From Planctomyces sp. (GTDB taxonomy: Bacteria; Planctomycetota; Planctomycetia; Planctomycetales; Planctomycetaceae), in the NCBI GenBank assembly GCA_005778115.1, contig SXKJ01000357.1, positions 1 to 44,088 of the forward strand: a DNA stretch of 44,088 nt, read 5' to 3'. Numbering within the stretch: the first letter of the stretch is position 1; each line of letters begins with the position of its first letter. A model generated the notes under the pieces. It was not told the DNA's origin and searched no databases. It saw only the letters and a list, made by a program, of their open reading frames with translations. Of this stretch, positions 1 to 44,088 are shown piece by piece. The position numbers and the translations under genes are program-made.

Positions 1-55
1 CAGCCCCCCGGTGCGTTGTTGAACTCACCGGGGGGCTGACGCCGCCCCGCTCGCC
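1..55. repeat. GGCGAGCGGGG-subfamily palindrome, left arm cut by the window edge
   Basis: CAGCCCCCCGGTG ... CACCGGGGGGCTGACGCCGCCCCGCTCGCC. Confidence 0.8.
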
Positions 56-90
56 GATTGCACGATGACCGCAAGAAGAATTTTCCGCGC

Positions 91-1437
91 TCACGCTCCC
101 AAAACTTCGCCGACCGACTCCGTCATGATCTCGACGATACGATCGAGCAACTTGTGCGGCGTGATGATTGGCGGCGCGAGACAGAACACATCCCCGCGCA
201 GTCGCGAGTACAAGCCGCGCCGCTGCGCCGCTAAGTGAACCTTGTGGCCGATCTGCTCGGCCGCCGGATACTCGGCCTTCGTGGCTTTGTCCTGCACAAA
301 CTCGATGGCACACATCAATCCTTTGCCGCGAACTTCGCCAACGTGCGGATGCGACGCCAACGCGACTTGCAACCCAGACAAGAAGTAAGCGCCCTTCTCG
401 GTCGCCTGAGCCGGAAAATCTTCTTGCTCGATGATGTCCAACGTCCGCAGCGCGACTGCGCAGCCGACCGGATGACCGCTGTAGGTGAAGGCGTGCATCC
501 AGGTTTGGTCGGCAGTATCCAGCACGTTGGCGATTCGCTCGCTGACACCGATGCCTCCCAATGGGAAGTAGCCCGACGTGATCGCCTTGGCGAACTGAAT
601 CATGTCCGGTTGCACGCCGTAGTGCTGCAAGCCCCACATCTTTCCGGTGCGGCCAAAGCCGGTGATGACTTCGTCGGTGACCAGCAGCACGTCGTACTGG
701 TCGCAGATTTCACGGATGCGTGGGAAGTAATCCTCCGGCGGCACGATCACGCCGGCCGATCCTTGCACTGGTTCGGCAAAGAACATTGCGACCGTCTCCG
801 GCCCTTCGCGCAAGATGGCTTTCTCCAACTCATTGGCCGCGGCGATCCCCGGACTGACTCCCGCCGGGGCGACATAGCGATACGGATAAGGTGAGGGGAT
901 CTGCACGAAGCCCGGCAACTTCGATTCAAACATCGGCCAGTACGACGCAATCCCCGTGGCGTTCATCGCTCCGAGCGTCGTACCGTGATAGCCCCATTGA
1001 CGACTGATGATCTTCGTCTTCTCCAGCCGCCCCTGCATCCGCCAGAAATAGCGAGCGGTCTTGAAGCAGGTGTCGCTCGATTCGCCCCCACCCGACGTGA
1101 AGAAGAATCGCCGGATCGACGGATAACTCAGCCCCGCTAATCGCTCGGCCAAACGAATCACCGTCGGATGAGAACTCCCCGCATAGGTCGAGCAATACGC
1201 CAACGTCTGCATCTGAGCGGCGGCCGCCTCGACCAATTCCTTGCGCCCATGCCCGGCGACAACGTTCCACAATCCAGAGAGTCCGTCGATGAATTCTCGC
1301 CCATCTGCATCCACCAGGATGGCCCCATCCCCTTTGATCCAAACATGACCACAGTTCTCATGCAGCCTGCGATTGTGCAACGCATGAATCAGGTAGGTGA
1401 GATCGGTCTGCAAGTAATCGGCTTTGGAGGTATTCAT
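91..1437 (-). CDS. Class III (omega) aminotransferase, PLP-dependent
   Basis: 448 aa; motifs 'LLVTDEVITGFGRTGKMWG' and 'MIQFAKAITSGYFPLGGIGVS' (PLP lysine region) typical of class III aminotransferases. Confidence 0.93.
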   Translation of the reverse strand: MNTSKADYLQTDLTYLIHALHNRRLHENCGHVWIKGDGAILVDADGREFIDGLSGLWNVVAGHGRKELVEAAAAQMQTLAYCSTYAGSSHPTVIRLAERLAGLSYPSIRRFFFTSGGGESSDTCFKTARYFWRMQGRLEKTKIISRQWGYHGTTLGAMNATGIASYWPMFESKLPGFVQIPSPYPYRYVAPAGVSPGIAAANELEKAILREGPETVAMFFAEPVQGSAGVIVPPEDYFPRIREICDQYDVLLVTDEVITGFGRTGKMWGLQHYGVQPDMIQFAKAITSGYFPLGGIGVSERIANVLDTADQTWMHAFTYSGHPVGCAVALRTLDIIEQEDFPAQATEKGAYFLSGLQVALASHPHVGEVRGKGLMCAIEFVQDKATKAEYPAAEQIGHKVHLAAQRRGLYSRLRGDVFCLAPPIITPHKLLDRIVEIMTESVGEVLGA

Positions 1438-1513
1438 GGCAGGCAGCCTATGCCAACGGACGGGACGCTTTCAATCGGCGAGGCCAGCAACAACAGCCGG
1501 CAAGTTTTTCAAC

Positions 1514-1591
1514 GTAGGGTGGGTCGAGTCATCGAGACCCACCAGGAACGATGTCAAATCTGGTGGGTCTCGATGACTCGACCCACCCTAC
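1514..1591. repeat. REP/BIME-like palindrome, GTAG type
   Basis: Perfect 32-bp arms GTAGGGTGGGTCGAGTCATCGAGACCCACCAG with a 14-nt spacer. Confidence 0.9.
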
Positions 1592-1625
1592 ATCTTGCCA
1601 ACGCAATGAAATGGACCGGCGGGCG

Positions 1626-2687
1626 TCACCACTCAATCCGAAACTTCGTCCAACGGATGCCGGGGACTCCTTGCTCGACGCACCAGTGAGTCTCCAAAAA
1701 CGTCCCGTCTTGCAGTCGGATCGCAGTCGGGAACCCAAATTGAAAACTGGCGAGTTCATCGACGCCCGTGTTACCGGATGCCGGCCCGTCGCGCAGCGCG
1801 CGAGCGTCGTACAGCAGTTGCTCCGAGTGGACCGCCCACGCGGTGTCGGTAAACGTCGCGAGCACCGCGACGATCCCTTGTTGTCCGTACCGCCGGTTGT
1901 AGAGCACCAGCAGTCGATCACCGCCCAGCGGCAGCGGAGTCATCGTCTGCCCACGAATGCCCGTCGATTGAAACGGCCCCCACGTCCAACCGCCGTCGCG
2001 CGAGATCGCGAAGCTGTCTGGCTGATCGTGATAGTCACCCAGCGTGATCGTCCAGGCGACCGCCATCAGTTGATTCGGAGCGAACTCAACCAGCTTCTGC
2101 TCCCAGAACCCAAACTTGCCGGCCGGGTCTTTGAAGACCGTGCGATGCGCCGGCCAAGTCCGACCGCCATCGTCCGAGACCGCCACGATGACCTCTTCGC
2201 CCAGTCGTTCTTTGCTCACAAGCAGTCCGGTCGGAGCGAGCAATCGCCCCGACGCCAGCGGTCGAATCGAATGCGACACTTCGAGCGTGACATCCGGCAT
2301 TGGGATCACCTGCGGCTGTGACCACGAGCGACCTTCATCGGTTGAAACACAGAACAGCGCCTCGCCTCGCCGCTCGCCGAACTTGTCGTCAAGCGGTCCC
2401 CAATACCGAGTTCCGTAGGCATAAATCGTCCGGCCATCCGGCGAGAGACTCAGCTTCAAGAAATTCGCCGACGGCGGATCAACCGTCTTCGGCAGCAACG
2501 TACCTTCGAGCTTCCACGTCAGCCCGCCATCCGTCGAGCGAACCCAATCGGTCCCTCCATGCACAAACTGCCCCCCTTCCACTCCGAACGAACAGAGGAT
2601 GTCCCCGTTCGGCAATTGAACGGCTTGCGGAAACGCCGACTCCCGCTCATCGAGCCGGCCAGTGTTCAGGATTTGAATGGATGGCAT
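1626..2687 (-). CDS. Sialidase / BNR-repeat exo-alpha-sialidase family protein
   Basis: Repeated Asp-box-like motifs 'STDGGLTWK', 'STDEGRSWS', 'SDDGGRTWP', 'SRDGGWTWG'; start chosen at MPSIQILNTG. Confidence 0.85.
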   Translation of the reverse strand: MPSIQILNTGRLDERESAFPQAVQLPNGDILCSFGVEGGQFVHGGTDWVRSTDGGLTWKLEGTLLPKTVDPPSANFLKLSLSPDGRTIYAYGTRYWGPLDDKFGERRGEALFCVSTDEGRSWSQPQVIPMPDVTLEVSHSIRPLASGRLLAPTGLLVSKERLGEEVIVAVSDDGGRTWPAHRTVFKDPAGKFGFWEQKLVEFAPNQLMAVAWTITLGDYHDQPDSFAISRDGGWTWGPFQSTGIRGQTMTPLPLGGDRLLVLYNRRYGQQGIVAVLATFTDTAWAVHSEQLLYDARALRDGPASGNTGVDELASFQFGFPTAIRLQDGTFLETHWCVEQGVPGIRWTKFRIEW

Positions 2688-2708
2688 GGTGCTCCAAAAC
2701 ATACGGGG

Positions 2709-2951
2709 TTAGTTGACTGCGGCTAATTCTTGGGCATCAGTTTGTTGAGACTGCGAATGCTGATCGAGCAAGGTCTTCGCGGCCTCCAACGCTTCCTCGT
2801 CTTCCAAGTCCCAGACGCCGCCTGCGTCCAAGCGACCCGCAGTCATCGCCAAATTTGCAAAGGTTTGTCCCAACCTCCAATCCGGGCGGATGCGACTGAC
2901 TTCTTCGAGCGCCGCGAGCAAGTCAATTCGTGTTTGTTCAGAAGTTTTCAT
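2709..2951 (-). CDS. Small conserved hypothetical protein
   Basis: 80 aa; 'RPDWRLGQTFANLAM...VWDLEDEEALEAA'; start overlaps the stop of the next upstream ORF (ATGA). Confidence 0.6.
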   Translation of the reverse strand: MKTSEQTRIDLLAALEEVSRIRPDWRLGQTFANLAMTAGRLDAGGVWDLEDEEALEAAKTLLDQHSQSQQTDAQELAAVN

Positions 2952-3247
2952 AGTTTGTCTCCGACCGTAGGTAAGCTGCCGACGGGGCCGTTCAAATCGC
3001 CGGTCACTTCGACCAAGATTATTTCTCCAGGCAGATATTTCGCGACGCGAGTGGCCCGCGTCACACCATCGTAAATCACCAGTTCCCCATCACTTCCCCG
3101 TTTTACTTCCAGTGGCGGCATCCCAACAATTGATTTGCCGTATCGGGACAACTGCCTTTGCAATTTCAGTGGATCAGCGCCGTCACGGCGAGAACCAGGC
3201 AAATGCAATGATGCAGGATCTACGGACAGATACTCGCGTGGTTTCAT
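2948..3247 (-). CDS. Small ParB-like/hypothetical protein
   Basis: 99 aa; 'PPLEVKRGSDGELVIYDGVTRATRVAKYLPGEIILVEV' resembles the core of ParB-like nuclease folds; ATGA overlap with 2709-2951. Confidence 0.55.
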   Translation of the reverse strand: MKPREYLSVDPASLHLPGSRRDGADPLKLQRQLSRYGKSIVGMPPLEVKRGSDGELVIYDGVTRATRVAKYLPGEIILVEVTGDLNGPVGSLPTVGDKL

Positions 3248-3293
3248 TCCTAGACCTTACCGTCACTGACATTGCCGATCGAGCGCATGATCA

Positions 3294-3560
3294 TCAATCG
3301 CGCACCTTCGTCAATCCTCCGAGTCGATAGGCCGCCCGATGACCGATGCGCAACCCATACAAGATCGCATCCGGATGTTTCGCGAGCATTTGCTTGGCGG
3401 CGGCCAAATCGCCGCGATCCAGTTCGTACTCGCCGGTTTCAATATCCATGACCAAGAAAAACCCCTCGAATTGGCTTTCCACTTTGGAGCGGATCGCTCG
3501 CTCGTAGATTTCTTCTCCACGAGTTGCAATCTCATCGCGCGTCAACATGACGTCCAACAT
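3294..3560 (-). CDS. Small hypothetical protein
   Basis: 88 aa; 'SQFEGFFLVMDIETGEYELDRGDLAAAKQMLAKHPDAILYGLRIGHRAAYRLG'; same strand and tightly spaced with two other small ORFs. Confidence 0.55.
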   Translation of the reverse strand: MLDVMLTRDEIATRGEEIYERAIRSKVESQFEGFFLVMDIETGEYELDRGDLAAAKQMLAKHPDAILYGLRIGHRAAYRLGGLTKVRD

Positions 3561-3702
3561 TTTGATCTCTCCGTGTTTCTGGCCACTCGATCAATGACGG
3601 TAGCAATTGTAACCCACCCATCAATCTGGCTGAAACAACGAAAACTGCACGCGGCCCACATCAGCGAACGGGGCCGCTCTCTCACGGTCGCGGTACGGCT
3701 TG

Positions 3703-5160
3703 TTATGCTGGTTTCGGTTTCTTCGGCAACAGCGTCACTGCTACGACAATTCCGCTCAATATAAACAGCCCGCACACCAGAAAGCTGAGCCGATAGCCCA
3801 GCGCGATGGGAGTCATTCCCATCGCCGTCAGCTTGTGCTGGCTGACGAAATCGACGATCGCGCCGTACAAGTAGCCGGCGGGAGCGGCGGGGACCATCAG
3901 CATCGTGGCGAACGCCATGTTCCTCCGCAGGTCGTTCGTGCGCGATGCCGAGCAGATGTAGTTCGGCGAATAGACGCCGATCAGTTCTCCCGCGCCGAAG
4001 ATGCCGAAGGCGACCAAGTACCACGGCCCCGTGACCAGCATCGCCCACACCTGCGCAAGCAGAAAGATCGTCGATGTCGCCAGGATTCCCGTGCGAGGAT
4101 TCGTCCGGGTCAGCACCCAGCCCAGCAAGGCTCCCGCAACGACTTTGAAACTGAACCGCAGCATGTTTTGCAGCCCGGCGTATTTCTCCGGAACGTCCCC
4201 CAGCACTTCGGGCGAATACAGATTCATGTTCGACGGAATCATGTTCCCCGCGTACACGAGGATCGTGACCACCGTTGCCAGGAAGAGAACTCGCTGCTGC
4301 AACAACGAGCGGAAGTGATAGATCAAGGCGACGGCCGCACCGCTCGCCGCGATGTAGCCGGCCCATCGAAATTGTTCGTTCGATTGGACCGAGGCCGCGT
4401 GCAGCAGCGCGACCGAGACGAACATCAGCGGCACGCCGATCAACAGATCGGCCACGGCTGAGATCGGCTCACGAACCGGTTCACGTTCCACGGGCGGAAC
4501 CACTAGGAAGCGTGACACAAATGCCGCCACGGCCATCACCGGAGCACCCGCTCCGAAGAGCGTGACGAAGTTCCACGGATAAGCCACGCCGGAGAATTTC
4601 AGCCCAAACAGATCGCCCCCCAACAGCGCCGTCTGAGCGAACGATCCGAGCACCGCCAAGATCGGCCCGGCTCCGAAGGCGAGGCTCAGCGCGAGTCCTC
4701 TCCGAGATTCATCCGAACCGCGACCGATCGCCTCCCACAACAGCGCGATCGCCGCTGGCATCACCGCTCCCGAAACGCCCCCTTGCAGAATGACCATCGC
4801 CAGCTTCACCCAGTTCGGGAGCGGCAACAGCAGCGTCACGGCCAGTGTCGCCAACATGCAGGCCGACGTCGCATAGCACAGCATCAGATTTCGCTTGAGC
4901 GACGCCACTCGCGGCGACAGCCACGCGATGATGGCCGGTATCGCCGTCATCGCGAAAAACAACGTCCCCGGCAGGTTCGATGTGCGAGCGTCTGCTCCCA
5001 AACGATCGCACAACGATGCCTGCGTGATCCCAACATACAGCACCGGGGCCGCGAGGTATTGCATCCCGGTGCATGTCGCAAAGAGCACGAGGTTCCGCCG
5101 CTGCTCCGGCCACGACAACGGGCACGCATCGTTCGGCGAGTTGCTGGAAGTTTCCGACAT
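3703..5160 (-). CDS. MFS-type transporter
   Basis: Hydrophobic multi-TM protein; start set at MSETSSNSPNDACPLSW rather than the longer ORF start at 5331. Confidence 0.8.
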   Translation of the reverse strand: MSETSSNSPNDACPLSWPEQRRNLVLFATCTGMQYLAAPVLYVGITQASLCDRLGADARTSNLPGTLFFAMTAIPAIIAWLSPRVASLKRNLMLCYATSACMLATLAVTLLLPLPNWVKLAMVILQGGVSGAVMPAAIALLWEAIGRGSDESRRGLALSLAFGAGPILAVLGSFAQTALLGGDLFGLKFSGVAYPWNFVTLFGAGAPVMAVAAFVSRFLVVPPVEREPVREPISAVADLLIGVPLMFVSVALLHAASVQSNEQFRWAGYIAASGAAVALIYHFRSLLQQRVLFLATVVTILVYAGNMIPSNMNLYSPEVLGDVPEKYAGLQNMLRFSFKVVAGALLGWVLTRTNPRTGILATSTIFLLAQVWAMLVTGPWYLVAFGIFGAGELIGVYSPNYICSASRTNDLRRNMAFATMLMVPAAPAGYLYGAIVDFVSQHKLTAMGMTPIALGYRLSFLVCGLFILSGIVVAVTLLPKKPKPA

Positions 5161-5188
5161 GGGGCCTTTCCTTCGGAGACCGCTGACG

Positions 5189-5246
5189 TTTTTCTGTTCC
5201 CATTTTTCTGTCAGCGCATCTGACAGAAAAATAGGGACAGAAAAAA
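5189..5246. repeat. Inverted repeat built from a CTGT-rich motif (TTTTTCTGTTCCCATTTTTCTGTCAG / CTGACAGAAAAATAGGGACAGAAAAA)
   Basis: Arms of about 26 bp with few mismatches; each arm contains TTTTTCTGT twice. Confidence 0.8.
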
Positions 5247-5264
5247 AACGGATGCCATGGCGAA

Positions 5265-6311
5265 TCAGGCGACTCTCAATGGCAGCGCGACTGCCTCGCC
5301 TTTGCGGGCCGAGATCAAACAGGCTTCGCAAATCTCGACGGCAGCTCGGCCTTCGGCTCCGCCGACTTTTGGGGAACGATGCTCGCGGATGCTATCCACG
5401 AACTCTTGAATCACGCCGATGTGCGGGAACAGTCGAATTGGCGACTTCGGTTCTTTGAGATAGTCGAACCGCTCCGGCGAATAGATCCGTTCCCACTTGT
5501 CTCCTTTGCCGAGGTCGAGGAACTCAAAGTTCTCCAAGTCGAACATCGCGTCGCGGCCGAAGACTTGGAAACGGACCTCGCTGCTGGGGAGGCTGGGAGA
5601 AGGCAACTCGGTGGTGATCCACATCTGGGCCATGATGCCTCCTTCGAATTCGATCTGAGCCATCACCGACTGCGCGGGAGCGGCGACGTCGCTGAAGGTC
5701 GTCGCCTGAGCGAATACCTTGACCGCGTTGCGACCGGTCAGCCAACGCAGGAAGTCGGTGTTGTGCGAAGCCATGCCCATGAACAATCCGCCGCTGCGCG
5801 GATCGGCCATCCACGGCCGCTCGTCGAAGAGTTGCTTCGTCAGTGGCAACGGGAATGCCGAGACAGTCCGCATCATCCGAATCGGCCCAATCGTGCCGTC
5901 GTCGATCAATTGCTTGGCTCGGTTCGTGATCTTGCGGAAGCGTTCGGTTTTCACGACGGCGAGGTTCACTCCAGCCGCCGAGCAGTCAGCAATCATCTGA
6001 TCGCACTCGGCGACTGTGGGAGCCATCGGCTTTTCGGCGAGCACATGCTTTCCGGCCGCGGCTGCCAGCCGAGTCAATCGGGCTCGGTCTTGATCGGGAG
6101 TCGCCAAGACCACGGCCGCGACATCCGTGCGAGCCAGCAGCGATTCGACGGATGGCTCGCAGGTAACGCTGTAGTCGGCGGCCAGCTTTTCGGCGCGCTT
6201 GCCTCCCGTGATCGCGACCAAGTGACAGCCTTGGGCGTGATGGCTGGCGACCTCGCTATAGGTCAGCCCCATGAAGCCGCTGCCGATCATGCCGATGCCA
6301 ATGGATTCCAT
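5265..6311 (-). CDS. Gfo/Idh/MocA family oxidoreductase
   Basis: 'GIGMIGSGFMGLTYSEV' Rossmann motif, 'LAEKPMAPTVAECDQMI' EKP motif; start at MESIGIGMIG. Confidence 0.92.
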   Translation of the reverse strand: MESIGIGMIGSGFMGLTYSEVASHHAQGCHLVAITGGKRAEKLAADYSVTCEPSVESLLARTDVAAVVLATPDQDRARLTRLAAAAGKHVLAEKPMAPTVAECDQMIADCSAAGVNLAVVKTERFRKITNRAKQLIDDGTIGPIRMMRTVSAFPLPLTKQLFDERPWMADPRSGGLFMGMASHNTDFLRWLTGRNAVKVFAQATTFSDVAAPAQSVMAQIEFEGGIMAQMWITTELPSPSLPSSEVRFQVFGRDAMFDLENFEFLDLGKGDKWERIYSPERFDYLKEPKSPIRLFPHIGVIQEFVDSIREHRSPKVGGAEGRAAVEICEACLISARKGEAVALPLRVA

Positions 6312-6341
6312 GTGTGTCTCCAATTTCAGGGATGCCGCAAA

Positions 6342-6406
6342 GTAGGTTGGGACTCCGTCCCGACCCTGCACCAACCAATTCAGGTCGGGACGGAGTCCCA
6401 ACCTAC
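6342..6406. repeat. REP/BIME-like palindrome, GTAG-terminated
   Basis: Perfect 24-bp arms GTAGGTTGGGACTCCGTCCCGACC; each arm itself folds as GTAG + GGTTGGGAC-TCC-GTCCCGACC. Confidence 0.85.
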
Positions 6407-7212
6407 AACTCAAACAGCCGCTCCGCATTCTCGCACAGGATCATTCGTTTCTCGCGATCAGTCAGGTCCGCGTGATCAATGCGGATGCGTTGCATCGACG
6501 TGTGATACAGCGGCGAATCGGTGCCGAACAGGACTCGCTCGGCCCCGACTTCACGGACGGCCCATTCGATCAAGTTTGGCGTGATCGACCGAGCGCTCGA
6601 CGTATCGGCGAAGACATTGCCGTGACGGCTTTGCTGGATGGCTCGGACCTGATGCGTGCAGTCGCCGTCCCAGCCGCAGCCGATGTGCGCCAGGATCAAC
6701 TTCGCTTCCGGGAATTGATTGGCAAAGACGACCACTTCGGCGGCGAGACTGTTCTTCTCGCTGCTGTGCGACAGCACGACGGCTTGATGTCGAGCGGCGA
6801 ACTCGAAGATCGCGGCACCGTGTTCTTGAATTGGGTAGACGTGCTCTTCGGGATGGATCTTGATCCCGACGCAGGTCGGCAGTTGCAGCATCTCTTCGGC
6901 TTGTTGGTAGGTTTCTGCTCGACGCGGGTCGATGACGACGTACTGCAACAGCCCCGGAGTGGCAGCGACGATGCTCGCAGCGTTGCGATTGCCGATGACG
7001 GCATCCGCTTTACCCCGCGGCAGCAAGCTCTCCAGCGGAGAGACAATCGTCAGCCGCACGTTGGCTCGGCGGGCTCGTTCGGCGACGACGGTGGCGTCGC
7101 CCGTCATCAATTCATTGATGAGATCCGGACGGCCGCAGTCGTAGCGCCCGAAGTGAGCGTGGACGTCGATCGCGCTGACAGGTTCGGTTCCCATAACAAT
7201 CTCACTTCGCAT
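6403..7212 (-). CDS. Amidohydrolase family (TIM-barrel metal-dependent hydrolase)
   Basis: 'IDVHAHFG' N-terminal motif, 'KIHPEEHVYPIQEHGAAIFEFA', 'LAHIGCG', 'VLFGTDSPLYH'. Confidence 0.88.
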   Translation of the reverse strand: MRSEIVMGTEPVSAIDVHAHFGRYDCGRPDLINELMTGDATVVAERARRANVRLTIVSPLESLLPRGKADAVIGNRNAASIVAATPGLLQYVVIDPRRAETYQQAEEMLQLPTCVGIKIHPEEHVYPIQEHGAAIFEFAARHQAVVLSHSSEKNSLAAEVVVFANQFPEAKLILAHIGCGWDGDCTHQVRAIQQSRHGNVFADTSSARSITPNLIEWAVREVGAERVLFGTDSPLYHTSMQRIRIDHADLTDREKRMILCENAERLFEL

Positions 7213-8497
7213 CTTGTGGAGCCGGTCTCGCGGGCAGGACGAGGGCCATCAGCACCATGGCGGCCAGCAGGATGCCGGTGGCGGTATGAAAGCTGGCGAT
7301 CCGGCCCCAGCGATCTGAGATCAGGCCGAAAAGTACCGAGGCGAAACCAACGAGCGATCCGAGCAAACTTAGGTATGCCATATTCGCTCGCACTTGCGAT
7401 TTGCTCGACGACGTGGCGATGTAGTTTGGGAAGTAGGCCCCGAACAGTTCGCCCGCGCCAAGCAATCCGAACGAGATCAAATACCACGGCCCCGTCACGT
7501 TGAGCACCCAGCCCATGCCGATCACCAGAATTGTTGTGGTCGTCAGCAGCAATGTTTTTGCATTGGTCCTCGTCAGCAACCAACCCAGCCCGAATCCTGC
7601 GATCGCCTTGAATCCAAATCGCAGGAATTGCTGAGTCCCCATCGAACTAGCCGACTCTTCCCCCAAGACGTCCTTCGCGTGGAGCGAGACGTTGTCAAAG
7701 ATCGCGTTGCCTCCCGAATAGACCAGGAAGTAACCGATCGCTCCAAAGATCAACGGGCGATAGGTGAAGAAGTCGTGCAGTCCGCCGAGGATCTCGGCCA
7801 ATCGCGATCCGTCGGTTGGCTCGTCCGCCGGCAGCGGCACAACGAACGAGGCTGCGATCAATGTCTCCAACAACATCAATGGAGCCGCTGCCGCAAACAA
7901 CACCAAGTAGTTGTGAGGAAACGCCAACCCCAGCGTCATTCCCGCGATTGGGTTCGTCGAGAACAGCGCTTGTTGGCCCAATGATCCCACGCAGGCGAAC
8001 AGCGGGCCGACTCCGAACGCGACCCCCAGTGCATGTCCGCGTCGCGAAGTCGAGACGCCTCGTCGGAGCACTTCCCAAAGCGTTGTCAGCATCACACCGT
8101 TGCTCATCCCCAGCACTGCGCCGTGTGTGATGACGACGAGGGTGACGATGCTTGGCGACAGCTTCAGCCAGATTGCGATCGCCACCGCTCCGGTGATGGT
8201 CGCCATCACGATCAACGGAAACACCAGCAGCGGCTTGAGCATTTTCGGTTGTGGCAAAAACCAGGCGACGATGATCGGCACGGCCGTCAGCCACTGATAA
8301 ACCGCGTGAGGCAGGTTGGCCACCGTATCGCTGTTTCCCAAAGCTTTCAGCAGGTTGGCGTGCGTCAGTCCGACATACGACACCGGAGCGGCCAAGTAGA
8401 ACAGGCACCAGAATCCCGCGAAGCAAAAAATGTTGCGTGCCTGCTGAGCCGGTGACAGCGGGCAATCGTCTTCCGTCGGCGGGTTCGGTTCGGACAT
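7202..8497 (-). CDS. MFS-type transporter, paralog of 3703-5160
   Basis: Multi-TM; shares 'YLAAPVSYVGLTHANL' with 'YLAAPVLYVGITQASL' of the other permease; start at MSEPNPPTEDD. Confidence 0.8.
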   Translation of the reverse strand: MSEPNPPTEDDCPLSPAQQARNIFCFAGFWCLFYLAAPVSYVGLTHANLLKALGNSDTVANLPHAVYQWLTAVPIIVAWFLPQPKMLKPLLVFPLIVMATITGAVAIAIWLKLSPSIVTLVVITHGAVLGMSNGVMLTTLWEVLRRGVSTSRRGHALGVAFGVGPLFACVGSLGQQALFSTNPIAGMTLGLAFPHNYLVLFAAAAPLMLLETLIAASFVVPLPADEPTDGSRLAEILGGLHDFFTYRPLIFGAIGYFLVYSGGNAIFDNVSLHAKDVLGEESASSMGTQQFLRFGFKAIAGFGLGWLLTRTNAKTLLLTTTTILVIGMGWVLNVTGPWYLISFGLLGAGELFGAYFPNYIATSSSKSQVRANMAYLSLLGSLVGFASVLFGLISDRWGRIASFHTATGILLAAMVLMALVLPARPAPQDAK

Positions 8498-8618
8498 GCG
8501 GCACCTCGGCATTGGTTCGTGTTCCCTTTCTAACAGCAACCTCCGACGAGCGGCAGGCAACTGGCGGGGCGAATGGGGCAGCGGGTAAAAGTGCCCGACG
8601 AATCGAAGGAGACGACGA

Positions 8619-9665
8619 ATGAGCAATCGAACCTACCGTGCGGGCATCATCGGACTCGGTTTCATTGGCGGAGGCGACCAAGTCTCCGGAGACCGATTGG
8701 GCCAGCGAGTCGCCGACTTGGATGGCAATCACCGCGAGGCATTCTCGAATCACCCGCAAGTGCAATTGGTCGCTGGCAGCAGCAGCGATGCGGGGCGTCG
8801 CGAACGGTTCGTTCAACGAACCAACGCGAAGACGTACGCCGATTGGCGGGAGATGCTCGCTCAAGAAAAATTAGACATCGTCGGCGTCGCGTCGTTTGCG
8901 TCGAGCCATGCGGAATTGACGGCGGCCTGCGCGGAGCGCGGCGTCCGCGCGATTCTTTGCGAGAAGCCGATCGCCACACGCCTGGCAGATGCCGAGCGAA
9001 TGATCGCTGCCTGCCGCTCAGCCGGGAGTCTGTTGGTTATCAATCACAATCGACGGTTCCAATCGCAGTATCGCGAGCTGCAACTCCGCATAGCGGCTGG
9101 CGAAATAGGGGAACTCACTGGTGTCTGGCTGCAATGGGGAACGGGGCGGCTCGGCAACGTCGGCACACACTTCATCGACGCGGCAATGATGCTGACCGGC
9201 CGCCGAGTTCAAGCTGTCTCGGCAACGCTCGATCTGACTGGCCGGCCCGATTGCCGAGGCTCTGAGTTCCGCGATCCGGGTGGCTGGGCGATGTTGCGGT
9301 TCGACAGCGGACTGATGGGGCACGTTCATGCTCCCGACAATCCGACCGGCCCGGTTGCGGTCGTCGTGCAAGGAACGCTCGGCCTCGTCCGCGTCTCTGG
9401 CGGAATCGCGGAGATCGAAACGTGGGCCGGTGACCGCGTTGTCTTGGCGCCGCCTGCAGCCGAGGCCGGCAGTTCGATGGATCAAGCGGTGCGCGAAATC
9501 GTCGGCTGGTTAGACAACGGGACGCCGGTCTGTTGCGAGGCCGAAGATTCCCGGCGAACTTTGGAAGTCATCGTCGCTTGTCATGCGTCACACGCTCGCA
9601 ATGCGGCTTGGGTCGAGTTGCCTTTGGCCGGTGCGGATCGCGATCGCGAAATACGGAGCGGATAG
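8619..9665 (+). CDS. Gfo/Idh/MocA family oxidoreductase
   Basis: 'AGIIGLGFIGGGDQ', 'ILCEKPIATRLADAERMI', 'INHNRRFQ'. Confidence 0.92.
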   Translation: MSNRTYRAGIIGLGFIGGGDQVSGDRLGQRVADLDGNHREAFSNHPQVQLVAGSSSDAGRRERFVQRTNAKTYADWREMLAQEKLDIVGVASFASSHAELTAACAERGVRAILCEKPIATRLADAERMIAACRSAGSLLVINHNRRFQSQYRELQLRIAAGEIGELTGVWLQWGTGRLGNVGTHFIDAAMMLTGRRVQAVSATLDLTGRPDCRGSEFRDPGGWAMLRFDSGLMGHVHAPDNPTGPVAVVVQGTLGLVRVSGGIAEIETWAGDRVVLAPPAAEAGSSMDQAVREIVGWLDNGTPVCCEAEDSRRTLEVIVACHASHARNAAWVELPLAGADRDREIRSG

Positions 9666-9667
9666 CC

Positions 9668-9734
9668 GTAGGATGGGCACTCTTGCCCGTCCTCTTGTTT
9701 TGAAAACATGGACGGGCAAGAGTGCCCATCCGAC
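9668..9734. repeat. REP/BIME-like palindrome, GTAG type (GTAGGATGGGCACTCTTGCCCGTCC)
   Basis: 25-bp inverted arms; same subfamily as 42511-42579. Confidence 0.85.
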
Positions 9735-9747
9735 AAAGGAGTTTCCC

Positions 9748-10689
9748 ATGCCTGACATCGCTCAAATCAAACGCACGCTCCGTGGGCCGATGATTCCGGT
9801 CATCACGAATCTCAACGACGACCTCTCGATCGACCACGCCGCTATTCGTGAGAACGTGCGCTTCGTCGTCGATCGCGGTATCGTGCGCGGCCAAGGCGTG
9901 CTGCTGGCCGTCGGTGCCGGTGGTGATTTCCCGATGCTCACCCTGGATGAACGCATGGAGGCGGCCCACACGATCGTCAACGCCGCGAACGGCCAAGTTC
10001 CGGTCATCGTTGGTGCTCAAGATACGAACCCGACTGTCTCGATCGAGATCGCTCAATGGGCGGAAGAGATCGGAGCCGATGCCGTGCAGATGAGCGCCGG
10101 TTACTACTACGCCTCCAGCGAGGAAGACTGCCTGAGATACTTCCAAGCGGTCCACGACGCAACGAGCCGCATCGGAATCATGATCTACAACACGCATTGG
10201 GAGGGCTACAACCTTTCGCTCGACCAAGTCGCTCGGCTGGCTGAGTTGCCACGCTGCGTCTCGCTGAAATGGTCCACGCCCGACGGCGGCTATAGCTACG
10301 TTCGCGGAGTGCATCGCTTCGCCGATCGGTTCGCAGTGGTGGATAACCAGGGGCTCGCCGTGATGAATCACATCCTCGGCGGCACCGGCTTCATCACACA
10401 CCTGGCGACGATCTGGCCGGAGCATCAAGTCGAAATGTGGAAACGCTTGGAAGCCGGCGACTATGTGACCGCTCAACGAATGCAGACCGAAGCCAAATGG
10501 ACTTGGACCGATTTTCGCTCGAAAATGTGGGGCAGGACGGCGGCCGAAAGCCCAGTCGTCAAAGCGGCGCTGGAACTCTGCGGCCGACCGGGTGGGCCGA
10601 ATCGGTTGCCGACGCGGTCTTTGAATTCTGCGGAACGCGCGGAGTTGCGTGAGTTGCTGGCACGGATTGGGGTACCGCATCTGACGTAG
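9748..10689 (+). CDS. Dihydrodipicolinate synthase / N-acetylneuraminate lyase family protein
   Basis: 'LRGPMIPVITNLNDDLSIDHAAIRENVRFVVDRGI', 'VPVIVGAQDTN', 'IGIMIYNTHWEGYNLS'; start at MPDIAQIK. Confidence 0.85.
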   Translation: MPDIAQIKRTLRGPMIPVITNLNDDLSIDHAAIRENVRFVVDRGIVRGQGVLLAVGAGGDFPMLTLDERMEAAHTIVNAANGQVPVIVGAQDTNPTVSIEIAQWAEEIGADAVQMSAGYYYASSEEDCLRYFQAVHDATSRIGIMIYNTHWEGYNLSLDQVARLAELPRCVSLKWSTPDGGYSYVRGVHRFADRFAVVDNQGLAVMNHILGGTGFITHLATIWPEHQVEMWKRLEAGDYVTAQRMQTEAKWTWTDFRSKMWGRTAAESPVVKAALELCGRPGGPNRLPTRSLNSAERAELRELLARIGVPHLT

Positions 10690-10739
10690 TTCGGACGCCT
10701 ACGTCCGAACAATTGACCGGACGTAGGCGTCCGGTCTAC
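10686..10739. repeat. REP/BIME-like palindrome, GTAG type
   Basis: GTAGTTCGGACGCCTACGTCCG / CGGACGTAGGCGTCCGGTCTAC; each half folds (TTCGGACG-CCTA-CGTCCGAA and ACCGGACG-CCTA-CGTCCGGT). Confidence 0.85.
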
Positions 10740-11647
10740 GACGGCATCCACCTCGGACACTTCGACCTCACGAACTCAGCAAAGCGAGCAAATGCCGCAT
10801 CCGTCGCACCGACATACGGCGGCAACAATCGCAACGGGAAGCGTGGGTCTTGCAGCTTCCAGAGCACCTTGTCGTAGGCCGAATCAATATGAGCGTTCGG
10901 TCCCACAGCAGCGATCAGTTCGTGGAAGATGGCGGCGATCTCCGAATACCGTTCGATGAGCAGCGGCAGATCGCGGCGACGTCCCGCCTCGAAGAATTCG
11001 TTGATCGCGGTCGCATTGGAAGCCAGCGACGCCAACAAGCCGCACTCGCCGAGTTGGCTGGCATACATGTAGCCAACCTCGCCGGGGAAATGTTGCAGTT
11101 GCGGAGACAGAGTCATCAATCCGCGCAGCCGATCCATTGAGTCAGTGCAGTTCTTCGTCCCAACGAAGTTCGGATGCGCCTCGGCCAGCTCGGCGTACAA
11201 CTCTGGCGAGATCAGCCGCTTGGTCCGCAGCAGGTTGTAGTGCAGGAACTGGCAATCTCGGAAACGGCCGCAGACCTCTTGGAAAAATGTCCGCACTTCG
11301 TCGTCCGTGAGCGCTCCCCAACTCGGTAATGAGATCTGGAAGTGGCGTGCGCCGATTTTATAGGCAAGCTCGATCCGTTCGATGATCGTCGGCAGTGAGA
11401 GGCTGATGACGCCAATCATCGGCTCGGCCCCACCGGCCCGCATGGTGTCGTGAAAGACGCGTGTGATCTGTTTGAACTGCCGATTGCTGACCGCGTGCCC
11501 TTCGCCCGCTGTGCCGAAGACGTAGAGGTGCTTCGTCGTCTTCAGCATCCGCTGGACTTCGTCGACGAACAGGTCTTCAAGGAATTCGTAACTCTCGCTC
11601 CAAGGCACGACGCAGGTGCAGAGAATGCAGGCGGGGTAGCGTTTCAT
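10736..11647 (-). CDS. Dihydrodipicolinate synthase family protein
   Basis: 'VQRMLKTTKHLYVFGTAGEGHAVSNRQF', 'PMIGVISLSLPTIIERIELAYKIGARHFQISLPSW'; start at MKRYPACIL. Confidence 0.78.
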   Translation of the reverse strand: MKRYPACILCTCVVPWSESYEFLEDLFVDEVQRMLKTTKHLYVFGTAGEGHAVSNRQFKQITRVFHDTMRAGGAEPMIGVISLSLPTIIERIELAYKIGARHFQISLPSWGALTDDEVRTFFQEVCGRFRDCQFLHYNLLRTKRLISPELYAELAEAHPNFVGTKNCTDSMDRLRGLMTLSPQLQHFPGEVGYMYASQLGECGLLASLASNATAINEFFEAGRRRDLPLLIERYSEIAAIFHELIAAVGPNAHIDSAYDKVLWKLQDPRFPLRLLPPYVGATDAAFARFAEFVRSKCPRWMPS

Positions 11648-11695
11648 GAAAGGGAACTCCAAATGGATTGGAACAGAGAAGCAAGCTGGTACGAA

Positions 11696-11854
11696 CCGCA
11701 GGGCGCTAGCTCAGATGATTCATGGCTTCGTAGCCGAAGTCGTCAGACTTCGGTGCGGTGTCACAACATGCATCCGAAATCTGACGATTTCGGCTACGGC
11801 AGGCTGCCACCGAATTATCCCAGGCGATGAATAATCCAGGCTAGCGCTCTGCGG
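11696..11854. repeat. Outer palindrome of the GCGCTAGC subfamily enclosing a GTAG-type palindrome
   Basis: CCGCAGGGCGCTAGCTCAGATGATTCAT paired with ATGAATAATCCAGGCTAGCGCTCTGCGG. Confidence 0.75.
11730..11796. repeat. REP/BIME-like palindrome, GTAG type, nested
   Basis: GTAGCCGAAGTCGTCAGACTTCGG ... CCGAAATCTGACGATTTCGGCTAC. Confidence 0.88.
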
Positions 11855-11884
11855 CTGATCGAAAAACTCTCGCGGCGTCGTTCC

Positions 11885-12922
11885 TTAGCTCTTTCTTCCC
11901 AAAAGCCGGTCCAGCGAGTCACCGGTCTGAACGATCAACGCTTCGGGATGAAACTGGTATGGATGGAAGTACTCGAAGGTCAGATAGCCTTGATAGCCGG
12001 TCGCGTCGAACGCATCGAGCAGCGCGGGCCAGTTGGTTGTGCCGTCAAGCAGCGGGCGAAACGACTCGAGCGAATGGTCAGTTCCCTTCTTGGTGAACTC
12101 TTTGAGATGCACGTTCTTGATTCGCTTGCCGAGGATGCTGACCCAGTGTTCGGGATACTGAAACAGCGCGATATTGCCGGAGTCGAAATGGACGCGGACG
12201 TACTCGGATTTGAAGCTGTCCACGAAATCGGCCATTTCGCCGGGAGTCATCAAGTAGCCGTTGAAGAAGATGTTCTCGATGTTGAGATGCACCTTCAGCT
12301 TCTCAGCGGCAGGGAGCAACTTCCGCACAGCCTCACGAGCGCGCTTATCGCAAACATCGTTCGGGACCGGATCATGGTCGGTGCGCCACGGAATGCAGAC
12401 TGCTCCGGGGACGACGAGTAAGTTCCCGGTGCCCAGATCGTGCGCCGCCTGGGCCATCATCCCGGCGAGTTCCATGCCGCGTGCCCGCTTCTCCGCATCG
12501 TTGCTGACGAGCGGATAGGGCCAGAACAGGAACGAGCACAAGCCACTGATCGCGATGCCGATCTTGTCGGCCATCGCCCGAATCTTCTGAAAGTCTTTCG
12601 TTCCCGATTTCGGAGAGAGGTCGCTATCGAGGTCGTAGTTCAATTCGATGCCGTCGAAGCCCGCGTCCTTTGCGACTTGCAAACACTTTTCGAGCGACCA
12701 CAAGTTCGGATAGGGAAACGCCCAGAGGTTGATCGACTTCTTCATGTTGTATTTCTTGGAAGGCACCGGCTTGGCCTGCGCAGCGGCTGTGTCGACCAAC
12801 GCCAAATCACCGCGCGGTTCAAACGCGGCGGCCAACGACGAGCCGATCGCGAAGGCTCCACCGGTCAGCGCGGAGCTTAGTACGGAACGACGAGAGAATT
12901 CGGAGGATGGCGAGGACATCAA
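11885..12922 (-). CDS. Sugar phosphate isomerase/epimerase (xylose isomerase-like TIM barrel)
   Basis: 'FSRRSVLSSALTGGAFAIGSSLAAA' Tat-like leader; 'AKDAGFDGIELNYD', 'HLNIENIFFNGYLMTPGEMADFVDSF', 'VHFDSGNIALF', 'NVHLKEF'. Confidence 0.88.
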   Translation of the reverse strand: MMSSPSSEFSRRSVLSSALTGGAFAIGSSLAAAFEPRGDLALVDTAAAQAKPVPSKKYNMKKSINLWAFPYPNLWSLEKCLQVAKDAGFDGIELNYDLDSDLSPKSGTKDFQKIRAMADKIGIAISGLCSFLFWPYPLVSNDAEKRARGMELAGMMAQAAHDLGTGNLLVVPGAVCIPWRTDHDPVPNDVCDKRAREAVRKLLPAAEKLKVHLNIENIFFNGYLMTPGEMADFVDSFKSEYVRVHFDSGNIALFQYPEHWVSILGKRIKNVHLKEFTKKGTDHSLESFRPLLDGTTNWPALLDAFDATGYQGYLTFEYFHPYQFHPEALIVQTGDSLDRLLGRKS

Positions 12923-12941
12923 GACTTCCTTTCATTCGCGA

Positions 12942-13544
12942 TCAAGCGGGAATCGGACGCATCACGGGAGGATGTTCGGGAAATTCGACGTTGGCGTAGA
13001 TCTCCACCAACGGCAGCGAAATGCTCAGCGAGGGCAACTCAAGACTGGCACTCAGACCCCGCGCATCGTTGACGTTCCAACCGCCGTCGGCAGCTCGGCA
13101 GAATCGCTCGATGATCGGTTGATGTTGCGAGACCAACAACACCTCTCGCAGCGATGGGATCTTGCGGTAATGGTCGAGCTTCGTCGTGCGGTCGTACATC
13201 TCCGTCGAATCCGACAAGACCTCGACCAGCAACGTGGGATTGGTTGCGGTATCGCCGTCGAATGTCTCCAGCGGGCCGCAGACGACGGTGGCGTCCGGGT
13301 AGGTGAATAAGCCTGTCGCGGAAATTAAAACTCGCAAGTCGCTGTCATAGACTCGGCAAGTGCTGCCCTTCAGTCGCGAGCCAAGAGCGATGACGATATT
13401 TGCCTTCAGCAAGCTGTGAGCGGGAGACCCACCCGCCATCGCGAACATTTCGCCGGCGAAGTATTCGCTTTTGAAGTCGGCGGCTCGTTCGGCTCGGAGA
13501 TATTCGTCCGGCGTGAGAAACTTGACTGGCTGTGGCAGCCCCAT
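12942..13544 (-). CDS. Uma2 family endonuclease (DUF820)
   Basis: 'MTPDEYL'-like start 'FLTPDEYLRAERAADFKSEYFAGEMFAMAGGSPAHSLLKANI', 'PDATVVCGP', 'PTLLVEVLSDSTEMYDRTTKLDHYRKIPSLREVLLVSQ'. Confidence 0.9.
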   Translation of the reverse strand: MGLPQPVKFLTPDEYLRAERAADFKSEYFAGEMFAMAGGSPAHSLLKANIVIALGSRLKGSTCRVYDSDLRVLISATGLFTYPDATVVCGPLETFDGDTATNPTLLVEVLSDSTEMYDRTTKLDHYRKIPSLREVLLVSQHQPIIERFCRAADGGWNVNDARGLSASLELPSLSISLPLVEIYANVEFPEHPPVMRPIPA

Positions 13545-13714
13545 GACTCGGTTCCTGAGGTGGTCCGTGGGATCTAAAGACGGAAACGATACTCGCCATT
13601 GTTCCGTCGAGTCTGGCGAGTGGCAACGCACCGCTTGTCGCCATTCGCGGCTCTGATGACAATCTTCCGCCGACTTTGCCAGTGTTTGCCCACCTCATCC
13701 CGCGAAAGGAATTC

Positions 13715-14839
13715 ATGACGACTCCCACCTTCATTTTCGACGTGCATCTCGACCTCAGCATGAATGCTCTGGAATGGAATCGCGACCTGCGTTGGTCGCA
13801 GGAAAAGATTCGCCGCTGGGAACAGAACATGAAGGACAAAGTGGACCGCGGGAATACGACGGTCTGCTTTCCGGAAATGCGACGCGGCAACATCGGGCTG
13901 TGCGTGGGAACGCAGATCGGCCGGTACTCGCCGTACTTTCATCGGCTGCCAGGTTGGAGTTCACCGGAGCAAGCGTGGGCTCAGACGCAGGGGCAGCTTG
14001 CGTGGTATCGCGCGATGGAAGAAGCGGGAGAACTCGTGCAGATTCGGACGAAGGCGCAGCTTGAAGCGCATCTCGATCTGTGGTTGAAATCGCCGCCGTG
14101 TGATGACGGCACGCCGTACATCGTCGAATCAAGGAAGAAACAGACGCCTCGTCCGATCGGCTACATCCTCAGTCTGGAGGGAGCCGACTCGATGATCACG
14201 CTCAAGCATCTAGAGCGCAGCTATGCCGACGGCCTGCGAGCGCTCGGCCCGGCCCACTATGGACCAGGAAGGTACGCCCATGGGACGGACTCGGATGAGC
14301 CGCTCTCTCCGCAGGGTAAAGAGTTGATCAAAGAGATAGAGCGGCTGGGGATCATTCTCGACGTCACGCACCTGTGCGATTCGGCCTTTTGGGATGCGAT
14401 GGACTGCTACAACGGCCCGCTGTGGGCCAGCCATCAAAACTGCCGCACGCTGGCCCCGTGGAATCGGCAATTTGCAGACGACCAAATTAAAGCGGTGATC
14501 GAACGCGGCGGAGTGCTCGGCATGGCGTTCGACGCAATCATGATGATCCCCGGCTGGACGCATCTCCGCAGCAAGCCGTCCGACTTCCAATTGAAGATCG
14601 AACGCATCTGCGAGCACGTCGATCACATCTGCCAGATGGCCGGCAATTCAAAACACGTCGGCATCGGCACGGACCTCGACGGCGGCTACGGCACCGAGCA
14701 AACGCCAATGGACATGAACTCGATCGCCGACCTGCAATCGCTGCCGGCTCTGTTGACGAAGCGGGGGTACTCGCCGGAAGACATCGACGGGATCATGTAC
14801 CGCAACTTCGTGGACTTCTTGCGAAAGACTTGGAAGTAA
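13715..14839 (+). CDS. Membrane dipeptidase (peptidase M19 family)
   Basis: 'FDVHLDLSMNALEWNRDL', 'LSLEGADSMI', 'LDVTHLCDSAFWDAMD', 'VGIGTDLDGGYG'; start at MTTPTFIFD. Confidence 0.88.
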   Translation: MTTPTFIFDVHLDLSMNALEWNRDLRWSQEKIRRWEQNMKDKVDRGNTTVCFPEMRRGNIGLCVGTQIGRYSPYFHRLPGWSSPEQAWAQTQGQLAWYRAMEEAGELVQIRTKAQLEAHLDLWLKSPPCDDGTPYIVESRKKQTPRPIGYILSLEGADSMITLKHLERSYADGLRALGPAHYGPGRYAHGTDSDEPLSPQGKELIKEIERLGIILDVTHLCDSAFWDAMDCYNGPLWASHQNCRTLAPWNRQFADDQIKAVIERGGVLGMAFDAIMMIPGWTHLRSKPSDFQLKIERICEHVDHICQMAGNSKHVGIGTDLDGGYGTEQTPMDMNSIADLQSLPALLTKRGYSPEDIDGIMYRNFVDFLRKTWK

Positions 14840-14871
14840 CGAGGCTGTCGACAACCACCGTGACCTGTTCT

Positions 14872-14943
14872 GGCGAGCGGGGTAGCGTCAGCCCCCCGGT
14901 GTATTCGGTGCGGGACCGGGGGCCTGACGCCACCCCGCTCGCC
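14872..14943. repeat. Palindrome, GGCGAGCGGGG subfamily
   Basis: GGCGAGCGGGGTAGCGTCAGCCCCCCGGTG ... ACCGGGGGCCTGACGCCACCCCGCTCGCC. Confidence 0.85.
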
Positions 14944-14962
14944 TTTACCTTGAGGGACTCTC

Positions 14963-15499
14963 ATGCAAAGCAAAGCCACGACCGTCGCACAGTACCTCGC
15001 CGAATTGCCGGAAGATCGCCGAGCGGCGATCGCGGCAGTGCGAGAGGTGATTCTCAAGAATCTCGTCAAGACGTTTGAGGAGGGGATGCAGTACCGCATG
15101 ATTAGTTACTACGTGCCGCATCGCGTCTACCCAGCGGGCTATCACTGCGATCCCAAGCAGCCGTTGCCCTTCACTTGCCTCGGTTCGCAAAAGAATTAAA
15201 TGTCGCTCCATCTGGGGTGCGTCTACGGGTCGACCGAGCTGGCGAAGTGGTTTCATTCCGAATGGGCCAAGACTGGCAAGAAGCTCGACATGGGGAAGGC
15301 CTGCATTCGCTTTCGGAAGTTGGACGATCTCGCGCTAGACGTCATCGGAGAGACTCTTCGCCGCGTGTCAGCGAAGAAGTTCATCGCGTATTACGAGTCC
15401 GCGATTATGAACTCGCGTAAGCGAACCGCTAAACCGGCGGCAAAGACCGCAACCAAAAAGAAAACTCGCGGCGAGAAAAAAGGAGCTGGCAAAAAATGA
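14963..15499 (+). pseudogene. DUF1801-type protein interrupted by one in-frame TAA (15197-15199); ORFs 14963-15199 and 15200-15499 are in the same frame
   Basis: First half ends '...PLPFTCLGSQKN*', second begins directly 'MSLHLGCVYGSTELAKWFHSEW...'; both start positions are congruent modulo 3. Confidence 0.75.
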
Positions 15500-15558
15500 A
15501 AGGCGGAAAATGAAGGCCGTTGGTCGGCTTCATTTTCCGCCCTCCATTTTTCGCCAGC
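15485..15558. repeat. Inverted repeat of the CATTTTTCGCCAGC subfamily
   Basis: GCTGGCAAAAAATGAAAGGCGGAAAATGAAG / CTTCATTTTCCGCCCTCCATTTTTCGCCAGC. Confidence 0.8.
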
Positions 15559-15576
15559 GAGTTCGAATCGCGCTTC

Positions 15577-16890
15577 TCACTGTCCAGACACGCGAATGTT
15601 TCGGAAGTCGAGGTTTGTCGTCGGATCGTGCCCTTGCAGGCTGAGATGGCCACCCTCGAGTCGCAGTCCTTCGCGAGCGTTACCGCTGGCGTGAGGCTTG
15701 CGCTCGTCGGTCCAGTCGGTGATGGGAATCCCGTTGACCCAGGTGGCGAAGGTCGGGCCGTGAGCGACCAGCGTGAGAGTCGTCCACTCGCGATCGTTCG
15801 AGACCACGAACCGCGCGGCTTGGCGACGGAAGATCGCGCCCGTACCGAAGTCGGCCGGTTTTGTGCGGTCGCCATTTTTGATGCCGTTTTGGATTTGGAA
15901 TTCGTAGCCGGGATACGCTCCCTCTTTGCCCGGCATGCCGCGGAAGAAGATGCCGCTGTTGAGCGCGTCCCCATTCGTTTTGACTTGAGCTTGCAGGACG
16001 AAGTTGGCGAACGTCGCTTCGGACTCCCAATAGCCCTGCCCGTTGGTGACGTGGATCGCGCCGTCGATCACTTCAAACTTGCTCTTCGATCCGGGCACCT
16101 CGCGCCAGCCGGCGAGGTCTTTGCCGTTAAACAAATCCTTCGTGCCGAGCGGCTTCACGAACACGTTGCGAAACTTGACCAGCCCGGAATTCATTTGCAG
16201 CCCGATAAGACCAGACTTCAACGGCTTGTCGGTCTTGTCGGTGAAGTCGAGCACCTCTTCGCCATCCAGCTTCACGACGACTCGCGGCCCTTCGGCTCGG
16301 ACATGAAACGTCTTCCACGCCTCTTCGCCGGAGACTTCTTTCGTCGGCTTCTGCCGCTTCACGAAGCTGCCGGTGTTGAAACCCTGCGGGTGCGTGTCGC
16401 AGATGTTGAGCTCATAGCAATCGACTCCCGGATCGGTCGGCACGAACGGGGTTCGCAAGAAGACGCCGCTGTTGCCCCCCTTGGCCATCCAGAAGTCGCA
16501 TCGCAGTTCGTAGTCCGCGAACGGCACTGAGGTCAGCAGCAGTCCGGGCTTCGTCCCTTTGTCCGCCGTAATAACACCATCGGTCGCCGACCAATTCACG
16601 TCACTATTCGCCTTCCAACCGAAGAGCGTCTCGCCGTCAAAGAGTTGAACCCAGCCATCGGCGATCTCGTCGGCGGAGAGCAGCGATTTTGGTGGCTGCA
16701 GTGATACGGAAGCGTCGGTCGGTTTCTTGTCGGACTGAACCGCGACCGCATCTGTCGACTTGGCCTTGTCGGAATTTGAGTCGGCCATCGTCTCATTGAA
16801 GGCCACGACCGGGTTTTTCGGAGGCTCGCTACTTGTGCAGCCAACGAAAAACCCAACGACACAGAGACAGGTAATCATCAACGCTCGCAT
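15577..16890 (-). CDS. Lipoprotein with two DUF1080 (3-keto-disaccharide hydrolase-like) domains
   Basis: Lipobox-like 'CVVGFFVGCTSS'; 'WVQLFDGETLFGWKANSD' and 'DLFNGKDLAGWREVPG'; 'GIFFRGMPGKEGAYPGYEFQIQNG'. Confidence 0.9.
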   Translation of the reverse strand: MRALMITCLCVVGFFVGCTSSEPPKNPVVAFNETMADSNSDKAKSTDAVAVQSDKKPTDASVSLQPPKSLLSADEIADGWVQLFDGETLFGWKANSDVNWSATDGVITADKGTKPGLLLTSVPFADYELRCDFWMAKGGNSGVFLRTPFVPTDPGVDCYELNICDTHPQGFNTGSFVKRQKPTKEVSGEEAWKTFHVRAEGPRVVVKLDGEEVLDFTDKTDKPLKSGLIGLQMNSGLVKFRNVFVKPLGTKDLFNGKDLAGWREVPGSKSKFEVIDGAIHVTNGQGYWESEATFANFVLQAQVKTNGDALNSGIFFRGMPGKEGAYPGYEFQIQNGIKNGDRTKPADFGTGAIFRRQAARFVVSNDREWTTLTLVAHGPTFATWVNGIPITDWTDERKPHASGNAREGLRLEGGHLSLQGHDPTTNLDFRNIRVSGQ

Positions 16891-16918
16891 GAAAAACTCC
16901 TTGCGGATTCGAGATCGC

Positions 16919-17137
16919 TCAAGCCATTTGCACTTCGACAGGAATGCGCATGCCGTCAGCCCTTTGCTTGGCCGACAGATAATTCAGTCGTTCAAACCCA
17001 ATGACCCGTCCACGGCGATCCTTCATCAGAACGACATCGTCAGCCGTTTCCTCACAGATGACTTCCTTTTTGGGATCATCGAACCAGACCGTCAGCGTAT
17101 TGCCTTCGCGGTCGAAATAGACCCTTAGCTTGTCCAT
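16919..17137 (-). CDS. DUF2283-type small protein (possible antitoxin)
   Basis: 'LRVYFDREGNTLTVWFDD...ADDVVLMKDRRGRVIGFERLNYL'; 13-bp overlap with the upstream ORF. Confidence 0.75.
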   Translation of the reverse strand: MDKLRVYFDREGNTLTVWFDDPKKEVICEETADDVVLMKDRRGRVIGFERLNYLSAKQRADGMRIPVEVQMA

Positions 17138-17442
17138 TTGAGTTTGCCTTTCTTGATCCGCTTAGTGAAGTACGCTGTCACAACAAACCTCTCCTCAGAG
17201 GGACTGGGAGCCGTTACTACGCATACAAAAAGATCACGAGCGGCTTTGTAGTACAAATGCACTTCCACGTCGTTTTCACTCTCAAAAATCGCGACCGGAG
17301 ATTCCAAGCAACTGCGAACGTCTTTCTCATGGCCCGCCATTGCCGGATGTTTGAATCGTGTGATCTCTCGCCAACGGTCACGAGTCAGAAACACTCGGTC
17401 ACCCAGAGGCGTCGTGACGGTGAAGATTCGGCGTTGAGCCAT
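17125..17442 (-). CDS. Small protein, possible nuclease-like toxin (DUF4258/PBECR-like)
   Basis: 105 aa; 'RVFLTRDRWREITRFKHPAMAGHEKDVRSCLESPVAIFES...DLFVCVVTAPSPSEERFVVTAYFTKRIKKG'; directly precedes the DUF2283 ORF. Confidence 0.6.
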   Translation of the reverse strand: MAQRRIFTVTTPLGDRVFLTRDRWREITRFKHPAMAGHEKDVRSCLESPVAIFESENDVEVHLYYKAARDLFVCVVTAPSPSEERFVVTAYFTKRIKKGKLKWTS

Positions 17443-19798
17443 CGTGGGTTGAGTCAGTGCTAAATGGGTGGAACCGCCGCAGACGCAAACTGTTGGTCAC
17501 GACGAGCACGCTGCTGGCGGACATGGCGGCAGCGGCGAAGCCCGGTGGCAGGATGATTGCGCCGAATGCCGAAAGCAACCCGGTTGCCAGCGGGATCGAG
17601 ACCACGTTGTAGGCGAATGCAAAGAACAAGTTTTGACGGATGATGCTCAGCGCACGGCGAGCCAACTCAATGGCATGAGCGACCGCTCGCGGGTCGCTGC
17701 CGACGAGTGTCACGTCAGCGGCTTCGATGGCGATGTCGGCTCCGGCACCGATGGCGAAGCCGACGTCCGCGGACGCCAGGGCAGGGGCGTCGTTGACTCC
17801 GTCGCCGATCATGGCCACTCGGCGGCCGGTCGCTTGCAGCGAGTGGACGACGTCGGCCTTCTCCGTCGGCAAGCGTTCGGCCTCGATCAATGTGATGCCG
17901 AGCTTGTGGGCGACGTTTTTCACAACGGCCAGACGATCGCCGCTGACGAGACCGGTGGTGACATGCAGATGGCGCAACGCCAGCGTCGCATCGGCCGCGG
18001 TCGGTCGGACTCGGTCTTCGGCGGCGAGCGCGCCGAGCGCCTGCTGGCCGCATGCCACAAAGAGGGGTGTGCGGCCGAGCGATTCGATTCGAGCGGAAAG
18101 GCGAGTGAGCGGTACGGCGCTAGCCGCCGGTGTTTCGTGAGGGAAACTGGATTCCGAGTCACCGGTGGCTAGCGCCATGCCGCTCAGCGGAGACACTGCA
18201 GAGCTTGCCCCCTCCGCTCGCCTGTTGCCGGACTGCTGCAACCATCGCCAATTTCCAACTAGTACCGTCGAGCCTTCAAGCTCCGCCTTCAGTCCCAAGC
18301 CCGGCTCGGAATGCACATGATCCGGTGTCGCTTCGAGCGAAACGGACTCCTGCTTCGCGAGCGCCACCACCGCTCGTGCCAGCGGGTGGTTCGAAGCGGA
18401 CGCGATTGTGGCCGCGACGCGCAACAACTCGGCGCGACTGGTTCCGTCGTACGGAAGGACATCCACAATCTCCGGCCGGCCTTCGGTAAGCGTGCCCGTC
18501 TTATCGAACAACGCGATCTGCACGGACGCAGTTCGTTCGAGGGCCACGCCATCTTTGAAGAGCACGCCAAGTTCCGCCCCTTTGCCCATCGCAACCATCA
18601 CGGCGGTCGGAGTCGCCAAGCCCAAAGCACACGGGCACGCCACAACCAACACGGCGACGGCTCGTGAGATCGCCGTGTGAACGTCGGCGTGAGTCAGCCA
18701 CCACAACAGAGTCAGCACGGCAATCGCCAGCACGATCGGCACGAAGATCCCGGCCACCCGATCTGCCATCCGTGCAATCGGCGCTTTGCTCCCTTGAGCA
18801 TCTTGCACCAACGCGGCGATCCGCCGCAGCGCCATCTCGTCGCCAACACGTTCGGCGCGGAAGCGAAAGCTGCCCGATTGATTGACCGATCCGCCGAGCA
18901 CTGAGTCTCCCACCTGTTTGCGAACTGGCAGTGACTCTCCGGTGAAGCTGCTTTCGTCGATCTCGGTGACACCGGCCAGGACGACGCCATCCACAGGAAC
19001 ACGCTCCCCCGCGCGAACCAGTACGACATCGCCAACGACAACTTGATCGACTGGCAAATCGACTTCGGTTTCTTGCGTCAGCAGTCCCGCCGATGAGCGG
19101 AGCACATGCGCCGTGGCCGATTGCAGATTCAACAGACGGCCAATCGCATCCGACGCTTTCCGTCGCGCCCGCGCTTCGAGCGTCCGCCCCAGTCGCACAA
19201 AGACGACGATCAGTACGGCGGCAGTGAAGTCCGATCCGCACTGGCCGCTCATCTCAGGATGGCCGAGGTGACTGAATCCCGATTTCACGAGTTCACCGAA
19301 CGACCAAGCTCCGGCGAGGTAGGCGGAACCTGCTCCCAGAGCGACGAGCACATCCATGTCGAGCGCCGCGTGTCGCAGAGACCGGGCCGCGTTGATGAAG
19401 AACTCTCGGCCGTTTGTGAACAACACCAATGTCGCCAGCAACATCATCCAGACCGGTGCGAATGGCACAGACTCGACGAAGTACGCGAGCAGGACAACCG
19501 CCAACGCGAGTGCGGCCGGTCGGGCAAAGTCACGCAATCGAAACGTGTCGGCAGCATTGCCGAGCAGATTGCTCGAATCGATCGGGCCCGACAGCAGGCT
19601 CGCGCGATAGCCGACGGCTTCGACGGCCGCGATCACCTCCGATGGCGGATCATCGGCGTGTTGAATCCGAGCTTCGTTCGTCGCCAAATTCACCGCCACC
19701 TCGGTCGCGCCGGGCAGTTTGCGAAGCGCCGACTCAACCCGCGCGACACAACTGGCACAGTGCATCCCCTCAATGCGAAATCGCGTGGTGTGAGTCAT
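17399..19798 (-). CDS. copA: Heavy-metal (copper) translocating P1B-type ATPase
   Basis: 'GMHCASC' metal-binding domain, 'VVACPCALGLATP', 'DKTGTLTEG', 'SNHPLARAV', 'MIGDGVNDAPALASADVG'; start at MTHTTRF. Confidence 0.92.
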   Translation of the reverse strand: MTHTTRFRIEGMHCASCVARVESALRKLPGATEVAVNLATNEARIQHADDPPSEVIAAVEAVGYRASLLSGPIDSSNLLGNAADTFRLRDFARPAALALAVVLLAYFVESVPFAPVWMMLLATLVLFTNGREFFINAARSLRHAALDMDVLVALGAGSAYLAGAWSFGELVKSGFSHLGHPEMSGQCGSDFTAAVLIVVFVRLGRTLEARARRKASDAIGRLLNLQSATAHVLRSSAGLLTQETEVDLPVDQVVVGDVVLVRAGERVPVDGVVLAGVTEIDESSFTGESLPVRKQVGDSVLGGSVNQSGSFRFRAERVGDEMALRRIAALVQDAQGSKAPIARMADRVAGIFVPIVLAIAVLTLLWWLTHADVHTAISRAVAVLVVACPCALGLATPTAVMVAMGKGAELGVLFKDGVALERTASVQIALFDKTGTLTEGRPEIVDVLPYDGTSRAELLRVAATIASASNHPLARAVVALAKQESVSLEATPDHVHSEPGLGLKAELEGSTVLVGNWRWLQQSGNRRAEGASSAVSPLSGMALATGDSESSFPHETPAASAVPLTRLSARIESLGRTPLFVACGQQALGALAAEDRVRPTAADATLALRHLHVTTGLVSGDRLAVVKNVAHKLGITLIEAERLPTEKADVVHSLQATGRRVAMIGDGVNDAPALASADVGFAIGAGADIAIEAADVTLVGSDPRAVAHAIELARRALSIIRQNLFFAFAYNVVSIPLATGLLSAFGAIILPPGFAAAAMSASSVLVVTNSLRLRRFHPFSTDSTHDGSTPNLHRHDASG
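18105..18187. repeat. GCGCTAGC-subfamily palindrome inside the copA coding sequence
   Basis: GTGAGCGGTACGGCGCTAGCCGCCGGTG / CACCGGTGGCTAGCGCCATGCCGCTCAG. Confidence 0.85.
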
Positions 19799-19833
19799 GG
19801 AGGTCGAGGCTTTCTGACGCGGTGCGAACGAAG

Positions 19834-20601
19834 TCACTCGGCACGAATTCGCAGGCGGCGGAATTGGACTTCGTAATCTTCCGACTGAAGTCCGATGAAG
19901 CCTTCCGCCACATCGCTCGGTTGGCTTTCGCAGACCTTCATCCCGTTCAAGAGGGCGGTCAGCTTTCCGGCCTTCGACACGATCTCCAGCGCGTTCCATT
20001 CACTCGCTGGTTTCCTCGCCGACTCGCGTGATGCTCCGTCATCAACGATTTCAAACTTGGCCGCGCCGCCGTTCTCCTTGATCGTGGCCAAATCGGCGAA
20101 CCGGCCTTGCACCTCCAGCGACTTCGGCCACTGCTTGTGCGGTTCGTTGATGTAGATCATCACGCCGGTGTTCGGGTTGAAATTCTTCGAGGCCGCTTCG
20201 TCGGTGGGCGGAGCAAATCGCAACTCCAGCCGCAGCGTGAAGTCGGCGAACTTCTCGTTCGAGTACAGGTAACCCTTCGGCTTACCCGTGCAAACAATCG
20301 CGTCGTGGATCGAGGACCATGTAGCAGGTCCTCCTTGCGGCGGTTTGGCGAAGAAGGGATCGAAGTCCTCCAGTGATAACTTGCGAAAACCATCCTCCAA
20401 CGTGAATTCGCCATCAGCCAGCGTTTCGACACTCCAGGGAGCGGGTGCTGCCGGTCGGGCGTCGGCTGGCGTTGGAGTCACGCCCGCAGCAGGGGAGGGA
20501 GCCGGCACAGGAGCCTCGGCCGAGCAGCCCAAGGTCAGCAGCATGAGGGCTGCCGTCGTGAGTGCTGCATCGCGACGACGCCAAACGTGTGTTGCGGACA
20601 T
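19834..20601 (-). CDS. DUF1080 domain protein (secreted/lipoprotein)
   Basis: 'AALMLLTLGCSAEAP' lipobox-like leader; 'YLYSNEKFADFTLRLELRFAPPTDE...GVMIYINEPHKQWPKSLEVQG', 'GLQSEDYEVQFRRLRIR'. Confidence 0.85.
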   Translation of the reverse strand: MSATHVWRRRDAALTTAALMLLTLGCSAEAPVPAPSPAAGVTPTPADARPAAPAPWSVETLADGEFTLEDGFRKLSLEDFDPFFAKPPQGGPATWSSIHDAIVCTGKPKGYLYSNEKFADFTLRLELRFAPPTDEAASKNFNPNTGVMIYINEPHKQWPKSLEVQGRFADLATIKENGGAAKFEIVDDGASRESARKPASEWNALEIVSKAGKLTALLNGMKVCESQPSDVAEGFIGLQSEDYEVQFRRLRIRAE

Positions 20602-20615
20602 GGGGCGACTCCTGA

Positions 20616-20984
20616 TCAACGGGCGCTCGATTTCTTGCGCGGTTGTTTGCGGGGTAATTTCTGTTTTGCTCTGCGAGCGATCGCTACGGATCGCATCGCC
20701 CAGACTCTCAGTTCTTCGGAGTCATCCAGCAAGTCGGGCGGGACTTCAAAGTACGACATCGTCGTCGGCCGATCTGGAAACGGCTTGAAAGCGTCCATTC
20801 CGCGAGCCAGGTACTCGCCACGATTTCCGTCATCCACTTTGAACCACAGCCGATCGAAGGCCACGATCCCAAAGAACTGATCGCCAGAGTAAAGCCCGAT
20901 GCCGCCAAACATCCGGCGTGCTCGAAGGCTCGGCACGACTCGTCCCAAGCGTTCGACGACTTCGTCAGCGAAATCTGAGTTCAT
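20616..20984 (-). CDS. TfoX/Sxy N-terminal domain family protein
   Basis: 'RRMFGGIGLYSGDQFFGIVAFDRLWFKVDDGNR', 'PDRPTTMSYFEVP'; start MNSDFADEV. Confidence 0.85.
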   Translation of the reverse strand: MNSDFADEVVERLGRVVPSLRARRMFGGIGLYSGDQFFGIVAFDRLWFKVDDGNRGEYLARGMDAFKPFPDRPTTMSYFEVPPDLLDDSEELRVWAMRSVAIARRAKQKLPRKQPRKKSSAR

Positions 20985-21116
20985 GCTCATCAAGGCATTG
21001 TTTGAAACTCGTCGCAACGGTGACAAGTCACTCGCGGGCGATACGATGCCGCCCGTTCTTGTATCGCCTGACGCTCGGTTGTTTTGGGAAGGCCGGGCTT
21101 CTTCCGTTCCAATTCT

Positions 21117-21247
21117 GGCTCTCCGCCATTCGTGTTGAAGACGAATTCGTGAGCCGCAAGGCGCTAGCCGCGGGTCGAGGAAAAGGACCCGCGGCTAGCG
21201 CCTTGCGGCTCACATGGCACCGAAATCAACACAAATGGCGGAGAGCC
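21117..21247. repeat. Outer inverted repeat (GGCTCTCCGCCATTYGTGTTGA) enclosing a GCGCTAGC-type palindrome
   Basis: GGCTCTCCGCCATTCGTGTTGA vs TCAACACAAATGGCGGAGAGCC. Confidence 0.8.
21149..21213. repeat. GCGCTAGC-subfamily palindrome
   Basis: Perfect arms GTGAGCCGCAAGGCGCTAGCCGCGGGTC; each arm folds CCGC-aa-GGC-GCTA-GCC-GCGG. Confidence 0.88.
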
Positions 21248-21272
21248 CCAAATCTTCAAAGAGAGGCCCGAC

Positions 21273-22355
21273 ATGCGTTGTCTCCTGCCGATGCTGTTGA
21301 TCGCAACCAGTTGCTTTGCGATGTCTTCCATATCCCACGCCGCAGACCCTGCTCCGAAATATGCCGAGCATCAAGACCTGTCGTACTTCCTCAATGCGAG
21401 CGGCCAAAAGCAACCGATCAAGTCACCCGCCGATTGGGCCAAGCGGCGCGAGCACATTGCCGCTTGGATGCAGACGGTCATGGGACCGCTGCCCAAGCCT
21501 GAGAAGCCGGTGCCGCTCGATATGAAAGTCGAGGAGGAAGTCGCGGTTGGCGAACTAACTCGCAAGAAGATTAGCTATCACACCGACTCGACTGAGCGGC
21601 GAGTGAAGGCGTTTCTGTTCCTGCCGAAGACGGACAATAATCCGACTCCGGCGATCCTCTGCCTGCATCAAACGACAAACATTGGGAAGTCGGAGCCGTC
21701 TGGATTGGGAGGCAGTCCGAACCTGCACTACGCGCTGCATCTGGCTCAGCGTGGTTACGTGACGCTCTCGCCGGACTATCCGAGTTTCGGCGAGTACCCG
21801 TTCGACTTCGCTCCGGCTCACGGCTACACGAGCGGCAGCATGAAGGCGATCTACGACAACATCCGCGCCGTCGATCTGCTGCAATCACTGGCCGAAGTCG
21901 ACAAGGAGAGCATCGGTTGCATCGGCCATTCCCTCGGCGGGCACAACACGATGTTCACGGCCTTCTTTGAGCCGCGCATCAAATGCCTGGTCTCGAACTG
22001 CGGCTTCACTCGCTTCCATAAGTACTACAACGGGGCGCTCAAAGGCTGGACGAGTTCTCGTTACATGCCGCTGATCAACAGCCGGCATCACAACAGCCCG
22101 GACGAGGTTCCGTTCGACTTCCCGGAAATCGTCGCGAGCTTTGCCCCTCGACCGTTCCTCGCCAGCAGTCCGATCGGCGACAGCAACTTCGAGGTGAGCG
22201 GAGTGAAGGATTCGATCGCGTCCGCGAAGCTGATCTACGACCTGCTCGGCGCGCCCAACGCACTGCAAGCCAACTATCCGAATTGCGCTCACGACTTCCC
22301 GGAAGACGTTCGCAAAGTGGCCTACGAGTTCTTCGACAAGCATCTCAAGCAGTAG
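21273..22355 (+). CDS. Secreted alpha/beta hydrolase (acetyl-xylan-esterase/dienelactone-hydrolase-like)
   Basis: Signal peptide 'MRCLLPMLLIATSCFAMSSISHA'; 'GCIGHSLGGHNTMFTAFFEPRIKC' nucleophile elbow; C-terminal 'CAHDFPEDVRKVAYEFFDKHL'. Confidence 0.85.
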   Translation: MRCLLPMLLIATSCFAMSSISHAADPAPKYAEHQDLSYFLNASGQKQPIKSPADWAKRREHIAAWMQTVMGPLPKPEKPVPLDMKVEEEVAVGELTRKKISYHTDSTERRVKAFLFLPKTDNNPTPAILCLHQTTNIGKSEPSGLGGSPNLHYALHLAQRGYVTLSPDYPSFGEYPFDFAPAHGYTSGSMKAIYDNIRAVDLLQSLAEVDKESIGCIGHSLGGHNTMFTAFFEPRIKCLVSNCGFTRFHKYYNGALKGWTSSRYMPLINSRHHNSPDEVPFDFPEIVASFAPRPFLASSPIGDSNFEVSGVKDSIASAKLIYDLLGAPNALQANYPNCAHDFPEDVRKVAYEFFDKHLKQ

Positions 22356-22917
22356 CCGGCGGGAACCAGCGCCGCAAAATGCCAACAATCGCCGTGTCCG
22401 CTCTCTGTGAAAAGATCTCGACCGGCGAATGCCCTTTCAGCCGGGCCAGCCACAACGTCAGTGCAAAGCAGCCCACGCCGATGGCTCGGTTCGGCCAGGC
22501 GCTCAATTCCCATTGGCCGGACCACGTCCACTGCCAGGCGTTCGAGAACGGCAGCAGGTACGGGATCGGCCATTGATCATTGTCCGTGCCGCGCGAACCG
22601 ATCACGTCGCACAGCAGGTGGAGATGAAACATCAGACACGCCAGGAGTGTCGTCTTCCAACTCCCTTTCGAAAGCCAAAACGCGCCGGCCGTGACGAGCG
22701 CGGCAAAGCCGAGGTTATGACACAGCGTGTGGTGATAGTTGCTGTGCCAGAACAACGGCTGGTCCCAACCGCTTGTGATCCAGTTCTCAATCGAATAGCC
22801 GAAGCCGTCGATGTCCGGAATGACTCCGGCCAACGTGACAAGGATTCGATCTCGCCGAGTCTTCGTCGTCGCGTCGGCCGCGATCCAACTGATGAGAAAG
22901 TGAGTTGGCGGGATCAT
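22345..22917 (-). CDS. Membrane-bound metal-dependent hydrolase-like protein (YdjM/DUF457 type)
   Basis: 'MIPPTHFLISWIAAD', 'GVIPDIDGFG', 'WHSNYHHTLCHNLGFAALVTA', 'MFHLHLLCDVIGSRGTDNDQWPIPYLLPF'. Confidence 0.82.
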   Translation of the reverse strand: MIPPTHFLISWIAADATTKTRRDRILVTLAGVIPDIDGFGYSIENWITSGWDQPLFWHSNYHHTLCHNLGFAALVTAGAFWLSKGSWKTTLLACLMFHLHLLCDVIGSRGTDNDQWPIPYLLPFSNAWQWTWSGQWELSAWPNRAIGVGCFALTLWLARLKGHSPVEIFSQRADTAIVGILRRWFPPATA

Positions 22918-22930
22918 TGAGTCGCCTTTT

Positions 22931-22996
22931 GCGTTCATTTTTCGCCAGCCGCGTAGCGGCCAGGAGGAGCTGGCTGAAAATGAAGGGCGAAAAGTG
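22931..22996. repeat. Degenerate inverted repeat of the CATTTTTCGCCAGC subfamily
   Basis: TCATTTTTCGCCAGC ... GCTGGCTGAAAATGAAGGGCGAAAA; shares motifs with 15485-15558. Confidence 0.6.
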
Positions 22997-23038
22997 TGGA
23001 CCGCGCAATTTCGCTGAGGCGGACCAATCCGATTGAAG

Positions 23039-23938
23039 TCATCCCAAGCGATGCCTTTTGTCGAGGTACGCCGCTAGGAACGGCGAGTAGCCTTGCTTGG
23101 TGTTTGCCAAATTGTAGCTGATCTTCCGCTCGTGACAGTCGTCTTCTAATCGCTGTGTGAAGGCTTGGATGCGTTCGAGATATTTCTTTCGCAGCGACTT
23201 CGGATTCACGACGACTTTGCCCGCACCTTCCATGTCTTGGAAACGCGTGATTCGATCGAACGGAAAATTTAATTCCGCGTCGTCGAGCGTGTGAAACGCG
23301 ATCACTTCGTGGTTGTTGTGCCGGAAGTGTTGCAGGCCGCTGGCGACGTTGTCTTCGTTGTCGATCAGATCGCTGATGACGATGACCAAGCCACGCCGCT
23401 TCATCCGCTCGGCCGCTTCGTGCAGGACCGTTCCGCAATCGGTCTCGCCACCCGGTTCGACACCATCGAGCGCATCGAGAATGCGGCGGTACTGCGTCGG
23501 ATGCGCCTTCGGTGGGATGTAGGTGCGGACTTTCGTATCGAACAGCATCAACCCCACCGCGTCATTCTGGCGAATCAGCAGGTACGTCAATGCCGCCGCC
23601 AGATAACTACCCCATTGCAGCTTGCTCAGCCCTTGATCGCTGGCCGTACCTCCCTTGCCAAAGTCCATCGACTTCGAGCAGTCCAACAGGATCGTGGCTC
23701 TCAGGTTGGTCTCGTCTTCGTACAACTTGACGTAGTACTTGTCGGTGCGCGCCACGACCTTCCAGTCGAGCATCCGCATCTCATCCCCCGGCGTGTACGA
23801 CCGGTGATCGAGATACTCGACCGAGAACCCGTGGTACGGACTGCGATGCTTGCCGGTCAAAAAGCCTTCGACCACTTGCTTGGCAATCAGTTCGAGATTG
23901 CCAATGCGAGCGAGGCCAGCGGGATCTAAGTAGGACAT
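23039..23938 (-). CDS. DUF58 domain protein
   Basis: 'GKHRSPYHGFSVEYLDHRSYTPGDEMRMLDWKVVARTDKYYVKLYEDETNLRATILLDCSKSM'; start MSYLDPAGL. Confidence 0.93.
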   Translation of the reverse strand: MSYLDPAGLARIGNLELIAKQVVEGFLTGKHRSPYHGFSVEYLDHRSYTPGDEMRMLDWKVVARTDKYYVKLYEDETNLRATILLDCSKSMDFGKGGTASDQGLSKLQWGSYLAAALTYLLIRQNDAVGLMLFDTKVRTYIPPKAHPTQYRRILDALDGVEPGGETDCGTVLHEAAERMKRRGLVIVISDLIDNEDNVASGLQHFRHNNHEVIAFHTLDDAELNFPFDRITRFQDMEGAGKVVVNPKSLRKKYLERIQAFTQRLEDDCHERKISYNLANTKQGYSPFLAAYLDKRHRLG

Positions 23939-23995
23939 GACAGAGCCTCGGCAAACGACAAAACACAAAACCGAAATTGAGAACGCTAATCGTCA

Positions 23996-24039
23996 CTAAT
24001 CTCCGCTGATCGGGATTCGCGAAGATCAGCGCAGATTAG
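23996..24039. repeat. Intergenic inverted repeat (CTAATCTCCGCTGATC / GATCAGCGCAGATTAG)
   Basis: 15 of 16 arm positions match; between the DUF58 and MoxR genes. Confidence 0.75.
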
Positions 24040-24056
24040 AGTTCTGACTTTGTCTT

Positions 24057-25082
24057 CTACTCCGGTTCGCGGATGACCTCGAACAGCTTCTCGACGATGT
24101 GATCGGTCGTGATGCCATCGCTTTCGGCCGCGAAGCTGGTGACGAGACGGTGGCGGAGAACCGGCTTGGCGATCGCGCGGATGTCGTCGCCGGAGACGTG
24201 GACTCGGCCGTCGAGCAGCGCGTGAGACTTCGCGGCCAGCAAGAGCGCCATGCACGCGCGGGTGCCGGCTCCCCAGGTGAGATACTTCTTGACGAAGTCG
24301 GGGGCTTCGTCGGTCTTTGGCCGAGTCGCACGGACCAATTGCACGGCATAGGCGGAGACGGACTTGCCGACCAGCACCTTCAAGACGACTTGTTGAAGTC
24401 GCACGATTTCGGTGCGGTCGAGCATCGGTTGCAGCTTGGGCAACTCGCCGGACGTCGTCGTCTCGGCGACTTTCAGTTCGTCTTCGTAGGAGGGGTAATC
24501 GACCAGGATGCGGAACATGAATCGGTCGAGCTGCGCTTCAGGCAGTGGGTAAGTCCCTTCCTGTTCGATCGGGTTCTGTGTGCCGAGCACCAGGAACGGT
24601 CGCTCTAACGGAAAGTCTTGGCCTGCGATCGTGACCTTGTATTCCTGCATCGCTTGCAGCAGCGCGGCCTGCGTCTTGGGGGGCGTGCGGTTGATTTCGT
24701 CGCCCAGCAGAATGTTGCCAAAGATCGGGCCCTTCACGAATTTCATGCGGCGATGCCCGGTCCCCTCTTCGGTCTCTAGGATTTCGGTGCCAGTGATGTC
24801 GGACGGCATCAAGTCGGGAGTGAATTGAATGCGGCTAAATTTCAGCGAAAGCAGATCGGCAACGGTCGAAACCATCAACGTCTTGGCCAAACCGGGGACG
24901 CCTTCCAACAAGCAGTGTCCGCGAGAGAACAGCGCGATCAGAATCTGCTTGAGCACATCTCCCTGCCCGATGATGACCCGCTCCAATTCGCGAGTCATCT
25001 TGTGATACGCGGCCGTGAGTTCCTCGGCCGCGCGGAGGTCGGCGTCGTCCATTCGTTCGTTGCCAGAGTTCTTCTGCATCAT
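24057..25082 (-). CDS. MoxR family AAA+ ATPase
   Basis: 'CLLEGVPGLAKTLMVSTVADLL', 'RIQFTPDLMPSDITGTEI', 'GNILLGDEINRTPPKTQAALLQAMQEYKVTI', 'FLVLGTQNPIEQEGTYPLPEAQLDRFMF'. Confidence 0.96.
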   Translation of the reverse strand: MMQKNSGNERMDDADLRAAEELTAAYHKMTRELERVIIGQGDVLKQILIALFSRGHCLLEGVPGLAKTLMVSTVADLLSLKFSRIQFTPDLMPSDITGTEILETEEGTGHRRMKFVKGPIFGNILLGDEINRTPPKTQAALLQAMQEYKVTIAGQDFPLERPFLVLGTQNPIEQEGTYPLPEAQLDRFMFRILVDYPSYEDELKVAETTTSGELPKLQPMLDRTEIVRLQQVVLKVLVGKSVSAYAVQLVRATRPKTDEAPDFVKKYLTWGAGTRACMALLLAAKSHALLDGRVHVSGDDIRAIAKPVLRHRLVTSFAAESDGITTDHIVEKLFEVIREPE

Positions 25083-25186
25083 TGGTCCTCGGGGTGGGCT
25101 GTCAGGGGGAGGGTGTGGTCGTGCAAACGCGGCAACCGGTAGGTCAAACGGAGAGGTAGGCTAACCCCAACGCCGGACGAGTCAAT

Positions 25187-26743
25187 TCACCGGGCGGTGC
25201 TGCGAGCCGCGAGTGATTCCCAATCGAGAACCAGTTGGCCGCCGAGTTGCTGGTGCTGCTGTTTCCAATTCGTCAGCAGGTCCAGGCAAGCGTGGTCGAT
25301 GATCGACACCTCTTCGACGTGAATGTGAATCGTCGCGTTGGCGGGAAGCGACTCCAGCACGCTCGCCAACTGCGGGACTCGGAAGAACGTGGCGGTTCCG
25401 CGCAGATGCAAGTTGACCGTGCGTCCGTCGGGTGAATTGTCGCGCCGGATTTCCAAATGCGAGAGCGTGTGCAGCAACCAGCCGGTCGCGAGCATCAGGC
25501 CGCAGACCACTCCGGTCAGCAGATCGGTTAGCACGATCAAGGCGACGGTGGCCACATAGATCAACACTTGAAAGCGTCCGTACTTCACCAACTCTCGTGT
25601 GACTCCGAAGTTCATCAGCTTGACGCCGGTGTAAACCAGGATCGCCGCCAGCGCGGAGGTCGGAACTTGTCGCAAGACTCCAGTCAGCAGCGTCACCGCC
25701 AGCAACAGCCAAACGCCGTGCAGGACCGCCGACCATTTGGTTCGTGCTCCGGCTTCGACGTTGGCCGAACTGCGGACGATCACGCCGGTCATCGGGAGTG
25801 CTCCAAGGAATCCGCTGAGCATGTTGCCCAGACCTTGCACCGCGAGTTCTCGGTCGTAGTTCGTGCGGAGTGTCGGTGTCATGCGATCCACGGCCGAGGC
25901 ACACAGCAAGGTTTCCGCACTGGCGATGATCGCCATCGCCGCACTTGCCGCGAGCATCGTTCGCCAGTCGTGCCAGGTTTCAAGCCCCGCGATCGACGGC
26001 CATTGAACCGCGTCCAGTAATCGTTCGGGCAAATCGACTCGTTTCACCGCAAGCCCAGCGAACGCCGCGACCAACGAGGCCACGATCACCGCCACCAGCG
26101 GGGCGGGGACCATCTTCAGCTTCTTCGTAACGATCGACTTCCAAAACATCAGAATGAGCAACGACACCGCCGCAACGATCGCCGGACCACTCACTCCGGT
26201 CGAAGTGACGGCTCCGTTCCAGGCCGCTTGCGGAATCCCGACCAAGTTCTTGACGCCGACGCCGAGCGGTTTGCCATCCAGCATGATGTGGAACTGGCTG
26301 CCAAAGATCAGCACGCCGATCCCCGACAGCATCCCTTGAATCACCGGTGGCGAGACCGCTCGGAACCACTGTCCGAGTTTGAAAATCCCTGCCAACAATT
26401 GAATGACTCCGGCGAGCAAGACGATCAGGCCGACCTTTTCATATCCGTGAATCCGAGCCAACTCGTAGACAACAACACTCAGCCCCGCCGCTGGACCACT
26501 GACCTGCATCGGGCTGCCCCCCAGAAACCCGACCAGCACTCCGCCGATGATCCCCGTGATGATGCCGACGCTCGCCGCCTTCTCTGGCGGAACGCCGGAG
26601 GCTAATGCGACGCCCATGCACAGCGGCAGCGCCACACGACAGACGACGATCGAAGCCAGCAAGTCGGCCGCCAGATTTCCTGAGCGGTGTTCGTTGCCGG
26701 AATCAACTGGCGCAGCGGAAGGAACGGAGTTGAATTGGGCCAT
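25187..26743 (-). CDS. SulP family anion transporter with C-terminal STAS domain
   Basis: 'ADLLASIVVCRVALPLCMGVALASGVPPE', 'GFLGGSPMQVSGPAAGLSVVV', 'FLGALPMTGVIVRSSANVEAGARTKWSAVLHG', C-terminal STAS 'HIHVEEVSIIDHACLDLL'. Confidence 0.93.
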   Translation of the reverse strand: MAQFNSVPSAAPVDSGNEHRSGNLAADLLASIVVCRVALPLCMGVALASGVPPEKAASVGIITGIIGGVLVGFLGGSPMQVSGPAAGLSVVVYELARIHGYEKVGLIVLLAGVIQLLAGIFKLGQWFRAVSPPVIQGMLSGIGVLIFGSQFHIMLDGKPLGVGVKNLVGIPQAAWNGAVTSTGVSGPAIVAAVSLLILMFWKSIVTKKLKMVPAPLVAVIVASLVAAFAGLAVKRVDLPERLLDAVQWPSIAGLETWHDWRTMLAASAAMAIIASAETLLCASAVDRMTPTLRTNYDRELAVQGLGNMLSGFLGALPMTGVIVRSSANVEAGARTKWSAVLHGVWLLLAVTLLTGVLRQVPTSALAAILVYTGVKLMNFGVTRELVKYGRFQVLIYVATVALIVLTDLLTGVVCGLMLATGWLLHTLSHLEIRRDNSPDGRTVNLHLRGTATFFRVPQLASVLESLPANATIHIHVEEVSIIDHACLDLLTNWKQQHQQLGGQLVLDWESLAARSTAR

Positions 26744-26771
26744 GGTCGACTTTCTTGGTTAAACCGTATTT

Positions 26772-26849
26772 GCGAGCCGGGCGGCGTCAGCCCCCGGACG
26801 ATTCTGTTCGACTGTCAGTAGTCCGGGGGCTAACGCCCTCCGGCTCGCC
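26772..26849. repeat. Palindrome, GCGAGCCGGGCGGCGTCAG subfamily
   Basis: GCGAGCCGGGCGGCGTCAGCCCCCGGAC / GTCCGGGGGCTAACGCCCTCCGGCTCGC. Confidence 0.85.
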
Positions 26850-28301
26850 TGGGACTTCGTGTTCGTGTTGATTCTCATCATCCTGTGTTGGAGCTTCCGG
26901 CTCCGAGGACAGCCCCTCGCGATGACCGAGCAATTCGATCGCCGCTCGGTAGCGCGAGGCGATGCTGTGTTGAGGCAGCAGTCCTCCTAGCAGGATGAAT
27001 GCGGAGAGCGTCAGCACTGCGAATCGCTCGTGCGGGCCGATGCGGAGCGAGACGGTCGAGACGTGCCGCGTGCCTGTGAAGAGTTTGAGGTAGGCTTGCA
27101 CCACGGCGATGCCGTTGAGCGCCGCCGCGATCACGACGGCCACGCCGACGTGAGGATACGTCTCGACCGCCCCGTCCACGAGCAGTTCGGCACCGATGAA
27201 GCCCACCGTGCCGGGGAAGCCGACGCTGGCGAGTCCCGTCAGCAGAAAGCAGACTGCCAGCGCGGGGGCATGGTCGTACAAGCCTTGATGTTCGGTGAGC
27301 AGCAGCCGACCGCGTCGAGCTTCCAAGGCTCGTAGCGTCAAACCAAAACCACCCAGCGACAGCACGACCGAGAACCAGACACACAACGCGCCGGTCAGCC
27401 CGATGGGAGTCACAACTTCCAGCCCCACAAAAACCAGCGCCGAGTGACTGAGGAACAGAAACGCAAAAAATCGCCGAGCATCCCGGTGCACCAATGACAT
27501 CCCGGCCGCATAGACCGCCGTCGCAAGCGAGATTACTCCCATGCTCCGCAGCACCCAATCGGGCGCGATCGGCAGGACGAGTCGCGCGGTGGCGTAAGCT
27601 CCCGTCAACGGGGCGGCGAACAGCACCGCCGTCCCCAAAGTGGCTCGCTCAAACAAGTCGGTCAGCCAAACGTGAAACGGAGCGATTCCGCCTCGGACGA
27701 GAATCGCTCCGAGTAGCGGTACGACCGCCCACAAGCTGTGAACTCGGCCGTCCCCTTCGATCTCCACCTCGGTCCAACCCGCGATCATCAGGGCGATGTA
27801 GGCGAGCGTGTATAACGAATAGACTCGCGTCGGTTGACCGCGCGATCGTAGTTCCAGCCACGGCGGGACAGTCCCGGCCGCCAGTAACGCGATCACCAGC
27901 CACGGCTCCTTGCAACTGAAGATCGCCAGCATGATCGCTTCCGAGATCAGCGTCGAAGCGAACGAGAATCGCCTCACCTTGGTGCCGAGCGTCGTCAGTG
28001 CCGTCAAGAAATACAGCATCGCCACCAGCGGCGCGCTGAGATGGTCGATCACTAACACTTCGCGACCGACCAAACTCGACAACACATGCCACGCATCGTC
28101 CGCTTGGATTTCCTGAGTCTGTCCAAAGTCGAGCCATTCAAAATCGAGCCACGCTCCGATCGTCGAGGCCAGGACCAGCCCGGAGAAAATCAGGCACCAA
28201 CTCCGGCCTCGATGCGGATCGCGTGCCCGGCTGACAGCCAGCGCGCCGATCAGAGCCATCAAAATCGAGCCTTCCAGCCACGGCAAATGGAGGTCAGTCA
28301 T
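26787..28301 (-). CDS. Proton-conducting membrane transporter subunit (NuoM/NuoL-like, Proton_antipo_M)
   Basis: Multi-TM; '[44 protein letters not shown]', '[23 protein letters not shown]', '[22 protein letters not shown]'. Confidence 0.85.
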
Positions 28302-29685
28302 AGCAACTCCTCCAGCGTGCTTGGTGGCGCGTCGTCACTCTCCACAGCAGATTTTTTTGTCCCGACAGGAAGTTCGTCCAACGCTGTTCGAGGGCGTCAC
28401 AACCTCGGAAGAATTTCAGGACCGGAGCCACGATGTAGTCCGAAAGGCACGCATCCAAATATCCGCGTTGCAACGCCAGGCGATACATCCAGAGATGCGC
28501 CGTGTCCGAGAAACGCCGCTCCAACAAGCTCGTTCGAGTCGGCAAGCTTTCGCCAATCGCGTTTTCGAGGGTCCGGTAATCGTGCAGCAACGTCGGAGCA
28601 CGCAAGAACTGCAACGTCCTCAAGCAGGCGTGACCGAGAATGTGAATCAGCGCCAGATAGCGCAGCCCAAATCCGATCTCGGCCACGATGATCCCAACCT
28701 GCGTCAGTGATGCGAACGACAGCGCGCACTTGATGTCTGTCTGCACGCGAGCGGCAAACGTCCCGAAGACGGCCGTCGATACACCCACCACCACGATGAC
28801 CGCTCGGAGCGTCGGTGACGAATCGAGCAGGGCACTCACTCGCAACAGCAGGAACGCTCCGAGATGCACCGAGAGTGCGCCATAGAAAACGGCACTCGAC
28901 GGCGTCGGGCCTTCCATCGCTCGCGGCAGCCAGCCCGAAAACGGGACCATCGCCGACTTGCCCATCGACGCCAGCAGCAGCAACAGGCCCACCGCCAGAC
29001 ACTGAGGTTCGGTCAACAGCGTCGTCCCCTCGGGCCAGTGCCCGACGCGGACCAGCTTGTCGAAATCACCTTCGCCCGTCAGGTGATGCAGCACGACCGA
29101 AGCCAGCAGCAACGCAGCATCGGAGAGCCGATACACGCACCAGACTCGCAAGCCGTTCTGCACCGGAGAGAGCCGCTCGTGATAAAACGCGACAAGCAGT
29201 GCGGATGACAAGCCGACCAACTCCCAACCGGTGAACAGCGTCTCGATCGTGCCCGCCAGCGAGGTCGTGATCATGCCCAGTACGAACAGCGAATAGAACA
29301 CGAAAAACCGATTGAAGCCCCGCTCGCGGTGCATGTACCGAGCACAGAAGGCTCCGATCGTTCCGCACAGGAGAAACGTCAGAATCACAAGCGGGACGGA
29401 CAGCCGATCGAATTCAAACTTGAAGACGAAGTGATAGTGTGGGATCGACACCCAATGCCCCAGCGGGATCGGAACATGCCGCATCCCCAGCCCGAGCATC
29501 ATGGCCAGGACCGCAATCGCCGCCAGTAACCCCGTGACGATGGCTGCTTCAACGCACGTCACGATCGCCCGTTCGCTCAGCGGACGACCGCGCAGCGACG
29601 ACAAACCAAGCACGCCAAACAGCGCGGCGGGCGCACCGATCACCGTCAGTCCTAGCACTCGAAAGATCAACTCTTTGTCGAACAT
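28294..29685 (-). CDS. dabB: NuoL-like/DabB-like proton channel subunit
   Basis: '[47 protein letters not shown]', '[32 protein letters not shown]', '[42 protein letters not shown]'; start at MFDKELIF. Confidence 0.82.
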
Positions 29686-29746
29686 GTGCGCAGCTTTCAA
29701 GGGAGGTCAAACCACGTCGGGAAATGTCCGCTGCGATGCAGCTCGG

Positions 29747-30310
29747 TCAAGACGTGCATCCAGGCAAAGGCGACGAAGAACCAGATCGCATCGAACACTC
29801 CGCGACGAAATGCGGAGCTTCCGATCTGGTGCTCGGCGCTTTCATGAAAGTGAGCGAATGAGGGAATGAGGGAATGAGCAGCGGAGTGACTTGGCGATAC
29901 GCCAAATACACGTCGCCATGCCGTTCGGTGAGCCGGCGAGCTTCTGATGCGACGACGCTTGGGTAGTACGCCAGAAAGCCGAGCAGAACGATCAACGGAA
30001 ACGTGACTGTGCAGGATCCCATTCCGACACCAACGGCTGCGACTGCACTAAAAAAGTACAAGAGATTTTGACACAACGAATAGGGGCCATCCGTGATCAA
30101 GCCCTCTGTCTTCCGACCGGCAATACTTCCGAGACACCACACCCGGCCAATGACTCCGACGCCCATCAGCAAGCAACCGGATGAAAACAAGGTGTGACCC
30201 ACCAAGCTCGTTTCGCCCCAATGAGTTCCGACCACCGTAGCGGCCGACAGCCAGAAGGTGGCCAAAATGGCTGTCAGACGTTTTCGCAGGCGTTCGACAT
30301 TCAGATTCAT
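29747..30310 (-). CDS. PEMT/isoprenylcysteine-carboxyl-methyltransferase-like membrane methyltransferase, C-terminus out of frame
   Basis: 'GRKTEGLITDGPYSLCQNLLYFFSAVAAVGVG...RRLTERHGDVYLAYRQVTP'; C-terminus after an 8-bp tandem repeat is in the wrong frame; another frame reads [50 protein letters not shown] to 29697. Confidence 0.8.
   Translation of the reverse strand: MNLNVERLRKRLTAILATFWLSAATVVGTHWGETSLVGHTLFSSGCLLMGVGVIGRVWCLGSIAGRKTEGLITDGPYSLCQNLLYFFSAVAAVGVGMGSCTVTFPLIVLLGFLAYYPSVVASEARRLTERHGDVYLAYRQVTPLLIPSFPHSLTFMKAPSTRSEAPHFVAECSMRSGSSSPLPGCTS
29852..29878. repeat. 8-bp tandem repeat GAGCGAAT-GAGGGAAT-GAGGGAAT-GAG within a coding sequence
   Basis: Read directly: gagcgaatgagggaatgagggaatgag. 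Confidence 0.95.
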
Positions 30311-30354
30311 TACTTCGCCTCCTTTGTAGTTTGGGAATTGAAATCAACTGCTCT

Positions 30355-30420
30355 GTAGCCACGCTCGCCAGAACGTGGGCCGAGTCACCGACAAGCCCAC
30401 GCTCTGGCGAGCGTGGCTAC
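30355..30420. repeat. REP/BIME-like palindrome, GTAG type
   Basis: GTAGCCACGCTCGCCAGAACGTGGGC ... GCCCACGCTCTGGCGAGCGTGGCTAC; arm folds CCACGCTC-GCCA-GAGCGTGG. Confidence 0.88.
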
Positions 30421-32300
30421 GAAACAATCTCCGCGAACTCCAGGTGCTCGCGCTGCCCGCGATACCAGTCGAGCGATGACTCGGCCTTGGGCAGCTCTGT
30501 GATGTCGGGCTGAAACGGGTGAAACTCACCCGCGCGATAAATCAAAATCTCGGACGACCTCGGATCCAGCAGAGCCAACTGGCTCCAACCGTTTTTCAAA
30601 ATCTTGGCGACGAGCGGGTCGCGGTCCATGATTTGGAAAATGCCCTCTGGTTTGGTCTCGATCACGAACAGCAGTCGCACCGGTTCGTGAATCTCGACTC
30701 CCTGCCAAGGCAGGCCCGGACGCAAATCACTGGCAGCTCCATCCATCACTCCCAGCAGTGACGTCACGTTGTGAGGCAGCTTCGTCCCGCAGCCCCAGCC
30801 GGGTGAGTCGATGTACGAAAAGAAGTATTGCAGATTGATCCCTTCGCAGACCGGCACGACCGGAGCGAGGATGCGGCCCAGAATCGACAGCCGTTCGTCG
30901 TCCTGAGCCGGATCGTAGGACTGCATGAAGCAGCGGCGGTCGAGAAACAGTCCGCGCAGCCGATGACGTCGCCCGACGAAGCACACCGTATTTGTTGCGT
31001 TTCCGAATTCTGGTCGCGTCTGAGCGAGGTCTTCCGAGCGTCCTTCGACGTGCTCGTGCGCCGCCGCAAACGACAGGTTGAGCGGAGCCGACTGAAATCG
31101 GCGACAGCGTTCGTGAGCATTCCGCTGACAAACGATGTCGAGCGAGTCGCGTGCTGCTTCAAAATCGGCGAGATGCGACTTCGGAAGCAAATCGAGGTCG
31201 TAAAACGTGAGCGTGTCGCTGCAAGTGTTGTGCAGACCGCCAACGAAAAATGTCTCGGCGGGAATGTCCAAACCGCGCTGATACAGAATGGTGCGAACGC
31301 GCGGGTCGTTGAGCATCGCCGCCAGCGCCCGCGCGTTCGGCCCACCCGCTCCACCGGAGCAGGCTCCGCAGCCGTAGGCCGATTTGTGCGGGTTGTTCAG
31401 ACAGAACGAGCCGTGCCCGAAGAAGAACAACAGCCGAGCAAAACCGGAAGTCAGCCCGATGTCTCGCAGCACTCGCTCGCCGATATTCGCCATCTCGTCG
31501 AGGCTGAAGCCGACATGATTCCCTTCGGGACCGGGCGTCGATTCGAAGCGTTCCAGTCGCAACCGTGTGACACGCGGAGCCTCCACGAATCGACCGACCG
31601 ACTTGCGAATGCGGGCCGTCATTCGCGGAAACAACACGCGAGCGACCAACGGCACCGAAGCCAACACACCTAGGCCGGCCGTCAATACCGCACCGCGCGT
31701 GATGCTGCGACTGCCGATATGGACCGAGTGCGTTGCCGTGCCGATCGCACGTCGCGTCTTCGCTCGTCGCCGGTCGTCCTCTTCCAATGAGTAGACCACT
31801 TCCTCGGTGATCCAGTGCTGCGGCCGGACGACGATCGGACACAACGTCGAGAAGTGTGCATCGGCCACTCCGCGATAATAGATCGGCACATTGAAGAAGC
31901 CCGCCGTGCTGAAAGTCTCGGCATCCGGAACCACTTCCTCGATGTGGCGGCGAAACGACTCTTCGCGCGTGTCGATGCAAAAGCAGGCTTGAAAACAAGA
32001 ACGCTGGTTGGCGAGCGGGGCGGCGTCAGCACTCCGGTTTTCAGTGGTCATCGAAAGCACCGGGGGGCTGACGCCGCCCCGCTCGCCAACTTTGCCGTAG
32101 GTGTTCCGCGTGTGAATCGCAATCGCATCGAGAGCCTGACGACGAAAACGACGTTCAAAGGCCAGATGAAACAGTCGGCGACGCTCGACCTCGGTGAAGC
32201 TCTCGATTTGCAACACGAGCGTCGACCAGTCAGCCTCGGTCAATCGGTGCAGAGCCACCGGACTGCAACCGAGAACCTGAGCGAGTTGGAAGACCAACAA
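30417..32300 (-). CDS. dabA: DUF2309/DabA C-terminal part (putative carbonic-anhydrase-like subunit), in frame with 32310-33644
   Basis: 'QACFCIDTREESFRRHIEEV' (CxD ligand motif), 'FFGHGSFCLNNPHKSAYGCGACSGGAGGPNARALAAMLNDPRVR' (H and C ligands), 'RRCFMQSYDP', 'GINLQYFFSYIDSPGWGCGTKLPHNVTSLLGVMDGAASDLRPGLPWQGVEIHEPVRLLFVIE'. Confidence 0.92.
   Translation of the reverse strand: MLVFQLAQVLGCSPVALHRLTEADWSTLVLQIESFTEVERRRLFHLAFERRFRRQALDAIAIHTRNTYGKVGERGGVSPPVLSMTTENRSADAAPLANQRSCFQACFCIDTREESFRRHIEEVVPDAETFSTAGFFNVPIYYRGVADAHFSTLCPIVVRPQHWITEEVVYSLEEDDRRRAKTRRAIGTATHSVHIGSRSITRGAVLTAGLGVLASVPLVARVLFPRMTARIRKSVGRFVEAPRVTRLRLERFESTPGPEGNHVGFSLDEMANIGERVLRDIGLTSGFARLLFFFGHGSFCLNNPHKSAYGCGACSGGAGGPNARALAAMLNDPRVRTILYQRGLDIPAETFFVGGLHNTCSDTLTFYDLDLLPKSHLADFEAARDSLDIVCQRNAHERCRRFQSAPLNLSFAAAHEHVEGRSEDLAQTRPEFGNATNTVCFVGRRHRLRGLFLDRRCFMQSYDPAQDDERLSILGRILAPVVPVCEGINLQYFFSYIDSPGWGCGTKLPHNVTSLLGVMDGAASDLRPGLPWQGVEIHEPVRLLFVIETKPEGIFQIMDRDPLVAKILKNGWSQLALLDPRSSEILIYRAGEFHPFQPDITELPKAESSLDWYRGQREHLEFAEIVS
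32007..32090. repeat. GGCGAGCGGGG-subfamily palindrome inside dabA
   Basis: Perfect 24-bp outer arms GTTGGCGAGCGGGGCGGCGTCAGC / GCTGACGCCGCCCCGCTCGCCAAC. Confidence 0.92.
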
Positions 32301-32309
32301 CGCTCGCCC

Positions 32310-33644
32310 TTAGACGGGAGGAGCATGATCGTTTCCGTTTCGCAGCGCGGCCGCCTTTCGTAACTCCGCGAGTGATCCGTGATAATCCAGCGACTCAGCC
32401 GCCACATGCGCCAGAGCGATGCGCTCCAACACGAACCGCACCGCGAGAAACTCGACCAGACTTCCGGACGGAGCCGACAAGGCCACGCGATCCGGGCGAT
32501 CCTCCATCTGCCAGATCATCCCAGCCCAACCGCGCAGCGCCAGCAGACTGGCCGTGATGTAATCGTCCCTCTCGTCGTCGCCGACACCGAGCATCTCCAG
32601 CGACTCGCAAATCGAATCGAGTGGTCCGATGCCCGCCTGCTCCAAACGCGTGAGTTCACTCGACAAGCCAAGCATCCAGCGATCCGGCGGCCCGACCGGC
32701 AGGTGGTACACCTCGCAGAACGCGCGATAGAAACCGTGTTCGCGAACAGGCAACTTCCAACCGGCGAACCCCTGATCGGTGAACGCGGCACAGAATCGGA
32801 TCAAGACTTCGTGAACCAGTTCGTCACTGTCGCGGTTCGTCGCGCGAAGCAAGACGTCACGATGCCGCGTGGGACAAATTGGCGAGCGGGGCGGCGTCCG
32901 CTCCCCGGTTTCGGTGGTCGCCTCAAGACACCGGGGGGCTGACGCCGCCCCGCTCGCCTGATTGCTCTTCTGCGTCCCTGCACGACACGCTCGCCATAGC
33001 AATCGAAGCGAAAAGGCTTCCCAGGTTTTGTCGCTCCAGTTCTCGATCGACGACTCGCCAAACCGCCGGATCAAGTCGTCGTGCAGATACTGGTCGTGAG
33101 TCGCATGTGGTCCGCTCCCACGGTGCGAATCGTCGCCGCCATCGCGCAGGTCACGCATGACCCAGCGCTTGGACTCATCGATGATCTTCCTGCGAGCCGT
33201 CGTTGGAGCATCTTCGCGGAAGTTCGTCAGCGCGTCGGTCTCGGCCACGAACCACTGTAACTCTTCGACAGGTCCGGTCTGCAACGGACAACGCAGCATC
33301 GCCAATCGGACCTCGAACGGCGTCGTGAGAGCGTCAATGCGAACATCCGCACGCTCGGCCAAGTCACGTCGCAGCACGACCGATAAGTCTTCCTCCCGAA
33401 TTCGGCCACGAGCCATCTTTTCGCGATACCGCTCCTCGGACAAATACGGCTGCACGCCAAACAGTTTGGCCCCTTTCAGCAGCCCCTCCTCGAACGGCAA
33501 GTCTTCCAGCGCCTGCAACGTGTTGAGAAACACAAACGCTGTGATCGGCCCCTGCGATGGCAGCAGTTGCGCCGCGCGGTCGATCAGACGTTGCAAGTCC
33601 GCGAGTTTTGAATCCGAAACCTGTGGGCGCGCAGCAGCATCCAC
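32310..33644 (-). CDS. dabA: DUF2309/DabA N-terminal part, terminated by in-frame TAA (32310-32312)
   Basis: 'LLPSQGPITAFVFLNTLQALEDLPFEEGLLKGAKLFGVQPYLSEERYREKMARGRI', 'VLIRFCAAFTDQGFAGWKLP'; same frame as 30417-32300. Confidence 0.88.
   Translation of the reverse strand: MDAAARPQVSDSKLADLQRLIDRAAQLLPSQGPITAFVFLNTLQALEDLPFEEGLLKGAKLFGVQPYLSEERYREKMARGRIREEDLSVVLRRDLAERADVRIDALTTPFEVRLAMLRCPLQTGPVEELQWFVAETDALTNFREDAPTTARRKIIDESKRWVMRDLRDGGDDSHRGSGPHATHDQYLHDDLIRRFGESSIENWSDKTWEAFSLRLLWRACRAGTQKSNQASGAASAPRCLEATTETGERTPPRSPICPTRHRDVLLRATNRDSDELVHEVLIRFCAAFTDQGFAGWKLPVREHGFYRAFCEVYHLPVGPPDRWMLGLSSELTRLEQAGIGPLDSICESLEMLGVGDDERDDYITASLLALRGWAGMIWQMEDRPDRVALSAPSGSLVEFLAVRFVLERIALAHVAAESLDYHGSLAELRKAAALRNGNDHAPPV
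32881..32958. repeat. GGCGAGCGGGG-subfamily palindrome inside dabA (second insertion)
   Basis: GGCGAGCGGGGCGGCGTCCGCTCCCCGGT / ACCGGGGGGCTGACGCCGCCCCGCTCGCC. Confidence 0.88.
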
Positions 33645-33731
33645 GGCAGCACCTCATCCGAGCAGTTTTCGAGCAGTCTCAACCGTCGCTATCAACTTGC
33701 GACGGTTCCTCAGCACACACGACGGCGGCGA

Positions 33732-34040
33732 TTAAGCCGTCGGTGGACCGCGCTCAAAATGCGAGCGCAGACGCCGAACTCGATCGAACTCAAGCTCCTC
33801 GGCAATATGCGCGGTGCAAGCAACGTCCAGCACGACGACGCACCGAACGGATTCGAGCAACAGCTCGGAATCGTCGAACTCATCAGCCTCACCCGCCTCA
33901 GCCTCTTCGACCAAGACATACGGAGAACTGAAGTCCCCGGTGACAAACGAATGGCCATCTTGCAACAGGCCGAGCAGAGACGGAGTGGCCACCAAAACCA
34001 ACAGGAGCAAGGCCAGGAGTCGTCGGTGCCACGAAGTCAT
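33732..34040 (-). CDS. Small hypothetical protein with N-terminal TM segment
   Basis: 'MTSWHRRLLALLLLVLVATPSLLGLL'; upstream of dabA on the same strand. Confidence 0.5.
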   Translation of the reverse strand: MTSWHRRLLALLLLVLVATPSLLGLLQDGHSFVTGDFSSPYVLVEEAEAGEADEFDDSELLLESVRCVVVLDVACTAHIAEELEFDRVRRLRSHFERGPPTA

Positions 34041-34093
34041 GGTGAGGCGATATATTCCTACTGGCGGGATATTGCCAGTCCAAACACGGACCA

Positions 34094-35713
34094 TCACTTC
34101 GCAACCGGTGTGGTCACGGTGAGCCACAACTCGCCGGTTGTCGCACTGAAGGGAGTCAATGTCGTCAGCGCCGGTTTCTCGATTGGCGGCTCGGACTTCA
34201 CTCGCCCCCGAATGCGGAGCGGCCCGGAATAGCTCGCTCCCGCTTCGGCCTTGAGCACTAGCTTGACCGACTTCGATTTGTCCCCAGTCTTTTCGGAGAC
34301 AACCGCCTCAGCCGTCACTTTCTCCGGCAACTCGACTGCGACAACTTCGATCTCGCCAGCGAACCCGCGTTGACGATCCACCGTCACGGGAATCTCCAAC
34401 GGCTTATCCGCAGTCAATACGAACGAGTCGGCCGCAACCTTCAACTCAAAATCTGGCTGAAAGGGGAGGGCGGTGATGCGATAGAAAAATCGAGCCCCCC
34501 CCAAGCCGAACCGGTCGGTGATCGCGAGGCGATATTCCCCTTCAGCCGGTGCCGTGAAGTTCGCATCGGGATCGAAGTCCCCCTTCGAACCGTCATCAAC
34601 TTCCTGCAACTGCGAACCGTCCGCTTTCAGAATCCGTAATACGGGATCGAGCGGCGATCCTGCGGTGCGTGCATCCGTTCGAATGACAATCGCCTGTTTC
34701 CCCGCCAGCTTCATACGAAAGACATCGACCTCACCCGGCTTGCCAATCACACCGGTCATCGACGACGGCAATGCAATTTCCTGAGGCTCTGGAGTCGGCT
34801 CCTTCAATTCGGCCAGGGACGGATGAGCCTCAACCGGTAACGTCAACGTGTTACCGAGCAGCGCGTGTCGCACGACGAATGAGTCTCCGGCCACTTCCAT
34901 CGGAAACTCAGCGAACTCCGGCGGCAGATTCCAACCATGCAATCGCAGCTTCCGTAGTGCAGGCGGCTCGCCTGCAACCGCCTCTCGCCCCACAGACATC
35001 GGCTGAGCATGGTCTACGAATGCACCAGTCGTCAGCGTTAGCCGATAGATGTAATTCGCTCCGCCCGCGAACGCGACACTCGAATTCGCCACGTCCGAGA
35101 ACGCAAACACTCGCACGCCATATTCGCCATCCGCCGGAGCCGTGAACGCAATCTGCGGATCGAACCCATGATCGTCGTCATTATGCTCCATCACGAACCC
35201 GCGCGGGCCGAGCACTTGCAGCACAGCATCCATCGGCGAACCCAGCGTCCCCTTCGCCATCAACGACGCAACCAACGTCTGTCCCGCCTTCAACGAGACC
35301 GCAAACGTGTCGACTTCGCCTCCCTTATCCAACACGCCATTGACGACGATCTGGCTCGTTTCAAGCTTCTGAGCCTCCTTCGCCGAGTTATTCGGCTCCT
35401 TCTCGGCGATCTCCGTCAAGGTGCCGATCACGAACGGACGCAGCGACGACGCGCCTTCGGCATTGAAGACACGAATCCAGCACAACCCCGGCGCAGCATT
35501 CTCGGCAACGATCACTTTGAACTTGTTGCCGCTCTCCGCAAACTCCAGCTTCACCCCGTCGCGACTGATCCACGCTTGGGGCTTGTCACCCACGGAACCC
35601 TGCGCGGCGACTTCAACGGACTGCCCCACTTGGCAACCCGCTGGAAACAACGCGGTCACGTTTGGCGGAGCAGCGACCAACGTTGCTGCGAGAACGAGCA
35701 GCGTTGAAGTCAC
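34094..35713 (-). CDS. Secreted protein with pre-peptidase C-terminal (PPC)-like domains
   Basis: 'GGEVDTFAVSLKAGQTLVASLMAKGTLGSPMDAVLQVLGPRGFVMEHNDDDHGFDPQIAFTAPADGEYGVRVF' and a second copy 'KPGEVDVFRMKLAGKQAIVIRTDARTAGSPLDPVLRIL'; probable GTG start overlapping the end of the DUF1501 gene. Confidence 0.82.
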   Translation of the reverse strand: MTSTLLVLAATLVAAPPNVTALFPAGCQVGQSVEVAAQGSVGDKPQAWISRDGVKLEFAESGNKFKVIVAENAAPGLCWIRVFNAEGASSLRPFVIGTLTEIAEKEPNNSAKEAQKLETSQIVVNGVLDKGGEVDTFAVSLKAGQTLVASLMAKGTLGSPMDAVLQVLGPRGFVMEHNDDDHGFDPQIAFTAPADGEYGVRVFAFSDVANSSVAFAGGANYIYRLTLTTGAFVDHAQPMSVGREAVAGEPPALRKLRLHGWNLPPEFAEFPMEVAGDSFVVRHALLGNTLTLPVEAHPSLAELKEPTPEPQEIALPSSMTGVIGKPGEVDVFRMKLAGKQAIVIRTDARTAGSPLDPVLRILKADGSQLQEVDDGSKGDFDPDANFTAPAEGEYRLAITDRFGLGGARFFYRITALPFQPDFELKVAADSFVLTADKPLEIPVTVDRQRGFAGEIEVVAVELPEKVTAEAVVSEKTGDKSKSVKLVLKAEAGASYSGPLRIRGRVKSEPPIEKPALTTLTPFSATTGELWLTVTTPVAK

Positions 35714-37050
35714 GACATCAGCTCCGGGATCGGAGCCGGATTGCTGACTAAGTGCGACGGCCGGCCCTGTGGCGTGTAAACCACTTTGTCCGGGTTGATG
35801 CCGAGCTTCGTGTAAATCGTCGAGACGTAATTCTCTGGCGAACAAACTCGTTCTACTGCCGAGTAGCCATGCTTGTCGGTTGCACCGACGACAACCCCAC
35901 CGGGCGTGCCACCGCCGGCCATCAGAACCGACATCGCACTGGACCAGTGATCGCGGCCTCCCTTGGTTTGACCGGGAAGCGTCGAGATTTTTGGCGTGCG
36001 GCCGAACTCACCAAGCGCCGTGACGATCGTCGTGTCCAACAACCCGCGATCGCTGAGGTCTTCGATCAGTGTCGCCACTGAATTGTCCCAACCGGGCAAT
36101 CGCTTCGAGCAGGCTCCAAAGACGTCCGCGTGATGATCCCAGCCGCCATCGTTGATTGTGACGAACGGCACTCCCGCTTCGATCAATCGCCGAGCCAACA
36201 GCAATCGCTGGCCAAACGAGTTGCGGCCGTACCGATCACGCACTGCATCCGACTCCTTGTAAATGTCGAATGCGGCTTGAGCAAGCGGCGAAGTCACCAA
36301 ATCGAATCCCTGTTTGTAATAGTCATCGAGCGCCAGAGCCGGATCGCCCGCCGCCTTCTCATTCATGCGCGGCAACGTGTCGACCAGTTTTCGCAGATCG
36401 CCGCGCCGATGAAATTTATCTTCGGTCAAACCTCGCGGCAGCGCGACGTCACGCACACGGAAGCCGGCACCGTTGGGATCGTCGCCGACCACAAACGGAG
36501 CGTGCTTCGCTCCGAGGAAATTCGGACCACCGGAGCGGGTCATCGAAGGAATCGAAAAGTACGCGGGGAGTCCGTTGGGCTTGCGCAACTCATGGGAGAC
36601 GACGGCCCCCATGCTCGGATGAAAACTGACGAACGCACCGCAGCCGACCGGAATTCGAGTCGGTGCGCCGGTCATCATGTAATGGTTGCCGGCTCCATGA
36701 TTGTTCTGATCGTGGCGGATCGACCGAATCATCGTGTACTTATCGAGGATGCTCGCCAGCCGCGGCATGTGCTCGGAGAACTGGACGCCAGGCAGCTTCG
36801 TCGCGATCGCATCGAACTCACCACGGATCTCTGCCGGAGCCGCCGGTTTTGGATCAAACGTCTCGAAATGCGTAGGACCACCATCCATCCAAATCAGGAT
36901 GCAGCCCTTGGCCTTCGGCGCGATCGGAGCCGAGTCATCCGCGGCTCGCGCGGCCAAGGCCGACACGAATCCGGTTCCCAGCCAGCCACCCAGGCCAAGC
37001 TTCAAGCAATCACGTCGCGCGAACCCTTCGCAGTTCAACTGGCGAGCCAT
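35710..37050 (-). CDS. DUF1501 domain protein (Tat-exported, sulfatase-like)
   Basis: 'CEGFARRDCLKLGLGGWLGTGFVSALAARA', 'CILIWMDGGPTHFETFDPKP', 'MTGAPTRIPVGCGAFVSFHPSMGAVVSHELR', 'ALGEFGRTPKI', 'GRDHW'; start MARQLNCEGF. Confidence 0.95.
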   Translation of the reverse strand: MARQLNCEGFARRDCLKLGLGGWLGTGFVSALAARAADDSAPIAPKAKGCILIWMDGGPTHFETFDPKPAAPAEIRGEFDAIATKLPGVQFSEHMPRLASILDKYTMIRSIRHDQNNHGAGNHYMMTGAPTRIPVGCGAFVSFHPSMGAVVSHELRKPNGLPAYFSIPSMTRSGGPNFLGAKHAPFVVGDDPNGAGFRVRDVALPRGLTEDKFHRRGDLRKLVDTLPRMNEKAAGDPALALDDYYKQGFDLVTSPLAQAAFDIYKESDAVRDRYGRNSFGQRLLLARRLIEAGVPFVTINDGGWDHHADVFGACSKRLPGWDNSVATLIEDLSDRGLLDTTIVTALGEFGRTPKISTLPGQTKGGRDHWSSAMSVLMAGGGTPGGVVVGATDKHGYSAVERVCSPENYVSTIYTKLGINPDKVVYTPQGRPSHLVSNPAPIPELMS

Positions 37051-37174
37051 CGAATGTTCCTTTTTGGGCGGGACGAGGTCAGGCAGGAGAGACAGAGTAA
37101 CCGGGAAATCGGCGACGCAACAGGCAAACTTGATCAGTTTTCTGTGGCGCACGCAGATCGCGTGTGGCTGTTCC

Positions 37175-39379
37175 TCAATCCTTGAAAACAAACTCCGGCG
37201 TATTCAACAACGCCCACATCAGGTCTTCGATGACTTGGCGGCGAACGGCTCCTTCCGTCGCGAAAAGGCCGACGGCTAGTTTGGATTCCGCTTCAGTCGG
37301 GCGGCGCGAGTAGATCGAGAGGTACAGGTTCTCGACAACCGCGACCGGCGCGAGTTCAGTCTTCGCCAACTGAGCGGCGACGCCGTTGTCGGTGGTCACC
37401 TTCGAGTACAGATTCTCCGAGTTCATCAGATGTAAGACTTGAACAACGGTCGGCTCAGAGGTTCGTTCGCAGGGAGGGTCTTGGTTTTCATCGGGCCGGC
37501 CGAAGGCGTCGAGGAACAGCGACTCGATGCGCACGGTCCAGAGTTCTTTGGCTCGTGTGCCCGGAGCCGTGGCTGCGAACGTGTCGGTCGTGCCGGTGAT
37601 CTGGCTGATCGAATCGAGCAGCACTTCGCCGCGCAATCGCTGGCGATAATGGCGTGAGTAGTTTCGTGTGTCGGAGGCATTGCGATCGTTGGCGACGCTG
37701 CTGAGTCCGTAAACGTGCGACGTCGTGATGCGGCGGATCAGCTTCTTGATGTCATAGCCGTTGTCGCGGAAGTCGGCCGCCAGAGCTTCCAGCAACGGCC
37801 CGTTGCTCGGCGGGTTGGAGGCTCGCAAGTCGTCAACCGGTTCGACTAGTCCTCGTTCCATCAAGTCCATCCAGACGCGGTTGACCATGACCTGCGCAAA
37901 GAACGGGTTGTCGCGTGACGTGATCCAGGCGACGAGCACATCGCGCGGGTCAGACTCCTCCGGCAGGGCAGGGGAGTTGCCAAAGAGCGGTCGCGGCTCC
38001 ATCGCCTTTTGCGTCTGCGGGTGCAGGACCGTTCGCGTTTTGCCGCCTGTGAAGATGAACTCTTCGGAGCCACTGATCGGAGCCGAGATGCCTGTCCCTT
38101 TGCGACCAATGTGGCCGAAGTACGCGGCGAAGGAATAGAAATCATCCTGAGCCCATTTCTCGAACGGGTGATGATGACACTTCGCGCATTCGAGCCGGAT
38201 GCCGAGAAACAGTTGGCTGACGATTGTCGTCAGCTCTTCCGGCTGCCGCTTGTCGCGAAACATATTCGTGCTGCCGTTTCGCCAAGTGCTTCCCTTCGCA
38301 GCAACCAGCTCGCGGACGAATTGGTCATACGGCTTGTTCTTGCGGAAGGCGTCCCGAATCCAAGCGTCGTAGTTCAGCACCGACTTGATGCCGACGTGAT
38401 ACGGATTCGGTCGCAACAAGTCGGCCCACTTGTTGGCCCAGTGCTCGGCGTAATCCGGCTGAGCCAGCAGATGATCGACGAGTGCTTCTCGTTTGTTGGG
38501 CGAGGGATCATCCAGGAACTGTTTCGATTCGTCGGCAGTCGGTGCTCGGCCGATGATGTCGATGAAGACTCGGCGCAGGAATGTGTGATCGGGGGCCGGC
38601 TCGGAGGGAATCAGACGCAGCCGCGCCAGCTTCTGCCAGACTTGTTCGTCGATCAGGTTTTTGCGAGGCAGCTTGTCATAGACCTCTTTCGGCACTTCGT
38701 TCGGCAAAGGGACGGAGACCGTGCAGACGGCGATCATGTTCATGTACCGAGCCATCACCGCCGACTCGCCGGTAATCGTGTTGGTCGAGATGACTCCGCC
38801 GTCGTTGACCGCCGCGATCGCCGATTCGTTCGACTGGAACTGGGCCAGCCGAGTGACATCACGAGTCGTCCCGTTGGAATAGTGAGCGATCACCTTCAAC
38901 GGCTTCTGGCTGTTCGCACCGAGCATCGCATCGCTCGGGTCCACGCTGATCCGCTCCAACTTCGGAGCATTCGCAATCGCTCGCGGAGTTCCCGCCAAGA
39001 CCCACCGCCGCAACGTCGCGAAGTCCGCACCGTTGGGATCGAGCCGCTTGCCTCCCCCATGCGGAGCCAACCCGGTCGGCTTCAGCAGCAATAAACTTTG
39101 CTCCGGCTGAGAGGGGGACAGCCGACGCCCGCGCGACTCTTTGGACAAGGCATCGAAGTCGAAGTCGGGATCGAACGCCAACAGCGACAACTGAAATCCG
39201 TTTTGCCCGCGCTGCTTGCCATGACAGGCTCCGGCATTGCACCCGAACTTCGTGAAGATCGGCTGCACGTCGATCTCAAAGTCGGGAGCGGACGTTGCGG
39301 CAACGTCCTCCGCGGCGTTGGCCGTCCAGGCGGCAAGGCAAAGGGCGAAGCAGACGGCCACACTGCAAAGTCGAAACAT
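37175..39379 (-). CDS. DUF1549/DUF1553 domain protein
   Basis: 'FGCNAGACHGKQRGQNGFQLSLLAFDPDFDF', 'RVFIDIIGRAPTADESKQFLDD', 'AKCHHHPFEKWAQDDFYSFAAYFG', 'VMVNRVWMDLMERGLVEPVDDLR'. Confidence 0.95.
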   Translation of the reverse strand: MFRLCSVAVCFALCLAAWTANAAEDVAATSAPDFEIDVQPIFTKFGCNAGACHGKQRGQNGFQLSLLAFDPDFDFDALSKESRGRRLSPSQPEQSLLLLKPTGLAPHGGGKRLDPNGADFATLRRWVLAGTPRAIANAPKLERISVDPSDAMLGANSQKPLKVIAHYSNGTTRDVTRLAQFQSNESAIAAVNDGGVISTNTITGESAVMARYMNMIAVCTVSVPLPNEVPKEVYDKLPRKNLIDEQVWQKLARLRLIPSEPAPDHTFLRRVFIDIIGRAPTADESKQFLDDPSPNKREALVDHLLAQPDYAEHWANKWADLLRPNPYHVGIKSVLNYDAWIRDAFRKNKPYDQFVRELVAAKGSTWRNGSTNMFRDKRQPEELTTIVSQLFLGIRLECAKCHHHPFEKWAQDDFYSFAAYFGHIGRKGTGISAPISGSEEFIFTGGKTRTVLHPQTQKAMEPRPLFGNSPALPEESDPRDVLVAWITSRDNPFFAQVMVNRVWMDLMERGLVEPVDDLRASNPPSNGPLLEALAADFRDNGYDIKKLIRRITTSHVYGLSSVANDRNASDTRNYSRHYRQRLRGEVLLDSISQITGTTDTFAATAPGTRAKELWTVRIESLFLDAFGRPDENQDPPCERTSEPTVVQVLHLMNSENLYSKVTTDNGVAAQLAKTELAPVAVVENLYLSIYSRRPTEAESKLAVGLFATEGAVRRQVIEDLMWALLNTPEFVFKD

Positions 39380-39420
39380 CAGTAAACCTCGGTCGGAGTT
39401 GGGAGGCTCAAGATACCGAT

Positions 39421-39660
39421 TCACCGGCCCGATGAAAACAGGTTCAATCCCGCAACCGGATCAGTCGCCGTCATCCGCATCAGCCAGCCGCTGGCAGACC
39501 GGCCAACCGGCGAGATTGGTCTTTTCCAAAATGAAATTGGGGCCGGGACGAAAGTCCCAGGCTTGGATGACGACGGTCCATCGCTTGGCTTCCAACTCCG
39601 AGGCGATCCACTCGGCCCAGGTCTTGTCGGCTTGTTGTAGCTGATGAAGAAATCGATCAT
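39421..39660 (-). pseudogene. Frameshifted, truncated TIR-domain remnant
   Basis: Frame 1 starts MIDFFISYNK; after a 1-base frame change it reads ADKTWAEWIASELEAKRWTVVIQAWDFRPGPNFILE, a TIR-domain signature, then stops early. Confidence 0.75.
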
Positions 39661-39902
39661 GGCGACTCCTGCTCAGTGGCGCGTGGCGAACGTGCTATCG
39701 CCACGCCGCGCGATATCCACGCTCGAGCCCCCCTGAGCCTGGCGATCGTCGTCTCCATCCCGCGGCAGGGCAGGGGGAACCCACGCTTCAGGATGACAAT
39801 TCACAGGACCTTTTCCGGGAGGGCTGCGACTCGGCGGCGAACGCCGTTAGAATTCTGCCCGCTGTTTGTCCTTGCCGGTCTTACGACATCTGGAACGATG
39901 CC

Positions 39903-40898
39903 ATGAGCCAACCTCAACTCCCAAACAATCTCGCGGGCGATCCGGCTGCGCTGTTCGCCGCGCGGCCTCCGTCGCAGACCTGGGAATCGCTGCTGTGGGC
40001 GGATGATCCACAGCATCCGGCTTGGATCTGGTTCAAGCCTCCCGCAGTTCCTCAGGGATTGGCGTTGGGGATTCCCGAAGAGACTTGGCGGACGTCGCCA
40101 CATCTTCAACAACTCACCCTTCGCAGGCTTCTGCAATCGGCCGGGGTCGATCCGAGTTGCGTGGCGATGTGGCAGTTTTCCGGGATGGCCTATCCGGGAA
40201 TGAATGGAGCGAATCCGCTCTTCGATCAGCCCCTTCCCGCGCCGGGGCCGGGGGTGACTCCGGAGATCATCGTCATTATCAATGTGCCCGTCATGATGAT
40301 GCCGCCGGTGAATTACCTGTCGCCCATGGCGGCCACTCCGATGAATGCCGCCGCGGCACCGCTCACCGGAAATCCGTCGGAGATCTTCGAGCGGATCGAC
40401 ATCGAATGGACGGCGGTGATCGACCTCGAACGAGACTTGGATCGCTTGCGCAAAATGCTCGTTGACTTGTCGGCGCGGATGAAGGTTTTGAATCGTGACT
40501 TGAACCCCGACGAGCGACTGTATTCCAGCCGCGAGGACAAACAGGACTGGCAGGACGCTCGGCGCTTTCTGCGAGACGGCGAGAATCGGCTGCGGGCGTG
40601 CGTCAAAGAGTTCGATATCGGCGACCCCAGTTCCGCCGGCTATCGACGAGGTCTCGAACACACTTATCACTCGTTCGTCGTGCCGCGCGTGCCGTTCAAC
40701 GGAATGGAGTCCGCGGTCGGTCAGTTCGAGGCGCATCGCAAGATGGTCATGGTTCTGCAAAGCAAGATGAACTCAACGTATCTCGGAGCCGTCTCCAACG
40801 GCGAACGGCGAGCTCAACAGATTTTGAATCGGATCGCCGGCAAAGTCCGTGAGGCCGGAAACAAGAAGACGGCGCTTGGTGTCGCGCTGGATGGCTAA
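39903..40898 (+). CDS. Hypothetical protein (Pro/Met-rich middle segment, coiled C-terminal half)
   Basis: 331 aa long ORF, no strong overlap on the opposite strand with recognisable domains. Confidence 0.6.
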   Translation: MSQPQLPNNLAGDPAALFAARPPSQTWESLLWADDPQHPAWIWFKPPAVPQGLALGIPEETWRTSPHLQQLTLRRLLQSAGVDPSCVAMWQFSGMAYPGMNGANPLFDQPLPAPGPGVTPEIIVIINVPVMMMPPVNYLSPMAATPMNAAAAPLTGNPSEIFERIDIEWTAVIDLERDLDRLRKMLVDLSARMKVLNRDLNPDERLYSSREDKQDWQDARRFLRDGENRLRACVKEFDIGDPSSAGYRRGLEHTYHSFVVPRVPFNGMESAVGQFEAHRKMVMVLQSKMNSTYLGAVSNGERRAQQILNRIAGKVREAGNKKTALGVALDG

Positions 40899-40914
40899 CC
40901 CTTGAAGGAACCCC

Positions 40915-42039
40915 ATGAAGATCAATGAAATTGTCTGCCAAGTCCTGCGTTGTGAATCGGTCGTGGCGAAGACCGCCAGTTGCCAAGACGTCGTGCTCGT
41001 GAGAGTTCGCACCGACGAGGGACTCGAAGGGATCGGCGAGGCCGATTCATCCCCCGAAGTCGTGAAGGCCATCATCGACGCGCCGTTCAGCCATAACATC
41101 GCCTGCGGACTTCGTCACATCTTGATCGGCGAGAACCCGCTGGAAACCGAGCGGCTGTGGCAGAAGATGAATCGCAAGACGATGTACTTCGGCCGCACGA
41201 GCGTCACCGTCTCGGCGATGGCCGCCGTGGACATGGCGCTGTGGGATCTGAAAGGCAAAGCGTTCGGCCAGCCGATCCATCGGTTGCTCGGCGGAGCGTT
41301 TCACAAAGAGATCCCGGCCTATGCCTCAATCCTGTTCGGCCGCGACGGCGAAGCGACCGCCGACATCGGCCGCCGCTGGATCGAAGCGGGCTACGGCGCG
41401 GTGAAGTTCGGCTGGGAACCAATGGGGACTTCCGAAGCGGTCGATGTCGATCTCGTGCGCGGAGCTCGCAAAGGACTTGGCGACAAAGCGACGCTGCTGA
41501 TCGACGCGGGTTGCGTTTGGGACGCTCGCACGGCGCTGCGACGCGCTCACAAGTTCGCCGACTACAACATTGAGTGGCTCGAAGAACCGCTGCGACAGTC
41601 CGACGTCGAAGGCTATCGCTGGCTCCGCGATCGCTCGCCGGTCCCGATCGCGGCAGGGGAGGGGGAGTGCGGACGCGAATCGTTCCGCCCGCTGATCGAC
41701 CAGCACGCGCTCGATGTCTATCAAGTCGATCTCTCACGCAACGGCTTCACCGACGCCAGCTACATCCGCCAGCGCGTCGAAGAAATCGGAGCACGCCTCT
41801 GCAATCACTGCTACACCAGCCCACTGACCGTCGCCGCCAGCCTGCACTGGCTGAGCACCTGTCGCGACGCCTTCATCTTCGAGGACTGCGTCGAAGATGT
41901 CCCGATGCGCAACGACCTGACGCTAGAGCGAGTCCAAGCCGACAAGGACGGCCTCATCCGAGTCCCCGACCGTCCTGGTCTCGGCGTGACGCTGAATGAG
42001 GAATTCGTGAAGCGGTATCTGATTGCCGAGTCGCGTTGA
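40915..42039 (+). CDS. Mandelate racemase / muconate lactonizing enzyme family (enolase superfamily)
   Basis: 'AAVDMALWDLKGKAFGQPIHRLLGG', 'KFGWEPMG', 'LLIDAGCVWD', 'NIEWLEEPLRQSDVEGYRWLRD', 'IAAGEGECG', 'YQVDLSRNGFTDASYI'. Confidence 0.93.
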   Translation: MKINEIVCQVLRCESVVAKTASCQDVVLVRVRTDEGLEGIGEADSSPEVVKAIIDAPFSHNIACGLRHILIGENPLETERLWQKMNRKTMYFGRTSVTVSAMAAVDMALWDLKGKAFGQPIHRLLGGAFHKEIPAYASILFGRDGEATADIGRRWIEAGYGAVKFGWEPMGTSEAVDVDLVRGARKGLGDKATLLIDAGCVWDARTALRRAHKFADYNIEWLEEPLRQSDVEGYRWLRDRSPVPIAAGEGECGRESFRPLIDQHALDVYQVDLSRNGFTDASYIRQRVEEIGARLCNHCYTSPLTVAASLHWLSTCRDAFIFEDCVEDVPMRNDLTLERVQADKDGLIRVPDRPGLGVTLNEEFVKRYLIAESR

Positions 42040-42044
42040 GTTGG

Positions 42045-42069
42045 CAAAATCATGGGGCACAAAATCATG
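42045..42069. repeat. Direct repeat CAAAATCATG x2 separated by GGGCA
   Basis: CAAAATCATGGGGCACAAAATCATG read directly. Confidence 0.75.
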
Positions 42070-42107
42070 AAGGCGAGGCTCGCATTCTGAATGGGAGGGG
42101 ATGACAG

Positions 42108-42509
42108 ATGGCTAAGAAGAAAGTTTCCGCCAAGAAATCGAAGGCTGCGAAGCCGGTTAAGAAGAAGGGGCAGAGCAAAGCTGCTCCCCAAAAATCATCC
42201 GCAATCAAGAAGCCTGCGGCACGCAAGGTGGCGAAGGAACCAGAGATCTCGCTCGGCAGGCCGCTGGTCACGCAGGAGGAAAAGCTCTACATGCTCTTCA
42301 GGGACGACTATCACGCTCGGCAGATTTTTGAGTTCCTGCGGGTCAACACGCTCAAGGAATTGGAAGAGCTCAGCCCGCAGCAGATCGTCCGCCGAGTGTC
42401 GAAGCCGGTGTTCGACACGGTCGATCGCATTCGTCAGACGCTGGCCGAAATGAAACGCTCGCTGCGCGACGACGAGGCGTATGCCAAAGAGTATCGCGAT
42501 TCGCACTGA
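42108..42509 (+). CDS. Small basic protein with Lys/Ala-rich histone H1-like N-terminus
   Basis: 'MAKKKVSAKKSKAAKPVKKKGQSKAAPQKSSAIKKPAARKVAKEPE' followed by a folded 'LYMLFRDDYHARQIFEFLRVNTLKELEELSPQQIVRRVSKPVFDTVDRIRQTL' region. Confidence 0.7.
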   Translation: MAKKKVSAKKSKAAKPVKKKGQSKAAPQKSSAIKKPAARKVAKEPEISLGRPLVTQEEKLYMLFRDDYHARQIFEFLRVNTLKELEELSPQQIVRRVSKPVFDTVDRIRQTLAEMKRSLRDDEAYAKEYRDSH

Positions 42510-42510
42510 C

Positions 42511-42579
42511 GTAGGATGGGCACTCCTGCCCGTCCTGCCTTCCTCTCCTTCACGGGACGGGCAAGAGTGCCCATCCCAC
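42511..42579. repeat. REP/BIME-like palindrome, GTAG type (GTAGGATGGGCACTCCTGCCCGTCC)
   Basis: Same subfamily as 9668-9734; right arm GGACGGGCAAGAGTGCCCATCCCAC. Confidence 0.85.
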
Positions 42580-42592
42580 GAATCGAAGCCCC

Positions 42593-43960
42593 ATGTCTCG
42601 CATCGTCATCATCGGAGCCGGTCCGATTGGACTCGAAGCCGCGCTGCTCGCCAGGCAACTCGGTCATGACGTGCATGTTTTCGAGAAGGGGCGCGTCGCC
42701 GAAAACATTCTCGATTGGGGACACGTCCAGCTCTTCAGCCCGTTCGGCATGAACTCCTCCGAGTGGGGCAGGGCGGCACTCGCGAAGGCTATTGGCGAGA
42801 ACTCGCTGCCTCGGGCAGACGAACTACTCACCGGTCGTGAGTTTACCGAACGCTATTTGATTCCCCTCAGTCAGCTTCCCGAACTCGTGGGGCGAATTCA
42901 CGAGCATTCCCAAGTGCTGACGATCAGCCGGCGGCACTTTCGGAAGACGGAGGGCGTCGGGGGCACCGCCCGCAGCTCTGAGCCATTTCAATTGCTGATC
43001 GAGCAGACTTCGACTTCACGCTCGGTTATCAGCACTGATGACATGGATCGCGAACCGCGCGGTGAGTCCGAGGGACGAATTCTGGCGCGGCACGAAGTTG
43101 TCGAACAATACGTCGATGAACGTATCGAGTTGGCAGACGTGGTTCTCGACTGCTCGGGGACTTACCCGCATCACAATTGGCTCGGTGACGGCGGCATGCC
43201 ATGTTGCGGCGAGCGCGACGGATTGACGGAGGCTGATTACCGTCTGCCGATGATTAACGCGGAGAGATTTGCCAATCTCATCACGATCGTCGTCGGCTCT
43301 GGGTTCTCCGCGGCGACGAGCGTCGTGGCGTTGGCGGAGTTAGCTCGGCATGCTCCACGGACGAAAGTGCTGTGGTTTGCAAAATCACCGCCGAGCCAGA
43401 CGGAATCGGCCGGGCCGATTGTGCGAGTTCCCAACGATTCGCTCTTGGCGAGAGATCAACTGGCCGCGAAGGCCAACGCGCTGGCGAGCCTCGGGCATTT
43501 CACGAATACGTCGTCACCGGAGGCCAAGCATCATCCGGTCGTGTGGTTCGCCGATGTTGCCATCAAGAGTCTGACGCCCACTCAAACCTGCCGAGACTTC
43601 GAAGGCTTCGGGGTCGAACTCGACTGGTCACGAGCAGCAGGGCAGGGGAGCGATCCGCTTTCGCGACTGATAGTCGATCGCATCATCGCCAACGTTGGCT
43701 ATCGGCCCGATCGCTCGATCTACGAAGAACTTCACGTCCACGAATGCTACGCCACGCAAGGTCCAATCAAGCTGGCCGCGAAGTTGCTCGGCGAAACCTC
43801 CGCCGACTGTTTGACTCAGACGAGTCACGGCGGCGATGTGCTGAAGAATCCCGAACCCAACTTCTTCATCCTGGGATCGAAGAGCTACGGGCGAAACTCC
43901 AACTTCCTGTTGCGAGTCGGAATCGAGCAAGTGCGAGAAGTCGTCTCTCGAATTGCCTAG
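42593..43960 (+). CDS. FAD/NAD(P)-binding flavoprotein oxidoreductase
   Basis: 'RIVIIGAGPIGLEAALLARQLGHDVHVFEKG' dinucleotide-binding motif; 'VVLDCSGTYPHHNWLGDGGMP'; 'IVVGSGFSAATSV'. Confidence 0.85.
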   Translation: MSRIVIIGAGPIGLEAALLARQLGHDVHVFEKGRVAENILDWGHVQLFSPFGMNSSEWGRAALAKAIGENSLPRADELLTGREFTERYLIPLSQLPELVGRIHEHSQVLTISRRHFRKTEGVGGTARSSEPFQLLIEQTSTSRSVISTDDMDREPRGESEGRILARHEVVEQYVDERIELADVVLDCSGTYPHHNWLGDGGMPCCGERDGLTEADYRLPMINAERFANLITIVVGSGFSAATSVVALAELARHAPRTKVLWFAKSPPSQTESAGPIVRVPNDSLLARDQLAAKANALASLGHFTNTSSPEAKHHPVVWFADVAIKSLTPTQTCRDFEGFGVELDWSRAAGQGSDPLSRLIVDRIIANVGYRPDRSIYEELHVHECYATQGPIKLAAKLLGETSADCLTQTSHGGDVLKNPEPNFFILGSKSYGRNSNFLLRVGIEQVREVVSRIA

Positions 43961-43974
43961 AGGTAGTTTCAAAA

Positions 43975-44040
43975 TAGCACGACGCGCGAGCGAGTGGTTA
44001 TGTTTTCGGCGTTTTGACCACTCGCTCGCGCGTCGTGCTA
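43975..44040. repeat. Palindrome TAGCACGACGCGCGAGCGAGTGGT / ACCACTCGCTCGCGCGTCGTGCTA
   Basis: Near-perfect 24-bp arms downstream of the flavoprotein gene. Confidence 0.85.
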
Positions 44041-44088
44041 GCCCACATTATTCATGCGTATCCACTGAAGCGGCCCGCGAGGGCGTAG

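Follow-up and report, generated by a model that had tools for sequence, protein, structure and literature searches.

The dabA gene of a planctomycete is interrupted by an 84-bp palindrome which leaves its reading frame open, and this can very probably be explained by the insertion of a mobile REPIN-like element, with a class-3 Y1 transposase as its likely mobiliser. The window, that is the whole stretch of 44,088 nucleotides that was analysed, belongs to contig C336 of a planctomycete MAG (G000; 7.43 Mb in 515 contigs), and its features are collected in Table 1. The palindrome had been pointed out before by a sequence-only reading. That observation was confirmed, and its interpretation as an in-frame insertion of a repetitive palindrome was supported and widened by homologues without the segment, by a dispersed family and by the preference of its copies across the genome for in-frame positions.

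Table 1. Features of the window, in order of position.
Feature	Position	Strand	Remark
Partial element copy	1..55		Cut by contig end
Intergenic element copy, 72 bp	14872..14943		Just past a stop codon
Variant element copy	26771..26849		Gives last codons and stop of ORF 26787-28301
dabB-like proton-antiporter ORF 2 (PF00361)	26787..28301	-	Palindrome copy forms C-terminus
dabB-like proton-antiporter ORF 1 (PF00361/PF00662)	28294..29700	-	
dabA (PF10070)	30417..33644	-	1075 codons if stop read through; ORFs of 444 and 627 aa
Codons of Cys556-x-Asp558-x-Arg560, catalytic CxDxR	31965..31979	-	10 residues after insert 1
dabA insert 1, palindromic, in frame, 84 bp	32007..32090		Absent from 107 homologues
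Insert 1 REP arm, second, inverted	32010..32038	+	
Insert 1 REP arm, first in gene reading direction	32059..32087	-	Foot GGCGAG plus hairpin, loop GTCA
In-frame TAA splitting dabA	32310..32312	-	Stop at this place in 0/107 homologues
dabA insert 2, REPIN-like, in frame, 78 bp	32881..32958		Other reading frame: QASGAASAPRCLEATTETGERTPPRSP

Insert 1 is bounded by perfect 24-bp outer arms (GTTGGCGAGCGGGGCGGCGTCAGC), for which the chance expectation in random sequence of the window's size is about 2e-8. Extended to 32 nt each (32007-32038 and 32059-32090), the arms are 94% complementary and enclose a spacer of 20 nt, and each of them also folds on its own, leaving an unpaired foot of 6 nt. With such arms and hundreds of relatives in the genome the palindrome is real. 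Its minus-strand translation is VGERGGVSPPVLSMTTENRSADAAPLAN, the 28 residues given by the sequence-only reading, and it corresponds to residues 519-546 of the dabA ORF read through the stop. The segment is missing from the DabA of 27 relatives and from 80 DabA of named genomes, and no case of its conservation without the palindrome was met among them. Three details of the earlier description have to be corrected. The insert is followed by QRSC-FQACFCID and not directly by FQACFCID; it does not immediately precede the catalytic motif, from which it is separated by the distance given in Table 1; and the C and D of that motif are not both metal ligands. Cys556 corresponds to Cys351 of DabA2, where Cys351, His524 and Cys539 bind the zinc, and Asp353 is no ligand and forms a dyad with Arg355 (PMC13144422).

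The identity of the gene follows from the Pfam DabA match, found in both halves of the split ORF, from the intact zinc-site residues and from a sequence match to DabA2 9rd0 (E 9e-63); it is not, on the other hand, one uninterrupted gene, as a TAA occurs at 32312-32310. This stop codon had been overlooked, as had insert 2, which is likewise missing in the nearest DabA homologues, and the copy at 26771-26849 at the end of a dabB-like ORF. Structure modelling had been proposed for insert 1, and the AlphaFold model of the read-through protein (mean pLDDT 81.6, pTM 0.84) presents it as a disordered loop. Residues 521-544 and 233-254 are almost all below a pLDDT of 50, helix 485-520 preceding insert 1 and strand 552-556 following it, with insert 2 enclosed by helices 205-231 and 261-269. 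The prediction for each insert is thus a disordered loop in an otherwise confident fold, which is no proof of function. A Foldseek search of the DabA model against the PDB gave no significant match. In the solved DabA2 the first beta-carbonic-anhydrase-like domain begins at residue 341 (PMC13144422), and the insertion point of insert 1 would be the linker between this domain and the N-terminal helical part.

Since dabA has a stop codon, insert 1 possibly stands in a decaying gene, and both palindromes might persist there only for want of counter-selection. We consider such a pseudogene quite possible, although we lean against it. The doubt over whether DabA tolerates the insert is made sharper by the premature stop, which is absent in every homologue; moreover one gene has received two insertions and it is the single dabA found in the whole genome. 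Against decay, the stop aside, the gene keeps all its codons in one frame with the zinc-site residues intact, GC3 does not change across the stop and the terminal branch of the window DabA in the tree is of median length. Both inserts are in frame, and the family also occurs in frame in intact ORFs elsewhere. The TAA itself may be a true nonsense mutation or an assembly or consensus error. A TTG is found 9 nt past it, from which reinitiation is conceivable.

The reading of the insert as a mobile REPIN-like element rests on the family to which it belongs. The element consists of two inverted REP hairpins with conserved arms and a variable spacer; a single arm is a bulged hairpin with the loop GTCA and the 6-nt foot GGCGAG, and between subfamilies the stem varies with foot and loop remaining constant. 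In G000 385 + 351 arm matches were obtained at <=3 mismatches (none with the reversed pattern as control), so that the genome holds roughly 300-400 elements, a figure taken from a fragmented MAG whose contigs often end in the repeat. At <=2 mismatches the arm matches were 613 in G000, 686 in G004 and 324 in G010; the family has multiplied in part of the genus, and outside the genus there are few copies or none. The DNA sampled from these three genomes amounted to 790 kb for G000, 400 kb for G004 and 398 kb for G010, and the G000 sample contained 54 complete copies, mostly of 72 or 78 bp. No target duplication was found. The two inverted hairpins with a spacer between them, the high copy number and the dispersed, mostly extragenic location (58 of 75 classified copies are intergenic) are those of a REPIN, but the foot is GGCGAG and not of the GTAG type, and the family thus has REPIN architecture without the GTAG foot. 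Of the two copies that the sequence-only reading had put outside genes, the one at 14872-14943 is indeed intergenic; the one at 1-55 was confirmed as a copy, truncated where the contig ends. The window also contains palindromes at 1514-1591, 6342-6406, 9668-9734, 42510-42580 and 30355-30420, which are mostly GTAG-initial (REP-like) and share no sequence relationship with the GGCGAG family.

The enzyme that mobilises the element is likely to belong to a class-3 TnpA_Y1/RAYT-like (HUH) clade, judging from the hairpins that accompany its genes. In PMC6006769 class 3 TnpA_Y1 is described as REPtron-like, with the foot CnGA. Hairpin-flanked Y1 genes were also found here (L257/L268 and 8 relatives), their class being assigned by motif only, and the foot is GGCGAG in place of CnGA. 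One class-3-like Y1 gene of G000 (contig C85) has on both flanks hairpins that agree with the element in foot type and loop. Within its class-3 clade 9 of 11 genes have REPs on both sides, against none of 11 in the sister clade (both clades in L268-L278 and L281-L293) and 0.07-0.9% of random windows, a strong association; around the genes of the clade the REPs are inverted and of the GGCGAG/GTCA type, with the foot variants GGTGAG and GGTGAA. It is unlikely, although conceivable, that the element is spread instead by another enzyme (IS200-like or a GTAG-type RAYT) or by recombination or gene conversion. Y1 proteins are numerous in G000, with 16 transposase domains, and none was found that is the exact cognate for the abundant variant: the variant at the class-3 transposase of G000 (GGCGAAC..) is rare there, with only 3 exact copies, a point against this gene as the spreader of the abundant variant. 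Nevertheless the other Y1 genes of G000 are without such REPs within 450 bp, on which ground the IS200-like transposases were rejected as mobilisers, and among the class-3 genes of the relatives both-side REPs are limited to one clade. On the other side, G010 shows sister-clade class-3 genes only, and the class-3 gene of G004 is frame-broken.

The insertion in dabA is not an isolated case. The position of the copies relative to genes was evaluated with a codon log-odds classifier and controls, a 5th-order Markov coding test having been dropped as too noisy. Random 78-bp intervals were scored as in-gene and in-frame in 56-59% of the cases, and intervals with a 1-bp deletion were flagged as disrupted in 51-54%; breaks would have been detected, since about 53% of these deleted controls were flagged. 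Of the 75 elements that could be classified in the three species, 14 were inside genes, all of them in frame, and 3 were flagged as disrupting. The latter, all from G004, were rejected as broken genes because they form C-terminal tails at gene ends, so that no gene broken by the element was encountered among the 75 classified copies of the three species. The ORFs containing copies encode an RND pump, a PSCyt2/PSD1 protein, a U32 peptidase, a DEAD helicase, kinases, a GDSL lipase and others, in a list drawn from the sampled stretches and from ORF-spanning matches chosen from the relatives. Of the sampled elements with a length of exactly 78 bp, 9 of 20 were in genes, versus none of 18 of 72 bp (P = 0.0013). 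As 72-bp copies do exist within ORFs of the relatives, a preference of the 78-bp class for genes is only a lead.

Insert 1 would have arisen when a REPIN-like non-autonomous element, with a core mostly of 72 or 78 bp and a variable spacer, entered dabA. The frame would be kept because the lengths in bp of the commonest elements are divisible by 3 and because the TGA of the second arm is absent in two of the three frames; the product would be an unstructured loop, presumably harmless to the host protein. Insertions that break genes were not seen and have presumably been purged, and selection probably lies behind the in-frame rule.

Some of these insertions are shared between species. A PBP2-like gene (PBP dimerisation and transpeptidase), whose proteins are 83-89% identical among G000, G004 and G010, holds in each of these genomes an orthologous in-frame copy of the GGCGAG element at one common position; the DNA of the insert is 80-91% identical between species, compared with 88-90% for the upstream flank. 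The same gene (L074, L112, L113) contains up to three palindrome families in frame, of which, among the three genomes, the second (GEAPAEP...GSAGASPSR) is absent only from G010 and the third, which bears GTAG, only from G000. In DabA, G010 has its own copy of the element at the site of insert 2, in a different frame and in a non-sister dabA, and G002 has there a palindrome of another family. At the site of insert 1 the dabA of L186 has an in-frame palindrome (about 3663-3803; LKDEGGRMKDE...SSILPPSSF), also of another family; the DabA loops of L181 and L193 are long and without a strong palindrome. The same two DabA loops have therefore taken palindromes independently in other planctomycetes, certain loops being reused, and the proteins of this planctomycete genus keep absorbing mobile-looking palindromes. 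In the tree the window DabA is not sister to the DabA of G004, G010 and G002, despite the identity of the PBP2-like proteins, and for this reason its dabA may be a paralogue or have been acquired horizontally.

These data also bear on the possibility that repeat copies were misjoined into dabA during assembly. The MAG is fragmented and many of its contigs end in the GGCGAG repeat; but neither insert breaks the frame, the two are not identical, unique dabA sequence flanks both of them within a 44-kb contig, and independent MAGs have similar insertions, one of them orthologous, which makes an artefact very improbable. Contigs of G000 often start or end inside the repeat (e.g. C13, C17, C40, C75, C76 and positions 1-55 of the window), and the repeat is likely to cause assembly breaks in this MAG. 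That insert 1 is an ancestral DabA loop, palindromic by chance, is scarcely credible, for although the length of the loop at this site varies among DabA homologues, the sequence is in none of them and has hundreds of copies elsewhere, mostly intergenic.

The parallel with the Rickettsia palindromic elements, drawn in the sequence-only reading, is apt, but as an analogy only. These elements (PMC10969869) are also short palindrome families inserted in many copies, in frame, in unrelated genes which have homologues without the segment and which the host apparently keeps. They differ in their length of about 150 bp, whereas the core here is of 66-86 bp and made of two inverted REP hairpins; in addition, the present family is from planctomycetes, has another sequence and mostly intergenic copies, and a candidate transposase is at hand. 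Comparable, too, are REP dimers of the GTAG or CGTC type inside genes (Di Nocera et al. 2013, PMC3733652). They are most abundant in Opitutus terrae and R. conorii, occur in ORFs, contribute 20-30 residues, and are sometimes two per gene or represented by different REPs at approximately the same site. Those dimers have terminal GTAG or CGTC, and the elements described here have the GGCGAG foot, together with an orthologous in-frame copy in three species, presence or absence of other families and a controlled frame test. With the REPINs mobilised by RAYTs (PMC3116915, PMC8266576) the family shares inverted REPs, conserved arms, a variable spacer, hundreds of copies and a mostly extragenic location near gene ends; it differs in that the GTAG foot is absent and the association is with class-3 TnpA_Y1 and not with a class-2 RAYT. 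The class-3 REPtron-like genes described from Planctomycetes and Acidobacteria (PMC6006769) have a Y-x4-Q type motif, unusual flanking hairpins and high-copy hairpins, as found here, and the section of that paper on class 3 makes no tie to in-frame insertions in proteins. A literature search, for which subscription journals were mostly outside the scope, yielded no publication about REPINs inserted in frame in Planctomycetes.

In-frame palindromes have so far been a curiosity of Rickettsia and of a few REP-rich bacteria. In this planctomycete genus several stages are visible side by side: an intergenic stock, a gene with two insertions, an orthologous copy common to three species and other palindrome families which are present or absent between close relatives, with a candidate transposase class alongside. 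We offer as a speculation, which we would not expect to hold in full, that a class-3 REPtron has made a gene-tolerant element, a multiple of three in length and with two stop-free frames, which acts as a mobile donor of in-frame loops; conserved proteins would then be repeatedly remodelled at preferred loops, also by unrelated palindrome families, with the 78-bp class as the in-gene form. Both the movement of the element and the survival of proteins with 25-30 foreign residues become directly testable. For annotation the finding is also a warning, as such segments of planctomycete proteins are transposed DNA and not conserved domains.
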